Virus record (IMG/VR): IMGVR_UViG_3300007513_002727
Location: 1-64,000 of that record
Direction: 5' to 3' (one strand)
Source: a virus
Length of the DNA: 64,000 nucleotides
How positions within the stretch are numbered: position 1 is the stretch's first letter; every line of letters starts with the position of its first letter. Made by a program: the position numbers and the translations under genes. Positions 1-64,000 of this stretch are shown here, one piece after another. Under the pieces are notes generated by a model, which saw only the letters and a list, made by a program, of their open reading frames with translations, ran no database searches and was not told where the DNA came from.

Positions 1-120
1 GTTGGCGGTAGAGCTCGGGTAGATGAGCATCAGAATCATAAGCTGAATGCCGTAGGTGCAATTCCTGCTACCGCTACTCAAGACAATAGGCCCTATGCTT
101 TTAACACTTGGGCCTACTGA
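1..120 (+). CDS. tail fibre/collar-like protein, C-terminal end (partial)
   Basis: Open from the left edge and ending in TGA at 118-120, leaving 39 residues. The tail contains VDEHQNHKLNAVGAIPA and ends NTWAY, a Gly/Ala/His-rich style seen at the C-termini of phage collar and tail-fibre proteins. It is convergent with the minus-strand gene that ends at 128, with only 7 nt between them. Too little is present to identify the family firmly. Confidence 0.5.
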   Translation, partial: VGGRARVDEHQNHKLNAVGAIPATATQDNRPYAFNTWAY

Positions 121-127
121 TTGACAG

Positions 128-592
128 TTATACGATATTCAATAACTGTGATTCTGGTCTGCTAGGGTCTTGATATCTCATAACCTTTGCGTCAAAGTCA
201 CCTTGCTCGTACATCATTTCTTTGATGTCAATAGCATTTCTTATTGACTTTGTAGGTATGAAACTATGAACCCAAATCAAACCTTTTTGATCTCTAATTA
301 GATCTATTATACCGTCATCATAACCGTTCTTGTTCTTCTCTTTTTTGGCTATAATATGGCTAACATCTCCACCTAGATCTCTTACCTTTTTAAGGTCCTT
401 GTAGTTTGCCATTCCATAAGCATTTGGATTGGCACTTGCTCTACCCCATGCTAAAATGGGATCTTTAGGATTCCCATAAGCATAAACAATTAGACCTGTC
501 TTAGATCCATCTGCTTCTTTAGGTAGATTATCTTCATAAGATTTTCTTATAAATCCTTCTACAAGTGTTTCGCATAAATTGGATGTGTGCAT
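128..592 (-). CDS. hypothetical protein (154 aa)
   Basis: Not recognised. A soluble protein of mixed alpha/beta character with a Trp/Gly-rich centre (ILAWGRASANPNAYG). The start is supported by AAAGGAG eight bases upstream and by the promoter at 649-676, so this looks like a single-gene early transcript. No signal peptide or membrane segment is visible. Confidence 0.75.
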   Translation of the reverse strand: MHTSNLCETLVEGFIRKSYEDNLPKEADGSKTGLIVYAYGNPKDPILAWGRASANPNAYGMANYKDLKKVRDLGGDVSHIIAKKEKNKNGYDDGIIDLIRDQKGLIWVHSFIPTKSIRNAIDIKEMMYEQGDFDAKVMRYQDPSRPESQLLNIV

Positions 593-648
593 AATATTCT
601 CCTTTCTGACATTTTTTAAAAAAATATCAAAATTGTTTTTATAGTCTT

Positions 649-676
649 ATTATAACATATCCTGGAGATCTGTCAA
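649..676 (-). promoter_or_regulatory. early-type sigma70 promoter P1
   Basis: Read on the minus strand: TTGACA, 16 bp, TATAAT with extended -10 TGTTATAAT. It is one of eight similar promoters on the minus strand of the left arm and drives the gene at 128-592. Confidence 0.8.
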
Positions 677-702
677 TCTTGGTAATCTGGGGTTTTTTGG
701 GG

Positions 703-885
703 TTATTTCTTGAAATTCTCTAATAATTTGAATACAATTACCAATGGTAGGAGTAAGGTCCAAGCAAGGATTATCCATACTTCATCTAGGGTCTTAAGTG
801 GCTGGGCTCTACGGTTACTCAACGAGCCCACCACTATTCTCTGGTTGGAGGGAGGTCCGACTTGAGAATTCTGTTTACCAACCAC
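703..885 (-). CDS. small protein with C-terminal membrane segment (60 aa)
   Basis: GTG start with AGGA just upstream. Residues 1-33 are polar; residues about 36-54 (WIILAWTLLLPLVIVFKLL) form one hydrophobic helix, followed by a basic end. It is the last gene of the run that follows the glucosaminidase gene and overlaps the 25-residue membrane peptide by 11 nt. A lysis accessory role (holin or spanin-like) is possible from position only. Confidence 0.5.
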   Translation of the reverse strand: MVGKQNSQVGPPSNQRIVVGSLSNRRAQPLKTLDEVWIILAWTLLLPLVIVFKLLENFKK

Positions 886-952
886 TTGGTCTTCCTATCA
901 GTAATACTAATAATGTGAAACAGGTTGCGAATACAATTATATCAATTATCAT
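875..952 (-). CDS. 25-residue membrane peptide
   Basis: Start ATG overlaps the stop of the upstream 40-residue gene (ATGA) and the end overlaps the next gene. Almost the whole product is one hydrophobic helix (MIIDIIVFATCFTLLVLLIG) with a short RPSGW tail. The nested overlaps argue for translational coupling, but a protein this short could be spurious. Confidence 0.45.
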   Translation of the reverse strand: MIIDIIVFATCFTLLVLLIGRPSGW

Positions 953-1071
953 TTGTACTTCTTTTTATTGAGTCTAACTAATGCTTCTAATTTACGATCA
1001 ATCTTACGGAAGCCATAATATAGCAATATAAAGAAACCTACCACCAATAGTCCTAAAATAGTCTTTGTCAT
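949..1071 (-). CDS. small single-span membrane protein (40 aa)
   Basis: Begins MTKTILGLLVVGFFILLYYG and continues with a very basic tail (RKIDRKLEALVRLNKKKYK). The ATG shares one base with the stop of the glucosaminidase gene (TAATG), and the stop overlaps the next start (ATGA). One helix plus a charged cytoplasmic tail next to a cell-wall hydrolase suggests a holin-like or pinholin-like role; this is inference from context. Confidence 0.6.
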   Translation of the reverse strand: MTKTILGLLVVGFFILLYYGFRKIDRKLEALVRLNKKKYK

Positions 1072-1718
1072 TATGGCAACTCTCTTTCTTTAATTGTTCT
1101 TAGAATGATTTTAGCATAATCTGGATTGGTACTCCAGGCGTCTAATAATGATAATAACTTATTATAATCCCAAGTGCCCTTCTTAAGCTGAATCTTTCTC
1201 TCTACTCTAAATTCTGTATAGGCTTGGTGGCTGTTAAGGATTCTTATCATATCTTTTACACTATCGCATTTCGTAGCATATTTCTTAAGGCCAAACTTCG
1301 CATCTGGTACATCCTTAGGCTTCATATGGTCTGACTCCAAGTCCCAAGTCCGTATGCCAAATAAATTATTGCCTTCTTTTGAGAAACGAGATGTTCCCCA
1401 TGCTGATTCTATACCTGCCATGGCAATTATGATAGATGTTGGTACTCTACTATGCCTATCCGTAGTGAAGTTCAGATATTCAACACATTTACCTGTCGCA
1501 TTAATGAATGAGTTGGCATTGTTGAACATAAACTCTGGTTGGACTAATCCTAACTCTAGGATCTGCTCTAAATCCTTTTTATGGAATGTTTCTTCTAATT
1601 TTTCTACCGTTTGTTTATTGGGATTACTCGTACCATACCAATATGATGCTCCTACCATGCCCATTATGATAAAGGCATATAATAACCCTAGATATAAATT
1701 TGTTAGTCCTTTTTTCAT
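1071..1718 (-). CDS. membrane-anchored glucosaminidase, Bax-like
   Basis: Cleaves peptidoglycan glycan strands, presumably in lysis. Residues about 7-28 form an N-terminal membrane anchor or uncleaved signal. Residues about 92-125 match the GH73/Bax pattern: PTSIIIAMAGIESAWGTSR followed by EGNNLFGIRTW, with Glu104 as the likely catalytic acid. At 215 aa it is about the size of a single catalytic domain plus anchor. Three tiny membrane-protein genes follow, overlapping in series. It is the second wall hydrolase in this arm, the other being the SleB-like protein at 9996-10586. Confidence 0.82.
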   Translation of the reverse strand: MKKGLTNLYLGLLYAFIIMGMVGASYWYGTSNPNKQTVEKLEETFHKKDLEQILELGLVQPEFMFNNANSFINATGKCVEYLNFTTDRHSRVPTSIIIAMAGIESAWGTSRFSKEGNNLFGIRTWDLESDHMKPKDVPDAKFGLKKYATKCDSVKDMIRILNSHQAYTEFRVERKIQLKKGTWDYNKLLSLLDAWSTNPDYAKIILRTIKERELP

Positions 1719-1719
1719 T

Positions 1720-1911
1720 TTAACTCATTACCCTTTCCAGTCTGCTTAACCTATTTCTTTCACAATTTTTTAGGCCTCGTTTAATACTTTTTAATCGTTT
1801 ATATTCTGCTTCATTCTCTTCAACTGATCGTTTGGCTAACTTGTCCATTCGCAAGTCATGTCTATTCATATTAGAATACATATTCTCTCGCATCTTACCT
1901 AATCTACTCAT
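1720..1911 (-). CDS. small charged hypothetical protein (63 aa)
   Basis: Rich in Arg, Lys, Glu and Met and probably all-helical, with no membrane segment. Start overlaps the stop of the AAA ATPase gene (TAATG), so it is translated from the same operon. Function unknown. Confidence 0.65.
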   Translation of the reverse strand: MSRLGKMRENMYSNMNRHDLRMDKLAKRSVEENEAEYKRLKSIKRGLKNCERNRLSRLERVMS

Positions 1912-3002
1912 TACAGTTTCGCTCCTGTTCTTAAGTCGTACATTTCTCTCTCAGGCTTCATGCAGGTCTGTTCTGCCAATAATTTCCATTTATCCGGAGC
2001 CATTTTCCATAAGTCTGCAATCTTTAAAACCATTCTCAAAGATATCTCTCTTAATTTGTGCTTATTGTCATATATGAATTGGATAAGCTCTTCTTCCTTT
2101 TCTTTTCCCATAGCATATTTTTCAAGCATACCTATTCCACATATTTGTCTAATTCGTAGCATTCTATCTCTCATACTATCAATCGTTAGGTCTAGATAGT
2201 GACATCTACTTTGTAATGCCGCTAGATGATCTTGTAATTTTTTAGATTTAACATTGTCAAACTTGATATTGGTAATGAAGATAACACCACCATTGAATTC
2301 AAAAGAGTTAGGCATTCCTTCTGCCATTAATGTTCTTGATTCTGTATTCCAGTGAAGTGATCTTTTAGGAGTAGTATCTAAGGCCGCTTTCAAAAGATTA
2401 AGTGCTAGGTCATCATATAAAATTGCATCACAGTCATCAAAGCAACATACACAACCTTTGTCTTTATATTCATATAATTTCTTATATAAACCTATCGCTG
2501 ACATCGCACCTTTAACCATTTCAAACTTTCTTTTTTCTCCTGCAATATCTGTGAACATATTCTGCTTCTCTAAAGCCTTTTCAACACCATAAGACTTACC
2601 AATCCCTGGAGGTCCACTTACTATCATTGCTCTAACTTTACTTGTCGCAACTGCATCAGCCATCTCATCCAGTATCGCAAATCTTGCTCCAATTCTTTCT
2701 ATCGCTTGAGCATCTGTTTCTTTAGGCTTATTAGAACCTACAGGCTTATATTTCTTTTTTAATTCATCTCTATGAGTAATATATTGTCCTTCCGGAACTA
2801 TCGTTAGGCTACTGATTCCAGGTACATTAATTCGTACCTTTTCCTTCTCGGTAAATCCTGAGAATTCTGTGACATCAACTGTGACAAATCCACCTTCTTT
2901 GCCACTTGTAAATTTTTGGTAATCTTTAAGAATAGGAAATACTCGTCCAGACATATCTTGGCTTCTGTACGAGCCTTCTTCAATTTTGATGTATTTTTTC
3001 AA
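1911..3002 (-). CDS. AAA-type ATPase
   Basis: P-loop ATPase of 363 aa. Walker A is GPPGIGKS at 130-137; Walker B is CCFDDCDAIL around 187-194; a later GGVIFITNIKFDN strand is the sensor-like segment. Similar ATPases of unknown role are common in T4-like phages, where replication or recombination helper roles are suspected. Translation starts at TTG: an in-frame TAA lies directly before it and AGGGAGG sits 6-8 nt upstream. It is the first gene of the operon driven by the promoter at 3029-3056. Confidence 0.8.
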   Translation of the reverse strand: MKKYIKIEEGSYRSQDMSGRVFPILKDYQKFTSGKEGGFVTVDVTEFSGFTEKEKVRINVPGISSLTIVPEGQYITHRDELKKKYKPVGSNKPKETDAQAIERIGARFAILDEMADAVATSKVRAMIVSGPPGIGKSYGVEKALEKQNMFTDIAGEKRKFEMVKGAMSAIGLYKKLYEYKDKGCVCCFDDCDAILYDDLALNLLKAALDTTPKRSLHWNTESRTLMAEGMPNSFEFNGGVIFITNIKFDNVKSKKLQDHLAALQSRCHYLDLTIDSMRDRMLRIRQICGIGMLEKYAMGKEKEEELIQFIYDNKHKLREISLRMVLKIADLWKMAPDKWKLLAEQTCMKPEREMYDLRTGAKL

Positions 3003-3028
3003 TTATTTTCCTCCCTTAAACATAGTTC

Positions 3029-3056
3029 ATTATAACACAGATTGGCTATATGTCAA
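3029..3056 (-). promoter_or_regulatory. early-type sigma70 promoter P2
   Basis: TTGACA, 16 bp, TATAAT on the minus strand, with TGTTATAAT extended -10. Drives the ATPase-glucosaminidase-membrane peptide operon (3002 down to 703). Confidence 0.85.
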
Positions 3057-3114
3057 CTGATCTGCGTCATTTTGGTAATTTGATTTTTTGGTAATTTGAA
3101 TAAATATGTATAGA

Positions 3115-3426
3115 ATGAAAAGCATATTTTTAACAATTATATTTCTAATGTTTTTAGGTTGTGCTTCGCAAGAAGCATCGGCTATTGAGCTAGATTTTAA
3201 ATCTGGAACTGACAGTATTGATACAAGTGTACCTTTAGGTGATAATGGTAAATGTGTAGATGAACTTAAAGAATACGATCGTCTATTAGGTATCACATCT
3301 GCTAGTGATGAAGATAAGGCATCTGCTTTATCAAAAAGAGATTTGGCTATATCAAAAAGAATGACTGGTAGACTTGAAGACTGCGAAACATTAATGCAAG
3401 AAGCGATCAATCTCATACCTGAATAA
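3115..3426 (+). CDS. small lipoprotein (103 aa)
   Basis: Signal peptide MKSIFLTIIFLMFLGCAS with a lipobox (FLGC) predicts a lipid-anchored periplasmic protein; the mature part is acidic with helices and two further Cys. An upstream in-frame ATG at 3106 would add MYR, but the signal peptide fits the 3115 start better. It is one of very few plus-strand genes in this arm and converges on the next minus-strand operon through the hairpin at 3447-3495. Function unknown. Confidence 0.65.
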   Translation: MKSIFLTIIFLMFLGCASQEASAIELDFKSGTDSIDTSVPLGDNGKCVDELKEYDRLLGITSASDEDKASALSKRDLAISKRMTGRLEDCETLMQEAINLIPE

Positions 3427-3446
3427 TTAATTTCCTTTCTATTTTA

Positions 3447-3495
3447 ATGAACAGGCGAGTGAGTTGAAATGTTTTGAAAGGTCTCGCCTGTTCAT
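3447..3495. terminator. long inverted repeat between convergent genes
   Basis: A perfect 13-bp inverted repeat, ATGAACAGGCGAG at 3447-3459 and its complement at 3483-3495, separated by 23 nt. It sits between the stops of converging genes, so a bidirectional terminator is likely, although no clear T-tract follows either arm. Confidence 0.6.
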
Positions 3496-3503
3496 ATTCA
3501 CAT

Positions 3504-3782
3504 CTAATTAGATGAGAATTTTGATATCAGATTATACCATTGAACTTTTACCTTTGCCCAATTGGCTTTCTGAAATTCTTTAGTTTTTTCAACTTCTATG
3601 TTGAATTGGTTGCCTACCTTCCCTGGAACCAGGCTAACCTTTGTTAATAATTGGGTGACATCTTTCTTAACTAATACAGCCGATTCATTAACTTGATTTT
3701 GAATCGTATCTGCATTGGCAATTGCCTGAACCCAAATATACATCACAAAGAATAAAACTATACTCTTGATATGTTTTTTCAT
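3504..3782 (-). CDS. small secreted hypothetical protein (92 aa)
   Basis: N-terminal signal peptide (about residues 1-24, ending IANA) predicts export; the rest is amphipathic. Last gene of the operon begun at 6063. Start overlaps the preceding gene by 4 nt. Function unknown. Confidence 0.65.
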   Translation of the reverse strand: MKKHIKSIVLFFVMYIWVQAIANADTIQNQVNESAVLVKKDVTQLLTKVSLVPGKVGNQFNIEVEKTKEFQKANWAKVKVQWYNLISKFSSN

Positions 3783-4093
3783 TGTCCCTCTATTGAAGCC
3801 GTTTGATTTTCAACAACTCTTAGGCCGGCTTCAGTTAATGCCCTTTGAATTGCTATTCGTTTACCGAATTCTGTATTTCCTTCTTCTGGTGTGTATCTAT
3901 AAGTCCAATCTGGAGAACCATCTCCATTTGTATGACCTCTAGGATACTTCTTACCATTAATTCTTATTAACCAACCTGCGACATTTACTACATCCATTTC
4001 ATCTGAATCTTTATGTCTTCTTTCATAGTAATCATCGTTAGTCCATTGAGCTTGTATCTTTAAAGGTAATCCGTTATCTGCTATTAATTTCAT
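3779..4093 (-). CDS. hypothetical protein (104 aa)
   Basis: Start chosen at MKLIADNGL because its ATG overlaps the upstream stop (ATGA) and GGAAG lies just before it; a longer form would extend 8 residues. Contains GWLIRINGKKYPRGHTNGDGSP and a C-terminal helix. Trp/Tyr-rich, cytosolic. Not recognised. Confidence 0.65.
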   Translation of the reverse strand: MKLIADNGLPLKIQAQWTNDDYYERRHKDSDEMDVVNVAGWLIRINGKKYPRGHTNGDGSPDWTYRYTPEEGNTEFGKRIAIQRALTEAGLRVVENQTASIEGQ

Positions 4094-4284
4094 TCTTTCA
4101 CTTCCAACTCTTCCCAATCTGCTTCTTCTGTTGAGTCTTGTTTTTTCTTATATTTTTTTAAGGCAGATGTGTCTCCACTACCGATTGCCTTAAAGAATTC
4201 ACTCATTGCTGACCCTTTTTCCTTCACCGTCTGACATCCGGACAGCATTATCACAGCAACTATCAATCCAAGGTATCTAATCAT
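4090..4284 (-). CDS. small lipoprotein (64 aa)
   Basis: MIRYLGLIVAVIMLSGCQ is a lipoprotein signal with lipobox LSGC; the mature part is short, Lys-rich then acidic. The start at 4284 is preferred over upstream ATGs in frame because of the lipobox position. Overlaps the zinc-ribbon gene by 8 nt. An Rz1/o-spanin-like role could be considered, but the Pro-rich feature of that class is absent. Confidence 0.65.
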   Translation of the reverse strand: MIRYLGLIVAVIMLSGCQTVKEKGSAMSEFFKAIGSGDTSALKKYKKKQDSTEEADWEELEVKE

Positions 4285-4456
4285 GATATCTATCCGTAAA
4301 GTTTTTAGGCAAACCATTTGGGTCATACTGCTCATCCTTCTTACAATTATCACAAGTAATAACCATTCTAGGTTCATCACCAATCAATAAACTACCACAA
4401 GTATCACATTCCAAAGTGGCTTTATTTTCATAAAAGTCTTTAGTCCAATCGTCCAT
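4277..4456 (-). CDS. zinc-ribbon-like small protein (59 aa)
   Basis: Contains CDTC at 17-20 and CDNC at 35-38, a CxxC...CxxC pair typical of a zinc ribbon. The ATG overlaps the preceding stop as TAATG, and the end overlaps the lipoprotein gene. Such proteins often bind nucleic acid or partner proteins; the function here is unknown. Confidence 0.65.
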   Translation of the reverse strand: MDDWTKDFYENKATLECDTCGSLLIGDEPRMVITCDNCKKDEQYDPNGLPKNFTDRYHD

Positions 4457-4605
4457 TATTTCTTTTCCTTCATTGCTATTACTTCATCAATATCATCACA
4501 AAGTTCTGGAAGATGTGTTTCAATCTTTTCAATAATTGTTTCTTTGTAAGCCTTTAATTCTTCTACTGACATATCCATTAAATCTTGTTCTCTTCCACCA
4601 GTCAT
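4456..4605 (-). CDS. small helical hypothetical protein (49 aa)
   Basis: Highly charged and helical (SVEELKAYKETIIEKIETHL). Start and stop both overlap neighbours by one base (TAATG), the usual coupling in this operon. Function unknown. Confidence 0.55.
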   Translation of the reverse strand: MTGGREQDLMDMSVEELKAYKETIIEKIETHLPELCDDIDEVIAMKEKK

Positions 4606-4940
4606 TATACCTTCTCCTTTAATGTATGAATTGGATCATCTTCATATGGTTCCCAATGAAGTTCATTAGTTTCTTCTAAATCATACCATTGATCTTCTAT
4701 TGCTTTATATTCTTCTATCAATTCTGATGGCTCCATATTATGAAAACCTTTAAAGCCACCCTCTAAAATATATGTTAGAGTATCATAATCACCACACTTG
4801 TAATCATAATAGATGCCGTGAATCTCAACTTGTAGACATCTTTCAGCCATTACATATGGAGTTAGTTTCATCGCTCTCTCGTCTTCATATAAATGATCTT
4901 CGTGTCTATCAAATATAATTTCTTTTAATCTAGTTCCCAT
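4605..4940 (-). CDS. hypothetical acidic protein (111 aa)
   Basis: Start at MGTRLKE is supported by AAGGAGAT directly upstream; an in-frame ATG nine codons earlier lacks this. Acidic with many Tyr and Glu; no membrane segment. Not recognised. Confidence 0.65.
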   Translation of the reverse strand: MGTRLKEIIFDRHEDHLYEDERAMKLTPYVMAERCLQVEIHGIYYDYKCGDYDTLTYILEGGFKGFHNMEPSELIEEYKAIEDQWYDLEETNELHWEPYEDDPIHTLKEKV

Positions 4941-5092
4941 TATATCTCCTTGAAAATACCTTTCCATGGTCTTGCATCTGATCCTATTTGAAAAGGGTTT
5001 CTTTTTGTAGTAGATCCTTTTTTTCGTCCACCTTTGTTTCTATGAATTCTTCTAGGTTTTCTATTTGTAGTCATATTCTTTTTAGATGTCAT
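4940..5092 (-). CDS. small basic hypothetical protein (50 aa)
   Basis: Very Lys/Arg-rich (KPRRIHRNKGGRKKGSTTKR), consistent with nucleic-acid binding. It is coupled to its neighbours by TAATG and ATGA overlaps. Its last codons carry the AAGGAGAT ribosome site of the next gene. Confidence 0.55.
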   Translation of the reverse strand: MTSKKNMTTNRKPRRIHRNKGGRKKGSTTKRNPFQIGSDARPWKGIFKEI

Positions 5093-5223
5093 TGGTCTTC
5101 ACCTTCTTCATCTTCTTCAAAAAGTTCTTCTAATTCTTTTAGAACTTTTGGATCTTCTAATTTGTCCCAATTGATTGTTTTATTAAAGCCAAAGGGATCA
5201 TTACTTGTTTTCATCTTTTTCAT
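5089..5223 (-). CDS. small acidic hypothetical protein (44 aa)
   Basis: Short protein with an acidic C-terminal half (ELEELFEEDEEGEDQ). Start and stop both form ATGA overlaps with neighbours. Function unknown. Confidence 0.55.
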   Translation of the reverse strand: MKKMKTSNDPFGFNKTINWDKLEDPKVLKELEELFEEDEEGEDQ

Positions 5224-5393
5224 ATTATATTCAACAAACCTAAAATGAATGGAACATAACAAAAAATCGCTATCGTTCCAGTTATCTTAGAATAAAATAA
5301 TACCCTTTTATTATCCAAAGCCGTACCAACTCCTAACAAACATACCGTTAGAACATAAAATATGGCGAAACCTGGTATTATATATTGCATCAT
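5220..5393 (-). CDS. two-span membrane protein (57 aa)
   Basis: Two hydrophobic helices, about residues 4-24 and 39-56, joined by a short polar loop containing LDNKRVL. ATGA overlaps at both ends. Function unknown; small two-span proteins in phage arms include holins and host-envelope effectors. Confidence 0.6.
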   Translation of the reverse strand: MMQYIIPGFAIFYVLTVCLLGVGTALDNKRVLFYSKITGTIAIFCYVPFILGLLNII

Positions 5394-5599
5394 TGGTTTT
5401 CCTCCTCTTCATCTTCATCTTCATCTTCATCTTCTTCATCTTCTTCATTTAAAAAGAATTCATTACAATGTGCCATATCTGCCACATCATCTTCTGACAT
5501 ATATTTTAGACAAGCCATTATAACCATATCTTTATCTAAGATACCATCATCAACCATCTCTAAAATCTTGTTCGTTGCTTCTCTAACATTAACTGACAT
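5390..5599 (-). CDS. hypothetical protein with acidic tail (69 aa)
   Basis: Helical body (residues 1-48) with SEDDVADMAHCNEF, then an almost purely Glu/Asp tail encoded by a GAT/GAA repeat. Start overlaps the upstream stop by one base. The acidic tail may mimic nucleic acid, which is inference. Confidence 0.65.
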   Translation of the reverse strand: MSVNVREATNKILEMVDDGILDKDMVIMACLKYMSEDDVADMAHCNEFFLNEEDEEDEDEDEDEEEENQ

Positions 5600-6063
5600 T
5601 AAAATGGTATCTCACTTTCTTTCGTTTTAATTTTTTCATCAGATGTTTCTAATTCTTCTTTTTTCCATCTATAAGAATCAGTAGTCCAATCTGGATCTTC
5701 ATAATTTTCATAATGAATATCTTTGTCGCTATCCCAATCTTCATATGGTACACATTCTTCTATCTTTTGAACTCTAGGTTCTCTACCATATTTCTCATAA
5801 TCTATTTCTGCTTGTTGGTCCCAATTATGGTCATAGTATTTCATTTCAACTGGCTCATCACCATAGTATCCATCTTGCCATTCAATCTTTTCAATGCCAC
5901 CGTGTTCTTGTACGGCATCTTCCGCTTCTTCTTTTGAATTGGCAACCACTTCATAATCAACTTCTACATTGTAGAACTTTTTAACCTTAAATTTCTGCTT
6001 ACCGATATCCTGGTGTGGATTATCTTTTTTATATGTTCCGTTTATTATTTCTATTTTTTGCAT
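5599..6063 (-). CDS. acidic hypothetical protein (154 aa)
   Basis: First gene after promoter P3, with AAGGAGAAAG before the ATG. Residues about 25-58 form a beta-alpha unit (FYNVEVDYEVVANSKEEAEDAV) of the kind found in small phage DpnD/PcfM-like modules; the rest is rich in Tyr, Trp, Asp and Glu. Function unknown. Its first residues, MQKI, recur in other operon-leading genes here. Confidence 0.7.
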   Translation of the reverse strand: MQKIEIINGTYKKDNPHQDIGKQKFKVKKFYNVEVDYEVVANSKEEAEDAVQEHGGIEKIEWQDGYYGDEPVEMKYYDHNWDQQAEIDYEKYGREPRVQKIEECVPYEDWDSDKDIHYENYEDPDWTTDSYRWKKEELETSDEKIKTKESEIPF

Positions 6064-6087
6064 TTCAACTTTCTCCTTTATTACTTA

Positions 6088-6115
6088 ATTTTAACATGGT
6101 TTGGTAATCTGTCAA
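6088..6115 (-). promoter_or_regulatory. early-type sigma70 promoter P3
   Basis: TTGACA, 16 bp, TAAAAT on the minus strand. Its spacer (GATTACCAAACCATGT) resembles those of P4, P6 and P7. Drives the operon 6063 down to 3504. Confidence 0.8.
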
Positions 6116-6122
6116 CCGACTA

Positions 6123-6233
6123 CTAATATGGCCATCCCATCATAATATGTATAGTATCTGTCGCCCATAATAGATAGACCGTACATATTATGAATAGAAC
6201 TGCCTTAAGCCCATAATCAATATATTTGTTCAT
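6123..6233 (-). CDS. small membrane protein (36 aa)
   Basis: MNKYIDYGLKAVLFIICTVY begins a single hydrophobic span. Start overlaps the previous stop as TAATG. Last gene of its operon, lying just before P3. Function unknown. Confidence 0.5.
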   Translation of the reverse strand: MNKYIDYGLKAVLFIICTVYLLWATDTIHIMMGWPY

Positions 6234-6364
6234 TATTTTGAACTCCAATGGTCATCATAAAGTGTTTTAATCTTGCCGTCTGCTATATAATAGCCAGTCA
6301 CTTGTTTCTTCTTCTTTTTGCCTTTTACTTTTCTTGGCTTTTTAGTTTTTTTTGGTTTCACCAT
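6233..6364 (-). CDS. small basic protein (43 aa)
   Basis: N-terminal half is nearly all Lys, Pro and Arg, followed by VTGYYIADGKIKTLYDDHW. It overlaps the end of the secreted-protein gene by 23 nt in another frame. A nucleic-acid-binding tail is likely; function unknown. Confidence 0.5.
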   Translation of the reverse strand: MVKPKKTKKPRKVKGKKKKKQVTGYYIADGKIKTLYDDHWSSK

Positions 6365-6752
6365 ACATCCCCCTAGGACTAGGACTTGCATCTGGTCCTA
6401 GTAATTTCACCTGTTCAGCTCTAAATTTCAAAATATGACTTTCCCAATCATAAGTCCAATGTGGATTATCTCCTATTGGACAAGGTATCCATCCATCCTT
6501 TGCTGATTGTATTACTCTTCTTTCAAATGCTCCTTCGCCATTTATGCTATCCAACAATTCATTTTGATGACATAGATATAAATGAACATTCCAATTAAAG
6601 TCTGTTTCAACTTTACCTGTTCCATTTTGTCCTTTAATTAAATCATAATAGATTTTAGTATCTGGATCACCATTCCATTCTGCTTTGGCTGTATTACTAT
6701 AGACCATCATTGCTATAAATGTCACCGCCAATAGCCATTTTGTTTTATTCAT
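6342..6752 (-). CDS. secreted hypothetical protein (136 aa)
   Basis: Signal peptide at residues 1-24 (LLAVTFIAMMVYSNTAKA, cut before EW). The mature part has two Cys (in LYLCHQ and WIPCPI) that could form a disulphide and ends in a Pro/Gly-rich tail. Periplasmic location predicted; not recognised. Confidence 0.65.
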   Translation of the reverse strand: MNKTKWLLAVTFIAMMVYSNTAKAEWNGDPDTKIYYDLIKGQNGTGKVETDFNWNVHLYLCHQNELLDSINGEGAFERRVIQSAKDGWIPCPIGDNPHWTYDWESHILKFRAEQVKLLGPDASPSPRGMYGETKKN

Positions 6753-6891
6753 CTTTCTTTTTTCCTATTCTCTTCGCATATCCAATTATTAATTGGACGA
6801 AGTCTTCTAACTTGCCATCGTTTTTCATTAACAAGTAAATTCCATATCCTAACAAAGGTGGCATCACGAATAAAATAAAGGCGTCCATCAT
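6745..6891 (-). CDS. small membrane protein (48 aa)
   Basis: One hydrophobic span (about residues 4-22) and a basic C-terminus. The start overlaps the upstream stop by one base and the end overlaps the secreted-protein gene. Function unknown. Confidence 0.55.
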   Translation of the reverse strand: MMDAFILFVMPPLLGYGIYLLMKNDGKLEDFVQLIIGYAKRIGKKKDE

Positions 6892-7043
6892 TACTTACTA
6901 ACCACCTCTTTGATATATTTTCTACTCGCTTTTTTATATTTTTTGATTATTTTTTGACAATCTCTAATCAACACTAAAGAATAGATTGATGAGAACATAA
7001 TAACCAATAACATCACAAATGAAATTATTAATTCTTTTTCCAT
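6891..7043 (-). CDS. small membrane protein (50 aa)
   Basis: Start at MEKELIISFVML, backed by GGAGG seven bases upstream and a TAATG overlap. One N-terminal span, then a strongly basic tail (KIIKKYKKASRKYIK). The architecture resembles single-span holin-like or inhibitor peptides; function unknown. Confidence 0.6.
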   Translation of the reverse strand: MEKELIISFVMLLVIMFSSIYSLVLIRDCQKIIKKYKKASRKYIKEVVSK

Positions 7044-7225
7044 TAGTTTTCCTCCGCTTGTTTCATTATTGTTAAAATTCCAAAAAATAATCCTATGGCT
7101 GTGAATACTACAAAACCAATCCAATTATCGTTTATTGGAATTCCATGATGTCCACCTTCTATACAACCTACGGCAAATATCATTGATACAAAGAATATAA
7201 TTGGATAAATTATTTTCATTACCAT
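7043..7225 (-). CDS. two-span membrane protein (60 aa)
   Basis: Two hydrophobic segments (about residues 4-22 and 36-54); the first ends FAVGC, which could read as a lipobox. The start and its ribosome site AGGGAGA lie inside the end of the upstream gene, whose last residues are GKGRLW. Function unknown. Confidence 0.6.
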   Translation of the reverse strand: MVMKIIYPIIFFVSMIFAVGCIEGGHHGIPINDNWIGFVVFTAIGLFFGILTIMKQAEEN

Positions 7226-7434
7226 AATCTCCCTTTACCTATTGACATACTATTTTCATCTTCAATAGGTTTAGTTTCATAATCAATTATTGCCAATTTG
7301 GTTTCATAATCAATTAATTGATTAAGATTATCAATAGCATTATCTTTATTGCCATTTTCAATATCTTCTTTGATTGATGTTAGGATATCAACTTTATTTG
7401 TGAATCCATTTATTTCTAATATTGGTTTTGACAT
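7219..7434 (-). CDS. hypothetical protein with MSI..GRLW tail (71 aa)
   Basis: Helical protein with an imperfect repeat of IDYETK. Its C-terminus, DENSMSIGKGRLW, is nearly the same as that of the gene at 15936-16250 (DENGMSISQGRLW). In both, GGG AGA TTA TGG also encodes the ribosome site and start codon of the next gene. Function unknown. Confidence 0.65.
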   Translation of the reverse strand: MSKPILEINGFTNKVDILTSIKEDIENGNKDNAIDNLNQLIDYETKLAIIDYETKPIEDENSMSIGKGRLW

Positions 7435-7757
7435 TACTTGCCTTCCTTTGATTCTGCTTCTAAATTTAAAGCAATATCAATATCTGATTCTTCTTCATCT
7501 GTGAAAACAGGTGCTTCTGCATCTGCTGGAACAAAGTCAAAAGCGAATTCATCTCCAACGGCATACATATTCACGCCACCTTCTGGATTGATATTCTCCT
7601 TATAAAATGTTCTGATTTCTTTATGAACAAAGTCACAATCACTTGGCTTATCTAATACCAAATACATTGTACCATTCGTCATTTGTATTCTTTGAACTAT
7701 GCCAGATAATTCTGCTCTAACAAAGCCTTCTAATTGTTTTTCTATATTTTTTTGCAT
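7434..7757 (-). CDS. hypothetical protein (107 aa)
   Basis: First gene after promoter P4, with AAGGAGTTGAAA upstream. A mixed alpha/beta body (TNGTMYLVLDKPSD, DEFAFDFVPADAEAP) and an acidic C-terminus. Not recognised. Confidence 0.7.
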   Translation of the reverse strand: MQKNIEKQLEGFVRAELSGIVQRIQMTNGTMYLVLDKPSDCDFVHKEIRTFYKENINPEGGVNMYAVGDEFAFDFVPADAEAPVFTDEEESDIDIALNLEAESKEGK

Positions 7758-7782
7758 ATTATTTCAACTCCTTATATATTTC

Positions 7783-7810
7783 ATTATAACATGGATGGTA
7801 ATACGGTCAA
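7783..7810 (-). promoter_or_regulatory. early-type sigma70 promoter P4
   Basis: TTGACC, 16 bp (GTATTACCATCCATGT), TATAAT on the minus strand. The spacer is identical in P6 and P7. Drives 7757 down to 6123. Confidence 0.85.
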
Positions 7811-7844
7811 CCTCAAATAAGCCGCATAATCATTGACTTTTTGC

Positions 7845-8051
7845 CTAATTATAATGCCCAATTGTCAACTTTTTGATAGAATCTTCCACTTCAAGAAGTC
7901 TATCTTCAACATCAGCAATCTTTTCTGCATTTTTCTTATCAAAGTATTTGAAATATGAAAGGTGATCAAGCTCTTGCTCTAGCATAATCTTTTGGCCCTC
8001 CAATTCTCTTATTCTATCCTTTGTATCCTGCGTCATTAATTTAATAGTCAT
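7845..8051 (-). CDS. coiled-coil protein (68 aa)
   Basis: Almost wholly helical with heptad-like Leu spacing from residues 10 to 62 (RIRELEGQKIMLEQELDHL). Start at 8051 has AGAGAT upstream and overlaps the zinc-ribbon gene by 11 nt; an in-frame ATG at 8036 is the alternative. Function unknown. Confidence 0.6.
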   Translation of the reverse strand: MTIKLMTQDTKDRIRELEGQKIMLEQELDHLSYFKYFDKKNAEKIADVEDRLLEVEDSIKKLTIGHYN

Positions 8052-8268
8052 AATTTATCTCTTCTACTCCTTCCATCTCGTCCTCATCTTCCCATCCGTC
8101 GGAATCGTTGTCATAAATTTTTCCGCTTCTGGCTCCACATCTTGAACACTTATCTTCTTTTTCAGTCATTGGACCGTGTTCACAACTGTCACACCACCAG
8201 TCATCGGCATGGTTTTTTTCTTCTTCCAAGTCCACATCACTTAAAATCTTATCCCATTCGTCTATCAT
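8041..8268 (-). CDS. acidic zinc-ribbon protein (75 aa)
   Basis: Contains WWCDSCEHGP and CSRCGA, two CxxC pairs about 16 residues apart, in a strongly acidic protein. Start at MIDEWDK forms a TAATG overlap with the upstream gene. Probably binds zinc; partner unknown. Confidence 0.65.
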   Translation of the reverse strand: MIDEWDKILSDVDLEEEKNHADDWWCDSCEHGPMTEKEDKCSRCGARSGKIYDNDSDGWEDEDEMEGVEEINYDY

Positions 8269-8507
8269 TACCACATCCTTTCTATCTTTGGTATATTCCA
8301 TAAAGCATAACCAAGTCTATCTTCGTTATCTACTAGGTATCTAACTGCTTCTGTCTGTTCATTTTCTATACTCAATCCTACAAAGTTATCTATGAACCCT
8401 ACTTCTTTATCTTTAAAGAACACTGAACCAGTCTCTGGCTTTTTAGGAATAGTCCAACCGTCTTTTCTTAATTCGTTTTCCTGTTTATCGTTTAACCAAA
8501 TATCCAT
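8268..8507 (-). CDS. hypothetical protein (79 aa)
   Basis: Soluble, with KPETGSVFFKDKEVGFIDNF in the centre. Lies directly after the DNA ligase gene with a one-base overlap. Not recognised. Confidence 0.6.
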   Translation of the reverse strand: MDIWLNDKQENELRKDGWTIPKKPETGSVFFKDKEVGFIDNFVGLSIENEQTEAVRYLVDNEDRLGYALWNIPKIERMW

Positions 8508-9796
8508 TATAATTTCTCTCCTTTTTCAAAACCTCTAAATCTTAAAAATCTAGGAAATCTTAAACTCCATTCATTTTTAGCATTTTGATTCTGTGTTATT
8601 GCATCTGCTCTAACTTCTACAACTTGCCCAACTAATTTCTTTCTGGCTGACCAATATGTTTCTCTATCTGTATCACTTAATCCAGACCCTACATTGGTTC
8701 TAATCCACTTGCCGTCGTCTTTACCTTCAACAATAAGTGCTCCAAGTTTATCTGCATTTCTTCCTGTGCCTTCTTCTACTCCTATAACTGTTAAAGATAC
8801 TTCTATAAATGGTTTAACCTTTAACCATAATGTAGATCTTTTACATTCATAAACACCATTGATTGGTTTAACCATTATACCTTCAAAGCCTTTATCAATA
8901 CACAATTTATTATAGTCTGCGAATTGCTTCTGTCCATCTTCATCACTTAAATTCATTTTCACATACTCAACCAAATTAATGTTTGGTCCATAATTGTAAT
9001 CTTCTAATAATTGTTTTCGTTTTGTAATTGATAAACCACATTCTCCTGCTTTAAAATCTTCTAATGGTAGACAATCAAACAGATTCAATACGGCATCGTC
9101 TGTCTTTGCTCCACCTTTTCTGTGTATCTCTCTCATCAATGTTTGGAAGTCATCACTCATTACTTCACCATCAAACACCATTGACTCAGACATTTGGTCT
9201 AACATTTCATCAAATTGTTGAAGTATTTTAGGAAAGTTTGACAATTCTTTACCGTTCCTACTGAACATTTTAACTTCATCTTTATCTACATCACATATAA
9301 CCACAACTCTAACGCCATCTAACTTTGGTTCTACCATTACATCACCAACCATTTTCTTTTCGTGTTTCGCTGAATCTGTGGCTAACATACATTCAAACAC
9401 AGGAACCTGCATTGTTGAAAACTTATTGATTGTCTTATGTGTGACTCCACATCTTAAATCTTTTATTAAAATTCTTCTATACCAATCGTTCCATTCTTCC
9501 ATTTTAGATCTATTACATAAATCTTCAATCTTATCTCTCATTGAATTACCTGTAAGCCATCTTTCTTCTAATTTTTTTAGAGTGTCTAAAAATTCTGCTT
9601 CAGGTATGCCAGGTCCATCTTTTTTAGCAACTGGAACCTTTTGAACTCCAAATGTTCTAAATCCATCTAACGCCACACACACACCATCAAAGAATCTTAT
9701 GTTATCTGCGTCGCTCTCTCGCTTAATAATGGCCTCTTTTTTCAATCGGCTGTTATCAGCTTCTAATTCTTGTATTATCTTCCAAGGTTTCATCAT
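8507..9796 (-). CDS. ATP-dependent DNA ligase
   Basis: Seals nicks in DNA using ATP, joining Okazaki fragments during phage replication. Motif I EPKLDGVR has the adenylated lysine at 158; motif III VFDGEVMSDDF, motif IV GFEGIMVKP and motif V WLKVKP follow in order, and a C-terminal OB-like region ends the 429-aa protein. Residues 1-150 form an N-terminal helical domain as in phage and archaeal type ligases. The start ATGATG overlaps the preceding stop. Located in the middle of the P5 operon. Confidence 0.92.
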   Translation of the reverse strand: MMKPWKIIQELEADNSRLKKEAIIKRESDADNIRFFDGVCVALDGFRTFGVQKVPVAKKDGPGIPEAEFLDTLKKLEERWLTGNSMRDKIEDLCNRSKMEEWNDWYRRILIKDLRCGVTHKTINKFSTMQVPVFECMLATDSAKHEKKMVGDVMVEPKLDGVRVVVICDVDKDEVKMFSRNGKELSNFPKILQQFDEMLDQMSESMVFDGEVMSDDFQTLMREIHRKGGAKTDDAVLNLFDCLPLEDFKAGECGLSITKRKQLLEDYNYGPNINLVEYVKMNLSDEDGQKQFADYNKLCIDKGFEGIMVKPINGVYECKRSTLWLKVKPFIEVSLTVIGVEEGTGRNADKLGALIVEGKDDGKWIRTNVGSGLSDTDRETYWSARKKLVGQVVEVRADAITQNQNAKNEWSLRFPRFLRFRGFEKGEKL

Positions 9797-10005
9797 ACTT
9801 CTACTATCTCCACTTCAGTTTCTTTTGGTTCCATTATTCTTTTAAAAAACTCCCAAAACCATTTTTCTGCTTCTTCATCTGTCATATTACAAATTTCTTC
9901 CTTTACAAAAGATTCACAATTTAATTTTGGTTCTTCTGCATTCGCAAGATTCCAAACAAATAGATAGATTATAAAAAATATTATTATTGGTTTTTTTAAT
10001 CGCAT
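9793..10005 (-). CDS. small secreted protein (70 aa)
   Basis: Signal peptide of about 23 residues (IIIFFIIYLFVWNLANA) followed by a short acidic helical body with two Cys. Sits between the SleB-like hydrolase, which it overlaps by 10 nt, and DNA ligase. Periplasmic; function unknown. Confidence 0.6.
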   Translation of the reverse strand: MRLKKPIIIFFIIYLFVWNLANAEEPKLNCESFVKEEICNMTDEEAEKWFWEFFKRIMEPKETEVEIVEV

Positions 10006-10586
10006 ATCATAAACCGATGGTTTCCTATTATTGCCGTTTCAATATAATATCCTGCCCAACTTGGATTGGCAATGTGGGGGTTATAATAAAATGTCGCTCC
10101 ATCTGTTGGGTCCATACTATAATCATCGTTCATTACGAATAAAGCGACATGGATTGAATCTCTCCATGCTGTCATATTTTCTGGAATTATAGTTCCATCT
10201 TTATAAGTCACCCAAAGCATATCTCTATGACCATCACACCACCAACTGAATTGGCATCTGTTTTTAATTGGATAATATTTTCTTTCACTTTTATCTAATG
10301 TTGGGTCTTTTTTTGTTTTCCAACTTTCCCTAACTGGTCCTTCATGTACTACTTCACAAACCGTATTAGGCCATCTTTTATCTTCAATTCTGTTCTGTAC
10401 GACATGAGCAACGGCAATCTTACCTATCATTGATTCGTGCCTTGCTTCAAAATATATATTTTGAGCCATACAATATAATTCATCTATATTCTGTGGAGTT
10501 CCTGTTTCAACTTCATATGACAATGCAAGGGAGGCCATAACCGCCCTTGCCGTCTGCATAACTGTTTCTAAAGAACCAGTGACCAT
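9996..10586 (-). CDS. cell-wall hydrolase, SleB/Hydrolase_2 family
   Basis: Predicted peptidoglycan hydrolase, probably the soluble endolysin. Residues about 40-125 match the family: AQNIYFEARHES (with the conserved Glu), AVAHVVQNRI, VCEVVHEGP and CQFSWWCDG. No signal peptide is visible, so it would need a holin. At 196 aa it is typical of single-domain phage versions. Confidence 0.85.
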   Translation of the reverse strand: MVTGSLETVMQTARAVMASLALSYEVETGTPQNIDELYCMAQNIYFEARHESMIGKIAVAHVVQNRIEDKRWPNTVCEVVHEGPVRESWKTKKDPTLDKSERKYYPIKNRCQFSWWCDGHRDMLWVTYKDGTIIPENMTAWRDSIHVALFVMNDDYSMDPTDGATFYYNPHIANPSWAGYYIETAIIGNHRFMICD

Positions 10587-10970
10587 TTAGTCTGCTCTAC
10601 TCTGCATATAACAATCAATACCATATTTTTCTAAAGCATCTGCGAAAGCATTACAGCCTTCTTCTTTGATGTCCATTGATTGAGTATGTCCATATCTGTG
10701 ACCTTTAGGCATTAGATCATAATAAGATACTCTCCAACCGCCTCCGTAGCCATTAGAACCAATATCCATTTCTTTTAGAAATTTAACCAATCTGCCTCTT
10801 GCTGGACGAATAACTATATTCGCGAATCCGCAATAAAGTGGTTCTCCGTGTTTCGCCACATATTCATCAACAGCCTTTAAACAAGCCTTTTTGGCATTGG
10901 TCCACATATCATAAGGACTAACACCTTCTGCATTAAATTTAAGTAGGTCTTTTGTTTCTGTTTTTAACAT
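10587..10970 (-). CDS. hypothetical protein (127 aa)
   Basis: First gene after promoter P5, with GGAGTTGAA before the ATG, so the start at 10970 is preferred over one 13 codons upstream. It has a compact alpha/beta look: NAKKACLKAVDEYV, IVIRPARGRLVKFLKEM and GYGGGWRVSYYD. Directly behind the NrdR-like box pair at 11034-11078. Not recognised. Confidence 0.7.
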   Translation of the reverse strand: MLKTETKDLLKFNAEGVSPYDMWTNAKKACLKAVDEYVAKHGEPLYCGFANIVIRPARGRLVKFLKEMDIGSNGYGGGWRVSYYDLMPKGHRYGHTQSMDIKEEGCNAFADALEKYGIDCYMQSRAD

Positions 10971-10994
10971 ATATTCAACTCCTTTTATAGTTTT

Positions 10995-11022
10995 AATATA
11001 ACATGGCATTTCATACAGTCAA
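10995..11022 (-). promoter_or_regulatory. early-type sigma70 promoter P5
   Basis: TTGACT, 16 bp, TATATT on the minus strand, ATGT before the -10. Drives 10970 down to 7845. Its -35 lies 11 bp from the first NrdR-like box. Confidence 0.75.
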
Positions 11023-11033
11023 CCGCCTAAAAC

Positions 11034-11078
11034 CACTATATCTTGTGTCGACTCTTTTTCTTGGCACTATATCTAGTG
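11034..11078. promoter_or_regulatory. pair of NrdR-box-like palindromes
   Basis: CACTATATCTTGTG at 11034-11047 and CACTATATCTAGTG at 11065-11078, start-to-start 31 bp. Both match the core of the known NrdR box (acaCwAtATaTwGtgt) at nine of ten core positions, and NrdR boxes come in pairs 31-32 bp apart. They lie within the last codons of the gene at 11036-11245, just upstream of promoter P5. Confidence 0.6.
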
Positions 11079-11245
11079 CCATTCAATTTTTGGTATATTT
11101 CTACCGCTTTATTTTCAGCAACGAAACCATTGGGTGCCGTCACATAAATCATATCTTTTTCCTTCTGTTTTTGATCACGAAAAACAGGTTGGGCATTTGG
11201 AAATCCATATTCCAAATCAGCGATGTCTATTTTAAATTTAGGCAA
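11036..11245 (-). CDS. small hypothetical protein (69 aa), TTG start
   Basis: TTG start overlapping the upstream 38-residue gene; AGGA lies about 10 nt before. Basic C-terminus (KLNGTRYSAKKKSRHKI) is encoded by the stretch that also holds the NrdR-like boxes. Middle contains DMIYVTAPNGFVAENK. Not recognised. Confidence 0.55.
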   Translation of the reverse strand: MPKFKIDIADLEYGFPNAQPVFRDQKQKEKDMIYVTAPNGFVAENKAVEIYQKLNGTRYSAKKKSRHKI

Positions 11246-11354
11246 TTTGTATGAATCCTATTGCCCATAAAAAAACCATCACAGGTCCTATTGTCCAAGC
11301 ACCAAACCACATAGCATCTAAAAATGATATTCCTATTGATTTTATCTTTGTCAT
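11238..11354 (-). CDS. small membrane protein (38 aa)
   Basis: Single hydrophobic stretch from about residue 15 to 37 (MWFGAWTIGPVMVFLWAIGF). Start overlaps the upstream stop by one base. Function unknown. Confidence 0.5.
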   Translation of the reverse strand: MTKIKSIGISFLDAMWFGAWTIGPVMVFLWAIGFIQIA

Positions 11355-11671
11355 CAATCTAATAACACCATATATTCTTTTGGATAGTATTTTTGAAACC
11401 AAGCAATACCTTTCCTAACGGTTTCCCATTTAGGGTCATCACCATTATTTGGGTCTGCCAAATATTCTGCTCCTTTAATACAATCATAGACAGCAACCGC
11501 ATCTGGTTCCAACATAACCTTCTCACCTGAGAAAGGATTTTGAATTTCTTCTGGTTTGTCTAAGACTTCACATTCAAACGGTAATGGTCTTTTCTTTTCA
11601 TTACCATGTCCAACTTCATCTGAAGATTGTGAACCTCCATACATTAATGTCACTCCTGCATCTTTACTCAC
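11354..11671 (-). CDS. conserved-looking hypothetical protein (105 aa)
   Basis: Has NPFSGEKVMLEPDAVAVYD and then a C-terminal KGIAWFQKYYPKEYMVLLD, a pattern I associate with small phage proteins of unknown role. The N-terminus is flexible and polar. Overlaps its neighbour by 8 nt. Confidence 0.65.
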   Translation of the reverse strand: MSKDAGVTLMYGGSQSSDEVGHGNEKKRPLPFECEVLDKPEEIQNPFSGEKVMLEPDAVAVYDCIKGAEYLADPNNGDDPKWETVRKGIAWFQKYYPKEYMVLLD

Positions 11672-11903
11672 TATATTTCCTCTCTTCCTCTTCTATTCTA
11701 TAATTGGCCTCACCGTCCGGTGTTCTCCAAATGTTCAATATCTTAACACCTTTATCTTTGAAGTCCTTATAGAATTCTTTTAATACTTTATGGAATGGAT
11801 ATTGGAAATTGGCTTCGACAACCGTATATCCTCGAGTCATATCCTCATCTTTTAGATAGTCACCCTTCTCCTTTAAGAATCTATATCTGATATGAACTGA
11901 CAC
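11664..11903 (-). CDS. hypothetical protein (79 aa)
   Basis: Alpha/beta: YTVVEANFQYPFHKVLKEFY, then VKILNIWRTPDGEANYRI. No targeting signals. One-base overlap with the upstream gene. Not recognised. Confidence 0.6.
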   Translation of the reverse strand: MSVHIRYRFLKEKGDYLKDEDMTRGYTVVEANFQYPFHKVLKEFYKDFKDKGVKILNIWRTPDGEANYRIEEEERKYSE

Positions 11904-12442
11904 TAGGCCGCCTTCCTTTTCTTCATTTGATCTAAAGTTCTTTCTAAGATGTCTATGTGATCTTTAATAGCATCTTCTTCTAATGGCTTGAACTCTGTGT
12001 CAATTACTTCCTTGCCATCTTCTGTGTATCTGCTTTCAACATAGAACCAACTGAACTTTGGTTTGCCCCAATAGTTCTTCTCACCAGCATCTTTCATCAG
12101 ATATACATATTGTTCACCTGAGTGGAAACCGTTTTTGATATAGTCTGCTTCGTCTTTGTAGACTCTGTATCCTGTACCTTTCTCACCTCGGTCTCTGCCA
12201 TAGTAGACATTTTGAACTTCATACATAGGATTTTCTCTATCATCAAAGTCTACCTTGTCTCCTATGATGTAATGCCATTTAGATGAGTCACCTAATTTAA
12301 TCGCTTCAGTGACTTTCTTTTTGTCTTCCCAATGCTCACAAAGGTTATATCCAAGTCCTCCTGGATAACCGTCCCAATGTTGATATGATGCTATGATCCT
12401 ACCACTCTTTTGTTTTATTCCTATTCTTGCTCTAGTCGCCAT
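11903..12442 (-). CDS. conserved phage hypothetical protein (179 aa)
   Basis: Begins MATRARIGI and carries IIASYQHWDGYPGGLGYNL, a signature shared by many phage proteins of unknown function. C-terminal helix rich in Lys. Soluble, no metal motif. Overlaps both neighbours by one base. Confidence 0.7.
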   Translation of the reverse strand: MATRARIGIKQKSGRIIASYQHWDGYPGGLGYNLCEHWEDKKKVTEAIKLGDSSKWHYIIGDKVDFDDRENPMYEVQNVYYGRDRGEKGTGYRVYKDEADYIKNGFHSGEQYVYLMKDAGEKNYWGKPKFSWFYVESRYTEDGKEVIDTEFKPLEEDAIKDHIDILERTLDQMKKRKAA

Positions 12443-12831
12443 TATGCTCCTTCCATAAATTGTGATGTCAATTGTTCTCTTGGGGGTGCCTTGACATCTT
12501 TTAAATAATTTAAAGACGCCCTTGCTTCTTTCAAAGCATCATGAACGATACTTTGATGATCTTCGTCAAATATTTCTTTTTTAATTCCATCATAATCTTT
12601 ATATAAAAGTCCACCCATTGATGCATCGCCTAGTTCAACTCCTTTACAGAATACTCTCGCCGTTGCATATACCCAAACCTTCTTGCCATATGCGATATCT
12701 TGTTTAAGATGAAACATATTAAGTTTCGACGCATCATCATCAAATATTTCTTCTACATCCATTTCTTCTGGAGCGACATAACCAAACACTCTAAAAGGTC
12801 CGTAGTCTTTCTCCCATATTCTTTCTGACAT
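12442..12831 (-). CDS. hypothetical protein (129 aa)
   Basis: Acidic protein with WVYATARVFCKGVELGDASM in the middle and a C-terminal helix. No recognised domain. Within the P6 operon, overlapping neighbours by one base. Confidence 0.65.
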   Translation of the reverse strand: MSERIWEKDYGPFRVFGYVAPEEMDVEEIFDDDASKLNMFHLKQDIAYGKKVWVYATARVFCKGVELGDASMGGLLYKDYDGIKKEIFDEDHQSIVHDALKEARASLNYLKDVKAPPREQLTSQFMEGA

Positions 12832-13136
12832 TATTTTCCTCCCGTTGCCTTGTTAAAATTCTTATTAATTAAATGTTGATCCCTAGCATCTGTAACCACG
12901 AAAGGTTTTTTGCCTTCTTCTCTTTCTGATTTACTTGGATACTCCCAAATCTTTGGGTCTTTAATAACTTTCATTCCGTGAATTTCTAAATATTCAATCA
13001 TATTCTCCACAGCCGAAAACCTATCTGTTCTACAAGGTAAACCTGTACCGTTCGCATCACAGCCTAGGTCTTGTTGGATGTCACCACCCAACTTAACCAA
13101 TCTGTCTATATCTTTTTCTGTTAAGGTATCTGACAT
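12831..13136 (-). CDS. hypothetical protein (101 aa)
   Basis: N-terminal helix (LTEKDIDRLVKLGGDIQQDL), two Cys at 26 and 35, and a basic end. Not recognised. One-base overlaps on both sides. Confidence 0.65.
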   Translation of the reverse strand: MSDTLTEKDIDRLVKLGGDIQQDLGCDANGTGLPCRTDRFSAVENMIEYLEIHGMKVIKDPKIWEYPSKSEREEGKKPFVVTDARDQHLINKNFNKATGGK

Positions 13137-13513
13137 TAAGCAACCTCCTTAAATTCTTCAACAGCCGGTGTCCAATCAATACCATTGTCTGAATATTGCC
13201 AAGTACCTTTCATGAATAAGAATAAATGACCAACATTTTTTCTCATCTCTTCTTTATTCCAAGACAAATTTGATTCAATAACATCACCAAATCCATCAAC
13301 ATACCAATAATCATCTTTTTTGAAAGTTGGCATTAATGTAGGTGAGTCAACAAGTTTTTGAGCCATTTCCTTATCATTATATTGACTCATTAAAACTCCC
13401 GTCAATGCTTCTGGCGTAGTTTTCCAACCTGTTTCAACGGCAACGACATTTTGACTATTGTCAATATATCCAACCATTATTCCGTGTTTATTTTTATAGT
13501 CTATTTTTTGCAT
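13136..13513 (-). CDS. hypothetical protein (125 aa)
   Basis: Start at MQKIDYKNK, chosen because GGAGTTGAAAA sits directly upstream; longer in-frame starts lack this. First gene of the P6 operon. Contains KKDDYWYVDGFGDVIE and many Trp. Not recognised. Confidence 0.7.
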   Translation of the reverse strand: MQKIDYKNKHGIMVGYIDNSQNVVAVETGWKTTPEALTGVLMSQYNDKEMAQKLVDSPTLMPTFKKDDYWYVDGFGDVIESNLSWNKEEMRKNVGHLFLFMKGTWQYSDNGIDWTPAVEEFKEVA

Positions 13514-13547
13514 TTTATTTTCAACTCCTTCTTTCAACATATAATTC

Positions 13548-13575
13548 AGTATAACATGGATGGTAATACCGTCAA
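13548..13575 (-). promoter_or_regulatory. early-type sigma70 promoter P6
   Basis: TTGACG, 16 bp (GTATTACCATCCATGT), TATACT on the minus strand. Spacer identical to P4 and P7. Drives 13513 down to 11036. Confidence 0.85.
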
Positions 13576-13610
13576 CCACCTATAACCTTCCATTTTATGC
13601 GACTTTTTAA

Positions 13611-13886
13611 TCATCTGTGATATAAGGCAAACCTATCTGCGAACTTTTTATGACAAAAAGCCGACGGTCTTGAATAAATTTGAACTCTTGAATCGTTTGA
13701 ATAAATTGAACCACCCCTATACTTTCTTCGAAGTGGCACTATCTTCGCAAGTCTATTTGTCATTTTATGATTTTCAATTGTATTTGGTATATCCTTTGCA
13801 AAGGCATATTCATATCCGGGTGCCTTATATTGGTTCAACCAATTCTGCATTTCTAAAGGTAAACAGAATTTGACAAGTCTATCCAT
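13611..13886 (-). CDS. basic hypothetical protein (91 aa)
   Basis: Arg/Lys-rich (LAKIVPLRRKYRGGSIY), no membrane segment. Last gene of the P7 operon; the stop lies 36 bp before P6. Start overlaps the upstream gene by one base. Function unknown. Confidence 0.55.
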   Translation of the reverse strand: MDRLVKFCLPLEMQNWLNQYKAPGYEYAFAKDIPNTIENHKMTNRLAKIVPLRRKYRGGSIYSNDSRVQIYSRPSAFCHKKFADRFALYHR

Positions 13887-14131
13887 TACTTTCCAAAATA
13901 AGGTTGATTTAAAAATTTTCCAAAATAGTCATCGTCTCTCTTACCTTTTGCTGGCCTATGACCTAAATAATTGTGACCTTCTCCAACTACTTGAGGACCA
14001 TGATCACAACTTATAACCCAACCTGCAGGTCCGTATAATACAGCCTTACCGGAATGAGTTTGACCTTGTTTATTTTGATAAAAAACTTTATCACCTTTTC
14101 TTATCTCGTCATAACATTCATCAGTCCACAT
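13886..14131 (-). CDS. hypothetical protein, SH3-like (81 aa)
   Basis: EIRKGDKVFYQNKQGQTHSG followed by AVLYGPAGWVISCDHGP suggests a small beta-barrel of the KOW/SH3 type. Function unknown; such folds in phage proteins often contact RNA or ribosomes. Confidence 0.6.
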   Translation of the reverse strand: MWTDECYDEIRKGDKVFYQNKQGQTHSGKAVLYGPAGWVISCDHGPQVVGEGHNYLGHRPAKGKRDDDYFGKFLNQPYFGK

Positions 14132-14768
14132 TTACTTTTTCTCCCTTTGAGTAATCTATGATTTCTTTGTTATCACCTATTCTTTCTGCTTCTAATTGAG
14201 CTTCATACTCCGCCATTGATTCTGTGATACCATACAAGTCATCTAACTCTTTACCTTCCGAAGTATTCCAAAATTTATCTGTAGACCCTTTAGGTACCGT
14301 ATCAGATATATTCCAACATTGGTCGTCTCCATTATCCCATATTCCCATAAAGTCACAGCCACCTTCATAATAGGTTGTTCTGATACTGACATTAGAATTA
14401 TTGGCTAGGAACTCTTCATAAGCACCAATTGGTGGTGCCCAAGCTGAATCAAATCCAAATGATATTTCTGATTCATCATCATTAATATAGTTTCTATCAA
14501 CGCCATAGAACTCATGAATGTCCCATTTCGTAGACCAGTTTTCTACCGCCCAGTCATACCAATTTGAATATCCATACTTCTTCATCATTGCTTTATTTTT
14601 AGAACCGTCCGCCGTCGTCTCTATTAAGCCTTCTGGCATTGGATGAAAATAATGTAAAAGACCATCTGCTTGTTTTTCGTATTTTTCGTTCTTAACAATC
14701 TTTTCAATCTTATCAATTATCTTATTAGGTCCTGTGATAGTGATATTATTATTGCACCAATTAGGCAT
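14121..14768 (-). CDS. Api92/YubB-like (DUF1281-type) protein
   Basis: Begins MPNWCNNNITITGP, the hallmark of the Api92-like ferredoxin-fold family found on plasmids and phages, function unknown. 215 aa. The Met at 14768 is used because AAGGAGG precedes it and because the family begins there; an upstream in-frame ATG would add 17 residues. Central HPMPEGLIET and FGFDSAWAPPIGAYE also fit the family. Confidence 0.78.
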   Translation of the reverse strand: MPNWCNNNITITGPNKIIDKIEKIVKNEKYEKQADGLLHYFHPMPEGLIETTADGSKNKAMMKKYGYSNWYDWAVENWSTKWDIHEFYGVDRNYINDDESEISFGFDSAWAPPIGAYEEFLANNSNVSIRTTYYEGGCDFMGIWDNGDDQCWNISDTVPKGSTDKFWNTSEGKELDDLYGITESMAEYEAQLEAERIGDNKEIIDYSKGEKVNVD

Positions 14769-15045
14769 TAATAGCCTCCTTGGATAAATGTGATCCTGGA
14801 ACATTCCATCTAGTTCCACCTAATGTTCTAACCAAAACATATTTGATTTTGATCTTCTCAACCTTCGCTTCTAAAAGTGTATTTCTACGACCTCTAAAAA
14901 ATACCGTATCACCCACCTTGAATGAATGAGCATTTATAGTATGAAGTTGGTTTCTTCTCAACTTAATAGCATCTACAACTGAATCCACTTCTGAACTCTT
15001 TAGGCTGTAAATCCCTTTTATTATTGTTTCTAGTTTTTTGTTCAT
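14761..15045 (-). CDS. KOW/SH3-like hypothetical protein (94 aa)
   Basis: Helical N-terminal half, then FKVGDTVFFRGRRNTLLEAKV, a beta-barrel pattern seen in small phage proteins thought to bind nucleic acid. First gene after P7, with GGAGAGTTGAA before the ATG. Confidence 0.65.
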   Translation of the reverse strand: MNKKLETIIKGIYSLKSSEVDSVVDAIKLRRNQLHTINAHSFKVGDTVFFRGRRNTLLEAKVEKIKIKYVLVRTLGGTRWNVPGSHLSKEAINA

Positions 15046-15069
15046 ATATTCAACTCTCCTTTATTATTC

Positions 15070-15097
15070 ATTATAACATGGATGGTAATACCGTCAA
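15070..15097 (-). promoter_or_regulatory. early-type sigma70 promoter P7
   Basis: TTGACG, 16 bp (GTATTACCATCCATGT), TATAAT on the minus strand. Drives 15045 down to 13611. Confidence 0.85.
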
Positions 15098-15102
15098 CCT
15101 CA

Positions 15103-15345
15103 CTATTCTACCCATATTTCTTGACTTTTTAAAGCATCTTCAATCGTTGCTCTATTAGATTTGGTATAAACATAGAAGATTGAAGAATTCATTTCTTCTC
15201 CATCTACTACGGCATCTATACCTGCATATTTTAAAGCATTTTGAATTGACGGTACGATACTTCTATCTTCGTCTAAATCCCAATCGCCTAAATCTTCTAC
15301 GGCGAAAGTATGTTTATGACTTTCAACTTGTCCTTCATAACTCAT
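15103..15345 (-). CDS. hypothetical protein (80 aa)
   Basis: Alpha/beta with SIVPSIQNALKYAGIDAVVDG and NSSIFYVYTKSNRATIEDAL. Last gene of the P8 operon. Not recognised. Confidence 0.6.
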   Translation of the reverse strand: MSYEGQVESHKHTFAVEDLGDWDLDEDRSIVPSIQNALKYAGIDAVVDGEEMNSSIFYVYTKSNRATIEDALKSQEIWVE

Positions 15346-15551
15346 TATTTTATTCCTCCTATTTCTAAAATTGTATCTTTAATAATTTGATGTCTTTCTT
15401 CATGTACCGATGCTCCCCAAGTACCTTCTTCGGTCTTCTCTATAACTTTCCCTGTCAATACCGCACCTTGATATATTTTTGATGCGGTACTGACCTCTTC
15501 TACTGGTGTAAGGAGCATGACTAATCCTGTTATCAATCCTGTGACATTCAT
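15345..15551 (-). CDS. hypothetical protein with hydrophobic N-terminus (68 aa)
   Basis: Residues 1-18 (MNVTGLITGLVMLLTPVE) could be a weak signal or anchor. The rest is polar with two His. ATGA overlap with the upstream membrane peptide. Function unknown. Confidence 0.55.
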   Translation of the reverse strand: MNVTGLITGLVMLLTPVEEVSTASKIYQGAVLTGKVIEKTEEGTWGASVHEERHQIIKDTILEIGGIK

Positions 15552-15676
15552 ATCAATTTCACCAATATAATAATTTGTAGAACTATAATCACAACTGGAA
15601 GGATTGTTCTAACCAATTCCATAGTGTGGTTATATTCATCTAGTTTTCTTTCTAAATAATTTCTTTTATTTTTCAT
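15548..15676 (-). CDS. small membrane protein (42 aa)
   Basis: Basic N-terminal half (MKNKRNYLERKLDEYNHTME) and a C-terminal hydrophobic span (LPVVIIVLQIIILVKLI). ATGA overlaps on both sides. Function unknown; tail-anchored topology. Confidence 0.55.
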   Translation of the reverse strand: MKNKRNYLERKLDEYNHTMELVRTILPVVIIVLQIIILVKLI

Positions 15677-15942
15677 CTAAACTTGCTTTCTAAATTTCCT
15701 AAATGGATATCTACCCAATCTTCTAATTCATCTGCGAACCCTTTATACTCTTCAAAAGTATATCCTAATTCTTCTGCTTTCTTTTTAAATCTATGAGCAA
15801 CTGATTTTGGTCCCATCAAAGCATCGTCACCATTCCATGAACATACACCTTCTGTGAAGTTTCCTAATTCATATTGCTCTATGAAATTATCATAAAGTTC
15901 TTCTAAACTTTGTTTGATTTTTTCTTTAACTATTTCTACCAT
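15673..15942 (-). CDS. hypothetical helical protein (89 aa)
   Basis: Charged helices flank a CSWNGDDALMGPKSVAHRF segment. Its start codon and AGGGAGA ribosome site are embedded in the GRLW tail of the upstream gene, exactly as at 7225. Function unknown. Confidence 0.65.
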   Translation of the reverse strand: MVEIVKEKIKQSLEELYDNFIEQYELGNFTEGVCSWNGDDALMGPKSVAHRFKKKAEELGYTFEEYKGFADELEDWVDIHLGNLESKFR

Positions 15943-16250
15943 AATCTCCCTTGGCTAATCGACATTCCATTTTCATCATAATTCATATATTCGTCCCAAA
16001 ATTCTTCTGTCTCTTTTTCTCTTAACAGATTTGAATGTAATTGGTTCTCTTCATTTATTAAATCTAATGTTCTAAAGTCTGCCAACATATCTTCAAAAGG
16101 TATTTGGTCGTTGCTATTCCATCTAACAACTCCTTCTTTATCAATATAGGCACCTGTGTGACCATTAGTACCATTAAAATTATCTCTAATTTGGTCTTCG
16201 TTGTATCCACTACCGTTTCTATTATTGTATCCTATCATTGAATTTGACAT
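15936..16250 (-). CDS. hypothetical protein with MSI..GRLW tail (104 aa)
   Basis: Gly/Asn-rich N-terminus, helical centre, and the C-terminal tail DENGMSISQGRLW shared with the gene at 7219-7434. The bodies of the two proteins are otherwise different. Function unknown. Confidence 0.65.
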   Translation of the reverse strand: MSNSMIGYNNRNGSGYNEDQIRDNFNGTNGHTGAYIDKEGVVRWNSNDQIPFEDMLADFRTLDLINEENQLHSNLLREKETEEFWDEYMNYDENGMSISQGRLW

Positions 16251-16504
16251 TAGTTTTTCTCCTTACCTGAGTACCAAGGTGATTTATAAGTGTGGTCTCC
16301 GCCAACGGCTTCAACTTCTCTCCAAGGACCTTTGATACTGAAACTATATGGATTGACCATTGCTCCAGGATTTTTAAACATTCTTTCTAAAATTCTTCTG
16401 CATTTAGACAAAGTAAACGGTCCACCATAAATTGTATAATCTTCTAAACCGTCTTCGCCCATTTCCATTTCTGTGATATAAAATTGTTTTCTATTTTTTA
16501 GCAT
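16250..16504 (-). CDS. hypothetical protein (84 aa)
   Basis: Start at MLKNRKQFY, with GGAGTTGAA five bases upstream. First gene after P8. Contains YTIYGGPFTLSKCRRILERM. Not recognised. Confidence 0.65.
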   Translation of the reverse strand: MLKNRKQFYITEMEMGEDGLEDYTIYGGPFTLSKCRRILERMFKNPGAMVNPYSFSIKGPWREVEAVGGDHTYKSPWYSGKEKN

Positions 16505-16527
16505 TTCAACTCCTTCTTTCATACTTC

Positions 16528-16555
16528 AGTATAACATAGGTCTAGTACCCGTCAA
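16528..16555 (-). promoter_or_regulatory. early-type sigma70 promoter P8
   Basis: TTGACG, 16 bp, TATACT on the minus strand; drives 16504 down to 15103. It marks the right end of the minus-strand early arm. Confidence 0.8.
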
Positions 16556-16646
16556 CCTGGTAAAAGAAAATAGGTGAAAATTTTGGTATATATAAAGCCG
16601 AGCAGAAAAGCCAGTAAAATAGCGACTAATTCATCAGATTGAATGG

Positions 16647-16738
16647 CACTAGATATAGTGTTGGTCTTATTTGAAGACACAAGATGTAGTGCCACACGAT
16701 TTCGTACCGGTTGACAAGATCAACTACAAGATATAGTC
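16647..16738. promoter_or_regulatory. cluster of three NrdR-box-like palindromes
   Basis: CACTAGATATAGTG at 16647-16660, CACAAGATGTAGTG at 16678-16691 (31 bp on), and a weaker TACAAGATATAGTC at 16725-16738 (47 bp further). They lie in the 336-bp gene-free stretch 16505-16840 between the divergent early operons. A possible plus-strand promoter (TTGACA at 16711, TATAGT at 16732, 15-bp spacer) runs into the third box. Apart from P8 and the operator unit, I see nothing else in this stretch. Confidence 0.6.
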
Positions 16739-16744
16739 TTATCA

Positions 16745-16809
16745 AGTGTAATTGATGAGCTGTCATTACACTGAAATGATGATGACATATCAGCAATTCA
16801 TGTTATAAT
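16745..16809 (+). promoter_or_regulatory. operator inverted repeat plus promoter, copy 1
   Basis: AGTGTAAT (16745-16752) and ATTACACT (16765-16772) form an 8-bp inverted repeat, followed by ATGACA, 16 bp, TATAAT (16804-16809). The unit is repeated nearly verbatim at 17063-17128. Drives the gene at 16841. Confidence 0.75.
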
Positions 16810-16840
16810 ATATTATAACCAAAAAAAAGGAGTTGAATCA

Positions 16841-17035
16841 ATGCCAATCGTGTCTAAGCAATTTGTAGAGTTCTTAAATGCCCAAGTCAAATATAAGTCG
16901 TACTCTGTTCATCACAAGTATCATCGTCCCGCTTATATCAAATTTAAAACTTATGCTCAAGCCAAATCTTATTGCATAAAGCATAATTTAGATCATAGTA
17001 GTAGTTGGGTTCTAACTACTGTCAATCATTGTTAG
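16841..17035 (+). CDS. small His/Lys/Tyr-rich protein (64 aa)
   Basis: Preceded by AAGGAGTTGAATCA, the same leader style as the minus-strand operons. Contains YSVHHKYHRPAYIKF and AKSYCIKHNLDHSSSW. It has its own strong promoter, so it may be an early effector; function unknown. Confidence 0.7.
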   Translation: MPIVSKQFVEFLNAQVKYKSYSVHHKYHRPAYIKFKTYAQAKSYCIKHNLDHSSSWVLTTVNHC

Positions 17036-17062
17036 TAATCTAAACTATCAAATCTAATTTTC

Positions 17063-17128
17063 AGTGTAATTGATGAGCTATCATTACACTGGAATCATAA
17101 ATGACATATCAGCAATTCATGTTATAAT
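17063..17128 (+). promoter_or_regulatory. operator inverted repeat plus promoter, copy 2
   Basis: AGTGTAAT (17063-17070) and ATTACACT (17083-17090), then ATGACA (17101), 16 bp, TATAAT (17123-17128). About 65 bp are nearly identical to copy 1. Drives the gene at 17151. Confidence 0.75.
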
Positions 17129-17150
17129 ATATTATACAGAAAGGAGTTGA

Positions 17151-17420
17151 ATGAATAAAAATGATAAAATGCTTTATCAAAAAGCATATAAGCAATTAGA
17201 AGCAAGAATCGTATCACATCTGCCATTGACTGACATGAGTCAAGCTCATATTAATACAAATTTGAATTTAAAACACTATCTTCAAACTTGTCAAAGTCAT
17301 ATTAAATATTTTATTAATGATTTGACGAAAGAGCTTAAAAGAGATACTGATCTTTCTAAAGATGATCTTAAAAAAATCGTTAAGCAATTGACGATAGATT
17401 ACATCAATACGATTACATAG
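17151..17420 (+). CDS. helical hypothetical protein (89 aa)
   Basis: Mostly helical and basic (SHIKYFINDLTKELKRDTDL). Leader AAGGAGTTGA before the ATG. Second of two single-gene early transcripts on the plus strand, ending at the hairpin at 17430-17457. Not recognised. Confidence 0.7.
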   Translation: MNKNDKMLYQKAYKQLEARIVSHLPLTDMSQAHINTNLNLKHYLQTCQSHIKYFINDLTKELKRDTDLSKDDLKKIVKQLTIDYINTIT

Positions 17421-17429
17421 AAGCGATAT

Positions 17430-17457
17430 GATAATGGGTCAGCGATGGCCCATTATC
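17430..17457. terminator. hairpin after the plus-strand early gene
   Basis: GATAATGGG (17430-17438) and CCCATTATC (17449-17457), 9-bp perfect stem with a 10-nt loop, between convergent genes. No long T-run follows, so a weak or bidirectional terminator. Confidence 0.6.
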
Positions 17458-17479
17458 TAAATTACCAAATATACCTAAA

Positions 17480-17668
17480 TTACCAAATTGAATCTTCTTT
17501 TGGTTTCTTATCTTTGTCAAATTGTTTTGAGTTTGGTGTGTTGTTGGCCAAGTCGTCTAAAAATTTTTCTTCTTCGATTTGATTTAATCTTCTCTCAACC
17601 GGAAACCTAATCACATTTTTAAATTGAGTAAATTTGATTTGTCTCTTCAACCAATCAATATATTTCAT
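17480..17668 (-). CDS. basic hypothetical protein (62 aa)
   Basis: Charged (KFTQFKNVIRFPVERRLNQIEEEKF), no clear ribosome site. Five bases after the stop of the basic protein at 17674, so it probably shares that transcript. Function unknown. Confidence 0.5.
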   Translation of the reverse strand: MKYIDWLKRQIKFTQFKNVIRFPVERRLNQIEEEKFLDDLANNTPNSKQFDKDKKPKEDSIW

Positions 17669-17673
17669 ATTGA

Positions 17674-18168
17674 TTATTTTGGTTTAACAGTTTTTGATTT
17701 TAATGGTGGACGAGCACCTGTTTTCGTTCCGCCGAGTTTCGGTGCTGAACCTTTTGTTTTTTTAATCTGAACACCTTTTAATCTTTTAGCACCTGCTCCA
17801 GATCTTTTTGTGATACCTAATTTCTTTCCTGCCGTTCTGGCTTTGATTGATCTTCTCTTTCTAATCTTTGCAGACCTTTGCGGGTCAGTTTTTTGAAAAC
17901 AGGTTGATGGTTTGGCAACGATTCTGCCTTTTCTTGGACCGCTCGTACATCTAAAACCTGCCTTTGGAGCACCACCTTTCTTTCTTCTAAAAATTTGGCT
18001 CACTCCTTCTGAAATTGCAGAATGATCTGACATTTCTAAAATATTACCATCAACCATTTCTGGTACTATATCTTGTGTCAACCGAGTTGATTGACCACTA
18101 GATATTGTGGCACTAGATGTAGTGCCTTCTGAATTTTTTGGTACTACGATGAATTCTTTGATCTTCAT
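17674..18168 (-). CDS. very basic protein, possible DNA-binding or core protein (164 aa)
   Basis: From residue about 65 onward it is dominated by Lys, Arg, Gly and Ala (KIRKRRSIKARTAGKKLG), ending KSKTVKPK. It contains FRCTSGPRKGRIV and PSTCF. Its start MKIKEFI resembles that of the divergent gene at 18349 (MKILEVI). A TAAATA box ends 5 nt before the ATG with no ribosome site, so it looks like a late, leaderless gene. Codons 15-36 carry NrdR-like boxes; a shorter form starting at 18036 is possible. Condensing packaged DNA is a guess. Confidence 0.65.
   Translation of the reverse strand: MKIKEFIVVPKNSEGTTSSATISSGQSTRLTQDIVPEMVDGNILEMSDHSAISEGVSQIFRRKKGGAPKAGFRCTSGPRKGRIVAKPSTCFQKTDPQRSAKIRKRRSIKARTAGKKLGITKRSGAGAKRLKGVQIKKTKGSAPKLGGTKTGARPPLKSKTVKPK
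18064..18124. promoter_or_regulatory. cluster of three NrdR-box-like palindromes
   Basis: TACTATATCTTGTG at 18064, CACTAGATATTGTG at 18096 (32 bp on) and CACTAGATGTAGTG at 18111 (15 bp further, 47 bp from the first). The distances 31/32 and 47 also occur in the cluster at 16647-16738. They lie inside the 5' part of the gene at 17674-18168. Confidence 0.55.
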
Positions 18169-18199
18169 ATCGGTATTTACCTAGACAACTCTGGATAGA

Positions 18200-18256
18200 G
18201 AACTGACGAGAACTGACGAGAACTGACGAGAACTAATAGAACTAATAGAACTAAAG
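18200..18256. repeat. short tandem repeats in divergent spacer
   Basis: GAACTGACGA three times (18200-18229), then GAACTAATA twice and GAACTAAAG. It occupies the 180-bp spacer (18169-18348) between divergent genes; otherwise the spacer holds only the two flanking TAAATA boxes. Confidence 0.85.
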
Positions 18257-18348
18257 CAATACGAACTGATAGTAGTAACAATATATTACAGGGTGCTACA
18301 TTTTAACAAGATCAACTTCATTGTTGTAAACGGTTAAATACAAGCACA

Positions 18349-18585
18349 ATGAAGATATTAGAAGTAATAGGAACAAAAGAAAACATAGGACCAGCACCGT
18401 CAGGTGTATGCTCTAAACCTACATCATCTTTACCAGCATCTTGGGTATCTTCTTGTAAGTCACAAGGCAAAAGAAAACGTACCGGGAACCGTGTAGCCAA
18501 GCTAGGTGGTAAGACTAAAAAGGTTGCAGGTAAACGAATCAAAGGTAAGAAATACGGTGGACCTTTGCCAGATTATTCAGAATAA
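18349..18585 (+). CDS. small basic Cys-containing protein (78 aa)
   Basis: N-terminal half has VCSKPTSSLPASWVSSCKSQG with two Cys; C-terminal half is Lys/Gly-rich (TKKVAGKRIKGKKYGG). No ribosome site; GGTTAAATA ends 8 nt before the ATG, suggesting late leaderless or near-leaderless expression. Resembles the divergent basic protein at 17674-18168 in start and composition. Function unknown. Confidence 0.65.
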   Translation: MKILEVIGTKENIGPAPSGVCSKPTSSLPASWVSSCKSQGKRKRTGNRVAKLGGKTKKVAGKRIKGKKYGGPLPDYSE

Positions 18586-18604
18586 CAAGCTAAACCAAAG
18601 ACCT

Positions 18605-18626
18605 AATAGCGAGCCAATAGCGAGCC
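18605..18626. repeat. 11-bp direct repeat
   Basis: AATAGCGAGCC twice in tandem just before the dehydrogenase gene. Short and of unknown role. Confidence 0.8.
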
Positions 18627-18638
18627 ATAACTAGGTAT

Positions 18639-19775
18639 ATGCAAATAGGCTTTATAGGATTAGGTAAATTGGGTATGCCATGTGCAGAAGCAGTTTCAGA
18701 CAAAGGATTTAATGTGCTTGGATATGATATACTGCCTAAAACCAGTACAAAGATAGATATAAAAGATTCAATACAAGAAGTTATAGAACAATCGGATATT
18801 GTATTTGTTGCAACTCCTACTCCACATGAAGAAGGATACGATGGAAGAAATCCTACAAGTCATCTGCCACCTAAAGACTTTAACTATGATTCAGTAAAAG
18901 AAGTTTTAAAAGAATGCAACAAGTATGTTAAGAATGAACAAACACTTACATTAATATCAACAGTACTACCCGGAACAATAAGAAGAGAACTTGCTCCTAT
19001 TGTTACAAATACAAGATTGATTTATAATCCTTATCTAATTGCTATGGGTAGTGTAGGTTGGGATATGATTAATCCTGAAATGATTATTATAGGCACAATG
19101 AAAGGCAACCTCGTTACGGCCAATAGAGCAAAACATCTTTTGCATTTCTACGGAAGGATATGTGATAACAATCCTAGAATAGAATTTGGCACTTGGGAAG
19201 AAGCAGAAGCAATTAAAATATTCTACAACACTTTCATTAGCAACAAACTTGCATTAGTTAATATGATACAAGACGTTGCTGAACGTTTGGGCAACATGGA
19301 TGTTGATATAGTGACCAAAGCACTGGCAAAAAGCACTCAAAGAATTAACAGTCCTGCCTACATGAAAGCAGGTATGGGAGATGGTGGTGCTTGTCATCCG
19401 CGTGATAATATAGCACTTCGTTGGTTAGCAAAAGATATAGGATTAGGATATGACCTATTTCAAAGTATAATGACTGCACGTGAAAAACAAGCAGAAAATA
19501 TGGCAAAAGCAATATTAAAATATGGTAAAAACATATACTTTACATCAGACTCTTACAAACCTAACACAAATTTAATAGATGGATCATACTCTTTACTCGT
19601 ACAATATTACGTTAAAAAACATGGTGGAACACTAGTAAATGGTTTTGATACTCCCGTAGAAGTTATTGTAAGGGTGCATGAAACAAATAATATAACAGCA
19701 GATAATAAAACTGTTATATTTGATCCATGGAGAACATATCCAAAAGCAAATAATGTAGTTTATTATGGTAAATAA
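18639..19775 (+). CDS. UDP-glucose/GDP-mannose 6-dehydrogenase family
   Basis: Oxidises a nucleotide sugar to its uronic acid with NAD+. N-terminal Rossmann motif GFIGLGKLGMP (4-14); central helix IFYNTFISNK with the conserved Asn and Lys; catalytic cysteine 252 in GDGGACHPRDN. At 378 aa it is slightly shorter than the usual 400-430, mostly in the last, UDP-binding domain. No strong ribosome site. Could feed the sugar genes at 59-64 kb or remodel host surface sugars; that link is inference. Confidence 0.88.
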   Translation: MQIGFIGLGKLGMPCAEAVSDKGFNVLGYDILPKTSTKIDIKDSIQEVIEQSDIVFVATPTPHEEGYDGRNPTSHLPPKDFNYDSVKEVLKECNKYVKNEQTLTLISTVLPGTIRRELAPIVTNTRLIYNPYLIAMGSVGWDMINPEMIIIGTMKGNLVTANRAKHLLHFYGRICDNNPRIEFGTWEEAEAIKIFYNTFISNKLALVNMIQDVAERLGNMDVDIVTKALAKSTQRINSPAYMKAGMGDGGACHPRDNIALRWLAKDIGLGYDLFQSIMTAREKQAENMAKAILKYGKNIYFTSDSYKPNTNLIDGSYSLLVQYYVKKHGGTLVNGFDTPVEVIVRVHETNNITADNKTVIFDPWRTYPKANNVVYYGK

Positions 19776-19799
19776 GTACTATTATAGGAGAATTGATAT

Positions 19800-20207
19800 A
19801 TGCCAAATTCAGACAACCAAGATGGGGTATTTAATAAATTAACAAAAGAGATTAAGTACCATCACAATAAACCTGATCCAGCTGATGGGGATCCTGCAAA
19901 TGATTCAGTTGTAACACAATCCTTTGGTGGCAACATAGAAACAGCAAAATCACATTTTTTTCATGCTGATGCTTTAACTAATATGGATACAAATGGTACT
20001 CAACTAGATTATGCTATCACAGCTGATGGCAATGGCATTAAATTTACAATCGCTTTTGGTACTAAGGGTGCTGGAACTGCCGAAGCTGATGATTGGGCGG
20101 CTACATGGACAACTACTAAAGATAGTTTACTAGCGGCTAACAAATATGTAAATGTGAGAGCAGATCAATATTGGAGATCGACTGACGCTACACCTCACTT
20201 ATTTTAA
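19800..20207 (+). CDS. probable small virion protein (135 aa)
   Basis: AGGAGAATTG before the ATG. Gly/Ala/Thr/Asp-rich with repeated beta strands (GIKFTIAFGTKGAGTAEADDW), in the style of the small structural proteins at 31578-34109. Directly upstream of a radical SAM gene, so a candidate substrate; that is only positional. Confidence 0.6.
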   Translation: MPNSDNQDGVFNKLTKEIKYHHNKPDPADGDPANDSVVTQSFGGNIETAKSHFFHADALTNMDTNGTQLDYAITADGNGIKFTIAFGTKGAGTAEADDWAATWTTTKDSLLAANKYVNVRADQYWRSTDATPHLF

Positions 20208-20224
20208 TATAAAAAAGTTTTAAT

Positions 20225-21319
20225 ATGTTAATAGAACAATCAACATATTGTTCTTTATCCACATCTGCTTGGGACGACAGAAACAAAAAGATGTGTTGTT
20301 GGGCAAAATTACCAGAATATAAAAATTATCAAGAAATGCACAATAACAATACTGTCAAACAGTTAGTCGATGATTTACAAAACGGAATAAGAAACCCAAT
20401 ATGTAAAACTTGTTGGGCAATGGAAGACGATGGCATCTTTAGTATGAGACAACAATCGTTACAAAACGAAGGATTACCAAAAACAAACGATTTTTTACAA
20501 CAAGAACTACAAGATAAGAAATTAAAATATCTAATGTTAAATTCTGGAATACAGTGCAACTTCGCTTGTAGGACTTGCGGACCATGGAGTAGTACAGGGC
20601 ATTACAATGAATGGGCAGAGAAAAACGGGAGAGCCTGGAAAACAGACAACGTTGACTTGGAAGGATTATTAAAGCAAGACTTATCTAATGTAAAAAATAT
20701 TGAAGTACTTGGTGGAGAACCTTTTACAAATTTAGATCATTTAAAGGTTATTGACAAGTTAAAGAATTCTCAACCATATTGGTTAACTTATACAACAAAT
20801 GGGTCTGTGAGAATAAGAAAAGAAATATTAGATAAATTTACAAATTTCAAAGCAGTCAACATCTGTTTATCAATTGATGCTATAGGTAAACCTTTTGAAT
20901 ATATTAGAACTTTAGGCAAATGGGATCAAATTGTGAAAAATGTAGCAAATCTACAAGAGCAAATGAAAACATACAAACACCTAAGTATTAACGCACATAT
21001 AACTATTAGTGCTTTAAATGTATTGTATATAAACGAGTCAATCGATTGGCTTGATTCTAAAAATATTCCATTTGACTTTACATATTGTTATAACCCAAAC
21101 GAATATTCAATGAATCTTTTTAATGAAAAACAAAAACGACATATCATTAACTACCTTAAAGATAAAAAGGAAACTGCACCAATAATCAAACACATAGAAA
21201 ACTCGAAGTTTGATGAAGAGTTGTTCGAAAAATTTAAATATGCGGTTTCTTTTACAGAAAAATTTAGAAAACTTTCATTAAAAGATTATCTACCTAAACT
21301 TCACGAACTAGTAATATAA
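20225..21319 (+). CDS. twitch-domain radical SAM protein 1
   Basis: Radical S-adenosylmethionine enzyme of unknown substrate. N-terminal cysteine module: CC at 24-25 and CKTC at 60-63 followed by EDDGIFSMRQQ. Radical SAM cluster C111-x3-C115-x2-C118 (CNFACRTC); GGEP motif in VLGGEPF. 364 aa. Its 3' end overlaps the convergent radical SAM gene by 12 nt. The layout matches the N-terminal-twitch group common in phages. Peptide modification is the usual role of such enzymes. Confidence 0.85.
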   Translation: MLIEQSTYCSLSTSAWDDRNKKMCCWAKLPEYKNYQEMHNNNTVKQLVDDLQNGIRNPICKTCWAMEDDGIFSMRQQSLQNEGLPKTNDFLQQELQDKKLKYLMLNSGIQCNFACRTCGPWSSTGHYNEWAEKNGRAWKTDNVDLEGLLKQDLSNVKNIEVLGGEPFTNLDHLKVIDKLKNSQPYWLTYTTNGSVRIRKEILDKFTNFKAVNICLSIDAIGKPFEYIRTLGKWDQIVKNVANLQEQMKTYKHLSINAHITISALNVLYINESIDWLDSKNIPFDFTYCYNPNEYSMNLFNEKQKRHIINYLKDKKETAPIIKHIENSKFDEELFEKFKYAVSFTEKFRKLSLKDYLPKLHELVI

Positions 21320-22378
21320 TTTAAAATTAGGAATATAATCATCTATGTTTATATTTCTTCTAGTATTAATTGGTTCAAGATAATTTATTGTTTTAGAATA
21401 ATCATAATTTTCTTGTGTGTATAGTGTACTTGTAAGATATTCAAATCCTGAACCTTGTATTTGTTTTTCAAATTCTTTTTTTAAATCCAATGGTGCATTT
21501 AAAATACAAAGTTCTGCAGGTGTATGAACGTGTTGAATATACTGACCAACATATCTTTCCCTTTGCTCAAAGTATTGATACAAGTCATTAAACCATTCAA
21601 TAAAGTCTTTAATATTAAACATTGATAGTATTTGAATTGCTGTATCTATTTTTACTGTAAGGGTAGACAGCTCTGTTAGTGTTTTAATATTTTCTGTTAC
21701 CTTTTCAAAGTTACTTGGATATCTTATATAATCATTTGCTTGTCCATAAGCATCAACACTTACTGAAATGTTCACATTTTTAAAATAAGGTAGATATGAA
21801 TAAAACTTTTCTTGGACATTTGTTAAATTTGTTACAACGTTTAGATGTATGTTCTTTAGAATATTGTTATCTTTTAAAAACTGAAAATAAGTTATATATT
21901 GTTGAATTATTGAAGGCTCTCCTCCTTGTAAAGTTAAGTGTTTGAGATCGTAACTTAACTCACATATTTCATCTAACTCTTTATCTGCAATAGAAGTAAC
22001 ACTATTATTATCAGTAAATCGTCCTAGCTCTTTTGCCCACATTGAACTTCTTGATGGATCACACATGACACATTTCAAATTACAAAAATTAGATAGATCT
22101 AAATCAAGATGTTGTGGTAAATTGTTGTGTTCTAGATCTTTAAATTGTCCATTGTAAAGTTGTCTAAAACTTTGTATACCTTTATCTTCCATTTCATAAC
22201 AAGGAGTACAATCTTTAATTTTAATATTATTAGACAAATTTTGTCTAGCCTTTAATAATTTAGAATGCCATACAGTTTTTGGAGAGTCGTTATATCTTTT
22301 AAAAGAAGCACAGCACAAAGCATGACCTCTTTGTGTGTGTGAAAATTGTGCCCCTATTATACCTTGTTTGCAATACAT
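21308..22378 (-). CDS. twitch-domain radical SAM protein 2
   Basis: Same architecture as protein 1: CC at 22-23, CTPC at 57-60 with MEDKGIQSFRQ, cluster CNLKCVMC at 99-106, GGEP in LQGGEPS. Start at MYCKQG (22378): a TTAAATA box ends 5 nt before this ATG and there is no ribosome site, so a leaderless late message is likely. Convergent with and overlapping protein 1. Confidence 0.85.
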   Translation of the reverse strand: MYCKQGIIGAQFSHTQRGHALCCASFKRYNDSPKTVWHSKLLKARQNLSNNIKIKDCTPCYEMEDKGIQSFRQLYNGQFKDLEHNNLPQHLDLDLSNFCNLKCVMCDPSRSSMWAKELGRFTDNNSVTSIADKELDEICELSYDLKHLTLQGGEPSIIQQYITYFQFLKDNNILKNIHLNVVTNLTNVQEKFYSYLPYFKNVNISVSVDAYGQANDYIRYPSNFEKVTENIKTLTELSTLTVKIDTAIQILSMFNIKDFIEWFNDLYQYFEQRERYVGQYIQHVHTPAELCILNAPLDLKKEFEKQIQGSGFEYLTSTLYTQENYDYSKTINYLEPINTRRNINIDDYIPNFKLYY

Positions 22379-22397
22379 AACAGTATTTAACGGCCAC

Positions 22398-22427
22398 AAA
22401 AAAAGGGCGATATTTCTACCGCCCTTT
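22398..22427 (-). terminator. rho-independent terminator
   Basis: On the minus strand: AAAGGGCG, 10-nt loop, CGCCC then seven T. Ends the gene at 22443-22814; it lies just before the start of the radical SAM gene on the same strand. Confidence 0.85.
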
Positions 22428-22442
22428 AAATTAAAATATTAA

Positions 22443-22814
22443 TTACGCAGAGTAATTAATAACTTTTCTGCCTGATTTTCTTAGCAATGAAATTATATTT
22501 GCTTTCATTGTTAATGCAGATGATTTAGGTGCAACACCTAAAATATTCACAGTAAAGTCTAAACCTTTAGATAACAACTTGTTAGTTGCAGTCTTTCTTG
22601 CAGTATTTTTTACTGCTAGGTTTTTAAACTTAATTTTGCCACCGTTAACTTCTCCATTTACTTTATAGTTAGAAGCCGGTTCTGCAAATACACCAATTTG
22701 CTTTGCTCTAGTTTTAAAGTTTCTAGTGTAAACAACGTATTGTGTTGAGTTTGCCATATGGTTATTTTCCTTTTTAGTATAAGGAAAAAATGTCTTTACT
22801 ATATTGCTAAACAT
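22443..22814 (-). CDS. small basic hypothetical protein (123 aa, or 104 aa)
   Basis: Two plausible starts: 22814 with AAGGAGAAAT upstream, and 22757 (MANSTQYVVYTRNF) with AAAGGAAAA. Basic with beta strands (GGKIKFKNLAVKN) and a C-terminal helix. It has its own sigma70 promoter and its own terminator, so it forms a single-gene unit. Possibly a virion or DNA-binding protein; unknown. Confidence 0.65.
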   Translation of the reverse strand: MFSNIVKTFFPYTKKENNHMANSTQYVVYTRNFKTRAKQIGVFAEPASNYKVNGEVNGGKIKFKNLAVKNTARKTATNKLLSKGLDFTVNILGVAPKSSALTMKANIISLLRKSGRKVINYSA

Positions 22815-22879
22815 ATTTCTCCTTGGTTAATTAAAGTTGCCGGATTTTCAATCTCTGTTATCCTAACAACCATGCCACT

Positions 22880-22908
22880 ATTATAATATAAGTTGTATGA
22901 AATGTCAA
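22880..22908 (-). promoter_or_regulatory. sigma70 promoter
   Basis: TTGACA, 17 bp, TATAAT on the minus strand, 60-65 bp ahead of the gene at 22814. Confidence 0.8.
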
Positions 22909-22932
22909 CCGTATGATGCTGGTAAAGGTAAA

Positions 22933-23385
22933 CTAATTGTCTTTGATGCTTGGCACGTGGAATAGATCTATACCTTCGTCTAATAATTTCTTTGCTTCTT
23001 TCTTTGTAGCAGTGCCGTAAAACTCTTGATTTCTTTTACCTTTGTGTGCTTTACGTGCCTCTTTAGGAAACTCTTTGCCAACATTTTCAAAGTTTTTTTT
23101 AACGTGTTTCTCTAATGACTTTAATAAAGATCTTGCTCTGCCTCCCATTACCATTTGATCGCCAGTCATGTTTAAAACATTTTCTTTACCACGTTCTCTT
23201 GGAGATTTTTGATTACTCTTTTTACCAATGTTAGGAGACATAATGTCTTTACGCACTTTGGTGCTATCACACATTGGACACAGTAATTGTCCTTGTGCTA
23301 ATTGATTCTCATAATCTTCATTGCTAGGAAACCAACCCTCAAATTTTGCAGTACATTCACATATTAAAGAAAACTTTATTGACAT
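22933..23385 (-). CDS. DUF1178 family protein
   Basis: N-terminus MSIKFSLICEC, FEGWFPSNEDYENQ and LLCPMCDSTKVRKDIMSP with a CPMC knuckle, and the end GTATKKEAKKLLDEGIDLF, follow the DUF1178 family of small, largely proteobacterial proteins of unknown function. 150 aa, normal length. An AGTAAATA box ends 5 nt before the ATG. Presence in a phage suggests capture from an alphaproteobacterial host. Confidence 0.82.
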   Translation of the reverse strand: MSIKFSLICECTAKFEGWFPSNEDYENQLAQGQLLCPMCDSTKVRKDIMSPNIGKKSNQKSPRERGKENVLNMTGDQMVMGGRARSLLKSLEKHVKKNFENVGKEFPKEARKAHKGKRNQEFYGTATKKEAKKLLDEGIDLFHVPSIKDN

Positions 23386-23407
23386 AATATTATTTACTAT
23401 TATACAG

Positions 23408-23436
23408 TTGACAACTTTTAAAGTCTACTATATTAT
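23408..23436 (+). promoter_or_regulatory. sigma70 promoter, probably leaderless
   Basis: TTGACA, 17 bp, TATTAT. The -10 ends 7 nt before the ATG at 23444, so the message would begin at or next to its start codon. Confidence 0.7.
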
Positions 23437-23443
23437 ATACATA

Positions 23444-23566
23444 ATGATATACGATAAAGGAAAACCTAAAAAAACATCGCAAGGTAAAAGAAAAAATGCT
23501 AAAAGAAGTTCAATGAATAAATCAAAGAAGAGGAGTTTTAAACCATACCGTGCCCAAGGAAGATAA
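23444..23566 (+). CDS. very basic small protein (40 aa)
   Basis: MIYDKGKPKKTSQGKRKNAK and on in the same manner; over 40% Lys/Arg. Start at 23444 follows from the promoter at 23408-23436. Probably binds nucleic acid; function unknown. Confidence 0.6.
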   Translation: MIYDKGKPKKTSQGKRKNAKRSSMNKSKKRSFKPYRAQGR

Positions 23567-23726
23567 AAATTTACAAACTAAAAAGTTAGAAGCTGAAGTT
23601 GGTAATTTACAAGTACAAAATGCAGACTATCAACAAATAGTACAAGAACTATCAGACAAATTAAAAAAGTACGAAAACAAATATGGAACAGTTTTTACGA
23701 AAGGTTCCTCAGACAATACAAAGTAG
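23550..23726 (+). CDS. coiled-coil protein (58 aa), GTG start
   Basis: GTG start inside the end of the basic protein gene (17-nt overlap), with AGGAG 15 nt upstream. Heptad-like helix (KLEAEVGNLQVQNADYQQIV). It overlaps the convergent membrane-protein gene by 32 nt. Moderate support. Confidence 0.55.
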   Translation: MPKEDKNLQTKKLEAEVGNLQVQNADYQQIVQELSDKLKKYENKYGTVFTKGSSDNTK

Positions 23727-24150
23727 CATCTTTTTTAGTTCTAAACTTTAAGGTATTATAATCAACAACATAAATTCGTGTTGGACCAAATTCTTCCACA
23801 ACTTTTTCAAATTTTTCATCATACGCATGAAAGGGTTCTCTATCTGGTAGAGTAACTTTTGTTCCCCAAACCATTGGCCACCAATGCATAGGATTCCTTC
23901 CATACATCTCAGATACCCACATAGTTGGTAATGCAACTGCTAAGAAAGGAATTATTGTTAATGGTTCCATCCACCACGACAACTTATCAAAAAATATATC
24001 AATTATATGAACAAGCCCCCACCAAACTCCTACAATAACAGTCAGGATAATTCCTACTATTGCTAACCCTTCATCATCGTCTATATCAATATCGTGATGG
24101 ATTCTGTATCTATGATGTTTTTTAGGTTGTTTTTTATAACTCAAGATCAT
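23695..24150 (-). CDS. two-span membrane protein (151 aa)
   Basis: His/Asp-rich N-terminus, hydrophobic spans about 28-52 and 60-80, then a soluble C-terminal domain of about 65 residues. A TTAAATA box ends 5 nt before the ATG. Function unknown; inner-membrane protein expressed late. Confidence 0.65.
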   Translation of the reverse strand: MILSYKKQPKKHHRYRIHHDIDIDDDEGLAIVGIILTVIVGVWWGLVHIIDIFFDKLSWWMEPLTIIPFLAVALPTMWVSEMYGRNPMHWWPMVWGTKVTLPDREPFHAYDEKFEKVVEEFGPTRIYVVDYNTLKFRTKKDATLYCLRNLS

Positions 24151-24244
24151 AAAACTATTTAATATTATGAAATAATTAATAGTACATATTTTGTTGTAAC
24201 GCTCCCAAGGAAGTTCACATCAAAAACCCCCAAATTCGATTATT

Positions 24245-25681
24245 ATGGAACTTGTCATACTAATGGCAGGTATTGTTTATGGCTTGATCATTGGCCTAAT
24301 ACCAGCCGCAGGAGCAACAACAGGACTAATCACACTATTTGGATTCATGCCCTACTTTGTAGGCGACCCGTACTTGGGTGTAATCTTTTGTGTAGCAGTT
24401 GTAGCCTCATCCACAACCGGTGATTCTTTTAGTGGTGTGCTGTTAGGCATACCTGGAGCCAACTCTGCGGCCGCAACAATGGTAGATGGGTTTCCTATGG
24501 CCAAGAATGGAGAAGCAACCAGAGCCTTGTCAGCGGCAATAACATCATCAACCTTTAATGGATTGCTCTTTGGATCACTTACATTTTTGTTCTTACCTTG
24601 GTACACGCAAGTTGTTATGTATATGGGCATACCCGAACTGTGGGCATTAGTATTATTAGCATTTGTCACTGTAGGTTTTGTTTCCACTAGGAAATATGTT
24701 AGAAGTACACTAGCTATAGTGCTAGGAATAACAATAGGACTAGTTGGTGTTGATGTAAACAATGTACCTCGTTTCACAATGGGTTGGAGATACCTTGAAG
24801 ACAGTGTACAGATACTGCCTTTTGTTGCAGGACTGTTTGCTATACCAGAACTTTGGAATGGTTGGTTCAATAGGAAAAAAACAACAACAATAAAAGCAGA
24901 ACAAGGCAGTTGGCAAGATCTAAAACAAGGAATCAAAGACACTATTAGATGTTGGAAGGATAGTATTAGAGGAGGAGCCATAGGTTCGTTTATAGGACTA
25001 CTACCTGGACTAGGTGGTGCAATGGCTGACTGGTTAGCATACGGTTCTACTGTGGCCGCTAACCCAAAAGAAAAATTTGGAGAAGGAAATGTAAGAGGCA
25101 TAGTAGGAGCAGAAGGAGCCAACAATGCACAAAAAGCCTCTTCATTTATTCCAACAGTTTTATTTGGTATTCCAGGTGCACCCTTTGCCGCGATACTGAT
25201 GGGACTATTTTTATACCTAGGTATTGACTTAGGATCTCCAGATACATTTTACGATAAAAAATTATTTGACAGCATGACTTTTGCTTTCCTTATAGGAACA
25301 ATGATAACTGCTGTTATTTGTTATGGACTGGCATATTTCGCAGGGTGGGTAACACGTATTCCATATGTGTATTACTTTCCTTTCATACTTGCTGTTATTG
25401 TTTGGGCAACCTTACAGTACACAGGCGGGTGGGAAGACCTTGCAGTACTTGTAGCATTCTCTATATTAGGATTGCTATGTAAAAAATTCCAAGTTAGCAG
25501 GCCAGCACTGTTAATTGGGTACCTGTTAAGTGACAGGATATACAATCTCACTTACCAATTAACATCACTCCATACGGTAAATGATTTAATTACAAGACCA
25601 CTCTTTATTTCTATAATGATTTGTGTTATACTTTTACTATATTGGGGAATAACAAAAAGGAGTCGATTAGACTATGCTTAA
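24245..25681 (+). CDS. tctA: tripartite tricarboxylate transporter, TctA-like large permease
   Basis: Multi-span inner-membrane subunit of a TctABC carrier for organic acids. The N-terminal half carries LIIGLIPAAGATTGLITLFG and VLLGIPGANSAAATMVDGFP; the repeat in the second half has GLLPGLGGAMADWLAYG, GAEGANNAQKASSFIPT and LFGIPGAPFAA. 478 aa against about 500 for the family, lacking part of the N-terminus. A tctC gene follows with an 8-nt overlap; tctB is absent. No ribosome site before the ATG. Confidence 0.88.
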   Translation: MELVILMAGIVYGLIIGLIPAAGATTGLITLFGFMPYFVGDPYLGVIFCVAVVASSTTGDSFSGVLLGIPGANSAAATMVDGFPMAKNGEATRALSAAITSSTFNGLLFGSLTFLFLPWYTQVVMYMGIPELWALVLLAFVTVGFVSTRKYVRSTLAIVLGITIGLVGVDVNNVPRFTMGWRYLEDSVQILPFVAGLFAIPELWNGWFNRKKTTTIKAEQGSWQDLKQGIKDTIRCWKDSIRGGAIGSFIGLLPGLGGAMADWLAYGSTVAANPKEKFGEGNVRGIVGAEGANNAQKASSFIPTVLFGIPGAPFAAILMGLFLYLGIDLGSPDTFYDKKLFDSMTFAFLIGTMITAVICYGLAYFAGWVTRIPYVYYFPFILAVIVWATLQYTGGWEDLAVLVAFSILGLLCKKFQVSRPALLIGYLLSDRIYNLTYQLTSLHTVNDLITRPLFISIMICVILLLYWGITKRSRLDYA

Positions 25682-26720
25682 GAAAATAATATTGGCTTTG
25701 TTTATAATGACAACAACAGCCATGGCAGATTATAATTTAATTGTGCCACAAAAACCATCTGGTGGAACTTCTGTGTGGGCACAGATAGTTGTAGCAGAAT
25801 GGGAGAAACACTTAGGAGAAAAAATCAATTTGATTTATAAACCTGGTGCAAGAGATCAGTTGGGACCAAACGAGTTCCAAAATGAATTAAGGTTTGACGA
25901 CAAGACTATACTAGTATCACATGGTGGTAACGGTATATCGTATCTTGTTGAACCTGTTGATTACAATTATTTAGATTGGGAATCAATTGGACAGATGAAC
26001 TTGAATATCATTGTAGGTGCAAGAAACAAGGCCGATACTAAAAACGGTCCTATAAAGTTTCCATCAGGTTCTGGAATGACTCCAGAGATTATGGCAATCG
26101 TTATGTTGCTTACAGGACCAAATGGTGATCCAATTAAAACATTTGAAGACAAGATTGTTTGGGTAAAAGGAATGAAAGGGTCTGAAAGAAGACTTGCTTT
26201 TATTAGAGGTGACTTAAATGCAACCAGAGAAAACCCTGCCGCATATAAGAAACACGTGATACCTGTAATTGAAAAAGGTGATGCTTACACATGGTTCCAT
26301 CATGGACTACTTGATGTAAACACAGGACAACACGGAAAAGATCCTAACTTTACTGAACCAACATTCGAGGCTTTGTATAAAGCAACATACGGAGTAGCAC
26401 CAAGTGGTGACTTCTATGATGCATACAAACTTGTTAAGAGTTGGAGAGATGCACTGCAAAAAGCATTTTGGGTTAACAAAGGAAATCCAAACAAACAAAA
26501 ACTTGTTGATGCATTAAACAAAATGATAAATGATCTAGAATCAGTTGCCGCTATTGAGAAGAAAGTTGGCAAATACGAATGGAGAACAGGTGCTGACGGT
26601 GATGCCGCTGTGAGAACATTGAAGTCGTTTATTACACCTAAAGCACTGAAGACTTTGGTTAACTTTAAAAGAGAACAGTTAGGTTATAACACAGTCTACA
26701 AAGAGGAACTTACGCAATAA
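25674..26720 (+). CDS. tctC: TctC/Bug-type periplasmic binding protein
   Basis: Signal peptide MLKKIILALFIMTTTAMA, then YNLIVPQKPSGGTSVWAQIV, the start of the TctC/Bug fold that holds a carboxylate ligand between two lobes. 348 aa, close to family length. Translationally coupled to TctA. Known family members bind citrate, other dicarboxylates or aromatic acids; the ligand here cannot be read from sequence. Confidence 0.82.
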   Translation: MLKKIILALFIMTTTAMADYNLIVPQKPSGGTSVWAQIVVAEWEKHLGEKINLIYKPGARDQLGPNEFQNELRFDDKTILVSHGGNGISYLVEPVDYNYLDWESIGQMNLNIIVGARNKADTKNGPIKFPSGSGMTPEIMAIVMLLTGPNGDPIKTFEDKIVWVKGMKGSERRLAFIRGDLNATRENPAAYKKHVIPVIEKGDAYTWFHHGLLDVNTGQHGKDPNFTEPTFEALYKATYGVAPSGDFYDAYKLVKSWRDALQKAFWVNKGNPNKQKLVDALNKMINDLESVAAIEKKVGKYEWRTGADGDAAVRTLKSFITPKALKTLVNFKREQLGYNTVYKEELTQ

Positions 26721-27292
26721 TGTATATTCTTTTCACAGGAGCACCAGGATCAAAATGGAGCAGTGTGGCCAAAAACATTTATAGGTCACCTGACATTGAT
26801 CAATCTGACAGCACCAGTGAAAGGACATACAAGCACGGAAAGGTAAACCATATGGGATCATACTTTGATCCTGGAATGGAATTTGAAAACACAAAAGAAA
26901 ATTGGGATAAACCTTTCTCAGGCACAGGCAAAAGAATTATTAAATCACACACGTTTGCACACGAACTAGACGAACTAAAAACATTAGGTTATCCGATAGT
27001 AATGGTTTATAGGAATGATATTGAATCTTATAAGTGGTGGATTGATGCTGGTGGATTTGATATTACCTATCCTAATTACAGTTATTTTGAGTCTTTAGAA
27101 AAAATGTGGACTCATATACAAAACGAAAACAACGACATAATGCAGTTTATTAAAGACAATCAAAACAGAGTTATTTGTCCTGTAGACAATGTGGATCTTT
27201 GTAGAGCACTCAGTATTAGTTTTCCTGACGCCAACGGCAGGATACATAATTACGAACACAACGATATTAAAGTTTACTTGTACAAACAATGA
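26720..27292 (+). CDS. sulfotransferase-like protein
   Basis: N-terminal GAPGSKWSS resembles the PAPS-binding 5'-phosphosulfate loop; RIIKSHTFAHEL and IVMVYRNDIESYKWW resemble the later strand and 3'-phosphate site of sulfotransferases. 190 aa, short for the family. Start overlaps the tctC stop by one base. A P-loop kinase-like role is the alternative. Confidence 0.6.
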   Translation: MYILFTGAPGSKWSSVAKNIYRSPDIDQSDSTSERTYKHGKVNHMGSYFDPGMEFENTKENWDKPFSGTGKRIIKSHTFAHELDELKTLGYPIVMVYRNDIESYKWWIDAGGFDITYPNYSYFESLEKMWTHIQNENNDIMQFIKDNQNRVICPVDNVDLCRALSISFPDANGRIHNYEHNDIKVYLYKQ

Positions 27293-27948
27293 ATAAAAGA
27301 ATATTTGCAGAACTACTTACACATAGTCAAAACAACCTAGACAAAATTTCACAACCTTATATCAAAGAAAAATTTGGTGTTGAAGTAAAGAGATGTAACA
27401 CCTTAGAGGAATACGCAGATGTAATTGACGATGCTTGTCTACACAAATACTTCTCCAAGTATTGGCAGAACGATATGAAGAAATGGAAGTACTCTGGACT
27501 TGCCCTAATCAACGAAGTGAATGCTTTAAAGCCAAGAGCAGTGCTTGACGTTGGCTGTGGATACAATGAGTTCAAAGGTAAGATACACAATTTAATTGGT
27601 ATAGATCCTTATAATGATTTAGCAGACCACGAAGTCGGCACACTAGGATATAGGACTGATGAAAAGTTTGATGTTATACTATGTCTTGGCTCAGTAAACT
27701 TTGGTAGCAGGGATAAGATACTTGCAGAAGTAGGCAGATGTGTAGACTTACTAGCAGACGGTGGCACTATGTTCTTCAGGGTGAACCCGGGTTTACAACA
27801 CAACAAGACTGAGGCAAAGTGGATAGAGTTCTATGCATGGAACGTACCTTTTATCATAGAATTATCAGATATTTTTAACCTAAAAATACTAGACATACGT
27901 GATGATAGCAATCAACGTAAGTATTTCATCTATAGGAAAGTAAAATAA
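27289..27948 (+). CDS. class I SAM-dependent methyltransferase
   Basis: 219 aa. SAM-binding motif VLDVGCGYNEF, then IGIDPYND (acidic residue after strand 2) and FDVILCLGSVNFGS (motif III area). N-terminal helical lid region. ATGA overlap with the sulfotransferase-like gene. Substrate unknown; sugar or small molecule is likely from context. Confidence 0.75.
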   Translation: MNKRIFAELLTHSQNNLDKISQPYIKEKFGVEVKRCNTLEEYADVIDDACLHKYFSKYWQNDMKKWKYSGLALINEVNALKPRAVLDVGCGYNEFKGKIHNLIGIDPYNDLADHEVGTLGYRTDEKFDVILCLGSVNFGSRDKILAEVGRCVDLLADGGTMFFRVNPGLQHNKTEAKWIEFYAWNVPFIIELSDIFNLKILDIRDDSNQRKYFIYRKVK

Positions 27949-27961
27949 GCATTATTTCCAA

Positions 27962-27989
27962 TAGACATTTACTATAATTCTGTTATAAT
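27962..27989 (+). promoter_or_regulatory. sigma70-type promoter
   Basis: TAGACA, 16 bp, TATAAT with TGTTATAAT; shares ATTCTGTTATAAT with the promoter at 51268. A CTTAAATA box (27994-28001) follows, ending 5 nt before the ATG at 28007, so early and late promoters may be stacked. Confidence 0.65.
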
Positions 27990-28006
27990 ATTGCTTAAAT
28001 ACCATT

Positions 28007-28306
28007 ATGCAGAAACAAACAAGAAGTATATTAGAAGAATTAAACAATGTATCCTTTACTAAAGACAAGGAAAATGTTGTAGAAAGTCGTGCATCTCATA
28101 TTTTAGACTCGGCAATACGACTTTTAACATACATTAAAGAAAATTTTGAGCCTGAAACTGCATACAAATTAGAAAAACGATTTCATTCAGCAATAAAAAA
28201 TATGGACGCATCTAAGTTTTCAAAAGGCGTTGCTCGTATTAAAGAAAACAAAGACATTAAAGAAAACGTACTTAAAATTAAAAACGGCGACTATAAAGAG
28301 GACTAA
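28007..28306 (+). CDS. helical hypothetical protein (99 aa)
   Basis: All-helical and charged; SHILDSAIRLLTYIKENF and LEKRFHSAIKNMD. No ribosome site. It reminds me of small proteins in T4-like marine phages that precede the next gene. Function unknown. Confidence 0.65.
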   Translation: MQKQTRSILEELNNVSFTKDKENVVESRASHILDSAIRLLTYIKENFEPETAYKLEKRFHSAIKNMDASKFSKGVARIKENKDIKENVLKIKNGDYKED

Positions 28307-28308
28307 TC

Positions 28309-29529
28309 ATGTTAATTGAAGATGTCCTATTAGAATTTAAAAGGACTCACTTAGAACATATAGAAGATATTATTATTACAGATGGATTTGAGGGTGGTAA
28401 AGCAGTGATAGAATATTTCCGAGGATTATTACTAACACTTAAAGGTACATCATCAGAAGCAGTTTCAGTATCAGTTAAATGGGATGGTGCTCCTGCTGTG
28501 GTATGTGGTACACATCCTGAAACAGGAAAGTTCTTTGTTGCAACTAAATCAGCATTTGCTCAAAATGCCAAAGTGAATTATACTAAAAACGATATTGCAA
28601 AAAATCATGGCACAGATGATTTAGGACAAAAACTTTTAAAATGTCTTGTACACTTAAAAAAAATAAACATACAAGGAGTAGTACAGGGCGACTTATTGTT
28701 CACTGATGATGATATAACAAGAAAGAATATCGGTGGCCAACCACATATAACATTTACACCTAACACAATTACATATGCAGTACTTGAAGATTCAGAGATT
28801 GGCAAAAGAATTGATGCCGCTAAAGTAGGAATTATATTTCATACAACATATAATGGCGAAACACTTGCAGACATGAGTGCATCAGCAGGTGCAGATGTAG
28901 AAGCATTTGGAGTATCGCCAGATGTATTTTTCGATAATGCAACATACAAAGATGTATCAGGTTCTGCTAAATTTACAGCAGACGAAACAGCACAATTTTA
29001 CAACAGTATTGAAAAGTTAGAAGCACTACTTAATAATATACCTCGTGACTTATCAAGTTTATTAGGACAGAACAATGACTTTGTTGGCTACTTCCAACTA
29101 TATATTAATGCAATGGTCAAGCAAGGACAACTACCAACCAATGTAAATCAATTCTTGCAAGGTTTCAAACAGTTCTATATAGATAGAATGCAACAACAAA
29201 TTGCAGGATTAAAAGCACAAAAGGCTTTAGCACTAAGACAAGACAAAATAAAAAATATGCCTGCATTTTTAAACAGAACCAAAAAGCCATTACAAGCGAT
29301 GCTAACATTTTATAAAGCAGTACAACAAATGAAAGGCTTTATACTTAAAAAAATGAATCAAGCAATGACCATAGGATCATTTGCACAAACAGATAATGGA
29401 TTAGAAGTTACAGATCCAGAAGGATTCGTTGCTGTTGACAAGGCTGGTAATGCTGTTAAACTTGTAGATAGATTAGGATTCTCAAGAAGAAACTTGACTG
29501 CTATCAAAAAATTCCAAAAAACTAATTAA
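28309..29529 (+). CDS. predicted nucleotidyltransferase / RNA-ligase-like protein
   Basis: 406 aa. Contains SVSVKWDGAPAVVCG, a KxDG-type motif I as in ligases and capping enzymes; FVATKSAFAQNAKVNYT nearby; and a late DPEGFVAVDKAGNAVKLVD, which reads like motifs IV and V (EGhV... KL). I recall it as a conserved protein of T4-like marine phages (DUF6267-like) without a proven role. AGAGGA precedes the ATG. Activity is inference from motifs. Confidence 0.6.
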   Translation: MLIEDVLLEFKRTHLEHIEDIIITDGFEGGKAVIEYFRGLLLTLKGTSSEAVSVSVKWDGAPAVVCGTHPETGKFFVATKSAFAQNAKVNYTKNDIAKNHGTDDLGQKLLKCLVHLKKINIQGVVQGDLLFTDDDITRKNIGGQPHITFTPNTITYAVLEDSEIGKRIDAAKVGIIFHTTYNGETLADMSASAGADVEAFGVSPDVFFDNATYKDVSGSAKFTADETAQFYNSIEKLEALLNNIPRDLSSLLGQNNDFVGYFQLYINAMVKQGQLPTNVNQFLQGFKQFYIDRMQQQIAGLKAQKALALRQDKIKNMPAFLNRTKKPLQAMLTFYKAVQQMKGFILKKMNQAMTIGSFAQTDNGLEVTDPEGFVAVDKAGNAVKLVDRLGFSRRNLTAIKKFQKTN

Positions 29530-30573
29530 AGTTTTATTAATTTGTTCACTTAACTTTTCTTTATTAAAAAACGTATCATAATTATGTTGTCTTAAAGCAA
29601 TTGTCTGACGATATATATCGCTCCAGTCTTTTGTTTTTAAATCTTTACACAAAGAAACAATAGCATTTATTTTTTTATCTCTATCATTTTCTAAATCATA
29701 TGATTCATCAAAGTAAGAACCAAATGTTTTAAAACCCATCTCTCTTAATTTTTGTAGATACAAATAATTACCATGCACAACAAATACGTGTTGAGCTATA
29801 ATAGGTTTCCATATTTTTTCTGTCATAAAAACTTCGTAATCATTATCGTTAGTTTCAGAAACTATTGAACAAACTGTATCAACATATGGTTGTTCAGTTA
29901 TATCTTGATCCAGCCCCCACTTTGGATAGTCTTCTGGTTTTACCCATGGTAGTTCATGTTCTTGTGTTAATCTAACTGGATTATCTAATCCTAAAAAAGT
30001 ATATAAACTATTTGATAATATGTTTTCTTTTAACAATTTATTATATAATTTAACTCTATGTTCTCTTGGTTGCTTATTCAAATATAAAAAATCATTTTTC
30101 TTATACCAGTAGCTACCAAAATGATCATGAGTAAATTTAAACGTATGATTTAAATGCTTATGGTACATATAACTCCAGAACCAAGATACATCGCCAGTCC
30201 ATATATGATGAGGATAAGGTATGTCTACTTCTTTCATTTTTTCACCAGTAACAAATATTTGAGATTTTATATTATCTAACGATTCCCACGGATTAGCTAA
30301 TACAAATTTAAAACCTTGTTGATGCAAAAGTTCTAATCTATTAATTAAATCATTTTTATAACCACTATTGTCTAGAACTCTATTATTGTGTATTCTCATA
30401 TCAATAAGTGCAAACTTTCTATCGTATTGTTCTAAATCATAATTGTGTAAAGTGTAATACTCTCCTGTGTATTCAAATATTTGATCAGGTATGGAATGCG
30501 TATCAATAAACTGCTCGTATGTTTGATGAGCACCTGTTTTCATTAAATCAGTTAGAAAGAAATTACGTTGCAT
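29482..30573 (-). CDS. glycosyltransferase-like protein
   Basis: 363 aa, soluble. C-terminal EVFMTEKIWKPIIAQHVFVV and LREMGFKTFGSYFDESYD resemble the donor-binding region of GT10/exostosin-like fucosyltransferases (conserved EK...KP...G). The 3' end overlaps the plus-strand nucleotidyltransferase-like gene by 48 nt, which suggests insertion. Substrate unknown. Confidence 0.65.
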   Translation of the reverse strand: MQRNFFLTDLMKTGAHQTYEQFIDTHSIPDQIFEYTGEYYTLHNYDLEQYDRKFALIDMRIHNNRVLDNSGYKNDLINRLELLHQQGFKFVLANPWESLDNIKSQIFVTGEKMKEVDIPYPHHIWTGDVSWFWSYMYHKHLNHTFKFTHDHFGSYWYKKNDFLYLNKQPREHRVKLYNKLLKENILSNSLYTFLGLDNPVRLTQEHELPWVKPEDYPKWGLDQDITEQPYVDTVCSIVSETNDNDYEVFMTEKIWKPIIAQHVFVVHGNYLYLQKLREMGFKTFGSYFDESYDLENDRDKKINAIVSLCKDLKTKDWSDIYRQTIALRQHNYDTFFNKEKLSEQINKTLISFLEFFDSSQVSS

Positions 30574-30591
30574 ATACCTATAAATATGAGT

Positions 30592-31446
30592 ATGTTAACA
30601 CCCTTTTTACAGTATGTATCTGAAGCAAGAATAGTAAGACGACAAAGCGACCTACAAAGATATACATTTCAGGAAATTACCGAACGTATATATCTTAGTT
30701 TTCTTACACTATCACTATTAAAAAACTTTAAACAAACAGCAGGATTTGTCAAATCATATGGAACGAATACTCTATCATATGGTGAATTTACTAAAGTACG
30801 AGGCACAGCGAATGACCTTCATAATATGTTGGCAATAGTAGCAGGTGATCCAAGTGTAGTTGAAAAACTTGCAAATAAAAACCAAGCTATGGCACTAAGA
30901 CAAAGACAGAGCGTACCAGTATTAGCAATACGAAGATACCTTAGAAGTTTTAGCAAAGACTATGAATTTTTAACACAATTAGAATCAGCACTAGGTATTA
31001 ACAATATGGATTATAAAAATTTAAGAAGAGCAATTAGTGACTATCCTAGTTTAGATTCAAAAAGAAAACAATATACTGCAACAAGATTACTACAAGCACT
31101 AAAGGCTAAACTATCAGGTACTGACTTACAAAGACAAGCACAAATATTTGCTGACAAACAACATCTTGAATTAGATGATGTAGTAGATGCTGAACGAACA
31201 GTTCCAGGAAAAGAATTAACATCAAATGAACTAGTTGGATACAGATTACTAGTCGGACCAAGTAATGTTAGACGTGCTAAAATTGCCGCTGATATGATAC
31301 GTCAAGGTCGTGCAGTTCCTGCTCCTGTTATGTCTTCTTTCGCTCCTATAGTTAAAATGATCGATGATATAGTAAAAGGCGGTTACACATACGTTAGACT
31401 TGTACAATCTATTCATGACCGAGCAAAAACGAAGACCAAAAAATAG
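30592..31446 (+). CDS. probable T4-like phage conserved protein (284 aa)
   Basis: Start chosen at MLTPFLQYV, 5 nt after a perfect TATAAATA (30579-30586); in-frame codons upstream lie inside the box. Basic, helical (RRYLRSFSKDYEFLTQLE). No targeting signals. Possibly a virion protein; not identified. Confidence 0.6.
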   Translation: MLTPFLQYVSEARIVRRQSDLQRYTFQEITERIYLSFLTLSLLKNFKQTAGFVKSYGTNTLSYGEFTKVRGTANDLHNMLAIVAGDPSVVEKLANKNQAMALRQRQSVPVLAIRRYLRSFSKDYEFLTQLESALGINNMDYKNLRRAISDYPSLDSKRKQYTATRLLQALKAKLSGTDLQRQAQIFADKQHLELDDVVDAERTVPGKELTSNELVGYRLLVGPSNVRRAKIAADMIRQGRAVPAPVMSSFAPIVKMIDDIVKGGYTYVRLVQSIHDRAKTKTKK

Positions 31447-31564
31447 AACTTATTGTTTTAGATGTGCCTGTGATCCACATTGTGATAAAGACTGCAAAAA
31501 TTGTGAAAAGTGTGATACTTGTGACTGTCCAAAATGTTTGCAGAGATTTGCTGTAGATAGCTGA
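31415..31564 (+). CDS. cysteine-rich metallothionein-like peptide (49 aa)
   Basis: Ten cysteines at 14, 17, 19, 23, 27, 30, 33, 36, 38 and 41, in CxxC and CxC spacings, plus one His: CFRCACDPHCDKDCKNC then CEKCDTCDCPKC. The first 12 residues are basic. ATG lies inside the end of the preceding gene (32-nt overlap). Composition is that of a metal-thiolate peptide (Zn, Cd, Cu) or a tiny iron-sulfur or zinc-knuckle protein. No known family assigned. Confidence 0.7.
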   Translation: MTEQKRRPKNRTYCFRCACDPHCDKDCKNCEKCDTCDCPKCLQRFAVDS

Positions 31565-31577
31565 GTAAATATAGTAC

Positions 31578-31955
31578 ATGGCAACACCAAATAACTTTAA
31601 AATAACTAATTCAATTGGAAGTACTGATAACTTTGCAGGTCCTGACGTACAATTCTTTTATATTACATTAATAACAGCAGATGGTAGTACAGTTTTAGAT
31701 GTACGTACAGAATTAGGTTACAACGAAACACTTCATAATTTACAACGAACTATTTTACAAAGAGGTACTATATTATACCAAAGAGTTGAAAACGCCGCTA
31801 CTGGTAGATTAGATATTTGTATGGAAAGACCTGGTTGGACAGCGGCAACACTTCAAACAGCAATAAGAGATATGGGTACAAGTGTTGGTACTAATACTAA
31901 AGACGTTTCTATGTCTACAGTAACCGAGACTGAACTAAAATTAGACAACTCATAA
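31578..31955 (+). CDS. small virion-type protein (125 aa)
   Basis: Thr/Ala/Asn-rich beta protein with TLQTAIRDMG, a motif shared with the proteins at 32685 (IQTAIRGLD) and 33132 (LQTALRAVS). AGTAAATA ends 6 nt before the ATG; no ribosome site. Likely a decoration or tail component, inferred from composition and paralogs. Confidence 0.65.
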   Translation: MATPNNFKITNSIGSTDNFAGPDVQFFYITLITADGSTVLDVRTELGYNETLHNLQRTILQRGTILYQRVENAATGRLDICMERPGWTAATLQTAIRDMGTSVGTNTKDVSMSTVTETELKLDNS

Positions 31956-31976
31956 TATCCTAATTAAATAACTTTA

Positions 31977-32588
31977 ATGTATCCTACAAATTATAGTTTT
32001 TGGGTGGCGTATAAACAACACCAATACAATCCTACCTTTCTCAAAGATGCTGGACCAGGTCAAGAACCACAAAGAGAAACTGCACTCAAATATGTAAAAA
32101 AATGGAATACTTGTATAGATGTTGGAAGTCAATTTGGTTTTTGGACACGACCATTACTAAAAAAATTTAAAACAGTACACTGTTTTGAACCTAATCCTTT
32201 ATTTCGTGAATGCTTTTTAAAAAATATACCATTAGATAATGTAACACTACATCCATATGGATTATCTAATAATGAACACACAGCATATCAAAGTAAAGAT
32301 GGTCAAGTATTAAGTATGAAAGAAGGGTCTGTACAATGCAAAACACTTGATAGTTTCAAATTCAGTAATGTTGATTTTATTAAAATTGATGTTGATGGTT
32401 TTGAACATCAAGTTTTAATAGGTGCAAAACAGACAATTAAAAAGTTTAATCCAGTTATAAACATCGAAATGAAAAAAATGAAAAGATCTTTAACTGTTTT
32501 TAATTGTACTAATTTTTTAAAGAAAAGAGGCTATAGAATGGCCAAACGAGTCAAATCCGACGAGGTATGGGTTAAAAAAGTAATATAA
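31977..32588 (+). CDS. FkbM-family methyltransferase
   Basis: 203 aa. SAM-binding TCIDVGSQFGFWT, then VHCFEPNPLFRECF, CKTLDSFKFSNVDFIKIDVDGFEHQVLIGA and NPVINIEMKK, the order typical of FkbM methyltransferases, which O-methylate sugars and other metabolites. ATTAAATA ends 6 nt before the ATG. Probably part of the glycan-modifying cargo. Confidence 0.82.
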   Translation: MYPTNYSFWVAYKQHQYNPTFLKDAGPGQEPQRETALKYVKKWNTCIDVGSQFGFWTRPLLKKFKTVHCFEPNPLFRECFLKNIPLDNVTLHPYGLSNNEHTAYQSKDGQVLSMKEGSVQCKTLDSFKFSNVDFIKIDVDGFEHQVLIGAKQTIKKFNPVINIEMKKMKRSLTVFNCTNFLKKRGYRMAKRVKSDEVWVKKVI

Positions 32589-32628
32589 CTACTAAATTTA
32601 CCAAACCATTTACTAAATAGAAACATAC

Positions 32629-32647
32629 AGTCACCTGAGCGGTGACT
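32629..32647 (+). promoter_or_regulatory. 5' UTR hairpin before structural gene
   Basis: AGTCACC, 5-nt loop, GGTGACT. It follows a late box ACTAAATA (32612-32619) and precedes AAGGAGG of the gene at 32685; a stabilising 5' leader hairpin is likely. Confidence 0.65.
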
Positions 32648-32684
32648 AAAGCCAAATAATCAGAGAATATAAGGAGGATTAAAA

Positions 32685-33104
32685 ATGGCATACGACAGCA
32701 CAATACCAGCAGGCGGTCCAGGAAACTTTGTATCACCAAATCTTGCTATAGAGCATGAAGGGGTAAGAGTTGACTTTATCACTGTTGATTATATAAATGC
32801 GATGAACGGTGAGGTAACACACTCATTAGCATCGGCAAACACAGCGGGTCTTAAATTAGCTATAGAAGCAATCCAAAACCAAGGAGTAAACGTCCTAGGT
32901 TCAGGTGCTTTAGGTAATTCAAACACTGAACAAACTTACATGGTAAGAGCGGACAGTTTAGACACGATTAGTTCAACTACAACGGTAGCGGCAATCCAAA
33001 CGGCAATTAGAGGATTGGACGCCCTAACACCTGACAAAGTAACAGCAACTATATCTTCAGCAACAGCGGCTGACAGAGATATGTCTGATACTCAGGTAGC
33101 ATAA
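32685..33104 (+). CDS. small virion protein, paralog A (139 aa)
   Basis: Strong AAGGAGG site. GC-richer codons than its surroundings, as in abundant proteins. Begins MAYDSTIPAGGPGNFV and has VDFITVDYINAMNGEV, matched by EIFTVDFVDDMSG in the next protein. Repeated Thr/Ala-rich C-terminus. Probably a capsid decoration or tail protein. Confidence 0.7.
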   Translation: MAYDSTIPAGGPGNFVSPNLAIEHEGVRVDFITVDYINAMNGEVTHSLASANTAGLKLAIEAIQNQGVNVLGSGALGNSNTEQTYMVRADSLDTISSTTTVAAIQTAIRGLDALTPDKVTATISSATAADRDMSDTQVA

Positions 33105-33131
33105 TAATATAAGTTATAGGAGGAAACTAAA

Positions 33132-33545
33132 ATGGCTTATACAGGATCAAGTGTTGCAGGTGGAGAAGGTAACGCAACTTTTCATGCAACAAGTAAATTA
33201 GATTTCTTAGGCAAAGAACTAGAAATCTTCACTGTTGACTTTGTTGACGACATGAGTGGACAAACAGCAAAAGACGCTGACCAGTACACTGCGGAACTTA
33301 CTATAAGAAATTATGGTAATATCGTAGGTGCAGGCCCACTACATAACTCAGACACAGAAAAAACTTACATTTCTGAAGGTACTGATATGTATGTTGGGTC
33401 ACCAGCAAGTGCAGGTGGAACATTCACGTTTACTGAAACAACAGCATCAAGTTCAACAGCAACCCTACAAACAGCTCTTAGAGCAGTTTCGGGACAAAAC
33501 GCATCAACAACAGCGACTAACAAGACGCTAGTAATTGGTACGTAA
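33132..33545 (+). CDS. small virion protein, paralog B (137 aa)
   Basis: Paralog of the preceding protein: MAY start, TVDFVDDMSG, LHNSDTEKTYIS (cf. LGNSNTEQTYMV) and LQTALRAVS. AGGAGG site. Ser/Thr-rich insertion near residue 90. Likely virion component produced in quantity. Confidence 0.7.
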   Translation: MAYTGSSVAGGEGNATFHATSKLDFLGKELEIFTVDFVDDMSGQTAKDADQYTAELTIRNYGNIVGAGPLHNSDTEKTYISEGTDMYVGSPASAGGTFTFTETTASSSTATLQTALRAVSGQNASTTATNKTLVIGT

Positions 33546-33566
33546 TATTAGAAGGAGGAATAAATT

Positions 33567-34109
33567 ATGCCAGCAACAAGTAACAATACAGGCATTATGT
33601 CTAGAAGACAATCTTTCAATGGTAAAGGTTTAACTTTCATTGAAATGATCTTTGATGACGAAATAGCAACAACGGCTTCTAGTCCTGACACTAAAGACAG
33701 TGCTTTTGAAATTTGCAGTGAAATCATCCAAGAAAAAGGAACTTTACTAGCAAAATCTTATTCATTAGGAAACAAATGTACTGAAAAAGATGCGGCGACG
33801 GCGGCTTCAATGACTGAAGACGAATTAATCGACGTATACACTTTCATAGTAGAGGGAACACCAGGTCAGTATAATACTGCAGACTCGGCTGGAGACATTA
33901 ACATGGATCCAGGTCAAGCAGACAGTTCTGACCCAGGCGTTATTGCAGATGCAGAAGCAGACATTGAAACAGAAATTCTAGCTAGACTTTCTGAAAACGA
34001 CTCTGCGGCATCAGTTCACGTTGACGTTAGATATCTTCCAGCAGATGGAGTTACATCAGCAGGTGAAGAAATCATATACGGTGTGAACAGTGCTAGAGTT
34101 AATGGTTAA
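33567..34109 (+). CDS. small virion protein (180 aa)
   Basis: Third gene in a row with AAGGAGG. Acidic, Ala/Asp-rich; FIEMIFDDEIATTASSPD. It ends at the terminator 34137-34169, closing a three-gene structural unit. Not identified further. Confidence 0.65.
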   Translation: MPATSNNTGIMSRRQSFNGKGLTFIEMIFDDEIATTASSPDTKDSAFEICSEIIQEKGTLLAKSYSLGNKCTEKDAATAASMTEDELIDVYTFIVEGTPGQYNTADSAGDINMDPGQADSSDPGVIADAEADIETEILARLSENDSAASVHVDVRYLPADGVTSAGEEIIYGVNSARVNG

Positions 34110-34136
34110 TAATTAACTACTAGAAATTAAATTACC

Positions 34137-34169
34137 AAAAGGGCGGATCTTTTTTAGGTTCGCCCTTTT
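34137..34169 (+). terminator. rho-independent terminator
   Basis: AAAAGGGCG, 15-nt loop, CGCCCTTTT. Follows the structural genes at 32685-34109. Confidence 0.85.
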
Positions 34170-34200
34170 GTCACAATTAAATATCCAAAAGGAGTTTACA

Positions 34201-34440
34201 ATGGAAAAATTTGTAGTAGAGATATGTGTTGGAGATGAAATTGAAATTGGACGTTTTCATCTTGCTAAACAAAAAATAACAGAGATTAATTTAGACAAAT
34301 GGGGTCATCCAATAGTAACTACTACTAGTGGTAGAAAAGTTGGACTATTTGCTAAAAGATTAAAGAAATTAATACCAGAAGAAGATATAAAACGAAATAT
34401 AGCATTAGAAGATTACGTAGAAGAAGACAATAGAAAATAA
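34201..34440 (+). CDS. small KOW/SH3-like protein, paralog 1 (79 aa)
   Basis: AAAGGAG before the ATG. VGDEIEIGRFHLAKQKITEI and WGHPIVTTTSGRKV form a beta-barrel pattern; the gene at 54547 encodes a paralog (IGDKVEVGRFRNVTTKI). Function unknown; small barrels of this type often touch RNA or ribosomes. Confidence 0.65.
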   Translation: MEKFVVEICVGDEIEIGRFHLAKQKITEINLDKWGHPIVTTTSGRKVGLFAKRLKKLIPEEDIKRNIALEDYVEEDNRK

Positions 34441-35075
34441 TGCCTACACCGTTAGAAAATACTCTATCTATAATTCTAGGTCCAGAAAATTATATGAGGG
34501 AAAAAGATCCCTACATATACGATATTCCAGAATCAAACCTATGTTGGTTACATAACTGCGGATCAGCATCTAAATCTACATTAACATGGTTAAGAAGAGA
34601 CTATGGTAATATGAAAAAAATGAAGCCTGACGAATTAAAAACAAATGAAAAACCTGCTTTTGTTTTATTACATGAACCGGAGTATAGATGGTGGAATGGT
34701 GTAATAGAATGGGGAACAAATTTTGATGACTACGCATGGTTTAAAAATGAAAAAATAATGGAATGGTGGCCACACTTTGATAGATTTACACTAGCACCAT
34801 GGGAACTTATTGAACAAACTAAAGTACAACATTACATAAAAGTTAGTCCAGACTTACCTGAAAAAATGGAAAATTTTTGCAGAGAACAAAACCTAAAATT
34901 ATATGGTGAATTTCCGTATAAAAAACCTAGGTGGAGAACAGTTAAGTACATAGAGAGAATGGCAAAGGCTTTAAGGCCTGCGTTGGAAACTGAGATGAGA
35001 AGAAATCCAAAGTTAAGACAAAAGTTAGATGAGTATTTAGAAAAAGACTACGAGTATTACAATAAAGCAAAATAA
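34440..35075 (+). CDS. putative sulfotransferase-like protein (211 aa)
   Basis: WLHNCGSASKSTLTWLRRDY could be a phosphosulfate-binding loop and VLLHEPEYRWWNG the later HExxR-type strand. C-terminal Arg/Lys-rich helices. One-base overlap with its neighbours. Weak family support. Confidence 0.45.
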   Translation: MPTPLENTLSIILGPENYMREKDPYIYDIPESNLCWLHNCGSASKSTLTWLRRDYGNMKKMKPDELKTNEKPAFVLLHEPEYRWWNGVIEWGTNFDDYAWFKNEKIMEWWPHFDRFTLAPWELIEQTKVQHYIKVSPDLPEKMENFCREQNLKLYGEFPYKKPRWRTVKYIERMAKALRPALETEMRRNPKLRQKLDEYLEKDYEYYNKAK

Positions 35076-35545
35076 TGTACGAATTTCGTGTCCACACACT
35101 TGTTGATATAACAGATAACGGAAACTTAAAAAAAGAATTTCCTTTTAAAACAACTGGAGGTGAAGTGGTTCATGACAAAAATACTTTAACCATTGCACGA
35201 CATCAAAATTCTAACTTCAATACAATGATACAATTACTTCAAATGAGAGGTAACATTACTTGGGAGTTACCGCCTATAAGAGTAAATGAAACTCTAGGAA
35301 ATAGTGCATTTGGTACTGCTTATGAAGGCAAACACATATCATGGCACTTTACATTTTTCTCAGAACAAACAGATGTTTATGGTGAACCACAACACCCAAC
35401 CGCACAACTACTTGATGACTTTCATTTAGTACCTATATTAAATTTTTGCAAGGAAACTGCAACTTTTCCAACAGCAACTTTTATAACACAAAATTCTGAA
35501 ACAATAAACACGTACTTTTCGTACGCTGGAGAAATTAATAAATAG
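35075..35545 (+). CDS. conserved phage hypothetical protein (156 aa)
   Basis: MYEFRVHTLVDITDNGNLKK and LQMRGNITWELPP, a pattern I associate with T4-like marine phages. Soluble, possibly virion-associated. Start overlaps the previous stop. Confidence 0.6.
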   Translation: MYEFRVHTLVDITDNGNLKKEFPFKTTGGEVVHDKNTLTIARHQNSNFNTMIQLLQMRGNITWELPPIRVNETLGNSAFGTAYEGKHISWHFTFFSEQTDVYGEPQHPTAQLLDDFHLVPILNFCKETATFPTATFITQNSETINTYFSYAGEINK

Positions 35546-35554
35546 TAATGATTA

Positions 35555-35588
35555 AGGCAAACACAGGCAAACATAGGCAGTTAAGGCA
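35555..35588. repeat. AGGCA short tandem repeat before a start codon
   Basis: AGGCA at 35555, 35565, 35575 and 35584, period 10, 10 and 9, with AAACA between; the last unit touches the ATG at 35588. A role is not known. Confidence 0.75.
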
Positions 35589-35887
35589 TGACACAGACAG
35601 AGTACCTAGCGGTAAAAAGAGATTTATTAAATTTAAAAAAAGAATTGGAATTTATGCCAACTGAGTTAGAAAAAACAAACCTAGAAGCACACGTTGACTT
35701 ATGTAGCGAAAGATACAAAGGTCTACACGACAGATTGTCGGCGATTGAACTGCGACTAGGAAAAATGCACGATGATCAAGACAAGAATCACAAAGGTCAG
35801 ACAAAAACAATTATAGCCACAGCAGGTACAGTAGTGGCAGGATTATTATCAACAGTAGTTGTAATCCTAATGAAAATGCCTAGTTAA
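35588..35887 (+). CDS. coiled-coil protein with C-terminal membrane span (99 aa)
   Basis: Helical residues 1-70 (LHDRLSAIELRLGKMHDDQD) followed by a hydrophobic span at 75-96 (TIIATAGTVVAGLLSTVVVI). The layout resembles XhlA-type haemolysin/holin accessory proteins. Function unproven. Confidence 0.65.
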   Translation: MTQTEYLAVKRDLLNLKKELEFMPTELEKTNLEAHVDLCSERYKGLHDRLSAIELRLGKMHDDQDKNHKGQTKTIIATAGTVVAGLLSTVVVILMKMPS

Positions 35888-35919
35888 TATAACTACTTTA
35901 AACATCAATTACCAAATAT

Positions 35920-36156
35920 ATGTTCGTACAAATAGCACCCCATGTAAAAGTATTCCTTACCAACACCCAAGTTGAATTTGTTAACAAATACAAGGATAAA
36001 GAATCATTTCGTAGCACAGATTTATTACCAGAAGAAGTGGAAATTGCAAGAATACTAGGAGATAAAAGTATCTTCGTAAGAAAAAAACTTGACATTGGCA
36101 TACAATACGCTTTAAATAGACGTATTAGATTTGTACAAAATGCCATTAAAAAATAA
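35920..36156 (+). CDS. hypothetical protein (78 aa)
   Basis: TEVEFVN-like helix and LPEEVEIARILGDKSIFVRKK; basic C-terminus. Overlaps the next gene by 17 nt. Not recognised. Confidence 0.55.
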   Translation: MFVQIAPHVKVFLTNTQVEFVNKYKDKESFRSTDLLPEEVEIARILGDKSIFVRKKLDIGIQYALNRRIRFVQNAIKK

Positions 36157-36643
36157 ACAAGAATTAGTAAGACAAATTGAGGCTTATGGTCTTAAAAATA
36201 AACTTGCAGAATTAGCACGTAAAGAAGTAGCAAAAAAACCATTCCGTCATTTACCCAAGCAGTTCTCTAAAGGGATCCTTATAGGAAACATAGCAATCGT
36301 ACCTAAAAAGCATACAGGCACAAGATATGTCTACGTAATAGCAGACATGATTGGGGCAAAACTACTATATGAAGATATAAACTTAAAACAAACAGCAATT
36401 CTTGTGGCACACCATTTGGCAGATAGTAAAAATCCACCTAGGGAGGTATTGGAACACGACACACATTTTGCTTCACAACTGTTTAATATAACAAGTGCTA
36501 AAGGTATGATTAAAATGGCACAAAAAGAACGTAATAATAGTATGGAAGAGATATATACACAGCGATTAGAAGATGCACACCGATTAGCCGATGAATATAA
36601 GGGTAAAATACAAGAAATATTCCAATCTACCTTTGGTGTTTAA
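36140..36643 (+). CDS. hypothetical protein (167 aa)
   Basis: Start at MPLKNKQ (36140) or MYK (36131). Alpha/beta with GILIGNIAIVPKKHTGTRYVYVI and a long C-terminal helix. Late-region location and lack of signals suggest a virion or assembly protein; not identified. Confidence 0.6.
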   Translation: MPLKNKQELVRQIEAYGLKNKLAELARKEVAKKPFRHLPKQFSKGILIGNIAIVPKKHTGTRYVYVIADMIGAKLLYEDINLKQTAILVAHHLADSKNPPREVLEHDTHFASQLFNITSAKGMIKMAQKERNNSMEEIYTQRLEDAHRLADEYKGKIQEIFQSTFGV

Positions 36644-36658
36644 TAACTAAATAACAAT

Positions 36659-37525
36659 ATGCAAAGCATAGAACTAACAAAACCAGTAACTACAGAGTCA
36701 TTACTATCCGAGTTTGAAAGTAGATTTAATCAAACTATGGATTTAAGCAAATTTACTAGAGAAGAGTTAGAAGATACTGCAAATAAAATTAGAACTAGAA
36801 TTCACGACATTACACAAAATGAACATTTTGGACAAGAATTAAAAAATCATGACTATCAAAAAAATCAAAGTATGTTAGATATTATTAATCAATCAATTAA
36901 AGAGTATGGGTCAGACACAGCAGAAAATCCAGTTTTAAACAAAGCAACAGCACCAATCAAAGACAAACTTAGAAAAGGACAAGCATTAAGTCCAGATGAA
37001 AGAGGAGCGGCGGCAAAACTTATGGCAAGTAAAGAAGTTAAAGAAGGCGTAGAAGAACAATCAGAATTAATTTTAGCGGCTAAAGATATGATGGACAAAG
37101 TTACAGGGTATCTAGAAGATTTAGCAACAATGAAAACTGAAAGTATGTTAGAACTTGCTGATAGAATTAGAGACGAAATGGGAGCAGAAAAGTCAGATGC
37201 TTTCTTACAAAAAGTTCAACCAGCTATTGAACAAGCAGAAGCAACACTAGGAACAACAAGACAAGAACTTGACAACGGTGTAAGAATATTGACCGGCGAA
37301 GAAGTTGCATCAGACCCTATGGGTTCTGATGATTCCATGAATATGGACGAACCAGACACAGACCTAGGAGGAGACGTAGACCTAGGAGGAGACGCTGAAA
37401 CAGATGAGTTTGGCGCTTCTGATGCAGAAGCAGGTGGAACAGAACCTGAAGGCAGAGAACAAAGAGAATCCAGAGAAGTATTTGAAACTTCAAACAGAAT
37501 CTACGGCAAACTAGCAGGGAAGTAA
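36659..37525 (+). CDS. probable virion or scaffold-like protein (288 aa)
   Basis: Long helical body (EQSELILAAKDMMDKVTGYL) and a very acidic, Gly-rich tail after residue about 225 (DTDLGGDVDLGGDAETDEF) as in scaffold and core proteins. ACTAAATA ends 5 nt before the ATG and no ribosome site is present. I associate it with T4-like marine phages. Confidence 0.65.
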   Translation: MQSIELTKPVTTESLLSEFESRFNQTMDLSKFTREELEDTANKIRTRIHDITQNEHFGQELKNHDYQKNQSMLDIINQSIKEYGSDTAENPVLNKATAPIKDKLRKGQALSPDERGAAAKLMASKEVKEGVEEQSELILAAKDMMDKVTGYLEDLATMKTESMLELADRIRDEMGAEKSDAFLQKVQPAIEQAEATLGTTRQELDNGVRILTGEEVASDPMGSDDSMNMDEPDTDLGGDVDLGGDAETDEFGASDAEAGGTEPEGREQRESREVFETSNRIYGKLAGK

Positions 37526-37529
37526 TCCC

Positions 37530-37880
37530 ATGCGATTTTTCGAATTTAAAAATAAAGATTTAGAATCAGCATTAGTTAATACCTTAATGAATATGAAAGG
37601 TGATGCTGATAAAAAAGATCAATCATCAGAAATAAGTTTTGATGCTGTTGACAATATAATGACTAACATAGGTTATCCATCATTCAATTATGATATTTTT
37701 AAACAGATGTATGACCAAGGTGAAGCACTAAAAAACATTGTCGCAGATTTTGATGAAGAAAAGATTGTAATTAAAACAGAACAAGACGCAGAAGCAGATC
37801 CAGAAATGGACTTTGATAATCAAGGTTCTACAGATAAAGTAAAGCAGATGGCCAAGTCTGCGATGAACCGAAGAAAATAG
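37530..37880 (+). CDS. hypothetical protein (116 aa)
   Basis: MRFFEFKNKDLESALVNTLM; helical, acidic, and next to the scaffold-like gene with AGGGAAG upstream. Probably co-expressed virion assembly protein. Not recognised. Confidence 0.6.
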   Translation: MRFFEFKNKDLESALVNTLMNMKGDADKKDQSSEISFDAVDNIMTNIGYPSFNYDIFKQMYDQGEALKNIVADFDEEKIVIKTEQDAEADPEMDFDNQGSTDKVKQMAKSAMNRRK

Positions 37881-37898
37881 CAGATAACTAACATTACA

Positions 37899-38318
37899 AT
37901 GAATAATAACCTTCGGCAGGTGGATCTTGTATCAACAACGAAAGGTTTGTTGAACCTTCATCAATTTTGGAACAAACCTATTGTGGTATTCAACAGTGCA
38001 TCTTTCTGTGGCTTTACTAATCAGTTGTCCGCTTTTGAAGAACTGCACAAGACAGGCAAAGTAATACCTATTGCCCTGCCAACAAATGAATTTGGTGCCC
38101 AAGAACCTGGACACTCTCTAGAAATCAATCAACACTACTGTAAGAAATACAACGTGACATATCCAATAATGGACAAGACAGATCTAGAACATAAATTTTT
38201 TAAAACTTTTGGCATACCAGACTGGAACTTCAATAAATGGTTATTTGATTCTAAACACAATTTTGTTAAGAAGTTTAACAGTAGAACCCAACCAATGAAA
38301 ATGCTTGAATATGTCTGA
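37899..38318 (+). CDS. glutathione peroxidase family protein
   Basis: Thioredoxin-fold peroxidase that would reduce peroxides. VVFNSASFCGFTNQL holds peroxidatic Cys37; PTNEFGAQEPG is the family signature with Gln68; DWNFNKWL supplies the conserved Trp109-Asn110. 139 aa against about 160, shortened in the loops. Ends 7 nt past the start of the next gene. A cargo gene rarely seen in phages, to my knowledge. Confidence 0.85.
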   Translation: MNNNLRQVDLVSTTKGLLNLHQFWNKPIVVFNSASFCGFTNQLSAFEELHKTGKVIPIALPTNEFGAQEPGHSLEINQHYCKKYNVTYPIMDKTDLEHKFFKTFGIPDWNFNKWLFDSKHNFVKKFNSRTQPMKMLEYV

Positions 38319-39579
38319 TACATTTTGCACTTATCCGTTTAAACATCTCTACATAGAAACCAATGGACGACAGAAGTTGTGTTGTATGCCTAACGAGTTC
38401 ATAGAAAAGAATGATGGATACAGACAGTACCAAATGAAGGATGGGATCTTTTCTAGTTGGAACAGCGACTACATGAAAGACACAAGGTTGAAAATGCTTA
38501 ACGGACAAAAAGTTAGTGCCTGTGAAAAATGTTACTTACTAGAATCTCATGGACAAAAAAGTTTAAGGCAAAACGGCGGACGAGGTAAGCCGGAATGGTT
38601 TAAAGATGATATAGAGTCCAATGGCACTATGAAGACCATGCCGACTGATATAGAACTGCACTTTGGAAACGTCTGCAACTTGAAATGTAGGATGTGCAGT
38701 CATTATTTCTCACACATGATCGGCAAAGAGCTGTTGGCTGTGCAACAAGATGATCCAGATTTTTTCCGTTGGATACAGGAGCAAGGAGGCAACGTTAATA
38801 ATTGGGCCACTGGAGATTTGACAGAAGTCTATGACTGGTACAAGGACAAGTCTGTATTAGAAAACACGTTTGAAGAAATATACAATCATGTACAAAGTAT
38901 AAGAGTGATTGGTGGAGAACCAACAATTATTCCTGAGTTCTGGCAGATGTTCAAATATCTCAAATCCAAGAACAGTCTCAAAGACAAGTTTATAAAAATC
39001 ACCACAAACGGTACTAACACAAATCCAAAGATGACCGAATGGTTTGCTGAAATGAAAGGTGTAGAGATTATGATAAGTCTCGACGGACTTGATCTTAGAA
39101 ACAGGTATATCAGGTACCCATCAAACTGGCAGGCAATAATGAAGAACATTAGAGAATACAAAGCAATCGCAAACCTACATCCATCTGTGAGACCATTTGT
39201 GGCACCAACGCCACAAATATTAAATGTAGATCAATTAACTGATTTCTGTATATTCTTCGAGAACGAAGAAGTCGCCGTTGGAATAAATCCAGATGTTGTC
39301 AGTCCCAAGATATGTAATTTTAATTATTTCCCAATGGAGTATAAAAAGATTGTAGTTGATAAATTGAACACTAACCTCGCAAAGGTCAAAAACAACACCA
39401 ACAGAACACACATTGAAAACACTATTAAAGTCCTACAGCAAGATTTCAATAAACAAGAAATAGATCAAAACATAAGAAACTTTGTCAAATACAACGATTA
39501 CATGGATAAGTTTAGAAACACAGATTCATGGAGAGACTTGTTACCAGAACTTGCAGAAGTTATAGAAAAAAGATTATAG
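38311..39579 (+). CDS. twitch-domain radical SAM protein 3
   Basis: CC at 24-25, CEKC at 71-74 with LESHGQKSLRQN, cluster CNLKCRMC at 122-129, GGEP in VIGGEPT. 422 aa, longer than proteins 1 and 2 by an insertion after the cluster. The ATG lies inside the end of the peroxidase gene. Convergent with protein 4, overlapping by 6 nt. Confidence 0.85.
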   Translation: MSDTFCTYPFKHLYIETNGRQKLCCMPNEFIEKNDGYRQYQMKDGIFSSWNSDYMKDTRLKMLNGQKVSACEKCYLLESHGQKSLRQNGGRGKPEWFKDDIESNGTMKTMPTDIELHFGNVCNLKCRMCSHYFSHMIGKELLAVQQDDPDFFRWIQEQGGNVNNWATGDLTEVYDWYKDKSVLENTFEEIYNHVQSIRVIGGEPTIIPEFWQMFKYLKSKNSLKDKFIKITTNGTNTNPKMTEWFAEMKGVEIMISLDGLDLRNRYIRYPSNWQAIMKNIREYKAIANLHPSVRPFVAPTPQILNVDQLTDFCIFFENEEVAVGINPDVVSPKICNFNYFPMEYKKIVVDKLNTNLAKVKNNTNRTHIENTIKVLQQDFNKQEIDQNIRNFVKYNDYMDKFRNTDSWRDLLPELAEVIEKRL

Positions 39580-40872
39580 GTCTTTAACAATATCGTATAT
39601 CTGTGGATAAACTTTCTTCCAGTTAGTACCTCTCCTACGATCTAACTCTGTCAAATAGATTTTCAGTTGTTTTTGTCTTATAAGACTAGGTTCTCTATTT
39701 TCAAACTCAATCATATTACCTTCCATAAATTTTTTATGATTTACCTTAACTGAATCTGGGTAACCATAAGAATTAGTATCAAACAACTCTATTGCTTCTT
39801 GTAATCCCCATTCGTTAATTTTTTTACCAAATATTCCAGGATACAAATAAGGCTTAGGCCCAATATCATGCTGGTTTGCTTTCATCATACTCCAATACAC
39901 AGGTCTAATCTTTGACCAGTTGTTAATCATTTTAACCATTTCAGGCATACCTGATACTGCTGTCACTGTTAATGCAGAATTTATTCCTTGTAACGTTTCT
40001 GTTTCATTTAACACATATTCAAAATTCTTTTGCAATAATGGTAAGTTAATTCCAGTACGCACATACTCTCCTGCAGGTCCCCAAGCATCACATGATGCAA
40101 TAATCTGTAGTTTATCTAATCTACCTTGCTTAACCATTTTATCTAATCTACTAACCCACATTTTATATCTATCGTGTTCTACATTATGATTACTAAAAAA
40201 GCATAAAGTTAAATCAGGCAGTTCCCTTTTCTCTAAAAACTCTATAAATCTAAATGTTTCTTTTTGTAAAAATGGTTCTCCTCCTAATACAAAAACTTTA
40301 TGTAATTTGTGTATATTATTTTCAAACCATTTAAACAATAATTCTGTATGCTCTTCTATCTTAGGATTCTTTTTCCACCATGGACTTATATCAACTCCTT
40401 CTTTATTAAAGTCTCCAAATTTTTCTTCTTCTTGTTGTATTTGTGAACTAAAATGAGCACCACAATAGATACATTTTTGATTACAAGTATTTCCCCAATA
40501 CACTTCTAATTGCCTTGGAGTAACATCAACTGCTTCTAAATCATTATCCAACTCCGGTGGAGCAGTAGTACCTTCCAAGTGTAGATGTATTTGTCTGTCA
40601 CTAGTTCCACCAGCTTCTTCAATGTGTTTACAGTGTTCACAACCACGTCCTGGCCATTCACCTTTTAACATTTTACGTCTTGCTTCTAACTTGGCCGGTA
40701 AGTTATGAAAATTTAATTCACCATTACGTATTTCTAATGGATCTCCCTGTACTCTGTGACAACTTGCACTTACTCCATCCGTAAGATATACTGTGGAATG
40801 TGTCCACTTTAACTGACATGGTAATCCTTTTTTAATAGGAAACGGTTTTGGTGGTTGCTTTGATATACCCAT
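39574..40872 (-). CDS. twitch-domain radical SAM protein 4
   Basis: 432 aa from MGISKQPPK. Cys 19 and 38, CEHC at 78-81 followed by IEEAGGTSDRQIH, cluster CNQKCIYC at 130-137, GGEP in VLGGEPF. More divergent than the others. Its start lies only 18 bp from that of the divergent nuclease gene, leaving no room for separate leaders. Confidence 0.85.
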   Translation of the reverse strand: MGISKQPPKPFPIKKGLPCQLKWTHSTVYLTDGVSASCHRVQGDPLEIRNGELNFHNLPAKLEARRKMLKGEWPGRGCEHCKHIEEAGGTSDRQIHLHLEGTTAPPELDNDLEAVDVTPRQLEVYWGNTCNQKCIYCGAHFSSQIQQEEEKFGDFNKEGVDISPWWKKNPKIEEHTELLFKWFENNIHKLHKVFVLGGEPFLQKETFRFIEFLEKRELPDLTLCFFSNHNVEHDRYKMWVSRLDKMVKQGRLDKLQIIASCDAWGPAGEYVRTGINLPLLQKNFEYVLNETETLQGINSALTVTAVSGMPEMVKMINNWSKIRPVYWSMMKANQHDIGPKPYLYPGIFGKKINEWGLQEAIELFDTNSYGYPDSVKVNHKKFMEGNMIEFENREPSLIRQKQLKIYLTELDRRRGTNWKKVYPQIYDIVKDL

Positions 40873-40890
40873 TTGTATATAATTATGTAT

Positions 40891-41595
40891 ATGAAAATCT
40901 CCGAAGATGTTCTTAAAAGCAAAGGTATAGCATATATACAAAAATTTCCATACAATGAATTGTCTAAAACATCTAAAAATGGTAAAAGATATTACTCTAC
41001 TCCAGATGGTAGAACAGTACCTTCTGTGACCACAGTGTTATCTGCTACTAAAGACATGACACAATTACACGCATGGCGTAAAAGAGTTGGTGAAGCAAGA
41101 GCACAACAAATTACAACAGAGTCAGCTAACATTGGAACAGTGATGCACGGCTCATTAGAAAAACACGTAAAAGGTATTGAAAGAAAACCTGGGTCAAATC
41201 TTATACATCAAAAAGCACACGCAATGGCAAATGTTATTATTGATAATGGATTAAAAAATGTTAGTGAAGTATGGGGATCAGAAGTATCATTACACTACCC
41301 AGAATTATATGCAGGAACAACTGACTTGGTTGGTGTATATAAAGGTGAACCGGCTATAATGGATTTCAAACAAGCACGTAAATTAAAAAAGAAAGAATGG
41401 GTAGAAGATTACTATCTTCAATTGGTTGCATATTCTGAAGCACATAATAAACAATACGACACGCAAATTAAATCAGGTAGAGTCTTTATATGCACACAAA
41501 ACAACGAATTTCAAACATTTGATATAGACAACTATGACCATTGGGTAGGACAATGGTATAGTAAATTGGAACAATACTACAAGTCTATCCTTTAA
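40891..41595 (+). CDS. PD-(D/E)XK (RecB-like) nuclease
   Basis: 234 aa. YAGTTDLVGVYKGEPAIMDFKQARK supplies the acidic residue, the D and the QxxK-like lysine of a PD-(D/E)XK core, followed by the Q...Y motif (DYYLQLVAY). Similar exonucleases occur in T4-like marine phages. In-frame ATGs at 40885 and 40891 are both possible; neither has a ribosome site. Confidence 0.75.
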   Translation: MKISEDVLKSKGIAYIQKFPYNELSKTSKNGKRYYSTPDGRTVPSVTTVLSATKDMTQLHAWRKRVGEARAQQITTESANIGTVMHGSLEKHVKGIERKPGSNLIHQKAHAMANVIIDNGLKNVSEVWGSEVSLHYPELYAGTTDLVGVYKGEPAIMDFKQARKLKKKEWVEDYYLQLVAYSEAHNKQYDTQIKSGRVFICTQNNEFQTFDIDNYDHWVGQWYSKLEQYYKSIL

Positions 41596-41640
41596 TAAAT
41601 AACGTTAAATGTTTAAATATATTAAAGGAATTATATAATC

Positions 41641-43251
41641 GTGCCAATAGTGAGCATCTCAAGAATTCAGCACAGACGTGGAAAAGCCACTGATCTACCG
41701 CAATTAGCGGCTGGAGAATTAGGATGGTCTATTGACGATCAAAAATTATACATAGGCAATGGCACCGTAGCCGATGGAGCTCCAGCAGTAGGCAACACAG
41801 AAATAATGACTTCTGGCAGTTCAGGATTTACAACTGCTTTATCATATGTTTATAAAGGATACTTAGGAGATTCAACACCAATAACAACTGGTGCTACTGG
41901 AGATGTTAGTAGAACATTACAAGCAACATTAGATGATCACGTTTCGGTTAAGGCATTTGGTGCTGTAGGAGATGGATCAACAGCAGATGTAGTAGCAATA
42001 CAAAGAGCACTTGATGAACTGTATTCAGAAACAGATCAAGACGACGTACGATCAAGAAGAATTTTATTTTTTCCAGCAGGAACATACAACATAGCAACTT
42101 CAATAACTATTCCACCTTATGCACATTTAGTAGGTGAAGGTCCAGGCAAAACAATTTTATATCAAGCAGGTGGAAACGCACCTGTGGCAGTTACCGAAGA
42201 TGATGACGGACAAGTATTTGGAAGTATAGGTAATAGTGGTGCAACTACTCCAACACAAATTCAAATACAAGGAATTTGTTTTAAAAATGGTGAAGCATAT
42301 GGTGGACTATCTATTGACAATGCAACTCACGTTTATCTTAAAGACTGTAAATTTCAAGGAACATATGCGGCAAGTGGTGCAGACGCATCAAATTCAAAAG
42401 GTGTTACAGTAAGAAGTACAACTGCTTTACCTTGTTCAAATATTGTATTTGATCAATGTCAATTTTCAAAATTTGCAAGACTAGTAGATATGTCTTATGA
42501 TGTAACAAGTGTAAGATTTAATAATTGTGATTTTACAATTTCTTATTATGGAGCGATGTTAGGTGAAACAATGGATGGCTCTACAAATGGATTAACTAAA
42601 GGACCAAGAAATGTTCAATTTAATTCTTCTAGTTGGAGTTCAATTGGACAACAAGCAATTTATGTTAAACCAGCCGCTGGAGCAGATTCAGGAACAGGAG
42701 CAAGAAATATTATTTCACATGGTAACTGGTTTGCATCAACAGTTGCAAATAATTTCGAAGGTGTTGGATCAATTAGAGAAGTTCCAATTATACAATTTGA
42801 CAATGATGAATGTTCTTCTGTACTAGACTTTTTTGAAAGAACAGATTTAAGAAGAGCAGATGGTAGTTCAGAATTAAATGCCGCTCCAGAATTACAAGGA
42901 ATTGGAATAACAACCAAAGCAATTAAACAAGCAACTTTAGCAAACAACACATCGTCGGCCACTACGATATACGATTTTCCAGCATTGAATGATAAGTCAC
43001 TTTTAATAAAATATAAAATAAAAAGAGGGACTACTTACAGAGTTGGCGAACTTATAATTAACGCATCAACTACCGCAGTATCATATGATGATACATTTAA
43101 TGAAAGCAATGGTTCTGTTGGAGTAACTCTTTCAGCCGCTATGGAAAGTAAAGATTCTACAGCAGGTAATGAAACAGTAGCATTACAATACACTACAACG
43201 AACACTGGTACTGATGCTACACTGGATTATCAAGTAACTATCATAGCATAA
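41641..43251 (+). CDS. tailspike/tail-fibre protein with pectate-lyase fold
   Basis: 536 aa, GTG start with AAAGGA upstream. Residues 1-45 (IQHRRGKATDLPQLAAGELG, IGNGT) form a virion-attachment module common in tail fibres; from about 105 VKAFGAVGDGSTADVVAIQ starts a right-handed beta-helix domain; the C-terminal third is beta-sandwich-like. Probably binds or cuts host surface glycan. Late-type boxes (TAAATAAC) lie upstream. Confidence 0.82.
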   Translation: MPIVSISRIQHRRGKATDLPQLAAGELGWSIDDQKLYIGNGTVADGAPAVGNTEIMTSGSSGFTTALSYVYKGYLGDSTPITTGATGDVSRTLQATLDDHVSVKAFGAVGDGSTADVVAIQRALDELYSETDQDDVRSRRILFFPAGTYNIATSITIPPYAHLVGEGPGKTILYQAGGNAPVAVTEDDDGQVFGSIGNSGATTPTQIQIQGICFKNGEAYGGLSIDNATHVYLKDCKFQGTYAASGADASNSKGVTVRSTTALPCSNIVFDQCQFSKFARLVDMSYDVTSVRFNNCDFTISYYGAMLGETMDGSTNGLTKGPRNVQFNSSSWSSIGQQAIYVKPAAGADSGTGARNIISHGNWFASTVANNFEGVGSIREVPIIQFDNDECSSVLDFFERTDLRRADGSSELNAAPELQGIGITTKAIKQATLANNTSSATTIYDFPALNDKSLLIKYKIKRGTTYRVGELIINASTTAVSYDDTFNESNGSVGVTLSAAMESKDSTAGNETVALQYTTTNTGTDATLDYQVTIIA

Positions 43252-43347
43252 CCTGAAAACGTTGATCCTTGTCCATGGCATCATAAGTATCGTGAATATA
43301 GACACTTTGAAGAGTACTTAATCAGCTACTTAAATTCAAAGTTGTAA
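43252..43347 (+). other. in-frame open extension after the tailspike stop
   Basis: Directly after the TAA at 43249-43251 the same frame stays open for 31 codons (PENVDPCPWHHKYREYRHFE, then a Leu/Tyr-rich end) and has no start codon of its own. It reads like protein (Trp, Cys, amphipathic). Either stop-codon readthrough, a decayed C-terminus, or chance. Confidence 0.35.
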
Positions 43348-43368
43348 ATAAAAATTTCATATAACCGG

Positions 43369-43396
43369 TAGACAAATTTTTTTTCATCTATATAAT
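43369..43396 (+). promoter_or_regulatory. sigma70-type promoter before nrdA
   Basis: TAGACA, 16 bp, TATAAT, leaving a leader of about 100 nt before nrdA. No NrdR-like box is visible here. Confidence 0.65.
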
Positions 43397-43502
43397 AGTA
43401 TATAATAAAATAGCAAAACGACAACCAAACTACGCACATACGGCTCATGATAAAAAGACAAAATAAAAATAAAAAACCTTGGAAAGTGAAAATACGATAA
43501 AT

Positions 43503-45935
43503 ATGGATATACAAATCAGAGAAAAAAAATTTAAAAAATTAATGACACAAACTAATTCTTCCAAAATTCAAGTAAAAAAAAGAGATGGAAGATTAGAACC
43601 TTTAGACATTAACAAAATTCATTTCGTTGTTGAAGAAGCCTGTGAAAATCTTCCAGGTGTATCAGCATCACAAATTCAAATGAATGCCAACATACAATTT
43701 TATGATGGCATGACTACAAAAGATATTCAAAATGTTTTAGTAAGATCAGCAAATGATTTAATAACTCTAGACCAACCTAACTATCAATACGCCGCGGCAA
43801 GATTACTTTCTTATGATATAAGAAAAGAAGCCCATGGACAATACGAATACATTCCGTTATTAAAATTACTTTTAAGAAATATTCGAAACAATGTTTACGA
43901 TAAAGAAATTATAGACAAGTATTCTAAAACAGAAATTAAAAAATTAAACACTTGGATAAGAAGAGACAGAGATTTAAAATTTACATATGCAGGATTAAGA
44001 CAAGTAGTAGACAAATATCTTGTACAAGATAGAAGCTCAGGACAATTATATGAAACACCACAAGATATGTATATGATGATAGCCGCAACATTGTTTGCTG
44101 ACTATCCTGAAAAAACAAGACTATCTTATGTTAAAAAATATTATGATGCAATCTCATTACACAAAATCAATATACCAACTCCAGTTATGGCAGGTGTAAG
44201 AACTCCTGTTCGTCAATTTGCGAGTTGTGTGTTGGTGGACATAGACGACACTCTACCCTCTATATTTTCTGGCGACATGGCAATTGGATTGTATGTTGCC
44301 AGAAGAGCAGGTATAGGAATTAATGCAGGACGTATTAGAGGAATTAATTCTAGAATTAGAGGTGGAGAAGTTCAACACACAGGAGTGATTCCGTTTCTAA
44401 AAAAATTCGAATCAACTGTAAGATGTTGTACACAAAACGGAGTACGTGGAGGTAACGCAACTGTCCACTTCCCAATTTGGCATCCTGAAATAGAAGACAT
44501 TCTAGTTTTAAAAAATAACAAAGGTACAGAAGATAACAGAGTAAGACGAATGGATTACTCAATACAAATTTCTAAATTGTTTTATGAAAGATTTATTAAC
44601 GATGAAGATATTAGTTTAATATCACCGCACCTTGCTCCAGGATTATATGATGCATTTGGTACAGAAGAGTTTGATGACTTATATGAAAAATATGAGGAAG
44701 ATAAAAGTATTCCAAAAAAAATTGTTAAGGCACAAGATTTATTTTTTGACCTTTTAAAAGAAAGAGCAGAGACAGGTAGAATTTATATAATGAATATAGA
44801 TCACGCAAACACACATTCAAGTTTTAAAGACAAAGTATCAATGTCAAACTTATGTCAAGAAATTACATTACCCACAACCCCTATACAACATATAGATGAT
44901 GAAAAAGGAGAAATTGCTTTATGTATTCTTTCTGCAATTAATGTTGGTGCTATAAATGATGTAAGTGAACTAGGCAACTTATGTGACGTATCAGTAAGAG
45001 CATTAGAACAAATTATTGACTATCAAAGATACCCCGTTAAAGCGGCAGAGATAAGCACTAAAGCACGAAGAAGCCTAGGCATAGGATATATAGGCTTGGC
45101 CCACTATCTAGCAAAAAATGGTGTAAAATATTCTGATCCTAAGGCTTGTGAATTAGTTGATAGACTTTCAGAAGCATTTCAATATTACCTATTAAGAACA
45201 AGTTGTGATATTGCAGAAGAAAAAGGTAAGTGTACCGCATTTGATAAAACAAAATATGCAGACGGATTGCTACCAATTGATCACTACAAAAAAGAAGTAG
45301 ATAAAATTGTACCACACAAACAAAGAATGGCGTGGGAAAGTTTAAGAAAAGATATTGCAAAATATGGATTAAGACATTCTACATTGTCAGCACAAATGCC
45401 TTCAGAAAGTTCTTCAGTTGTTAGTAATGAAACAAATGGAATTGAACCTCCAAGAGCATTACTATCCATTAAGAAAAGTAAAAAAGGTCCACTAAAACAA
45501 ATTATACCAGGTTATCCTAAACTTAAAAACGATTATACTTTATTATGGGATATGACAAGCAACGAAGGATATATTAATATTGTATCAGTAATGCAAAAAT
45601 ATTTTGATCAAGCAATATCAGGTAACTGGAGTTACAACCCTTTACAATATGAAAACAACGAGGTGCCATTATCAGTAATGGCTCAAGATATGTTAACTTC
45701 ATACAAATATGGTTGGAAAACTGTATACTATCAAAATACGTATGATTTTAAAGGCGAAGAAGAAGAGGTCCAACCAGCAGGATTAAGTGCGGTAATAGAA
45801 GATGACAACGGAGAAGACGTAGAATTACAACTATCAGATAGACAAATTGTTAACGGTCATGCTAAAGTTAATACTGGTGTAGATATTACTGCTAGTGCTA
45901 ACAACGACGAAGATTGTGACGCCTGCACAATATAA
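43503..45935 (+). CDS. nrdA: class Ia ribonucleotide reductase, large subunit
   Basis: Reduces ribonucleotides to deoxyribonucleotides for phage DNA. ATP-cone at the N-terminus (VKKRDGRLEPLDINKIHF); active-site cysteines in FASCVLV and ALCILSAINVG; NLCQEI catalytic loop; the radical-path tyrosine pair in KTVYYQNTY; C-terminal CDAC redox pair. 810 aa from the ATG at 43503, which lies within a GATAAATA box; a TTG eight codons upstream is possible. nrdB follows 15 nt later. Confidence 0.95.
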   Translation: MDIQIREKKFKKLMTQTNSSKIQVKKRDGRLEPLDINKIHFVVEEACENLPGVSASQIQMNANIQFYDGMTTKDIQNVLVRSANDLITLDQPNYQYAAARLLSYDIRKEAHGQYEYIPLLKLLLRNIRNNVYDKEIIDKYSKTEIKKLNTWIRRDRDLKFTYAGLRQVVDKYLVQDRSSGQLYETPQDMYMMIAATLFADYPEKTRLSYVKKYYDAISLHKINIPTPVMAGVRTPVRQFASCVLVDIDDTLPSIFSGDMAIGLYVARRAGIGINAGRIRGINSRIRGGEVQHTGVIPFLKKFESTVRCCTQNGVRGGNATVHFPIWHPEIEDILVLKNNKGTEDNRVRRMDYSIQISKLFYERFINDEDISLISPHLAPGLYDAFGTEEFDDLYEKYEEDKSIPKKIVKAQDLFFDLLKERAETGRIYIMNIDHANTHSSFKDKVSMSNLCQEITLPTTPIQHIDDEKGEIALCILSAINVGAINDVSELGNLCDVSVRALEQIIDYQRYPVKAAEISTKARRSLGIGYIGLAHYLAKNGVKYSDPKACELVDRLSEAFQYYLLRTSCDIAEEKGKCTAFDKTKYADGLLPIDHYKKEVDKIVPHKQRMAWESLRKDIAKYGLRHSTLSAQMPSESSSVVSNETNGIEPPRALLSIKKSKKGPLKQIIPGYPKLKNDYTLLWDMTSNEGYINIVSVMQKYFDQAISGNWSYNPLQYENNEVPLSVMAQDMLTSYKYGWKTVYYQNTYDFKGEEEEVQPAGLSAVIEDDNGEDVELQLSDRQIVNGHAKVNTGVDITASANNDEDCDACTI

Positions 45936-45950
45936 TTAAATACAACTATA

Positions 45951-47048
45951 ATGAGTAAAACTATTTTTAATCAGTCTAAGATAGACTTCACTAAACAACC
46001 AATGTTCTTTGGTGAAGATCAAAACGTACAAAGGTTTGATACCTACAAGTATCCTATATTTGATAAACTAACACAAACACAACTAGGATACTTTTGGAGA
46101 CCTGAGGAAGTATCATTACAAAAAGACAGATCAGATTACGCACAGTTCCGTCCAGAGCAAAAGCATATCTTTACATCTAATTTAAAATATCAAACACTAT
46201 TAGATAGTGTACAAGGACGTGGTCCAGTAATTGCATTTTTACCATATTGTTCACTACCAGAGTTGGAGGCTTGTATTGTTGTATGGGATTTCTTTGAAAC
46301 ACTACACTCACGTTCTTACACACATATTATTAAAAATATATATCCAAACCCAAGTGACGTACTTGATAAAATTGTAGATAACGAACAAATATTAAAAAGA
46401 GCAACATCAGTTACAAAATATTATGATGAATTTATTGAATATGCAAAACAATGGGACGTTAATGGAAAAGGATCAACAAGAGTATTAAAGAAAAAGCTAT
46501 ATCTAGCAATGGCAAATGTTAATATATTAGAAGGATTAAGATTCTATGTTTCGTTTGCTTGTACCTTTGCATTTGGTGAATTAAAACTTATGGAAGGTTC
46601 TGCTAAAATATTATCATTAATTGCACGTGATGAATCACAACACCTAGCAATTACAACACATATCATTAAAAATTGGATAAATGGTGATGACCCTGAAATG
46701 AAGCCACTTATAAAAGAATGTAAAGATGAAGTAATTAAAATGTGGAAAAATTGTATTAATGAAGAAAAACAATGGTGCAACTATCTATTCAAAGATGGAT
46801 CAATAATTGGACTTAATGAACGACTACTATCCAAATATGTAGATTTTATTGCAAATAAAAGAATGAAAGCATTAGGATTTGATCCAATATTTGATGCACC
46901 AAAACTAGATCCACTACCATGGACGCAACATTGGTTAAGTTCTAAGGGTATGCAAGTGGCTCCAATGGAAACAGAAATAGAAAGTTATATCATCGGTGGT
47001 ATCAAACACGACGTTGAAAAGGATCAATTCAGCAAATTTAAGTTATAA
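45951..47048 (+). CDS. nrdB: class Ia ribonucleotide reductase, small subunit
   Basis: Houses the di-iron tyrosyl radical. ELEAC, then FFETLHSRSYTHI (Glu, His and the radical Tyr in ExxHxxxY spacing) and ARDESQHLAI (ExxH) give the metal ligands. 365 aa, normal length. ATTAAATA ends 8 nt before the ATG. Pairs with NrdA. Confidence 0.95.
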   Translation: MSKTIFNQSKIDFTKQPMFFGEDQNVQRFDTYKYPIFDKLTQTQLGYFWRPEEVSLQKDRSDYAQFRPEQKHIFTSNLKYQTLLDSVQGRGPVIAFLPYCSLPELEACIVVWDFFETLHSRSYTHIIKNIYPNPSDVLDKIVDNEQILKRATSVTKYYDEFIEYAKQWDVNGKGSTRVLKKKLYLAMANVNILEGLRFYVSFACTFAFGELKLMEGSAKILSLIARDESQHLAITTHIIKNWINGDDPEMKPLIKECKDEVIKMWKNCINEEKQWCNYLFKDGSIIGLNERLLSKYVDFIANKRMKALGFDPIFDAPKLDPLPWTQHWLSSKGMQVAPMETEIESYIIGGIKHDVEKDQFSKFKL

Positions 47049-47081
47049 TACGAACGGTTTTCTAAAACTATAAATACTGGT

Positions 47082-47393
47082 ATGCCAGCAATAGCAAGAT
47101 ATCTAGATCAAGAAAGAGGTCCCAAACACTGTACACAGCCAAAACGATATGGTCACGTTAGATCAGTTTTTGCTAATGGAAAAAAATTAAGTTGTCAAGG
47201 ACATATAAACACGCCAAAACATAAAATATTCGTACCAGGCGATCCGCCTAAGTGTAAAGCTCACAGTAAAAAATTAATAAGAGGTTCTCCAAATGTGTTT
47301 GCTGAAGGCTTACGAGTAGGAAGAAAAGGTGATAGAACTGGTTGTTCAAAAGTAGTAAAGGGTTCACCTAATGTATATGCAAATGGCGGGTAA
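47082..47393 (+). CDS. PAAR-domain spike tip protein
   Basis: Sharpened tip of the tail spike (T4 gp5.4-like). RGSPNVFAEGLRVGRKGDRTGC and KGSPNVYANGG are the repeated PAAR motifs; several Cys and His may bind the tip metal. 103 aa. TATAAATA (47069-47076) ends exactly 5 nt before the ATG. Confidence 0.85.
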   Translation: MPAIARYLDQERGPKHCTQPKRYGHVRSVFANGKKLSCQGHINTPKHKIFVPGDPPKCKAHSKKLIRGSPNVFAEGLRVGRKGDRTGCSKVVKGSPNVYANGG

Positions 47394-47396
47394 CAG

Positions 47397-48692
47397 ATGA
47401 CAATTAATAAAGGCTTAAAATCACTTGTAGAATCATCTCCAAACTTTTCTAATCAACATTTAGAAAATTCAATTAATGATATTAAAAGTATTGATAATGA
47501 CGATGGCTATATGTTTATATTATCTCAGTTTGCTGTGGACACAGCAATACACGACAATACAGTATTAACTCAAACACAAAAAAACGATGCACTAGAAACT
47601 TTGTATAACGCTCAACCTCATCTACAAATTGGACGTTATCTTAATGATGTAATTAGACACACATCTACTATACTTGATGGGACAATAGTTGCACTAGAAG
47701 ACCCAGATCAAAATGTTTCAGCAGACTTCTTAGAAATATTACAAACAGTCCAAAGCATACAAGATACAATACCAGACCTATATGGAGTTCCAGCAAGTGA
47801 AAAAAGCAGAGATGTAAATGATCATTTAGGAACATTAAACAACATATTTTTAGAAACTGAAGATAGTTCTAAACCTGTGTTTACAAGATTAAAAGAAACT
47901 TTACAACTTATAGAAAACGAGGCAAGAAGCATCAGTGCTCTAGCTACTGCCACAGCGGCGGTGAGATATTCAAACACACAGTTGGTTGATTTTTTAGCAA
48001 CCGTTGTGGCTGACTCTACAGACTTTCAAACAACTTTAGATAATAGGGTAAACACAGCCGCAGGTAATATGGCCAACTTACACAATCGAATAGCCGCTCT
48101 TCCAGGAGATCGAACTATACCGTCAGGATCAAACATAGCCACTATCTTGGTCGCTATTAGAGAAGAAATAAACACTCAAGTAAATTTAGAAAATTCTAAC
48201 TTGTCTGGCATTAGAACTTATGTAGGTACACTTACAGACAATAATGCATATACAGCTCTAGCAGAAGATTCTGAATTAAGAAAACTTATGGCTCGTGTAT
48301 CACGAAATGCAGATTGGCAAACTTATTTTAATGATTATGAAACTAATTCTGAAAATTCAAATCCTATATACGATATTGATACTGATTCAGATAAGGTATC
48401 TGTAATTGATAGAGTATTAGAAGAACAAGGATTACCTGATGTATTAGACCACGTGGATCTTGAAAGTGTTGCTAACAAAGCCAAAGAAGATGATAGAATT
48501 GACACAAGGAATTTTGATCACTATACAATAGAAACAATTATTACAAAATGCTGTCAACAACTAGGAATCACTACAGCAAATCGTTCAATATATAATCAAA
48601 GTGAATCATTATTAGATAATCTAAACAAACGTGATCGACAAAAAATTGCTGACGCTTTAGACTTAAACGAGTCTTCTAATACTTTAAGTTAA
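47397..48692 (+). CDS. probable baseplate or tail structural protein (431 aa)
   Basis: Immediately after the PAAR gene. Asp/Asn-rich, helical repeats (IGRYLNDVIRHTSTILDG) without a recognisable domain. Position suggests a baseplate-associated protein. Confidence 0.55.
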   Translation: MTINKGLKSLVESSPNFSNQHLENSINDIKSIDNDDGYMFILSQFAVDTAIHDNTVLTQTQKNDALETLYNAQPHLQIGRYLNDVIRHTSTILDGTIVALEDPDQNVSADFLEILQTVQSIQDTIPDLYGVPASEKSRDVNDHLGTLNNIFLETEDSSKPVFTRLKETLQLIENEARSISALATATAAVRYSNTQLVDFLATVVADSTDFQTTLDNRVNTAAGNMANLHNRIAALPGDRTIPSGSNIATILVAIREEINTQVNLENSNLSGIRTYVGTLTDNNAYTALAEDSELRKLMARVSRNADWQTYFNDYETNSENSNPIYDIDTDSDKVSVIDRVLEEQGLPDVLDHVDLESVANKAKEDDRIDTRNFDHYTIETIITKCCQQLGITTANRSIYNQSESLLDNLNKRDRQKIADALDLNESSNTLS

Positions 48693-48696
48693 AATT

Positions 48697-49287
48697 TTAT
48701 TCCAACAGCTCGTGAATACCGTAATATAAGAAGTAAATTGCTAGGCCAGTAAATATCCAACGACTAGCTCTCCATATTTTAGCAACTGGAATTTTTCTAA
48801 TTTGTTTTGATGCTACTAGGCCGACTATAAGCAAAGCACCCAATCCAATCACAGCACCTAATCCAATACTCATTACAGATGTACCTGCGTACATTAATGC
48901 TGTAAGAAATGCTACAATTTCTGCGCCTTCTCTAAACACGGTAAGAAATACAATTAATGCCAATGCCAATATTGGTCCATTACTTTTTAAATTAGCCTGA
49001 ATAATTTTTGTATGTTGTACTGCTCCATGACAGAACCATGCTGTCCAAAACAATAATCCAGAGGCGGCCAGTGCCGTCCATCCTTCTACTGCTTCAAAGT
49101 CGTTTGCAATGAACTGTTGAGCAAAGTATCCTAATATCACTGCACAAACAAGTGCTAATGCTGTTGATCCTAATATTGTTATTTTTTGTCTATAATTGGT
49201 TACCATTAGCCAAGCCATCTGTACTATTAGATATGCTTCTAAGCCTTCTCTAAACCAAATAAACGTAGGTGCTAATGTTCCTGTCAT
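48697..49287 (-). CDS. FTR1/EfeU-type iron permease
   Basis: Inner-membrane iron transporter. REGLE at residues 13-17 (WFREGLEAYL) and REGAE at 119-123 (VFREGAEIVAF) are the paired RExxE iron-binding motifs of the family; about six hydrophobic spans. 196 aa against roughly 270-280, lacking part of the C-terminal region. A minus-strand late-like box (AATAAATAC near 49325) lies about 35 nt upstream. Next gene upstream is bL12. Confidence 0.85.
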   Translation of the reverse strand: MTGTLAPTFIWFREGLEAYLIVQMAWLMVTNYRQKITILGSTALALVCAVILGYFAQQFIANDFEAVEGWTALAASGLLFWTAWFCHGAVQHTKIIQANLKSNGPILALALIVFLTVFREGAEIVAFLTALMYAGTSVMSIGLGAVIGLGALLIVGLVASKQIRKIPVAKIWRASRWIFTGLAIYFLYYGIHELLE

Positions 49288-49361
49288 AATATTAGTATAT
49301 TGCGAATAATATGCAATCGCAAGTATTTATTTCTATTTCGGTAATCTAATTTAAATGTGAG

Positions 49362-49733
49362 TTATTTCAACTCTACAGTTCCGCCGGCTTCTTCTAACTG
49401 CTTTTTAAGTTTTTCAACTTCTTCTTTTTCAATATCTTCTTTAACTGGTTTTGGTAAATCCTCAACAAAATTCTTGGCTTCTATTAACCCTAATCCTAAT
49501 ATATCTTTAATTGCTTTTAATACTGGAATTTTTTTGTTCTCACCAAATCCTGTTAGCATAACGGTTGCAGTTGCTTTCTCTTCTGCTGGTGCTGATGCTG
49601 ATGCTTGGGCAGGTGCTGATTGTAAGTTATCTAGGTCTATGTTCCACTCTTTGGCTAGTTTTTTAGATAGGTCTAGTGCTTCTAGAACTGTAAGTTGCCC
49701 TAGTTCCTTCACTAATGTATCTATATTTGCCAT
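49362..49733 (-). CDS. rplL: ribosomal protein bL12 (L7/L12)
   Basis: Ribosomal stalk protein that recruits translation factors. N-terminal dimer domain (1-36), Ala/Ser-rich hinge (40-55) and C-terminal factor-binding domain with KIPVLKAIKDILGLGLIEAK, which carries the conserved K...K...GLGLxEAK surface. 123 aa, full length. Last of three genes from the promoter at 50090-50118. Phage bL12 is known from marine viruses; it probably joins host ribosomes. Confidence 0.93.
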   Translation of the reverse strand: MANIDTLVKELGQLTVLEALDLSKKLAKEWNIDLDNLQSAPAQASASAPAEEKATATVMLTGFGENKKIPVLKAIKDILGLGLIEAKNFVEDLPKPVKEDIEKEEVEKLKKQLEEAGGTVELK

Positions 49734-49742
49734 TATTTGTTA

Positions 49743-49877
49743 TTATTTTTTTCGTTTACCCATGTAATGCTCAGATGGTTCGTAGTTCCATCGTTTGCCA
49801 TGATGTCCACGGATATCTGCATACCACATTCTAAGTCTTACTATAAATTTTCGAATTGCTCTATTTCTGATTGTCAC
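49743..49877 (-). CDS. small basic protein (44 aa), GTG start
   Basis: GTG directly follows the stop of the upstream gene. Arg/His/Trp-rich (RAIRKFIVRLRMWYADIRGH), likely RNA-binding. Between a small KOW-free basic protein and bL12 in one operon. Function unknown. Confidence 0.6.
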   Translation of the reverse strand: MTIRNRAIRKFIVRLRMWYADIRGHHGKRWNYEPSEHYMGKRKK

Positions 49878-50081
49878 TTATCTTCCTATCTTCTTTTTTC
49901 TACCAATTGGTAATTTTTGTTCTTTAACGAAAACCTCCCCTTTTTTCGTCTCCCACTCAATAGTTACCATCGGAGCCTTAGAAGATGCTTGAAACGACTT
50001 TAGAGCTTTCTTAAATGATGTTGCCTCAATTATTTTTTCTTCTGTTCCAGATATAATTTTAAATTCTCTCATTTTTGACAT
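49878..50081 (-). CDS. small basic protein (67 aa)
   Basis: FKIISGTEEKIIEATSFKKA is a small beta-alpha unit, followed by a basic tail (KLPIGRKKKIGR). First gene of the bL12 operon; the -10 ends 8 nt before the ATG, so the message has little or no leader. Function unknown. Confidence 0.65.
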   Translation of the reverse strand: MSKMREFKIISGTEEKIIEATSFKKALKSFQASSKAPMVTIEWETKKGEVFVKEQKLPIGRKKKIGR

Positions 50082-50089
50082 AATAATTT

Positions 50090-50118
50090 AATGTAACATA
50101 AGATTGACTTTTTGTCAA
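50090..50118 (-). promoter_or_regulatory. sigma70 promoter of the bL12 operon
   Basis: TTGACA, 17 bp, TACATT on the minus strand. It overlaps a TTGAC/GTCAA inverted repeat whose other arm could serve the plus-strand tmRNA. Confidence 0.7.
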
Positions 50119-50159
50119 CTGTATGCTTAAATATTAATAAGTTTGTTGACTAATAATTA

Positions 50160-50435
50160 ATAAGCGGACAAGACGAGAGTTCGAATCTCTCCACCTCCAC
50201 CAAATTTTGGTGGCTTATGTAATCCCTTTCGGGGGTGTTATTGGAAATCGATTGACGTCTAAACTTGTTACGAGAACTTGGACATGGTACTGACCTAACA
50301 GGCCGTTTTTAAATGCAAACAAAAGAGCATTAGGATTTGCTGACTTTACAGTTGGTATGTCTGAATTGAGATTAGCGGCGTAATAACTGTTTAATTTCTG
50401 GGGTTTGGCCCACCTCGCAACAGAACGGGCCACTT
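50160..50435 (+). ncRNA. ssrA: circularly permuted two-piece tmRNA
   Basis: Rescues stalled ribosomes. The acceptor piece comes first: T-arm GAGAG-TTCGAAT-CTCTC (50175-50191), acceptor strand CACCTCC (50192-50198), A, CCA (50200-50202). After 28 nt the coding piece starts with GGGGGTG (50231-50237), which pairs with CACCTCC including one G-U, then a D-loop-like TTGGAAATCGATT and GTCT, which can pair with AGAC before the T-arm. The tag frame starts GCA at 50315 (ANKRALGF...), ends SELRLAA, and stops TAA TAA (50381-50386): 22 codons. A hairpin TGGCCC/GGGCCA follows (50406-50432). Outer ends are approximate. Confidence 0.88.
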
Positions 50436-50515
50436 CATTTAAAACAACATATAACTTATACCGTCATATAATTGATGCAACTATTGATTTAAATAATTGC
50501 GTCAAGGGGGAGGGT

Positions 50516-50827
50516 ATGTTTAAAAAGGCACAAAAACGAACAAATTATTGGTCTAAGATCAGAAAGAAGGCACCTAAAGTCCCTGATATAACTTGTCCTG
50601 ACATTGATTGGGTAGTAAATCAATTAGAAAAAGCCATAGGCAAATCAATAACACAAACACAGTTTAAAAGAATAGAAAAAAAGATGGAAAAATTAAGAAT
50701 AACAAACGAACAATTAAGAGAAAGCGGAATATACTGGCATGACGCTTGTAAAGAAACTGTTCGTGATTTACTTGGAAAGAAAAAGAACTCTGATACACCG
50801 TGGTTTTATAGGAGCTCTTTGGATTAG
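50516..50827 (+). CDS. basic hypothetical protein (103 aa)
   Basis: Start at MFKKAQKRTNYW with GGGGGAGGG upstream. Helical, Lys-rich, with CPDIDWVVNQLEKAIGK and a Cys near the end. Directly after the tmRNA. I associate it with T4-like marine phages; function unknown. Confidence 0.65.
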   Translation: MFKKAQKRTNYWSKIRKKAPKVPDITCPDIDWVVNQLEKAIGKSITQTQFKRIEKKMEKLRITNEQLRESGIYWHDACKETVRDLLGKKKNSDTPWFYRSSLD

Positions 50828-50832
50828 ATAAT

Positions 50833-51036
50833 ATGTGGAAAGTACTTGTTATATTATGTATGGTTGGGTATGATTGCTCAGCATTTCAACAAAGCCCAAT
50901 GCAGTTTTATGAAACCTATGAAGAGTGTCTTATTGTTGCTCGTCAAAAACGGGACCTCTTAATAATGAAATATGCAGAACATGGTTATTATATAACAGAA
51001 TCAAAAGCAGTTTGTGAACAACAACCAGTAACTTAA
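50833..51036 (+). CDS. small exported protein, Cys paralog 1 (67 aa)
   Basis: Short signal-like N-terminus (MWKVLVILCMVGYDCSA), then QFYETYEECLIVARQKRD and a second Cys near the end. The next gene is a paralog. Probably periplasmic with a disulphide. Confidence 0.6.
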   Translation: MWKVLVILCMVGYDCSAFQQSPMQFYETYEECLIVARQKRDLLIMKYAEHGYYITESKAVCEQQPVT

Positions 51037-51228
51037 ATGAAATGGGTATTAATAATATATTTTTTTATTAGTGGTCCTAATGGTGGATGGACAGAAACAG
51101 ATAGAACTTTTTACCAAACTAAACAACAATGTATAGAATATAGAGATTTTTTCAATGCCCTTCCTAAACCTGGAACACTAATGTCTAGATGTAAAAGAGT
51201 CGATTCTGTAAGCAAATTGAATTTTTAG
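51037..51228 (+). CDS. small exported protein, Cys paralog 2 (63 aa)
   Basis: MKWVLIIYFFISGPNGG, then TFYQTKQQCIEYRDFF and SRCKRVDS; same pattern as its neighbour (F/Y-x-T...C..R...C). Tandem duplication. Function unknown. Confidence 0.6.
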   Translation: MKWVLIIYFFISGPNGGWTETDRTFYQTKQQCIEYRDFFNALPKPGTLMSRCKRVDSVSKLNF

Positions 51229-51267
51229 TTTTTATATCTACACGCATAATAATATTTAATAGCAAGG

Positions 51268-51295
51268 TTGACTCTTATTAAAATTCTGTTATAAT
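51268..51295 (+). promoter_or_regulatory. early-type sigma70 promoter
   Basis: TTGACT, 16 bp, TATAAT with TGTTATAAT, same geometry as the left-arm promoters. An 80-nt leader follows, with similar ATTAATGTATGCC / ACTAATGTACATT segments. Confidence 0.8.
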
Positions 51296-51374
51296 AGTTA
51301 GATAATTGGGTCATTAATGTATGCCCTAGGCACTAATGTACATTGATAGACACTTAATATAGGATTAAAATATT

Positions 51375-52460
51375 ATGAAAAGAGAAAAACGTAGACTTTT
51401 GGATATTCTACCAGAAGTGAAAACAGCACTAGCAACCTCAATCAAAGGTTGGGATGGTATTCTAAAAGGTGCTAAAAATAAACTTAAAAAAGATTTAACA
51501 GCAGGTAAGAATTTCCCACAAGGTGTACAAGCCATAGACATATCTAAAATATGGATAGACTATTCTGTACAAAGAGACATTAAACATAAACACGTAGCTA
51601 AAATTATAGAAAGATTTGATCCTCGTATAGCGATGCCAAGTGCAGGTGTTAAATTATTAAATGGTGCTGAAGATGATAGAATTTTTGTTTATGACGGGCA
51701 ACATAGATTAATGGTATGTGCTTTGTTAGATATTAAAGAAGTACAGGTATGTGTTATTGAAACATCAGAAAAAACATTTCCAGCATACGCATTTGAAGTG
51801 TGTAATGATTCGGGTATAGCAAAAGCAAGTAAAGAAGATATACACAGAACATTATTATATAGATGGGAACACGGTACTGAAGAAGAACGTGAAGATCCTA
51901 GAGTTAGAAAAGCACACAAAATACAAACTGTATTTGATGAATGTAGTATAGACTTAGAAGGACAACGTATTCGTAAAAGCGATAAACTACGAGGTTCACA
52001 AGCACACTTCTTTTCACACTTTCAATATGCACACTTTGGTTATGATGAGATTGGAATGCTAGAAATGAAAAAAGTTCTTAACGCAATTAAAACTGTTTAT
52101 GCAGATGAGGAAGAAATTGATCAAGGTTTATACATAGGACTTGTGGATATGATTAGAATTGCAAAAAGTGAACAAGAATTAGAAGACTTGCCCGAGGGTT
52201 GGATGGAAGTTGTATTAAAAGTTATTAAAAGAGCAACTGGTAATGCTAAAAACTTTACACAATGTACTCGAGAACAATGGCAACATCATAACGGAACTTC
52301 AATGGAAGGTCCTAAAGGTATGTGTAATACAATGAGAGAAGTATATAAAAAATATCACGATAAAGAAGAATATATTAATGTTCCACATCACCAAAATTGT
52401 AAAGTGGGAATTATAGATGATAACATCTGTGCAAGATTTGAGGCTATGTTAAATGGTTGA
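51375..52460 (+). CDS. ParB/sulfiredoxin-fold protein
   Basis: 361 aa. Residues about 50-140: ISKIWIDYSVQRDIKHKHV and IFVYDGQHRLMVCALLDI, the GQHR nucleotide/phosphate-binding motif of ParB-like domains. The rest is helical with a late Cys/His region. Phage members include nucleases and kinase-like enzymes; activity here unknown. First gene of a long coupled operon. Confidence 0.72.
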   Translation: MKREKRRLLDILPEVKTALATSIKGWDGILKGAKNKLKKDLTAGKNFPQGVQAIDISKIWIDYSVQRDIKHKHVAKIIERFDPRIAMPSAGVKLLNGAEDDRIFVYDGQHRLMVCALLDIKEVQVCVIETSEKTFPAYAFEVCNDSGIAKASKEDIHRTLLYRWEHGTEEEREDPRVRKAHKIQTVFDECSIDLEGQRIRKSDKLRGSQAHFFSHFQYAHFGYDEIGMLEMKKVLNAIKTVYADEEEIDQGLYIGLVDMIRIAKSEQELEDLPEGWMEVVLKVIKRATGNAKNFTQCTREQWQHHNGTSMEGPKGMCNTMREVYKKYHDKEEYINVPHHQNCKVGIIDDNICARFEAMLNG

Positions 52461-53031
52461 TGTTAATAAACTTAAATGGCTGGGTGAACACTTTCAATCA
52501 TTACCTAGATTTCGTAAAAAAAACAACATCTTATCTAACACCGCAAGTTTAAAATTTCTTAAAACAGAAGTTGAAAGACTTAAAGATATGTTAAGACAAA
52601 AAAGATCAAGTGACGAACGTTATGAGATTAGTAAAATATTAAATAGAACCGTTCGTAGAACACAAGATATTTGCCAAAACATTTATAGTATTCATTATTA
52701 CGAAGAATTTGAACAAGACAAACGTAGAGTAAAAGAACACGTCATACCACAAAATTTATTAATTGATGCATATTTAGAAGGACATATAACATTTGAAACT
52801 ATGTTGGGTATGCCGTTAGTAAATTTAAGCGAAGCAAGTGATCAACTAATTACAGGTAAAGGACTAGCTAAAGTAAATTCAAATTGGGTATATCCTTTTA
52901 GAAGATATAAAATAGCAGGCATACAAGAAAACATTTATACTGCGAGTGGTGTTAAAATTGATTTCGAAAATTGGAGCCTTACTGATCACTTTAAACTATA
53001 CAAAGAGATAGAACTATATGGAAAATTATAA
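52453..53031 (+). CDS. hypothetical protein with HNH-like features (192 aa)
   Basis: Helical N-terminus, then RRVKEHVIPQNLLIDAYLEG and a late NSNWVYPFRRYKIAGI; EHVIP recalls the first His of HNH-type nucleases, but no full metal set is seen. Overlaps neighbours by 8 and 14 nt. May act with the ParB-like protein. Confidence 0.5.
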   Translation: MVDVNKLKWLGEHFQSLPRFRKKNNILSNTASLKFLKTEVERLKDMLRQKRSSDERYEISKILNRTVRRTQDICQNIYSIHYYEEFEQDKRRVKEHVIPQNLLIDAYLEGHITFETMLGMPLVNLSEASDQLITGKGLAKVNSNWVYPFRRYKIAGIQENIYTASGVKIDFENWSLTDHFKLYKEIELYGKL

Positions 53032-53632
53032 GCAAGAAATAGAAAACATGATTGCTGTATGTAATCTTCATGCAAGAAGTTATGCAGGTGGTAAAAATAT
53101 TAGTTCAAAAGTACAAAATGCTATGCGAATGATTCCTAGACATAACTTTGTTCCACATCATCCTTATAAAGATACTCCAATGCCAATTGGACATGGTCAA
53201 ACAATTTCTCAACCTTTTATTGTAGCATATATGACAGATATGCTAGATATTGGTCTTTCACATACAGTATTAGAAATTGGTACAGGTTCAGGATACCAAG
53301 CGGCAGTACTATCTGAAGTTGCTTCAAAAGTTTATACTGTTGAAAGAATTAAAGCATTGGCGGATCAAACAAAAATACTTCTTGAACATTATAGTAATAT
53401 ACATATGAAAATAGGAAACGGATATGAAGGGTGGAATGAACACGCACCTTATGATAGAATTATTGTAACAGCCATGCCAGATTATATTCCAAAATCATTA
53501 ATTGAACAACTTAAAGACGGAGGCAAAATGATTATTCCTGTTAAAGGTAATTTAATATTAGTTACTAAAACAGGTAAAACATACACAGAGAAATCTTTAA
53601 TTGGAGTACGTTTTGTACCATTAGTAGAATGA
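53018..53632 (+). CDS. pcm: protein-L-isoaspartate O-methyltransferase
   Basis: Repairs isoaspartyl residues in damaged proteins by SAM-dependent methylation. RMIPRHNFVP, PMPIGHGQTISQPFIVAYMT and VLEIGTGSGYQAAVLSE match the family in order; VYTVERI gives motif II. 204 aa, normal length. Coupled within the operon (14-nt overlap upstream, 4-nt downstream). An unusual phage cargo gene. Confidence 0.9.
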   Translation: MENYKQEIENMIAVCNLHARSYAGGKNISSKVQNAMRMIPRHNFVPHHPYKDTPMPIGHGQTISQPFIVAYMTDMLDIGLSHTVLEIGTGSGYQAAVLSEVASKVYTVERIKALADQTKILLEHYSNIHMKIGNGYEGWNEHAPYDRIIVTAMPDYIPKSLIEQLKDGGKMIIPVKGNLILVTKTGKTYTEKSLIGVRFVPLVE

Positions 53633-54342
53633 TTGACTGGCAAAAATACGGACCTAGCTATACAGTATCGCCTGGCATTAAAAAAATTGGAGATCTTCCA
53701 ATTATTGAATTTGATGATCAAGAGGATAGATATTTAGAACTAAAGAAAAAAACTAAAGAAAATATATTTTTTGATCCAATGTTTGATAACGACAAAGATC
53801 AAAAAGTAGTTAATAAAATAAAAGAGATATTAAAAATAGAATATCCTAACAAGAACTTTAATTTTAATACATTTGAAGAAATGGGTTATGCTATACAAGA
53901 AGACATAGCAATTTTCCATCGCTCTAATAAACTAATAGCTCTTCACGTATCGTTTCCTTCAAGTTGGAAACCTAAAGACAAAATTGGATTATCATTTGCA
54001 AATATTCATGCACCAGTACCGGGTATGCAAAAGTTTTTAGAACAAGAACAAAAGTATGTAGATATGATGTGTACTGCTATTAAGCCTATTATTAGATATG
54101 TTTGGGGAGAACATTTTAATTATTTGTTAAATCCACTTGAACCTCTTAATGGAGTAAAAGTAATGCACACAGAACGACAAACGTTTGTAGGACTACCAGA
54201 AGATGATTTAGCAATTTTCTTTATTAGAAAAAAAGTTATTCCGTATAGCGATACAGATACAGAGTTTCAATTATGGTATGAGAAACAAAAACTTTCAATG
54301 TCAGAAGAGCAGAAAACATACAAATTGGTAAATGAAGTTTGA
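53629..54342 (+). CDS. DUF3445 (haem-dependent N-demethylase-like) protein
   Basis: 237 aa. ALHVSFPSSWKPKDKIGLSF and ANIHAPVPGMQ follow the DUF3445 core (FPSxW...KxG...IHxPVP). Related enzymes demethylate secondary amines; this copy is shorter than the usual 300 or so residues. Coupled to pcm. Assignment from the core motif only. Confidence 0.7.
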   Translation: MIDWQKYGPSYTVSPGIKKIGDLPIIEFDDQEDRYLELKKKTKENIFFDPMFDNDKDQKVVNKIKEILKIEYPNKNFNFNTFEEMGYAIQEDIAIFHRSNKLIALHVSFPSSWKPKDKIGLSFANIHAPVPGMQKFLEQEQKYVDMMCTAIKPIIRYVWGEHFNYLLNPLEPLNGVKVMHTERQTFVGLPEDDLAIFFIRKKVIPYSDTDTEFQLWYEKQKLSMSEEQKTYKLVNEV

Positions 54343-54550
54343 TTGTTTTTATAAGGTTACTGTAACCACGTGTGTTCCTGAGTCTATAAATTTCTTTGAA
54401 GATCAAGAAATATATCATTGGGGATATTATCCATATCATTTGGTAATCAAAGGAGTAAAAGAACTTTACAAAGAGGGTGCTGATGCTGTAGAATTAGAAA
54501 TGATAACACAAGAAGAATTTGACAAAATTATAAAACCATATACACCATGA
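54332..54550 (+). CDS. hypothetical protein (72 aa)
   Basis: IYHWGYYPYHLVIKGVKELYKE and an acidic C-terminus; small alpha/beta protein. Overlaps both neighbours. Not recognised. Confidence 0.6.
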   Translation: MKFDCFYKVTVTTCVPESINFFEDQEIYHWGYYPYHLVIKGVKELYKEGADAVELEMITQEEFDKIIKPYTP

Positions 54551-54756
54551 AAGAATTTAAATTAAACATTAAAATAGGTGACAAAGTAGAAGTAGGACGA
54601 TTTCGTAATGTTACCACTAAAATTAAAGCAATCGAACTTGACAATAACGGGCAACCTGTTATAATAACAAATAAAGGTGCAAAGAAATTATTAAGTTGCA
54701 GATTGGTAAAACTATATAAAACATCAAAACAACTACTAATGGAAAAAAAGAAATGA
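54547..54756 (+). CDS. small KOW/SH3-like protein, paralog 2 (69 aa)
   Basis: IGDKVEVGRFRNVTTKIKAI and NGQPVIITNKGAKKLLSCRL align with the protein at 34201. Basic tail. Function unknown. Confidence 0.65.
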   Translation: MKEFKLNIKIGDKVEVGRFRNVTTKIKAIELDNNGQPVIITNKGAKKLLSCRLVKLYKTSKQLLMEKKK

Positions 54757-55475
54757 AACATTTAGGACACAAAGGAATAGAGGCAAACGATACACTACCA
54801 AAATATTTTGGTACAAATAATAGATTAATGACAACACTACAAAAGGTTGCTGAAAAAGATACTGCTGAATATTTTTACAATTTAGAAATACAACCAGAAT
54901 TTATTCCAAGTGCAGAGCCAGAAACATTTGCAACACTAGATGCAAGTAAGGCAAAATGCAGAGAAGAAGCATGGAAACGTGCAAACGTCGATGGGTTTGT
55001 TGCAGAGTATGGTATAGACAAAGGTAAAAGTTTTATACAATTATGTGAACTTAACAAAGATAATGAAACATTTGGCTTTGATGGATTTTTAGGATTGCCA
55101 GATGGTGTATGGCCGGGCAACATGATTCATCAAGGTGCGTTTAATTATGATGGACAAATTCCGTTTGATATCCCAAGCAATGGTACTATTACTAATGGTT
55201 GGTTTAATAAAACATTACCAAACTTTAATTATAAACAACCAGTTGCAAAATTTTTACATATTGATTGTGATGTATATTCAAGTACTGTAGACGTATTCAA
55301 TACCTTGCAAGGCAAAATTGTTCCAGGTACTGTAATTGTATTCGACGACTATTGTAATCATCCAAATTGGAGACAAGGTGAATACAAGGCTTGGCAAGAA
55401 TTTAGATCCAACAATAATATCCAATACAAATATCTTTATGTTGCTGGTATGGCCGTAGCATTAATTGTTATCTAA
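54753..55475 (+). CDS. TylF-like class I methyltransferase
   Basis: 240 aa. ETFGFDGFLGLPDGVWPG, KFLHIDCDVYSSTVDVFNTL and GTVIVFDDYCNHPNW follow the TylF/Methyltransf_24 pattern with the metal-type acidic residues (D.D, DD). Likely O-methyltransferase for a sugar or polyketide-like hydroxyl. ATGA overlap with the previous gene. Confidence 0.78.
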   Translation: MKHLGHKGIEANDTLPKYFGTNNRLMTTLQKVAEKDTAEYFYNLEIQPEFIPSAEPETFATLDASKAKCREEAWKRANVDGFVAEYGIDKGKSFIQLCELNKDNETFGFDGFLGLPDGVWPGNMIHQGAFNYDGQIPFDIPSNGTITNGWFNKTLPNFNYKQPVAKFLHIDCDVYSSTVDVFNTLQGKIVPGTVIVFDDYCNHPNWRQGEYKAWQEFRSNNNIQYKYLYVAGMAVALIVI

Positions 55476-55637
55476 GTGACACTCACACACGGTTTAATAT
55501 TAGGAATTGGTGGCACAATACTTACTTTAGTTGGCTTTGGTATTGCTTTTTATACTGCTACGGCACAACAAAAAAAGAAACTACAAGATGAAGAAACTCA
55601 AAGAAAACATAAAAAATTGTATGGTAATTTTGGTTGA
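55476..55637 (+). CDS. small membrane protein (53 aa), GTG start
   Basis: GTG directly after the stop of the methyltransferase gene. One span (LILGIGGTILTLVGFGIAFY) and a charged tail. Its last codons overlap the -35 of the next promoter. Function unknown. Confidence 0.6.
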   Translation: MTLTHGLILGIGGTILTLVGFGIAFYTATAQQKKKLQDEETQRKHKKLYGNFG

Positions 55638-55662
55638 CAAAATACCAAAAATATAATATAAT
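55634..55662 (+). promoter_or_regulatory. sigma70 promoter
   Basis: TTGACA, 17 bp, TATAAT. Predicted start near 55669, at the left edge of the structured segment. Confidence 0.8.
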
Positions 55663-55669
55663 GGTAACT

Positions 55670-55826
55670 ATGCAAAAGCGAGCATCGGGTTTACAAGTGC
55701 GTAGAAACTCATTTGTCAACTTCAACCATATCACCCCCTTTAGGGTAATGCATTTTAGAAGCAGAGAGGCTGGTGACAGGCTTACTGCGAGACTGCGTAA
55801 GAACTTGTTCCCGATGTTAGGCTTTT
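55670..55826 (+). ncRNA. candidate structured RNA
   Basis: Own promoter, higher GC than the surroundings, and a closing stem: CATCGGG (55683-55689) with CCCGATG (55810-55816), then ACAAGT (55693) with ACTTGT (55803). Inside: CTTAC/GTAAG (55781/55797), CTG-GTGA-CAG (55770-55779) and ACCC/GGGT. The same stretch can be read as a 52-64 residue Arg-rich protein ending at the TAG at 55826 with codon use unlike its neighbours. I favour an RNA, but cannot decide. Confidence 0.55.
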
Positions 55827-55829
55827 AGT

Positions 55830-56315
55830 ATGAGAAAAAAATCACAAGAGTTATTAGATAATTTAAACAAAATTACTGCTAAACCAAAAATGACATTTGA
55901 AGAAAATGTTGAATCTTATACTAATAGACATTATCCTAGCACTATACACAAATTACCAACAAGTTATGACAAAGCAAAACGTTATAAAGACGAAGAAGGT
56001 GAAGAATATATTAAAATTGATAGAGTATATGGAGGACTATACGAGTGCCAACTTAGACAAAAAGATGGTACAATATATAAAGGTAAACTCTATAATAAAA
56101 AAAGATTAATTAAAAATGAGGTAGATGGTAAAAACTTTTATTCACAATGTCATATGACGTCTGATGGACGTTGGTTTGATAACTGTGGATTACCAATTGA
56201 ACCACCAAAACAAGTAGATATTGAACCTGAAGCAAAACCAGACGAAGACGACATTAAAGAACAAAAAAGAATAGCACGTGAAAGAGAACAACGAATAATA
56301 GCAGGATTAAAATGA
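55830..56315 (+). CDS. hypothetical protein (161 aa)
   Basis: Soluble, charged; IKIDRVYGGLYECQLRQKDGT forms beta strands, C-terminal EQKRIAREREQRIIAGLK is a basic helix. No ribosome site. Not recognised. Confidence 0.6.
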   Translation: MRKKSQELLDNLNKITAKPKMTFEENVESYTNRHYPSTIHKLPTSYDKAKRYKDEEGEEYIKIDRVYGGLYECQLRQKDGTIYKGKLYNKKRLIKNEVDGKNFYSQCHMTSDGRWFDNCGLPIEPPKQVDIEPEAKPDEDDIKEQKRIAREREQRIIAGLK

Positions 56316-56623
56316 GTTGTTTGTCTTTACTTTTTGCCTTATCAATGCACATTGGATTAGAAGGAAATTATAATAACTACCATCCACACGCACGATGTCA
56401 AAAAGATGCTTTAATTTCAGGAGTTTATTATAATAGTGAAGATAATGTATCTGCTTACATTGGTCTTGAACATAACGGATTTGAAGTTGGATTAGTTACT
56501 GGTTACAGCCAAGATGTAGTTCCTATGTTTAGATATAAAAAGAATAATTGGTTTATTGCTCCTGGATATGAAATTGACGGAACTCATGGAATTGTAATTG
56601 GATGGGCGTTTAAGTTAAAATGA
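56312..56623 (+). CDS. small exported beta protein (103 aa)
   Basis: Short hydrophobic start (MSCLSLLFALSMHIGLEG) and alternating beta strands ending GIVIGWAFKLK, like a fragment of an outer-membrane barrel. Overlaps both neighbours by 4 nt. Function unknown. Confidence 0.55.
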   Translation: MSCLSLLFALSMHIGLEGNYNNYHPHARCQKDALISGVYYNSEDNVSAYIGLEHNGFEVGLVTGYSQDVVPMFRYKKNNWFIAPGYEIDGTHGIVIGWAFKLK

Positions 56624-56772
56624 ATTCATTAGCAAAACTTTTTGAACCCAGCAAAGACCGTTTAATTGGTAATGCTAAACGTATGATGGACAATGCTAAA
56701 AATCCTTGGTTTGAACAATATTGGACAAAAGTTTATGTTCATCTTTGTAAACAATACAAAAAACTCAACTAA
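56620..56772 (+). CDS. small hypothetical protein (50 aa)
   Basis: MNSLAKLFEPSKDRLIGNAK; helical with several Trp and Lys. ATGA overlap with the upstream gene. Its stop lies inside an ACTAAATA box that precedes the structured segment. Confidence 0.55.
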   Translation: MNSLAKLFEPSKDRLIGNAKRMMDNAKNPWFEQYWTKVYVHLCKQYKKLN

Positions 56773-56778
56773 ATACCT

Positions 56779-56880
56779 TTGTAACGCCACTGTTCTAGTG
56801 ACGTCGGCAAACAAATGACCCGTTTGTACCGAAAGGGAAGACCATAGAAAAGGGCCGGGCCGTACGCGAATATCTCGCCA
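56779..56880 (+). ncRNA. candidate structured leader or small RNA
   Basis: GC-rich island after ACTAAATA. Hairpin ACG-c-CACT-loop-AGTG-a-CGT (56784-56804), CAAAC/GTTTG (56808/56822), a CCGAAAGG tetraloop stem (56829-56836) and GCGA-ATATC-TCGC (56866-56878). No ORF with a start of its own. Lies ahead of the oxygenase-like gene cluster, so a riboswitch-like leader or a phage small RNA is possible. Confidence 0.5.
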
Positions 56881-56891
56881 ACAATCAAATA

Positions 56892-56947
56892 TAGTGTAGT
56901 ATGGAGAACAATATTATTGACTCCTATTGCTGATCTATGCTACACTA
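56892..56947 (+). promoter_or_regulatory. nested inverted repeat with possible promoter
   Basis: TAGTGTAG (56892) pairs with CTACACTA (56940); inside GGAG (56903) with CTCC (56921) and CAAT with ATTG. TTGACT (56917), 18 bp, TACACT (56941) could be a promoter for the gene at 56964. Confidence 0.5.
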
Positions 56948-56963
56948 AAAATGGAGATATACA

Positions 56964-57776
56964 ATGGAAGTCAAAAGAAAATTAAAACCAAGCGAAATAA
57001 ATGCCAACTATAGTGCATTACCAAAAGATATTAATTCATACATCGATGAGAGTGTGATGGCCAAACAGCCAGAGATAGATCTTTGGGAGTTCATGCAGAC
57101 ACGCCCAGATCAACTGTATGAAGAATGGGCATACGAAGTAGGATCTGACACAACGACAAAATATGAGGCAAAAGCATTTACAAATCTAAACCTTAACGAA
57201 GATGATTTTTTTCAATTCATGAAAGAAAATAAACACACTTGTCAAAAAAAATACTACGAACGGAGACCATATCACAATGGTAGAAGTGAACTAACTGAAA
57301 ACTTTCCAATGAAATGTGGATACAATGCTAGAAACACAGTTGAATATAATTGGGGACTTTATGGCAATAGCAATGAACAAGTAAAAGAGTTACTAGGTAG
57401 TCGTAAAGTATGGGAAGATAAAATTGGAATAGATTACGACACTGCATTAATAAGATTATTAGCATATATGCCAGGAATGATTCTGCCATGGCACGTTGAT
57501 AACTTAGGCAACTGGTGTAGAAACTATAAACATTTGAATCCAAATATTGATACTAGAATGTGTGACTTGGGTCCTATCAAAAGATATCTTGTAATGATTA
57601 CTGATTGGCATTGGGGACACGTAATACAATTTGAAAATAGTTACTTTCCTAATTACAAAAGCGGTGATGTATTTGATTTACCTATACCACGTCCACACTG
57701 CTCTGCTAATATGGGTATGAGAATAAAACTAACTTGTAGTATAAGTGGTGCTCAAACAAAAGATTATACAAAATGA
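56964..57776 (+). CDS. 2OG-Fe(II) oxygenase-like protein 1 (270 aa)
   Basis: GGAG before the ATG. HVD iron-binding motif in MILPWHVDNLGNW, distal His in IPRPHCSANMGM with the following Arg, and DWHWGHVIQFENS between them, the order of the double-stranded beta-helix dioxygenases (HxD...H...R). First of six related genes. Substrate unknown. Confidence 0.68.
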   Translation: MEVKRKLKPSEINANYSALPKDINSYIDESVMAKQPEIDLWEFMQTRPDQLYEEWAYEVGSDTTTKYEAKAFTNLNLNEDDFFQFMKENKHTCQKKYYERRPYHNGRSELTENFPMKCGYNARNTVEYNWGLYGNSNEQVKELLGSRKVWEDKIGIDYDTALIRLLAYMPGMILPWHVDNLGNWCRNYKHLNPNIDTRMCDLGPIKRYLVMITDWHWGHVIQFENSYFPNYKSGDVFDLPIPRPHCSANMGMRIKLTCSISGAQTKDYTK

Positions 57777-58495
57777 AACTAAAACATCCTATTTCAGAAA
57801 CTAGGATTGACCCAAAAGTTGCTGTTCCAAAAGAAATATTAGAGCAGTATCCTTGGCATTGGGATCCAATCACAACTGATCATACAGATAACACACACTT
57901 TATGAAAAACATAGAGTTTGATTGGAAGGGTTTAGGGGATTGGGCAATAAAAAAATGCAATGAACATTTAACTCCTCAAAAATATTGGAGGTTTGATTAC
58001 GAACAAGATGCAATATATCATGCAAAAGAAAACGTAAACAATATGCCAATTAAAGAACAAGCATTTCTTGCCTTTAAAAATAACACACACTGTGAAGAAA
58101 ATAGTCAATATTTTAAAATTGCAAATGAAGAGTTTGAACATTGGCAAGAACCACTTATGGATATGTTTCCAGAACTAAAAAAAACTAAAATGGGTGTGAG
58201 TTTATTTGTTCAACCACCCGGTCACACTATGTTCACCCATGTAGACACCTACAGTAGTTTTATAAGACGTACAGGAGATACAAAAGCAGACTACACTATT
58301 TTAAGAAGATATATGGCTTTTGTTCGAGACTGGGATTTTGGGCATTTCTTTCATTATGGAAATCATTGTTTCAGTCAATGGAGAGCAGGAGACTGTTATG
58401 ATCTAGTGCCTGGAGTATATCACGGTAGTGCTAATGCAGGATTAAATCCTAAAATTACAATTCATTGGAGTGGTGAATTAAAAGATAATGGATAA
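57773..58495 (+). CDS. 2OG-Fe(II) oxygenase-like protein 2 (240 aa)
   Basis: FTHVDTYSSF (HxD), DWDFGHFFHYGNH, and VYHGSANAGLNPKITI with distal His and Lys in place of the usual Arg. Coupled to protein 1 by a 4-nt overlap. Family assignment from motif order only. Confidence 0.66.
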   Translation: MKLKHPISETRIDPKVAVPKEILEQYPWHWDPITTDHTDNTHFMKNIEFDWKGLGDWAIKKCNEHLTPQKYWRFDYEQDAIYHAKENVNNMPIKEQAFLAFKNNTHCEENSQYFKIANEEFEHWQEPLMDMFPELKKTKMGVSLFVQPPGHTMFTHVDTYSSFIRRTGDTKADYTILRRYMAFVRDWDFGHFFHYGNHCFSQWRAGDCYDLVPGVYHGSANAGLNPKITIHWSGELKDNG

Positions 58496-59102
58496 TCAAT
58501 ATTTTAAAAAATTTCTTGCAGATAGAAATATTAATTTAAATGAACATATACAAATAGAAAAACTATGTTCTTTAGACATTGATCCAAAAGCATTTGAGAA
58601 TTTTGCAAACAAACATAGAGATGAAGCCACTGTCAAATGGTATCATCCAAGACCTTTCTTAAATGCAGAAACAAATGAACAGGCCATTAACGCAAACTGG
58701 ATTGGTTATAATGAACACAACACTACTGAAACAAATTGGGGACTAGATCCTAAACACAACAAAACTTTAAAAGAAATAATTGGTAAAGAAAACTTTAATA
58801 GATTAGGAATAGATCCTAATGAAACTTTATTAAGACTGTTAGAATATATGCCTGGACACTGTTTACCATTACACTATGACGGCTTTGAAGGATTTAAAAG
58901 ATTATATGGCAAAGAAAACAGCACAAGATTTTTTGTTGCAATAAGTGATTGGGATTGGGGTCATGCATTACAAGTTCATGATAATATTATTTCTAATTGG
59001 CAACCAGGCGACACTTATATTATTCCGGCAGGTGTATGCCATGCCAGTGCAAATTTTGGCATTTCACCCAAGTACACATTGACTGTTACAGGAGTCAGAT
59101 AA
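58488..59102 (+). CDS. 2OG-Fe(II) oxygenase-like protein 3 (204 aa)
   Basis: LPLHYDGFEGF (HxD), DWDWGHALQVHD and VCHASANFGISPKY (distal His). Closest to protein 1 in its N-terminal RPFLNAE region (cf. RPYHNGR). Ends with a TAATG overlap onto the aminotransferase gene. Confidence 0.66.
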   Translation: MDNQYFKKFLADRNINLNEHIQIEKLCSLDIDPKAFENFANKHRDEATVKWYHPRPFLNAETNEQAINANWIGYNEHNTTETNWGLDPKHNKTLKEIIGKENFNRLGIDPNETLLRLLEYMPGHCLPLHYDGFEGFKRLYGKENSTRFFVAISDWDWGHALQVHDNIISNWQPGDTYIIPAGVCHASANFGISPKYTLTVTGVR

Positions 59103-60151
59103 TGATTTCAAACGTAGCAGGTGATAGATTATACAATCAAATTCACGAAAGACTTAATGATGCATATCACAAAATTCACACTTCTGGAAACTGGATTGAT
59201 GGAGAATACTGTCAAAGTGCAGAACAAAAACTGAAACAAATTACAGGAAGAAAACACGCAAGACTAATGACTTCAGCAACAAGTTCATTAATGGTTGCTT
59301 TGATATCTTGGAACATAAGAAATAAAAATGTTGCCTGTGTAAATTACAGTTATGTTGCGAGTGCAAATCAAGCCGCTCTCTTAAACAATATAGATTTATT
59401 TGACGTTGATGAAAAAGGATTAATGCAATTAGATGAAATATTTGAACATGATCTTGTAATACCTGTTTCATTGTACGGCAATACTATTAATTACGATAAT
59501 TTGAAAGTGGGTAAAGATACAAAAGTTATTGTTGATTGTGCTCAAAGTTTAGGAGCAAAGTATAAAAACAAACCTGATGGTAGTTTTGGTGATGCGGCAG
59601 TATTCAGTTTTGCAAGAAACAAACCTATAGCAACAGCAGGTACTCATGGTGCTTTGGTTTGGGATGACGACTCCTTAACAACAATTATTCATGCAGTTTC
59701 TAACAATGGCAAATTAGGTAGAGATTCCAAGATACAAGCGTACGGAATAAACGCTGTTCCTATGGAACTACAAGCGGCACAAATTGATATAGGATTAGAT
59801 CATATGGGTGAATGGCAAGTAAAAAGAAAATCAATACATCAATATTATGTAGAACAATTTAAAAATTTACCCTTAGAAATTATACACGCAAATGACTATT
59901 GTGAATCTAATTATCACAAGTTTGCTTTAAAAACAAATCAAAGAAACGATTTGTACAAACATTGTCAAAAAAATAACATACAGGCTTTATTACATTATAC
60001 AGATAATTTTAGTGATTATTTTGGTTCTACTAAAGTGTTTCCAAACACTGATGCATTTTGTAAAACTGTAATTACATTACCAAATCATAGTTGGATGACT
60101 GATGCAGAAATAGAAACAGTTGCCAATACAGTGAAAGAATTTTATATATGA
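59102..60151 (+). CDS. DegT/DnrJ/EryC1-type aminotransferase
   Basis: PLP-dependent sugar aminotransferase of 349 aa. YSYVASANQAALLNNI, VIVDCAQSLGAKY and FSFARNKPIATAGTHGALV, where the last segment holds the Schiff-base lysine. Start at 59102 forms TAATG with the previous stop. Likely adds an amino group to a keto-sugar; acts with neighbouring sugar genes. Confidence 0.82.
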   Translation: MISNVAGDRLYNQIHERLNDAYHKIHTSGNWIDGEYCQSAEQKLKQITGRKHARLMTSATSSLMVALISWNIRNKNVACVNYSYVASANQAALLNNIDLFDVDEKGLMQLDEIFEHDLVIPVSLYGNTINYDNLKVGKDTKVIVDCAQSLGAKYKNKPDGSFGDAAVFSFARNKPIATAGTHGALVWDDDSLTTIIHAVSNNGKLGRDSKIQAYGINAVPMELQAAQIDIGLDHMGEWQVKRKSIHQYYVEQFKNLPLEIIHANDYCESNYHKFALKTNQRNDLYKHCQKNNIQALLHYTDNFSDYFGSTKVFPNTDAFCKTVITLPNHSWMTDAEIETVANTVKEFYI

Positions 60152-60684
60152 AAAATATTGCAGTAATAGGACATGATGGCAAACTTGGATCTGAGTTAAT
60201 GAAACAACCAAATACGATTGCTGTTCCATGGATGTTTGAAAACGATCACCAAGTTATTGCAAAATGGTTTGATGATAATCCTGCTGTTGATACTGTTTGG
60301 CACGTTGCAAGAACTTGTAGAAAACAAGGCACAAGACGTGACCATGAAACTTTTCTAACAGAACAAAAAGGTATGCTAGACTTAATGCAAACAAGAGCAA
60401 AACATTGTAGGTTTGTTTATGCATCAAGTAAGATAGTGTATGGACTAGGAGGTGTCAGCGACAACAAAGACGAAGTATTGCCAGTGCAAAAAGTGGCAGA
60501 ACATTTTTATGATGGCAAAGTTGGCATTCATAACTGTCCTGAATGGCAAACCACAAGGCAATTAAACATAAATGAACTGGACACCAAAAGAACCATTTAC
60601 GCCTGTACAAAATTATCAAATGAACAGATAATACAAAAACATTGTTCAAACTTTAAAATTATTAGAATATGGGATATAGCATAG
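60148..60684 (+). CDS. short NAD-dependent epimerase/reductase-like protein (178 aa)
   Basis: IGHDGKLGSEL is a Rossmann-type nucleotide motif; FVYASSKIVYG and YACTKLSNEQII supply the SDR Ser and YxxxK. About half the usual 300 residues: the C-terminal substrate domain is missing. RmlD-like. Could be a decayed or trimmed enzyme. Confidence 0.7.
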   Translation: MKNIAVIGHDGKLGSELMKQPNTIAVPWMFENDHQVIAKWFDDNPAVDTVWHVARTCRKQGTRRDHETFLTEQKGMLDLMQTRAKHCRFVYASSKIVYGLGGVSDNKDEVLPVQKVAEHFYDGKVGIHNCPEWQTTRQLNINELDTKRTIYACTKLSNEQIIQKHCSNFKIIRIWDIA

Positions 60685-61385
60685 ATTACAAAAAACTTTA
60701 CGAGCAAGTAGAAACTGTAAATGATTGGTTAGACCTTTTAAAAAATCCTAATTTTAATTGGACTGAGTGTATGTTAAGTTTGTCTAATTATAAACCAGGT
60801 GATTACAGTTTTGAAAAAATAGGCACCATAAATGGCACATGGAACTTTCAATCAGACAATTTAAAATTAAAAGCATCTGAAAGTTTAGATAATAATGAGT
60901 ATGCAGACAAATCTGAAATAGATTTTAAAAAACAATATAATTTTCATCACGGGTATAAAGAATATGAATCAAATGAATTAGCCAACTCTATTGCTAAAGC
61001 ACTAGGATTTACAGATTATAAAGCGGCTATTAATATTCAAGAACCTGGTAGTATAAAAAATCTTCATGCAGATTCTTTAAATGGATGGTTCAAAGATGTT
61101 GAAAAGTATCAGCACGTTGCATTAGATAAAAATCTTAAACAACCTAAAGGCACACAAAATTTACACCGTGTGTTTGTTGCATTAACTGATTGGAAACCAG
61201 GCTGGATGTGGCAGTTTGGAGTAGACCATTGGACTAATTGGAAAAGGGGCGACGTGGTTAATTTTGATTGGAGAAATGTACCACACTGTACAGCAAATGC
61301 AGGCTATTCACCACGTCCTATATTAAAGATTACAGGAATAAGCGAATTTATTAAAAAAAATAAACACTTTAATATTGTTATATAA
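60669..61385 (+). CDS. 2OG-Fe(II) oxygenase-like protein 4 (238 aa)
   Basis: NLHADSLNGW (HxD), DWKPGWMWQFG, and VPHCTANAGYSPRPILKITG (distal His, Arg). Strong similarity to protein 6 in this last motif. Overlaps the epimerase-like gene by 16 nt. Confidence 0.68.
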   Translation: MGYSIDYKKLYEQVETVNDWLDLLKNPNFNWTECMLSLSNYKPGDYSFEKIGTINGTWNFQSDNLKLKASESLDNNEYADKSEIDFKKQYNFHHGYKEYESNELANSIAKALGFTDYKAAINIQEPGSIKNLHADSLNGWFKDVEKYQHVALDKNLKQPKGTQNLHRVFVALTDWKPGWMWQFGVDHWTNWKRGDVVNFDWRNVPHCTANAGYSPRPILKITGISEFIKKNKHFNIVI

Positions 61386-61421
61386 ATACTACGGAGTCAA
61401 AAAACCTATAGGAGACAAACT

Positions 61422-62171
61422 ATGTATAAGTTCGAAACTAAAACAAACAAAGAAGGCGTTATAGAGGACGTGATCAATCACCAACCAGAAGGATACAATC
61501 CTACAACTGGTATCTATGCTTCTTCTTACATTTTCCAAGGTGACTGGGAAGATGAACTTAAGGCTCTAAACTTCACAAAGAGAGGTCTAGGTTTTAAAGA
61601 AGTTGAGAAAGTTGATGCTATGAAAGGCCAAGACACTCAATACCTTTACAACTCTTTTAGAAGTGCTGATGGTAAGGACACAACTCACGATCAGTTACAA
61701 GACTTCTGGAAAGAAGAAAATCCAGCAGATTACAAAGATACTAATTCAAAACTTTCTTCACCAAAACTAGGCGCAATTTGCGATTGGTTTCAATGTGAAA
61801 AAACTAGAATTAGAATCTTCCAACAACAACCAGGTGCTTATATGCAAATGCACACAGATTTTGATAACCAAAGAGGTACAACTCTAGGTGAAACTTTAAG
61901 AATATTTGTGCAATTGACAGATCAACCAGGTGGTGCTTGGTATAGACTTAAGACTACGGATTCAGAAGTAAGCATAAATCTACAAAAAGGTCAATTTTTG
62001 ATTTTCAATCCAGATCATACTGGACACCAAACTCAAAACCTAACTGACATTCCAAGAAATGCTTTCATGTTAGTTGTTAAAAGAAATGAATGGTTAGATT
62101 CTTTAACTAAGAACGAGACTATGACTTTTATCAATGTAAATGAACTTGCAGAGCAAAAAAAAGCAGTTTAA
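61422..62171 (+). CDS. 2OG-Fe(II) oxygenase-like protein 5 (249 aa)
   Basis: MQMHTDFDNQRG (HxD) and HTGHQTQNLTDIPRNAFML (distal His, Arg). The least similar of the six. Own TATAAATA box (61381-61388) and AGGAGA site, so separately expressed. GC-richer codons than its neighbours. Confidence 0.68.
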   Translation: MYKFETKTNKEGVIEDVINHQPEGYNPTTGIYASSYIFQGDWEDELKALNFTKRGLGFKEVEKVDAMKGQDTQYLYNSFRSADGKDTTHDQLQDFWKEENPADYKDTNSKLSSPKLGAICDWFQCEKTRIRIFQQQPGAYMQMHTDFDNQRGTTLGETLRIFVQLTDQPGGAWYRLKTTDSEVSINLQKGQFLIFNPDHTGHQTQNLTDIPRNAFMLVVKRNEWLDSLTKNETMTFINVNELAEQKKAV

Positions 62172-62184
62172 ACTAGTTTAAACT
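62165..62184. repeat. tandem palindrome AGTTTAAACT
   Basis: The self-complementary 10-mer AGTTTAAACT twice in a row at the end of the preceding gene. Confidence 0.8.
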
Positions 62185-62195
62185 ACTTTACTAAA

Positions 62196-62225
62196 TCGTA
62201 GCGGTGTGTTATAATACCGCTACGA
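62196..62225 (+). promoter_or_regulatory. 10-bp hairpin with TGTTATAAT loop
   Basis: TCGTAGCGGT and ACCGCTACGA, perfect 10-bp stem; the loop GTGTTATAAT contains an extended -10. Ends 5 nt before the ATG at 62231. Could be a terminator of the upstream gene, a promoter, or both. Confidence 0.65.
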
Positions 62226-62230
62226 AACTT

Positions 62231-62977
62231 ATGATTGACTCTTACACTCAACAACAATGGGATAGTATTATAACTGTCAAAGATCTATTTAGGTTTTTAG
62301 AAGATCCTAAATGTGATGTAATGCAATTATCTGACCATCTTGTTGATATTAACAAAAGTTGTTTTTGGAAAGCGGCCAACATTAATTTTAACTTTAATGT
62401 AGATGAAATTCTAAATGCCAAACCAATTATTAAACATAATGAATTATCAACACATACCATGGATGCTAATGAATATAAACGACATCAACAATACGGTTAT
62501 GGAAATGGATATGATAAAATTTTGCCAAATAAAGATACTCATGAAATTGCAAAAATACTAGGATTTGAAGACCCATACACCATAACTGTAAACAATCAAC
62601 CGCCTGGTGCATTAATGGGAAGACACGTTGACTTCTGTTCTAGTTTTCTTTATGAATATAAAGATATTGCTCCAAATATTATTAATTTAGAATATGATAA
62701 AGCATTAGGCAAACCAAAAAATTTTAAAAACATTATCAGATGTTTTGTAGCACTAGCAGACTGGCAACCTGGCCAAGTAGTAAATTTTGAACCAAACTTT
62801 TGGACACAATGGAAAAAGGGCGATGTTGTATTTTTTGATTGGCAGAATACTCCACACGCAACAATTAATGCTGGATTTCATCAAAGACCATTTATAAAAA
62901 TTACAGGCACTTTAAAAGATGATACATGGGTAATGAACGCAAAAGATACTAATGAAATTAAACAGTTTTCAATATAA
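62231..62977 (+). CDS. 2OG-Fe(II) oxygenase-like protein 6 (248 aa)
   Basis: GRHVDFCSSF (HxD), DWQPGQVVNFEPN and TPHATINAGFHQRPFIKITG. Closest to protein 4. A longer frame from a GTG at 62204 would run through the hairpin, so the ATG is preferred. Confidence 0.68.
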   Translation: MIDSYTQQQWDSIITVKDLFRFLEDPKCDVMQLSDHLVDINKSCFWKAANINFNFNVDEILNAKPIIKHNELSTHTMDANEYKRHQQYGYGNGYDKILPNKDTHEIAKILGFEDPYTITVNNQPPGALMGRHVDFCSSFLYEYKDIAPNIINLEYDKALGKPKNFKNIIRCFVALADWQPGQVVNFEPNFWTQWKKGDVVFFDWQNTPHATINAGFHQRPFIKITGTLKDDTWVMNAKDTNEIKQFSI

Positions 62978-64000
62978 AGTAGGAGAACACATTACCTGTA
63001 ACAAAATTAATGCTATACTTAAAAATGAAGAAACAAAACAAGGCATTAGTTTTATTACACCTTTTGAAGATTTTGATTTTTCGCAAGAACCTACCGAATC
63101 ATTTAATGAATTATTAAAACAACAATTCAATAAACTTAGACAAAACAATAATTACATAAAATTTTATTACTCAGGTGGCATAGACAGTCATATCTTATTG
63201 GATTTTTGTTTTAAAAATAATATTATGCTGGATGAGATTATATGTCTTAAGAGTGGCTTACCAGATGCAGACTACGAAATTGATCAATACGCAATACCGT
63301 TTTTGAAAAAACATCAAAATTCAATTAAAAGTAAAATTACAATTAAAGAACTTACAATTGAAAATTATTTAGAACACTACAAAAAAACTTTACAAAACCA
63401 TCTTAATTCTAACTACAGTGCTTTTCATAACTACATCCGCTGTTTTTGGCCTTATGATTTTTATGGACAACAACATGATCCAGCAATACTTCATATTAGA
63501 GCCATGGATAAACCTACGATGGTTTACGAAAACAATAATTGGTATGTGTATTTTCTAGACGGCAATCTTGAACCACACGAGAATAATTTTCAGTTTTATA
63601 GCAACAGTCCAAACATTATTGCCAAACAATGTCATACTTTCATAAATCAAAGTAATACCAATCTAACTTATAACCAACTATGTAAAACAATGGGTGTCAA
63701 ACTAGGAGATTATAATCAACCTGTTAAACAATTATTCTTTGGAGCCACTGACAACATTATAACTTATAAAGGACGCAATATTAGATATCACCACCCAAAA
63801 GAAAAAAAAGCAATACTCTTTTGTATTGAAAATTATCCAGACATGGTTGATATGTGGATAACTTATTTGGATCAACTTAAAAATTATATTCCTTCTTATT
63901 GGTGGGAGGCAGGTGCACCTGAAATGGGCACAGTAGGAGTATTATCAAAATTCTTTTGTTTAACCAAAAAAGATATAAAAACTGTAAATGAATTGTATCC
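62952..64000 (+). CDS. PP-loop (asparagine-synthase-like) protein, partial
   Basis: ATG at 62952 overlaps the oxygenase-like gene by 26 nt; the frame stays open to the right edge (349 codons seen). FYYSGGIDSHILLDF at about residue 72 is the PP-loop SGGxDS of ATP pyrophosphatases; no glutamine amidotransferase domain precedes it. Asn-synthase-like amidation or ligation in a sugar pathway is plausible. The 3' end lies outside the window. Confidence 0.75.
   Translation, partial: MKLNSFQYKVGEHITCNKINAILKNEETKQGISFITPFEDFDFSQEPTESFNELLKQQFNKLRQNNNYIKFYYSGGIDSHILLDFCFKNNIMLDEIICLKSGLPDADYEIDQYAIPFLKKHQNSIKSKITIKELTIENYLEHYKKTLQNHLNSNYSAFHNYIRCFWPYDFYGQQHDPAILHIRAMDKPTMVYENNNWYVYFLDGNLEPHENNFQFYSNSPNIIAKQCHTFINQSNTNLTYNQLCKTMGVKLGDYNQPVKQLFFGATDNIITYKGRNIRYHHPKEKKAILFCIENYPDMVDMWITYLDQLKNYIPSYWWEAGAPEMGTVGVLSKFFCLTKKDIKTVNELY

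Follow-up and report, generated by a model that had tools for sequence, protein, structure and literature searches.

A tmRNA rescues stalled ribosomes and appends a tag to the incomplete protein. Circularly permuted, two-piece tmRNA genes are a known class in phages, and the gene described here is not new in that respect. ARAGORN has identified 53 of them, 50 in marine or aquatic phages; besides the one of phage Mosig they include that of Melnitz, which was studied in detail and for which the tagging of host proteins was suggested as a role (PMC9004378). The locus analyzed here raises the question why a phage should carry such an RNA, and what reads the long tag that it encodes. It lies in a window of 64,000 nt (positions 1 to 64,000 of the IMG/VR virus record IMGVR_UViG_3300007513_002727; the record extends past the window to 92,942 bases and is a linear fragment), and the virus, which has not been cultured, is a marine phage with SAR11 and OM43 myophages among its relatives.

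The permuted tmRNA gene and its structure

The original prediction was made from the sequence of the window and assigned to this phage a tmRNA gene of the permuted two-piece kind that specifies a long tag of its own. In the covariance-model search that had been proposed as a check, two Rfam models matched over their cut-offs: RF04321 (tmRNA_permuted) scored 80.8 bits (cut-off 47, E 6.9e-14) over the full model, and RF01849 (alpha_tmRNA) scored 59.2 bits (cut-off 50, E 8.6e-14) on the same locus, with an end-to-end match at 50083-50434. ARAGORN likewise calls a permuted tmRNA here. Together these results bear out the prediction and confirm window positions 50139-50434, plus strand, as a circularly permuted, alpha-type two-piece tmRNA gene. 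The features of the locus are collected in Table 1. The T-arm, the CACCTCC-A-CCA end, the 28-nt spacer, GGGGGTG and the 22-codon tag were all found at the coordinates predicted for them and fall inside the predicted span of 50160-50435; the span itself began too late to take in the beginning of helix 2, and the model matches from 50139 on.

Table 1. Features of the tmRNA locus and two adjacent genes, in window coordinates.
Feature	Position	Strand	Remarks
bL12 ribosomal protein	49362..49733	-	PF00542 88.5 bits, PF16320 30.1 bits
Divergent 67-aa ORF	49878..50081	-	small basic protein; near tmRNA in 22/26 family loci
Putative sigma-70-type promoter	50104..50132	+	TTGACT 50104-50109, 17 nt, TTAAAT 50127-50132
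Acceptor piece	50139..50202	+	RF04321 and RF01849 matches
Helix 2, 5' half AAGTT	50139-50143	+	opposite half AACTT 50275-50279
T-arm	50175-50191	+	T-stem 50175-50179/50187-50191
Acceptor 3' strand CACCTCC	50192-50198	+	followed by A73 50199 and encoded CCA 50200-50202
Intervening spacer, 28 nt	50203..50230	+	between the two acceptor-stem halves
Coding piece	50231..50434	+	RF01849 match reaches 50434
5' acceptor strand GGGGGTG	50231-50237	+	7-bp stem with 50192-50198 across the spacer
Resume region	inside 50231..50434	+	in coding piece, between helix-2 3' half and tag frame
Tag reading frame ANKRALGFADFTVGMSELRLAA	50315..50386	+	GCA..GCG 50315-50380, then TAA TAA 50381-50386
3' stem TGGCCC/GGGCCA	50406-50411 / 50427-50432	+	covaries in relatives

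With the alphaproteobacterial two-piece tmRNA (RF01849) the phage gene shares the gene order, the layout of acceptor, T-arm and helix 2 and the 3' CACCU.GCAACAGAA region, and the 3' region specific to RF01849 is present after the tag. It differs from the alphaproteobacterial RNA in being phage-borne, in having a 22-aa tag that lacks the customary DN motif and in a score that is only modestly over the cut-off (59.2 vs 50).

A DNA similarity search against cultured phages returned only short T-arm matches to tRNAs, and relatives were therefore taken from IMG/VR, where a scan for the acceptor/spacer/coding pattern yielded 115 loci. In an alignment of 37 relatives 93.9% of cells are paired (71.3% in shuffles, 37-48.5% when the structure is slid), compensatory changes occur in 23 of 29 pairs (18.2 in shuffles), and the covariation score is 0.613, compared with 0.209 in shuffles and ≤0.136 for slid structures. 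Pairing in the T-stem is complete (100% of cells), and each of its five pairs shows compensatory changes; the acceptor stem is paired in 100% of the 37 sequences, with two compensatory pairs. Three compensated versions of the acceptor stem were observed (GGGGGTG/CACCTCC, GGGGTGG/CCACTCC and GGGGCTG/CAGCTCC), always together with G3.U70 and A73: acceptor pair 3-70 is G.U in 37/37 relatives, the CCA is invariant, and A73 is present in 41/41 scorable loci. G3.U70 with A73 is the known alanine identity set of tmRNA. The thermodynamic fold of the lone sequence is only weakly better than that of shuffles (z -1.63), so that the case for a tmRNA is carried by the comparative evidence.

The spacer, which would be expected to be cut out in maturation, is unusually conserved in most of the tag family (37-sequence alignment). 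Base pairing between the spacer and the CCA end (TGGTGG to CCACCA) is possible and could affect maturation. Upstream of the gene, a TTGAC-N5-GTCAA palindrome spans the -35 box of the putative promoter; its TTGAC is invariant in 37/37 aligned relatives, several of which have TTGACA-17-TATAAT. A consensus promoter scan of the upstream region found sites no commoner than in shuffles, so the argument for this promoter comes from its conservation. The Rfam scan of the window found no riboswitch family, the glutamine riboswitch included, over its gathering score.

A conserved 22-residue tag

The tag ANKRALGFADFTVGMSELRLAA is 22 aa long, starts at the resume codon GCA at 50315 and ends in RLAA; a -LAA C-terminus is the normal ClpX degron. 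Its frame is backed by a conserved resume context, TAAATGCA, and by the same frame in 45 of the fetched IMG/VR loci, whose tags conform to A[NKT]x[KR]A[LF][GR]FAD...[LM]RLAA, 39 of them with a tag of 22 aa and six with one of 25 aa. The shorter tag reported by ARAGORN, GMSELRLAA, was rejected as a mis-start at an internal codon, the conserved frame being that of the full ANKRALGFADFTVGMSELRLAA. The commonest length of known tmRNA tags is 10 aa (PMC11915505).

Two tag searches of IMG/VR, one conditioned on tag residues and one unconditioned, based on the resume context and 3' region alone, turned up many contigs with this tag; the selection test rests on the unconditioned pattern. All 39 tags of 22 aa from the unconditioned search turned out to be members of the ANKRALGFADFTVGMSELRLAA family. 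The pN/pS ratio of the tag is 0.33 in frame, compared with 0.83 and 1.64 for the two alternative frames. Of the 22 columns at each codon position, 8, 5 and 17 are variable at the first, second and third position, respectively (binomial p 0.007 for the third-position excess). Codons 5-13 (A-L-G-F-A-D-L-T-V) and the terminal R-L-A-A are near-invariant, while codons 2-4 and 14-17 vary. The frame is thus conserved as a peptide and is under purifying selection. Phage proteins with a C-terminus resembling the tag were searched for and none were found.

Long tags are not confined to this family: of the 115 loci from the pattern scan, at least 36 have one. The selection signature recurs in another long tag, ANDNASNVFSFVDFSNARKYVNEDFAIAA (pS 0.218, pN 0.017, seven sequences), and four further families carry ANAFKPEVTVPVSIFADAELVAA, AEDADTFEFGALSFTGNTVGGEVAVAA, ATQRDSMRKNNVLAFVPRFVAPMQMAA and ANENFVPGAFTSLDMSMASEGELLAA. 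The five other long-tag families (23-29 aa; viral contigs L009, L011, L048, L004/L008 and L163/L172) all have members over the RF04321 cut-off. The pN/pS ratio is informative for the ANKRALGFADFTVGMSELRLAA family and a 29-aa family, whereas long-tag families B to E comprise too few distinct sequences. Tags of 14 aa with the same C-terminus as ANKRALGFADFTVGMSELRLAA, namely ANNNFAPSELRLAA and ANDNFASEELRLAA, occur in other viral contigs.

Sampling by RNR-beta similarity, which does not depend on the tmRNA, gave RF04321 matches over cut-off in 31/40 virus records. All five records with an RNR more than 80% identical and a complete tmRNA carry a ANKRALGFADFTVGMSELRLAA-family tag; records with a more distant RNR have ADENLALAA, ANDNFASEDYALAA or other tags. 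A permuted tmRNA was also found in the Pelagibacter phage HTVC008M (KC465899.1, 145161-145370, plus strand, locus L438; RF04321 90.6 bits), with the tag ANFNEYALAA. It is absent from the annotation of the record of this cultured SAR11 phage.

Neighboring genes, ClpX and ClpS

The genes around the tmRNA keep their order: RNR alpha/beta, PAAR and the gene of a 431-aa protein lie to one side, a 103-aa ORF and the gene of a ParB-like protein to the other. The tmRNA and the divergent 67-aa ORF stay together, and the block is inverted in some contigs. The 67-aa ORF lies ≤3 kb from the tmRNA in 15/17 loci of the ANKRALGFADFTVGMSELRLAA family, in 5/7 loci with other long tags and in 3/40 with short tags. 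Its product has no Pfam or PHROG match; it is predicted to fold as beta-beta-alpha-beta-beta (model pLDDT 87.7). No fold in the PDB matched at E ≤ 0.001, and one match was to an uncharacterized viral protein.

Phage-encoded bL12 and bS21 are known (PMC6375957), and the original prediction had taken the adjacent bL12 gene as a sign that the phage tunes host ribosome rescue. This functional argument is not supported: bL12 is near the tmRNA in only 6/26 family loci, compared with 22/26 for the 67-aa ORF, and we therefore ruled it out as a dedicated tmRNA partner. A host assignment from a bL12 genome scan pointed to Verrucomicrobia (45-52%); the method requires exact peptide words and the result was discarded. 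Elsewhere in the window, bL12 is adjoined by an FTR1-family iron permease-like protein (48697-49287, minus strand; PF03239, E 3.9e-10), two adjacent ORFs at 24245-26720 (+) without PHROG match resemble TctA-/TctC-type tricarboxylate transport proteins by eye, and the left end holds a tRNA-like match (4-76, plus strand; RF00005 41.7 bits) that ARAGORN does not call.

A better basis for the idea that the phage tunes host ribosome rescue lies outside the window, where the record carries ClpX and ClpS without ClpP, SmpB or SspB. ClpX is encoded at record positions 70499-71752 (NCBIfam equivalog NF003745, 534 bits, cut-off 359), and its alignment to a solved ClpX (8e91) has the GYVG pore loop, the RKH loop, the IGF ClpP-binding loop and the CxxC/CxxC zinc motif all present. 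The pore loops resemble those of E. coli, and the -LAA end of the tag should thus be read in the usual way. The region 70499-81000 of the record (G000; L158, L159) holds ClpX, a bS21-like protein, an Hsp20-type protein, DnaK, ClpS, a glutaredoxin-like protein, a ThyX-like protein, SufB and SufC, which for a phage is a large set of protein-quality-control and Fe-S genes.

ClpX was found in 13/13 contigs of ≥40 kb with a ANKRALGFADFTVGMSELRLAA-family tag, this record included, although these contigs share ancestry and do not represent 13 independent events. The other twelve ClpX proteins are 67-79% identical to that of this record, and ClpS is present in 12 of the 13 contigs. ClpX lies about 10-22 kb from the tmRNA, and the two do not form one operon. 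No ClpX was found in about 28 other tmRNA-bearing contigs of ≥40 kb of one survey set, and both ClpX and ClpS are absent from the complete short-tag relatives Mosig, HTVC008M and Melnitz. The related contigs G031 and G036 combine the short tag ADENLALAA with ClpX (about 50% identical) and ClpS; ClpX thus does not require the long tag. ClpP (PF00574), SmpB (PF01668) and SspB were detected in 0/15 records, with positive controls detected, an absence that for SmpB and ClpP is not final as the records are linear fragments (92.9 kb in the case of this phage). A self-sufficient phage trans-translation system, with its own SmpB and ClpP, was accordingly seen in none of the 15. As the lineage keeps the long tag and carries ClpX, the virus may steer protein destruction in its host.

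Proposed function and origin of the long tag

We consider it likely, with a probability of roughly 85%, that the gene gives rise to a working trans-translation RNA. Host tRNA-processing enzymes would cut the transcript into the acceptor and coding pieces, which would be joined by the acceptor stem and helix 2, and host AlaRS would charge the RNA with alanine through G3.U70. Together with host SmpB and EF-Tu the charged tmRNA would then enter stalled ribosomes and add ANKRALGFADFTVGMSELRLAA, and the tagged chains would most likely be degraded by host ClpP driven by ClpX, possibly the phage's own. The phage would thus contribute the specificity parts (tag, ClpX and ClpS) and the host SmpB and the ClpP peptidase.

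That the gene is instead a decaying, non-functional copy derived from a host, like the ssrA remnants at prophage attachment sites, is very improbable. Integration into host ssrA genes is known, and prophages can contain pieces of them (PMC9004378), but the phage gene is complete and retained lineage-wide, and over 37-45 loci it shows compensatory changes throughout, an invariant G3.U70 and selection on the tag frame. A chance or mis-annotated tRNA-like sequence, as might be suspected from the weak single-sequence fold, is contradicted by the two Rfam models over cut-off and by the covariation, and we regard it as practically excluded.

For the tag itself two explanations have to be weighed, and neither reaches even odds. 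The long tag may simply have been inherited, either from a past alphaproteobacterial host or through an in-frame insertion into a tag of the AN(D/N)NFA..SELRLAA type, and been kept as a good substrate; its co-occurrence with ClpX would then reflect only shared ancestry. This explanation has a somewhat less than even chance in our estimate. It accounts for the 14-aa tags with the same C-terminus, for the 22- and 25-aa variants, which differ by an insertion after the core, and for the distribution of the tag, common to the nearest RNR relatives while distant ones have others. It fits less well with a core that stays near-invariant over synonymous change, pointing to a specific role of the inner part, or with the recurrence of several unrelated long tags in phage permuted tmRNAs. 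The alternative, which we put forward tentatively and as the less probable of the two, is that host proteolysis is re-specified: inner ALGFAD would be recognized by the phage ClpX or by a phage adaptor (e.g. the 67-aa protein), and phage-tagged proteins would be handled by phage ClpX with host ClpP and escape the host adaptor. Such a role is suggested by the near-invariant core between variable codons, by the ClpX found with every tag of this family on the longer contigs and missing from the about 28 other tmRNA contigs surveyed and the complete short-tag relatives, by ClpS without ClpP, and by the absence of the DN motif that alphaproteobacterial-type tags commonly have at the N-terminus. On the other hand, the pore loops with which the phage ClpX would read the tag match those of E. 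coli, with no change of specificity visible at the LAA end, the ADENLALAA contigs have ClpX and ClpS yet a short tag, and the evidence comes from one lineage with few independent events. Extended to the family, re-specification would mean that the phage lineage takes over host Clp specificity with a tagging RNA bearing a private 22-25-aa degron, with ClpX and with the N-degron adaptor ClpS, inner ALGFADLTV being the private recognition element, and that long distinct tags evolved repeatedly among phage permuted tmRNAs, in at least six families of 22-29 aa; taken jointly, these propositions are doubtful.

Comparison with known systems shows which parts have precedents. Melnitz and Mosig are, like this phage, marine myophages with a permuted ssrA of alphaproteobacterial type, and SsrA is annotated in both; the tmRNA of Mosig scores 93.6 bits with RF04321, over the cut-off. 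The tag of Mosig has 9 codons (GEDNFALAA, ARAGORN call) compared with 22 here, and in both phages the gene lies beside that of a late-transcription coactivator and not, as here, with the RNR block to one side and the 67-aa ORF to the other. Moreover, they lack the ClpX and ClpS that this phage has, and the ssrA of Melnitz carries the glutamine riboswitch that was not found in our window. Extended tmRNA tags are known from mycoplasmas, where Lon is the protease that recognizes them (Ge and Karzai 2009, Gur and Sauer 2008; reviewed in PMC9382460). The likeness would be that of a long tag evolving in concert with the proteolytic machinery by which it is read; mycoplasma tags, however, terminate in NYAFA and are directed to Lon in cells that lack active ClpXP, whereas the phage tag keeps -LAA and travels with ClpX. 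Phages that bring specificity parts of the Clp system are known as well: jumbo phages encode ClpX and ClpS, in a paper that makes no mention of tmRNA (PMC7824862), and phage pf16 encodes SspB without a tmRNA (PMC5587285). In contrast to these, a tmRNA with its own tag, ClpX and ClpS co-occur here across a lineage. In the open-licence literature we came across neither a description of a conserved long phage tag nor one of a phage tmRNA together with a phage ClpX.

With regard to the reason why phages carry tmRNAs, a conserved phage degron that occurs with ClpX and ClpS and without ClpP and SmpB narrows the question to whether the phage unfoldase prefers the phage tag. If it does, phages re-aim host proteolysis by means of a tagging RNA, and the tag and ClpX would make up a natural orthogonal degradation system. 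Even if there is no such preference, many marine virus genomes share in this tag an unusual, conserved degron.
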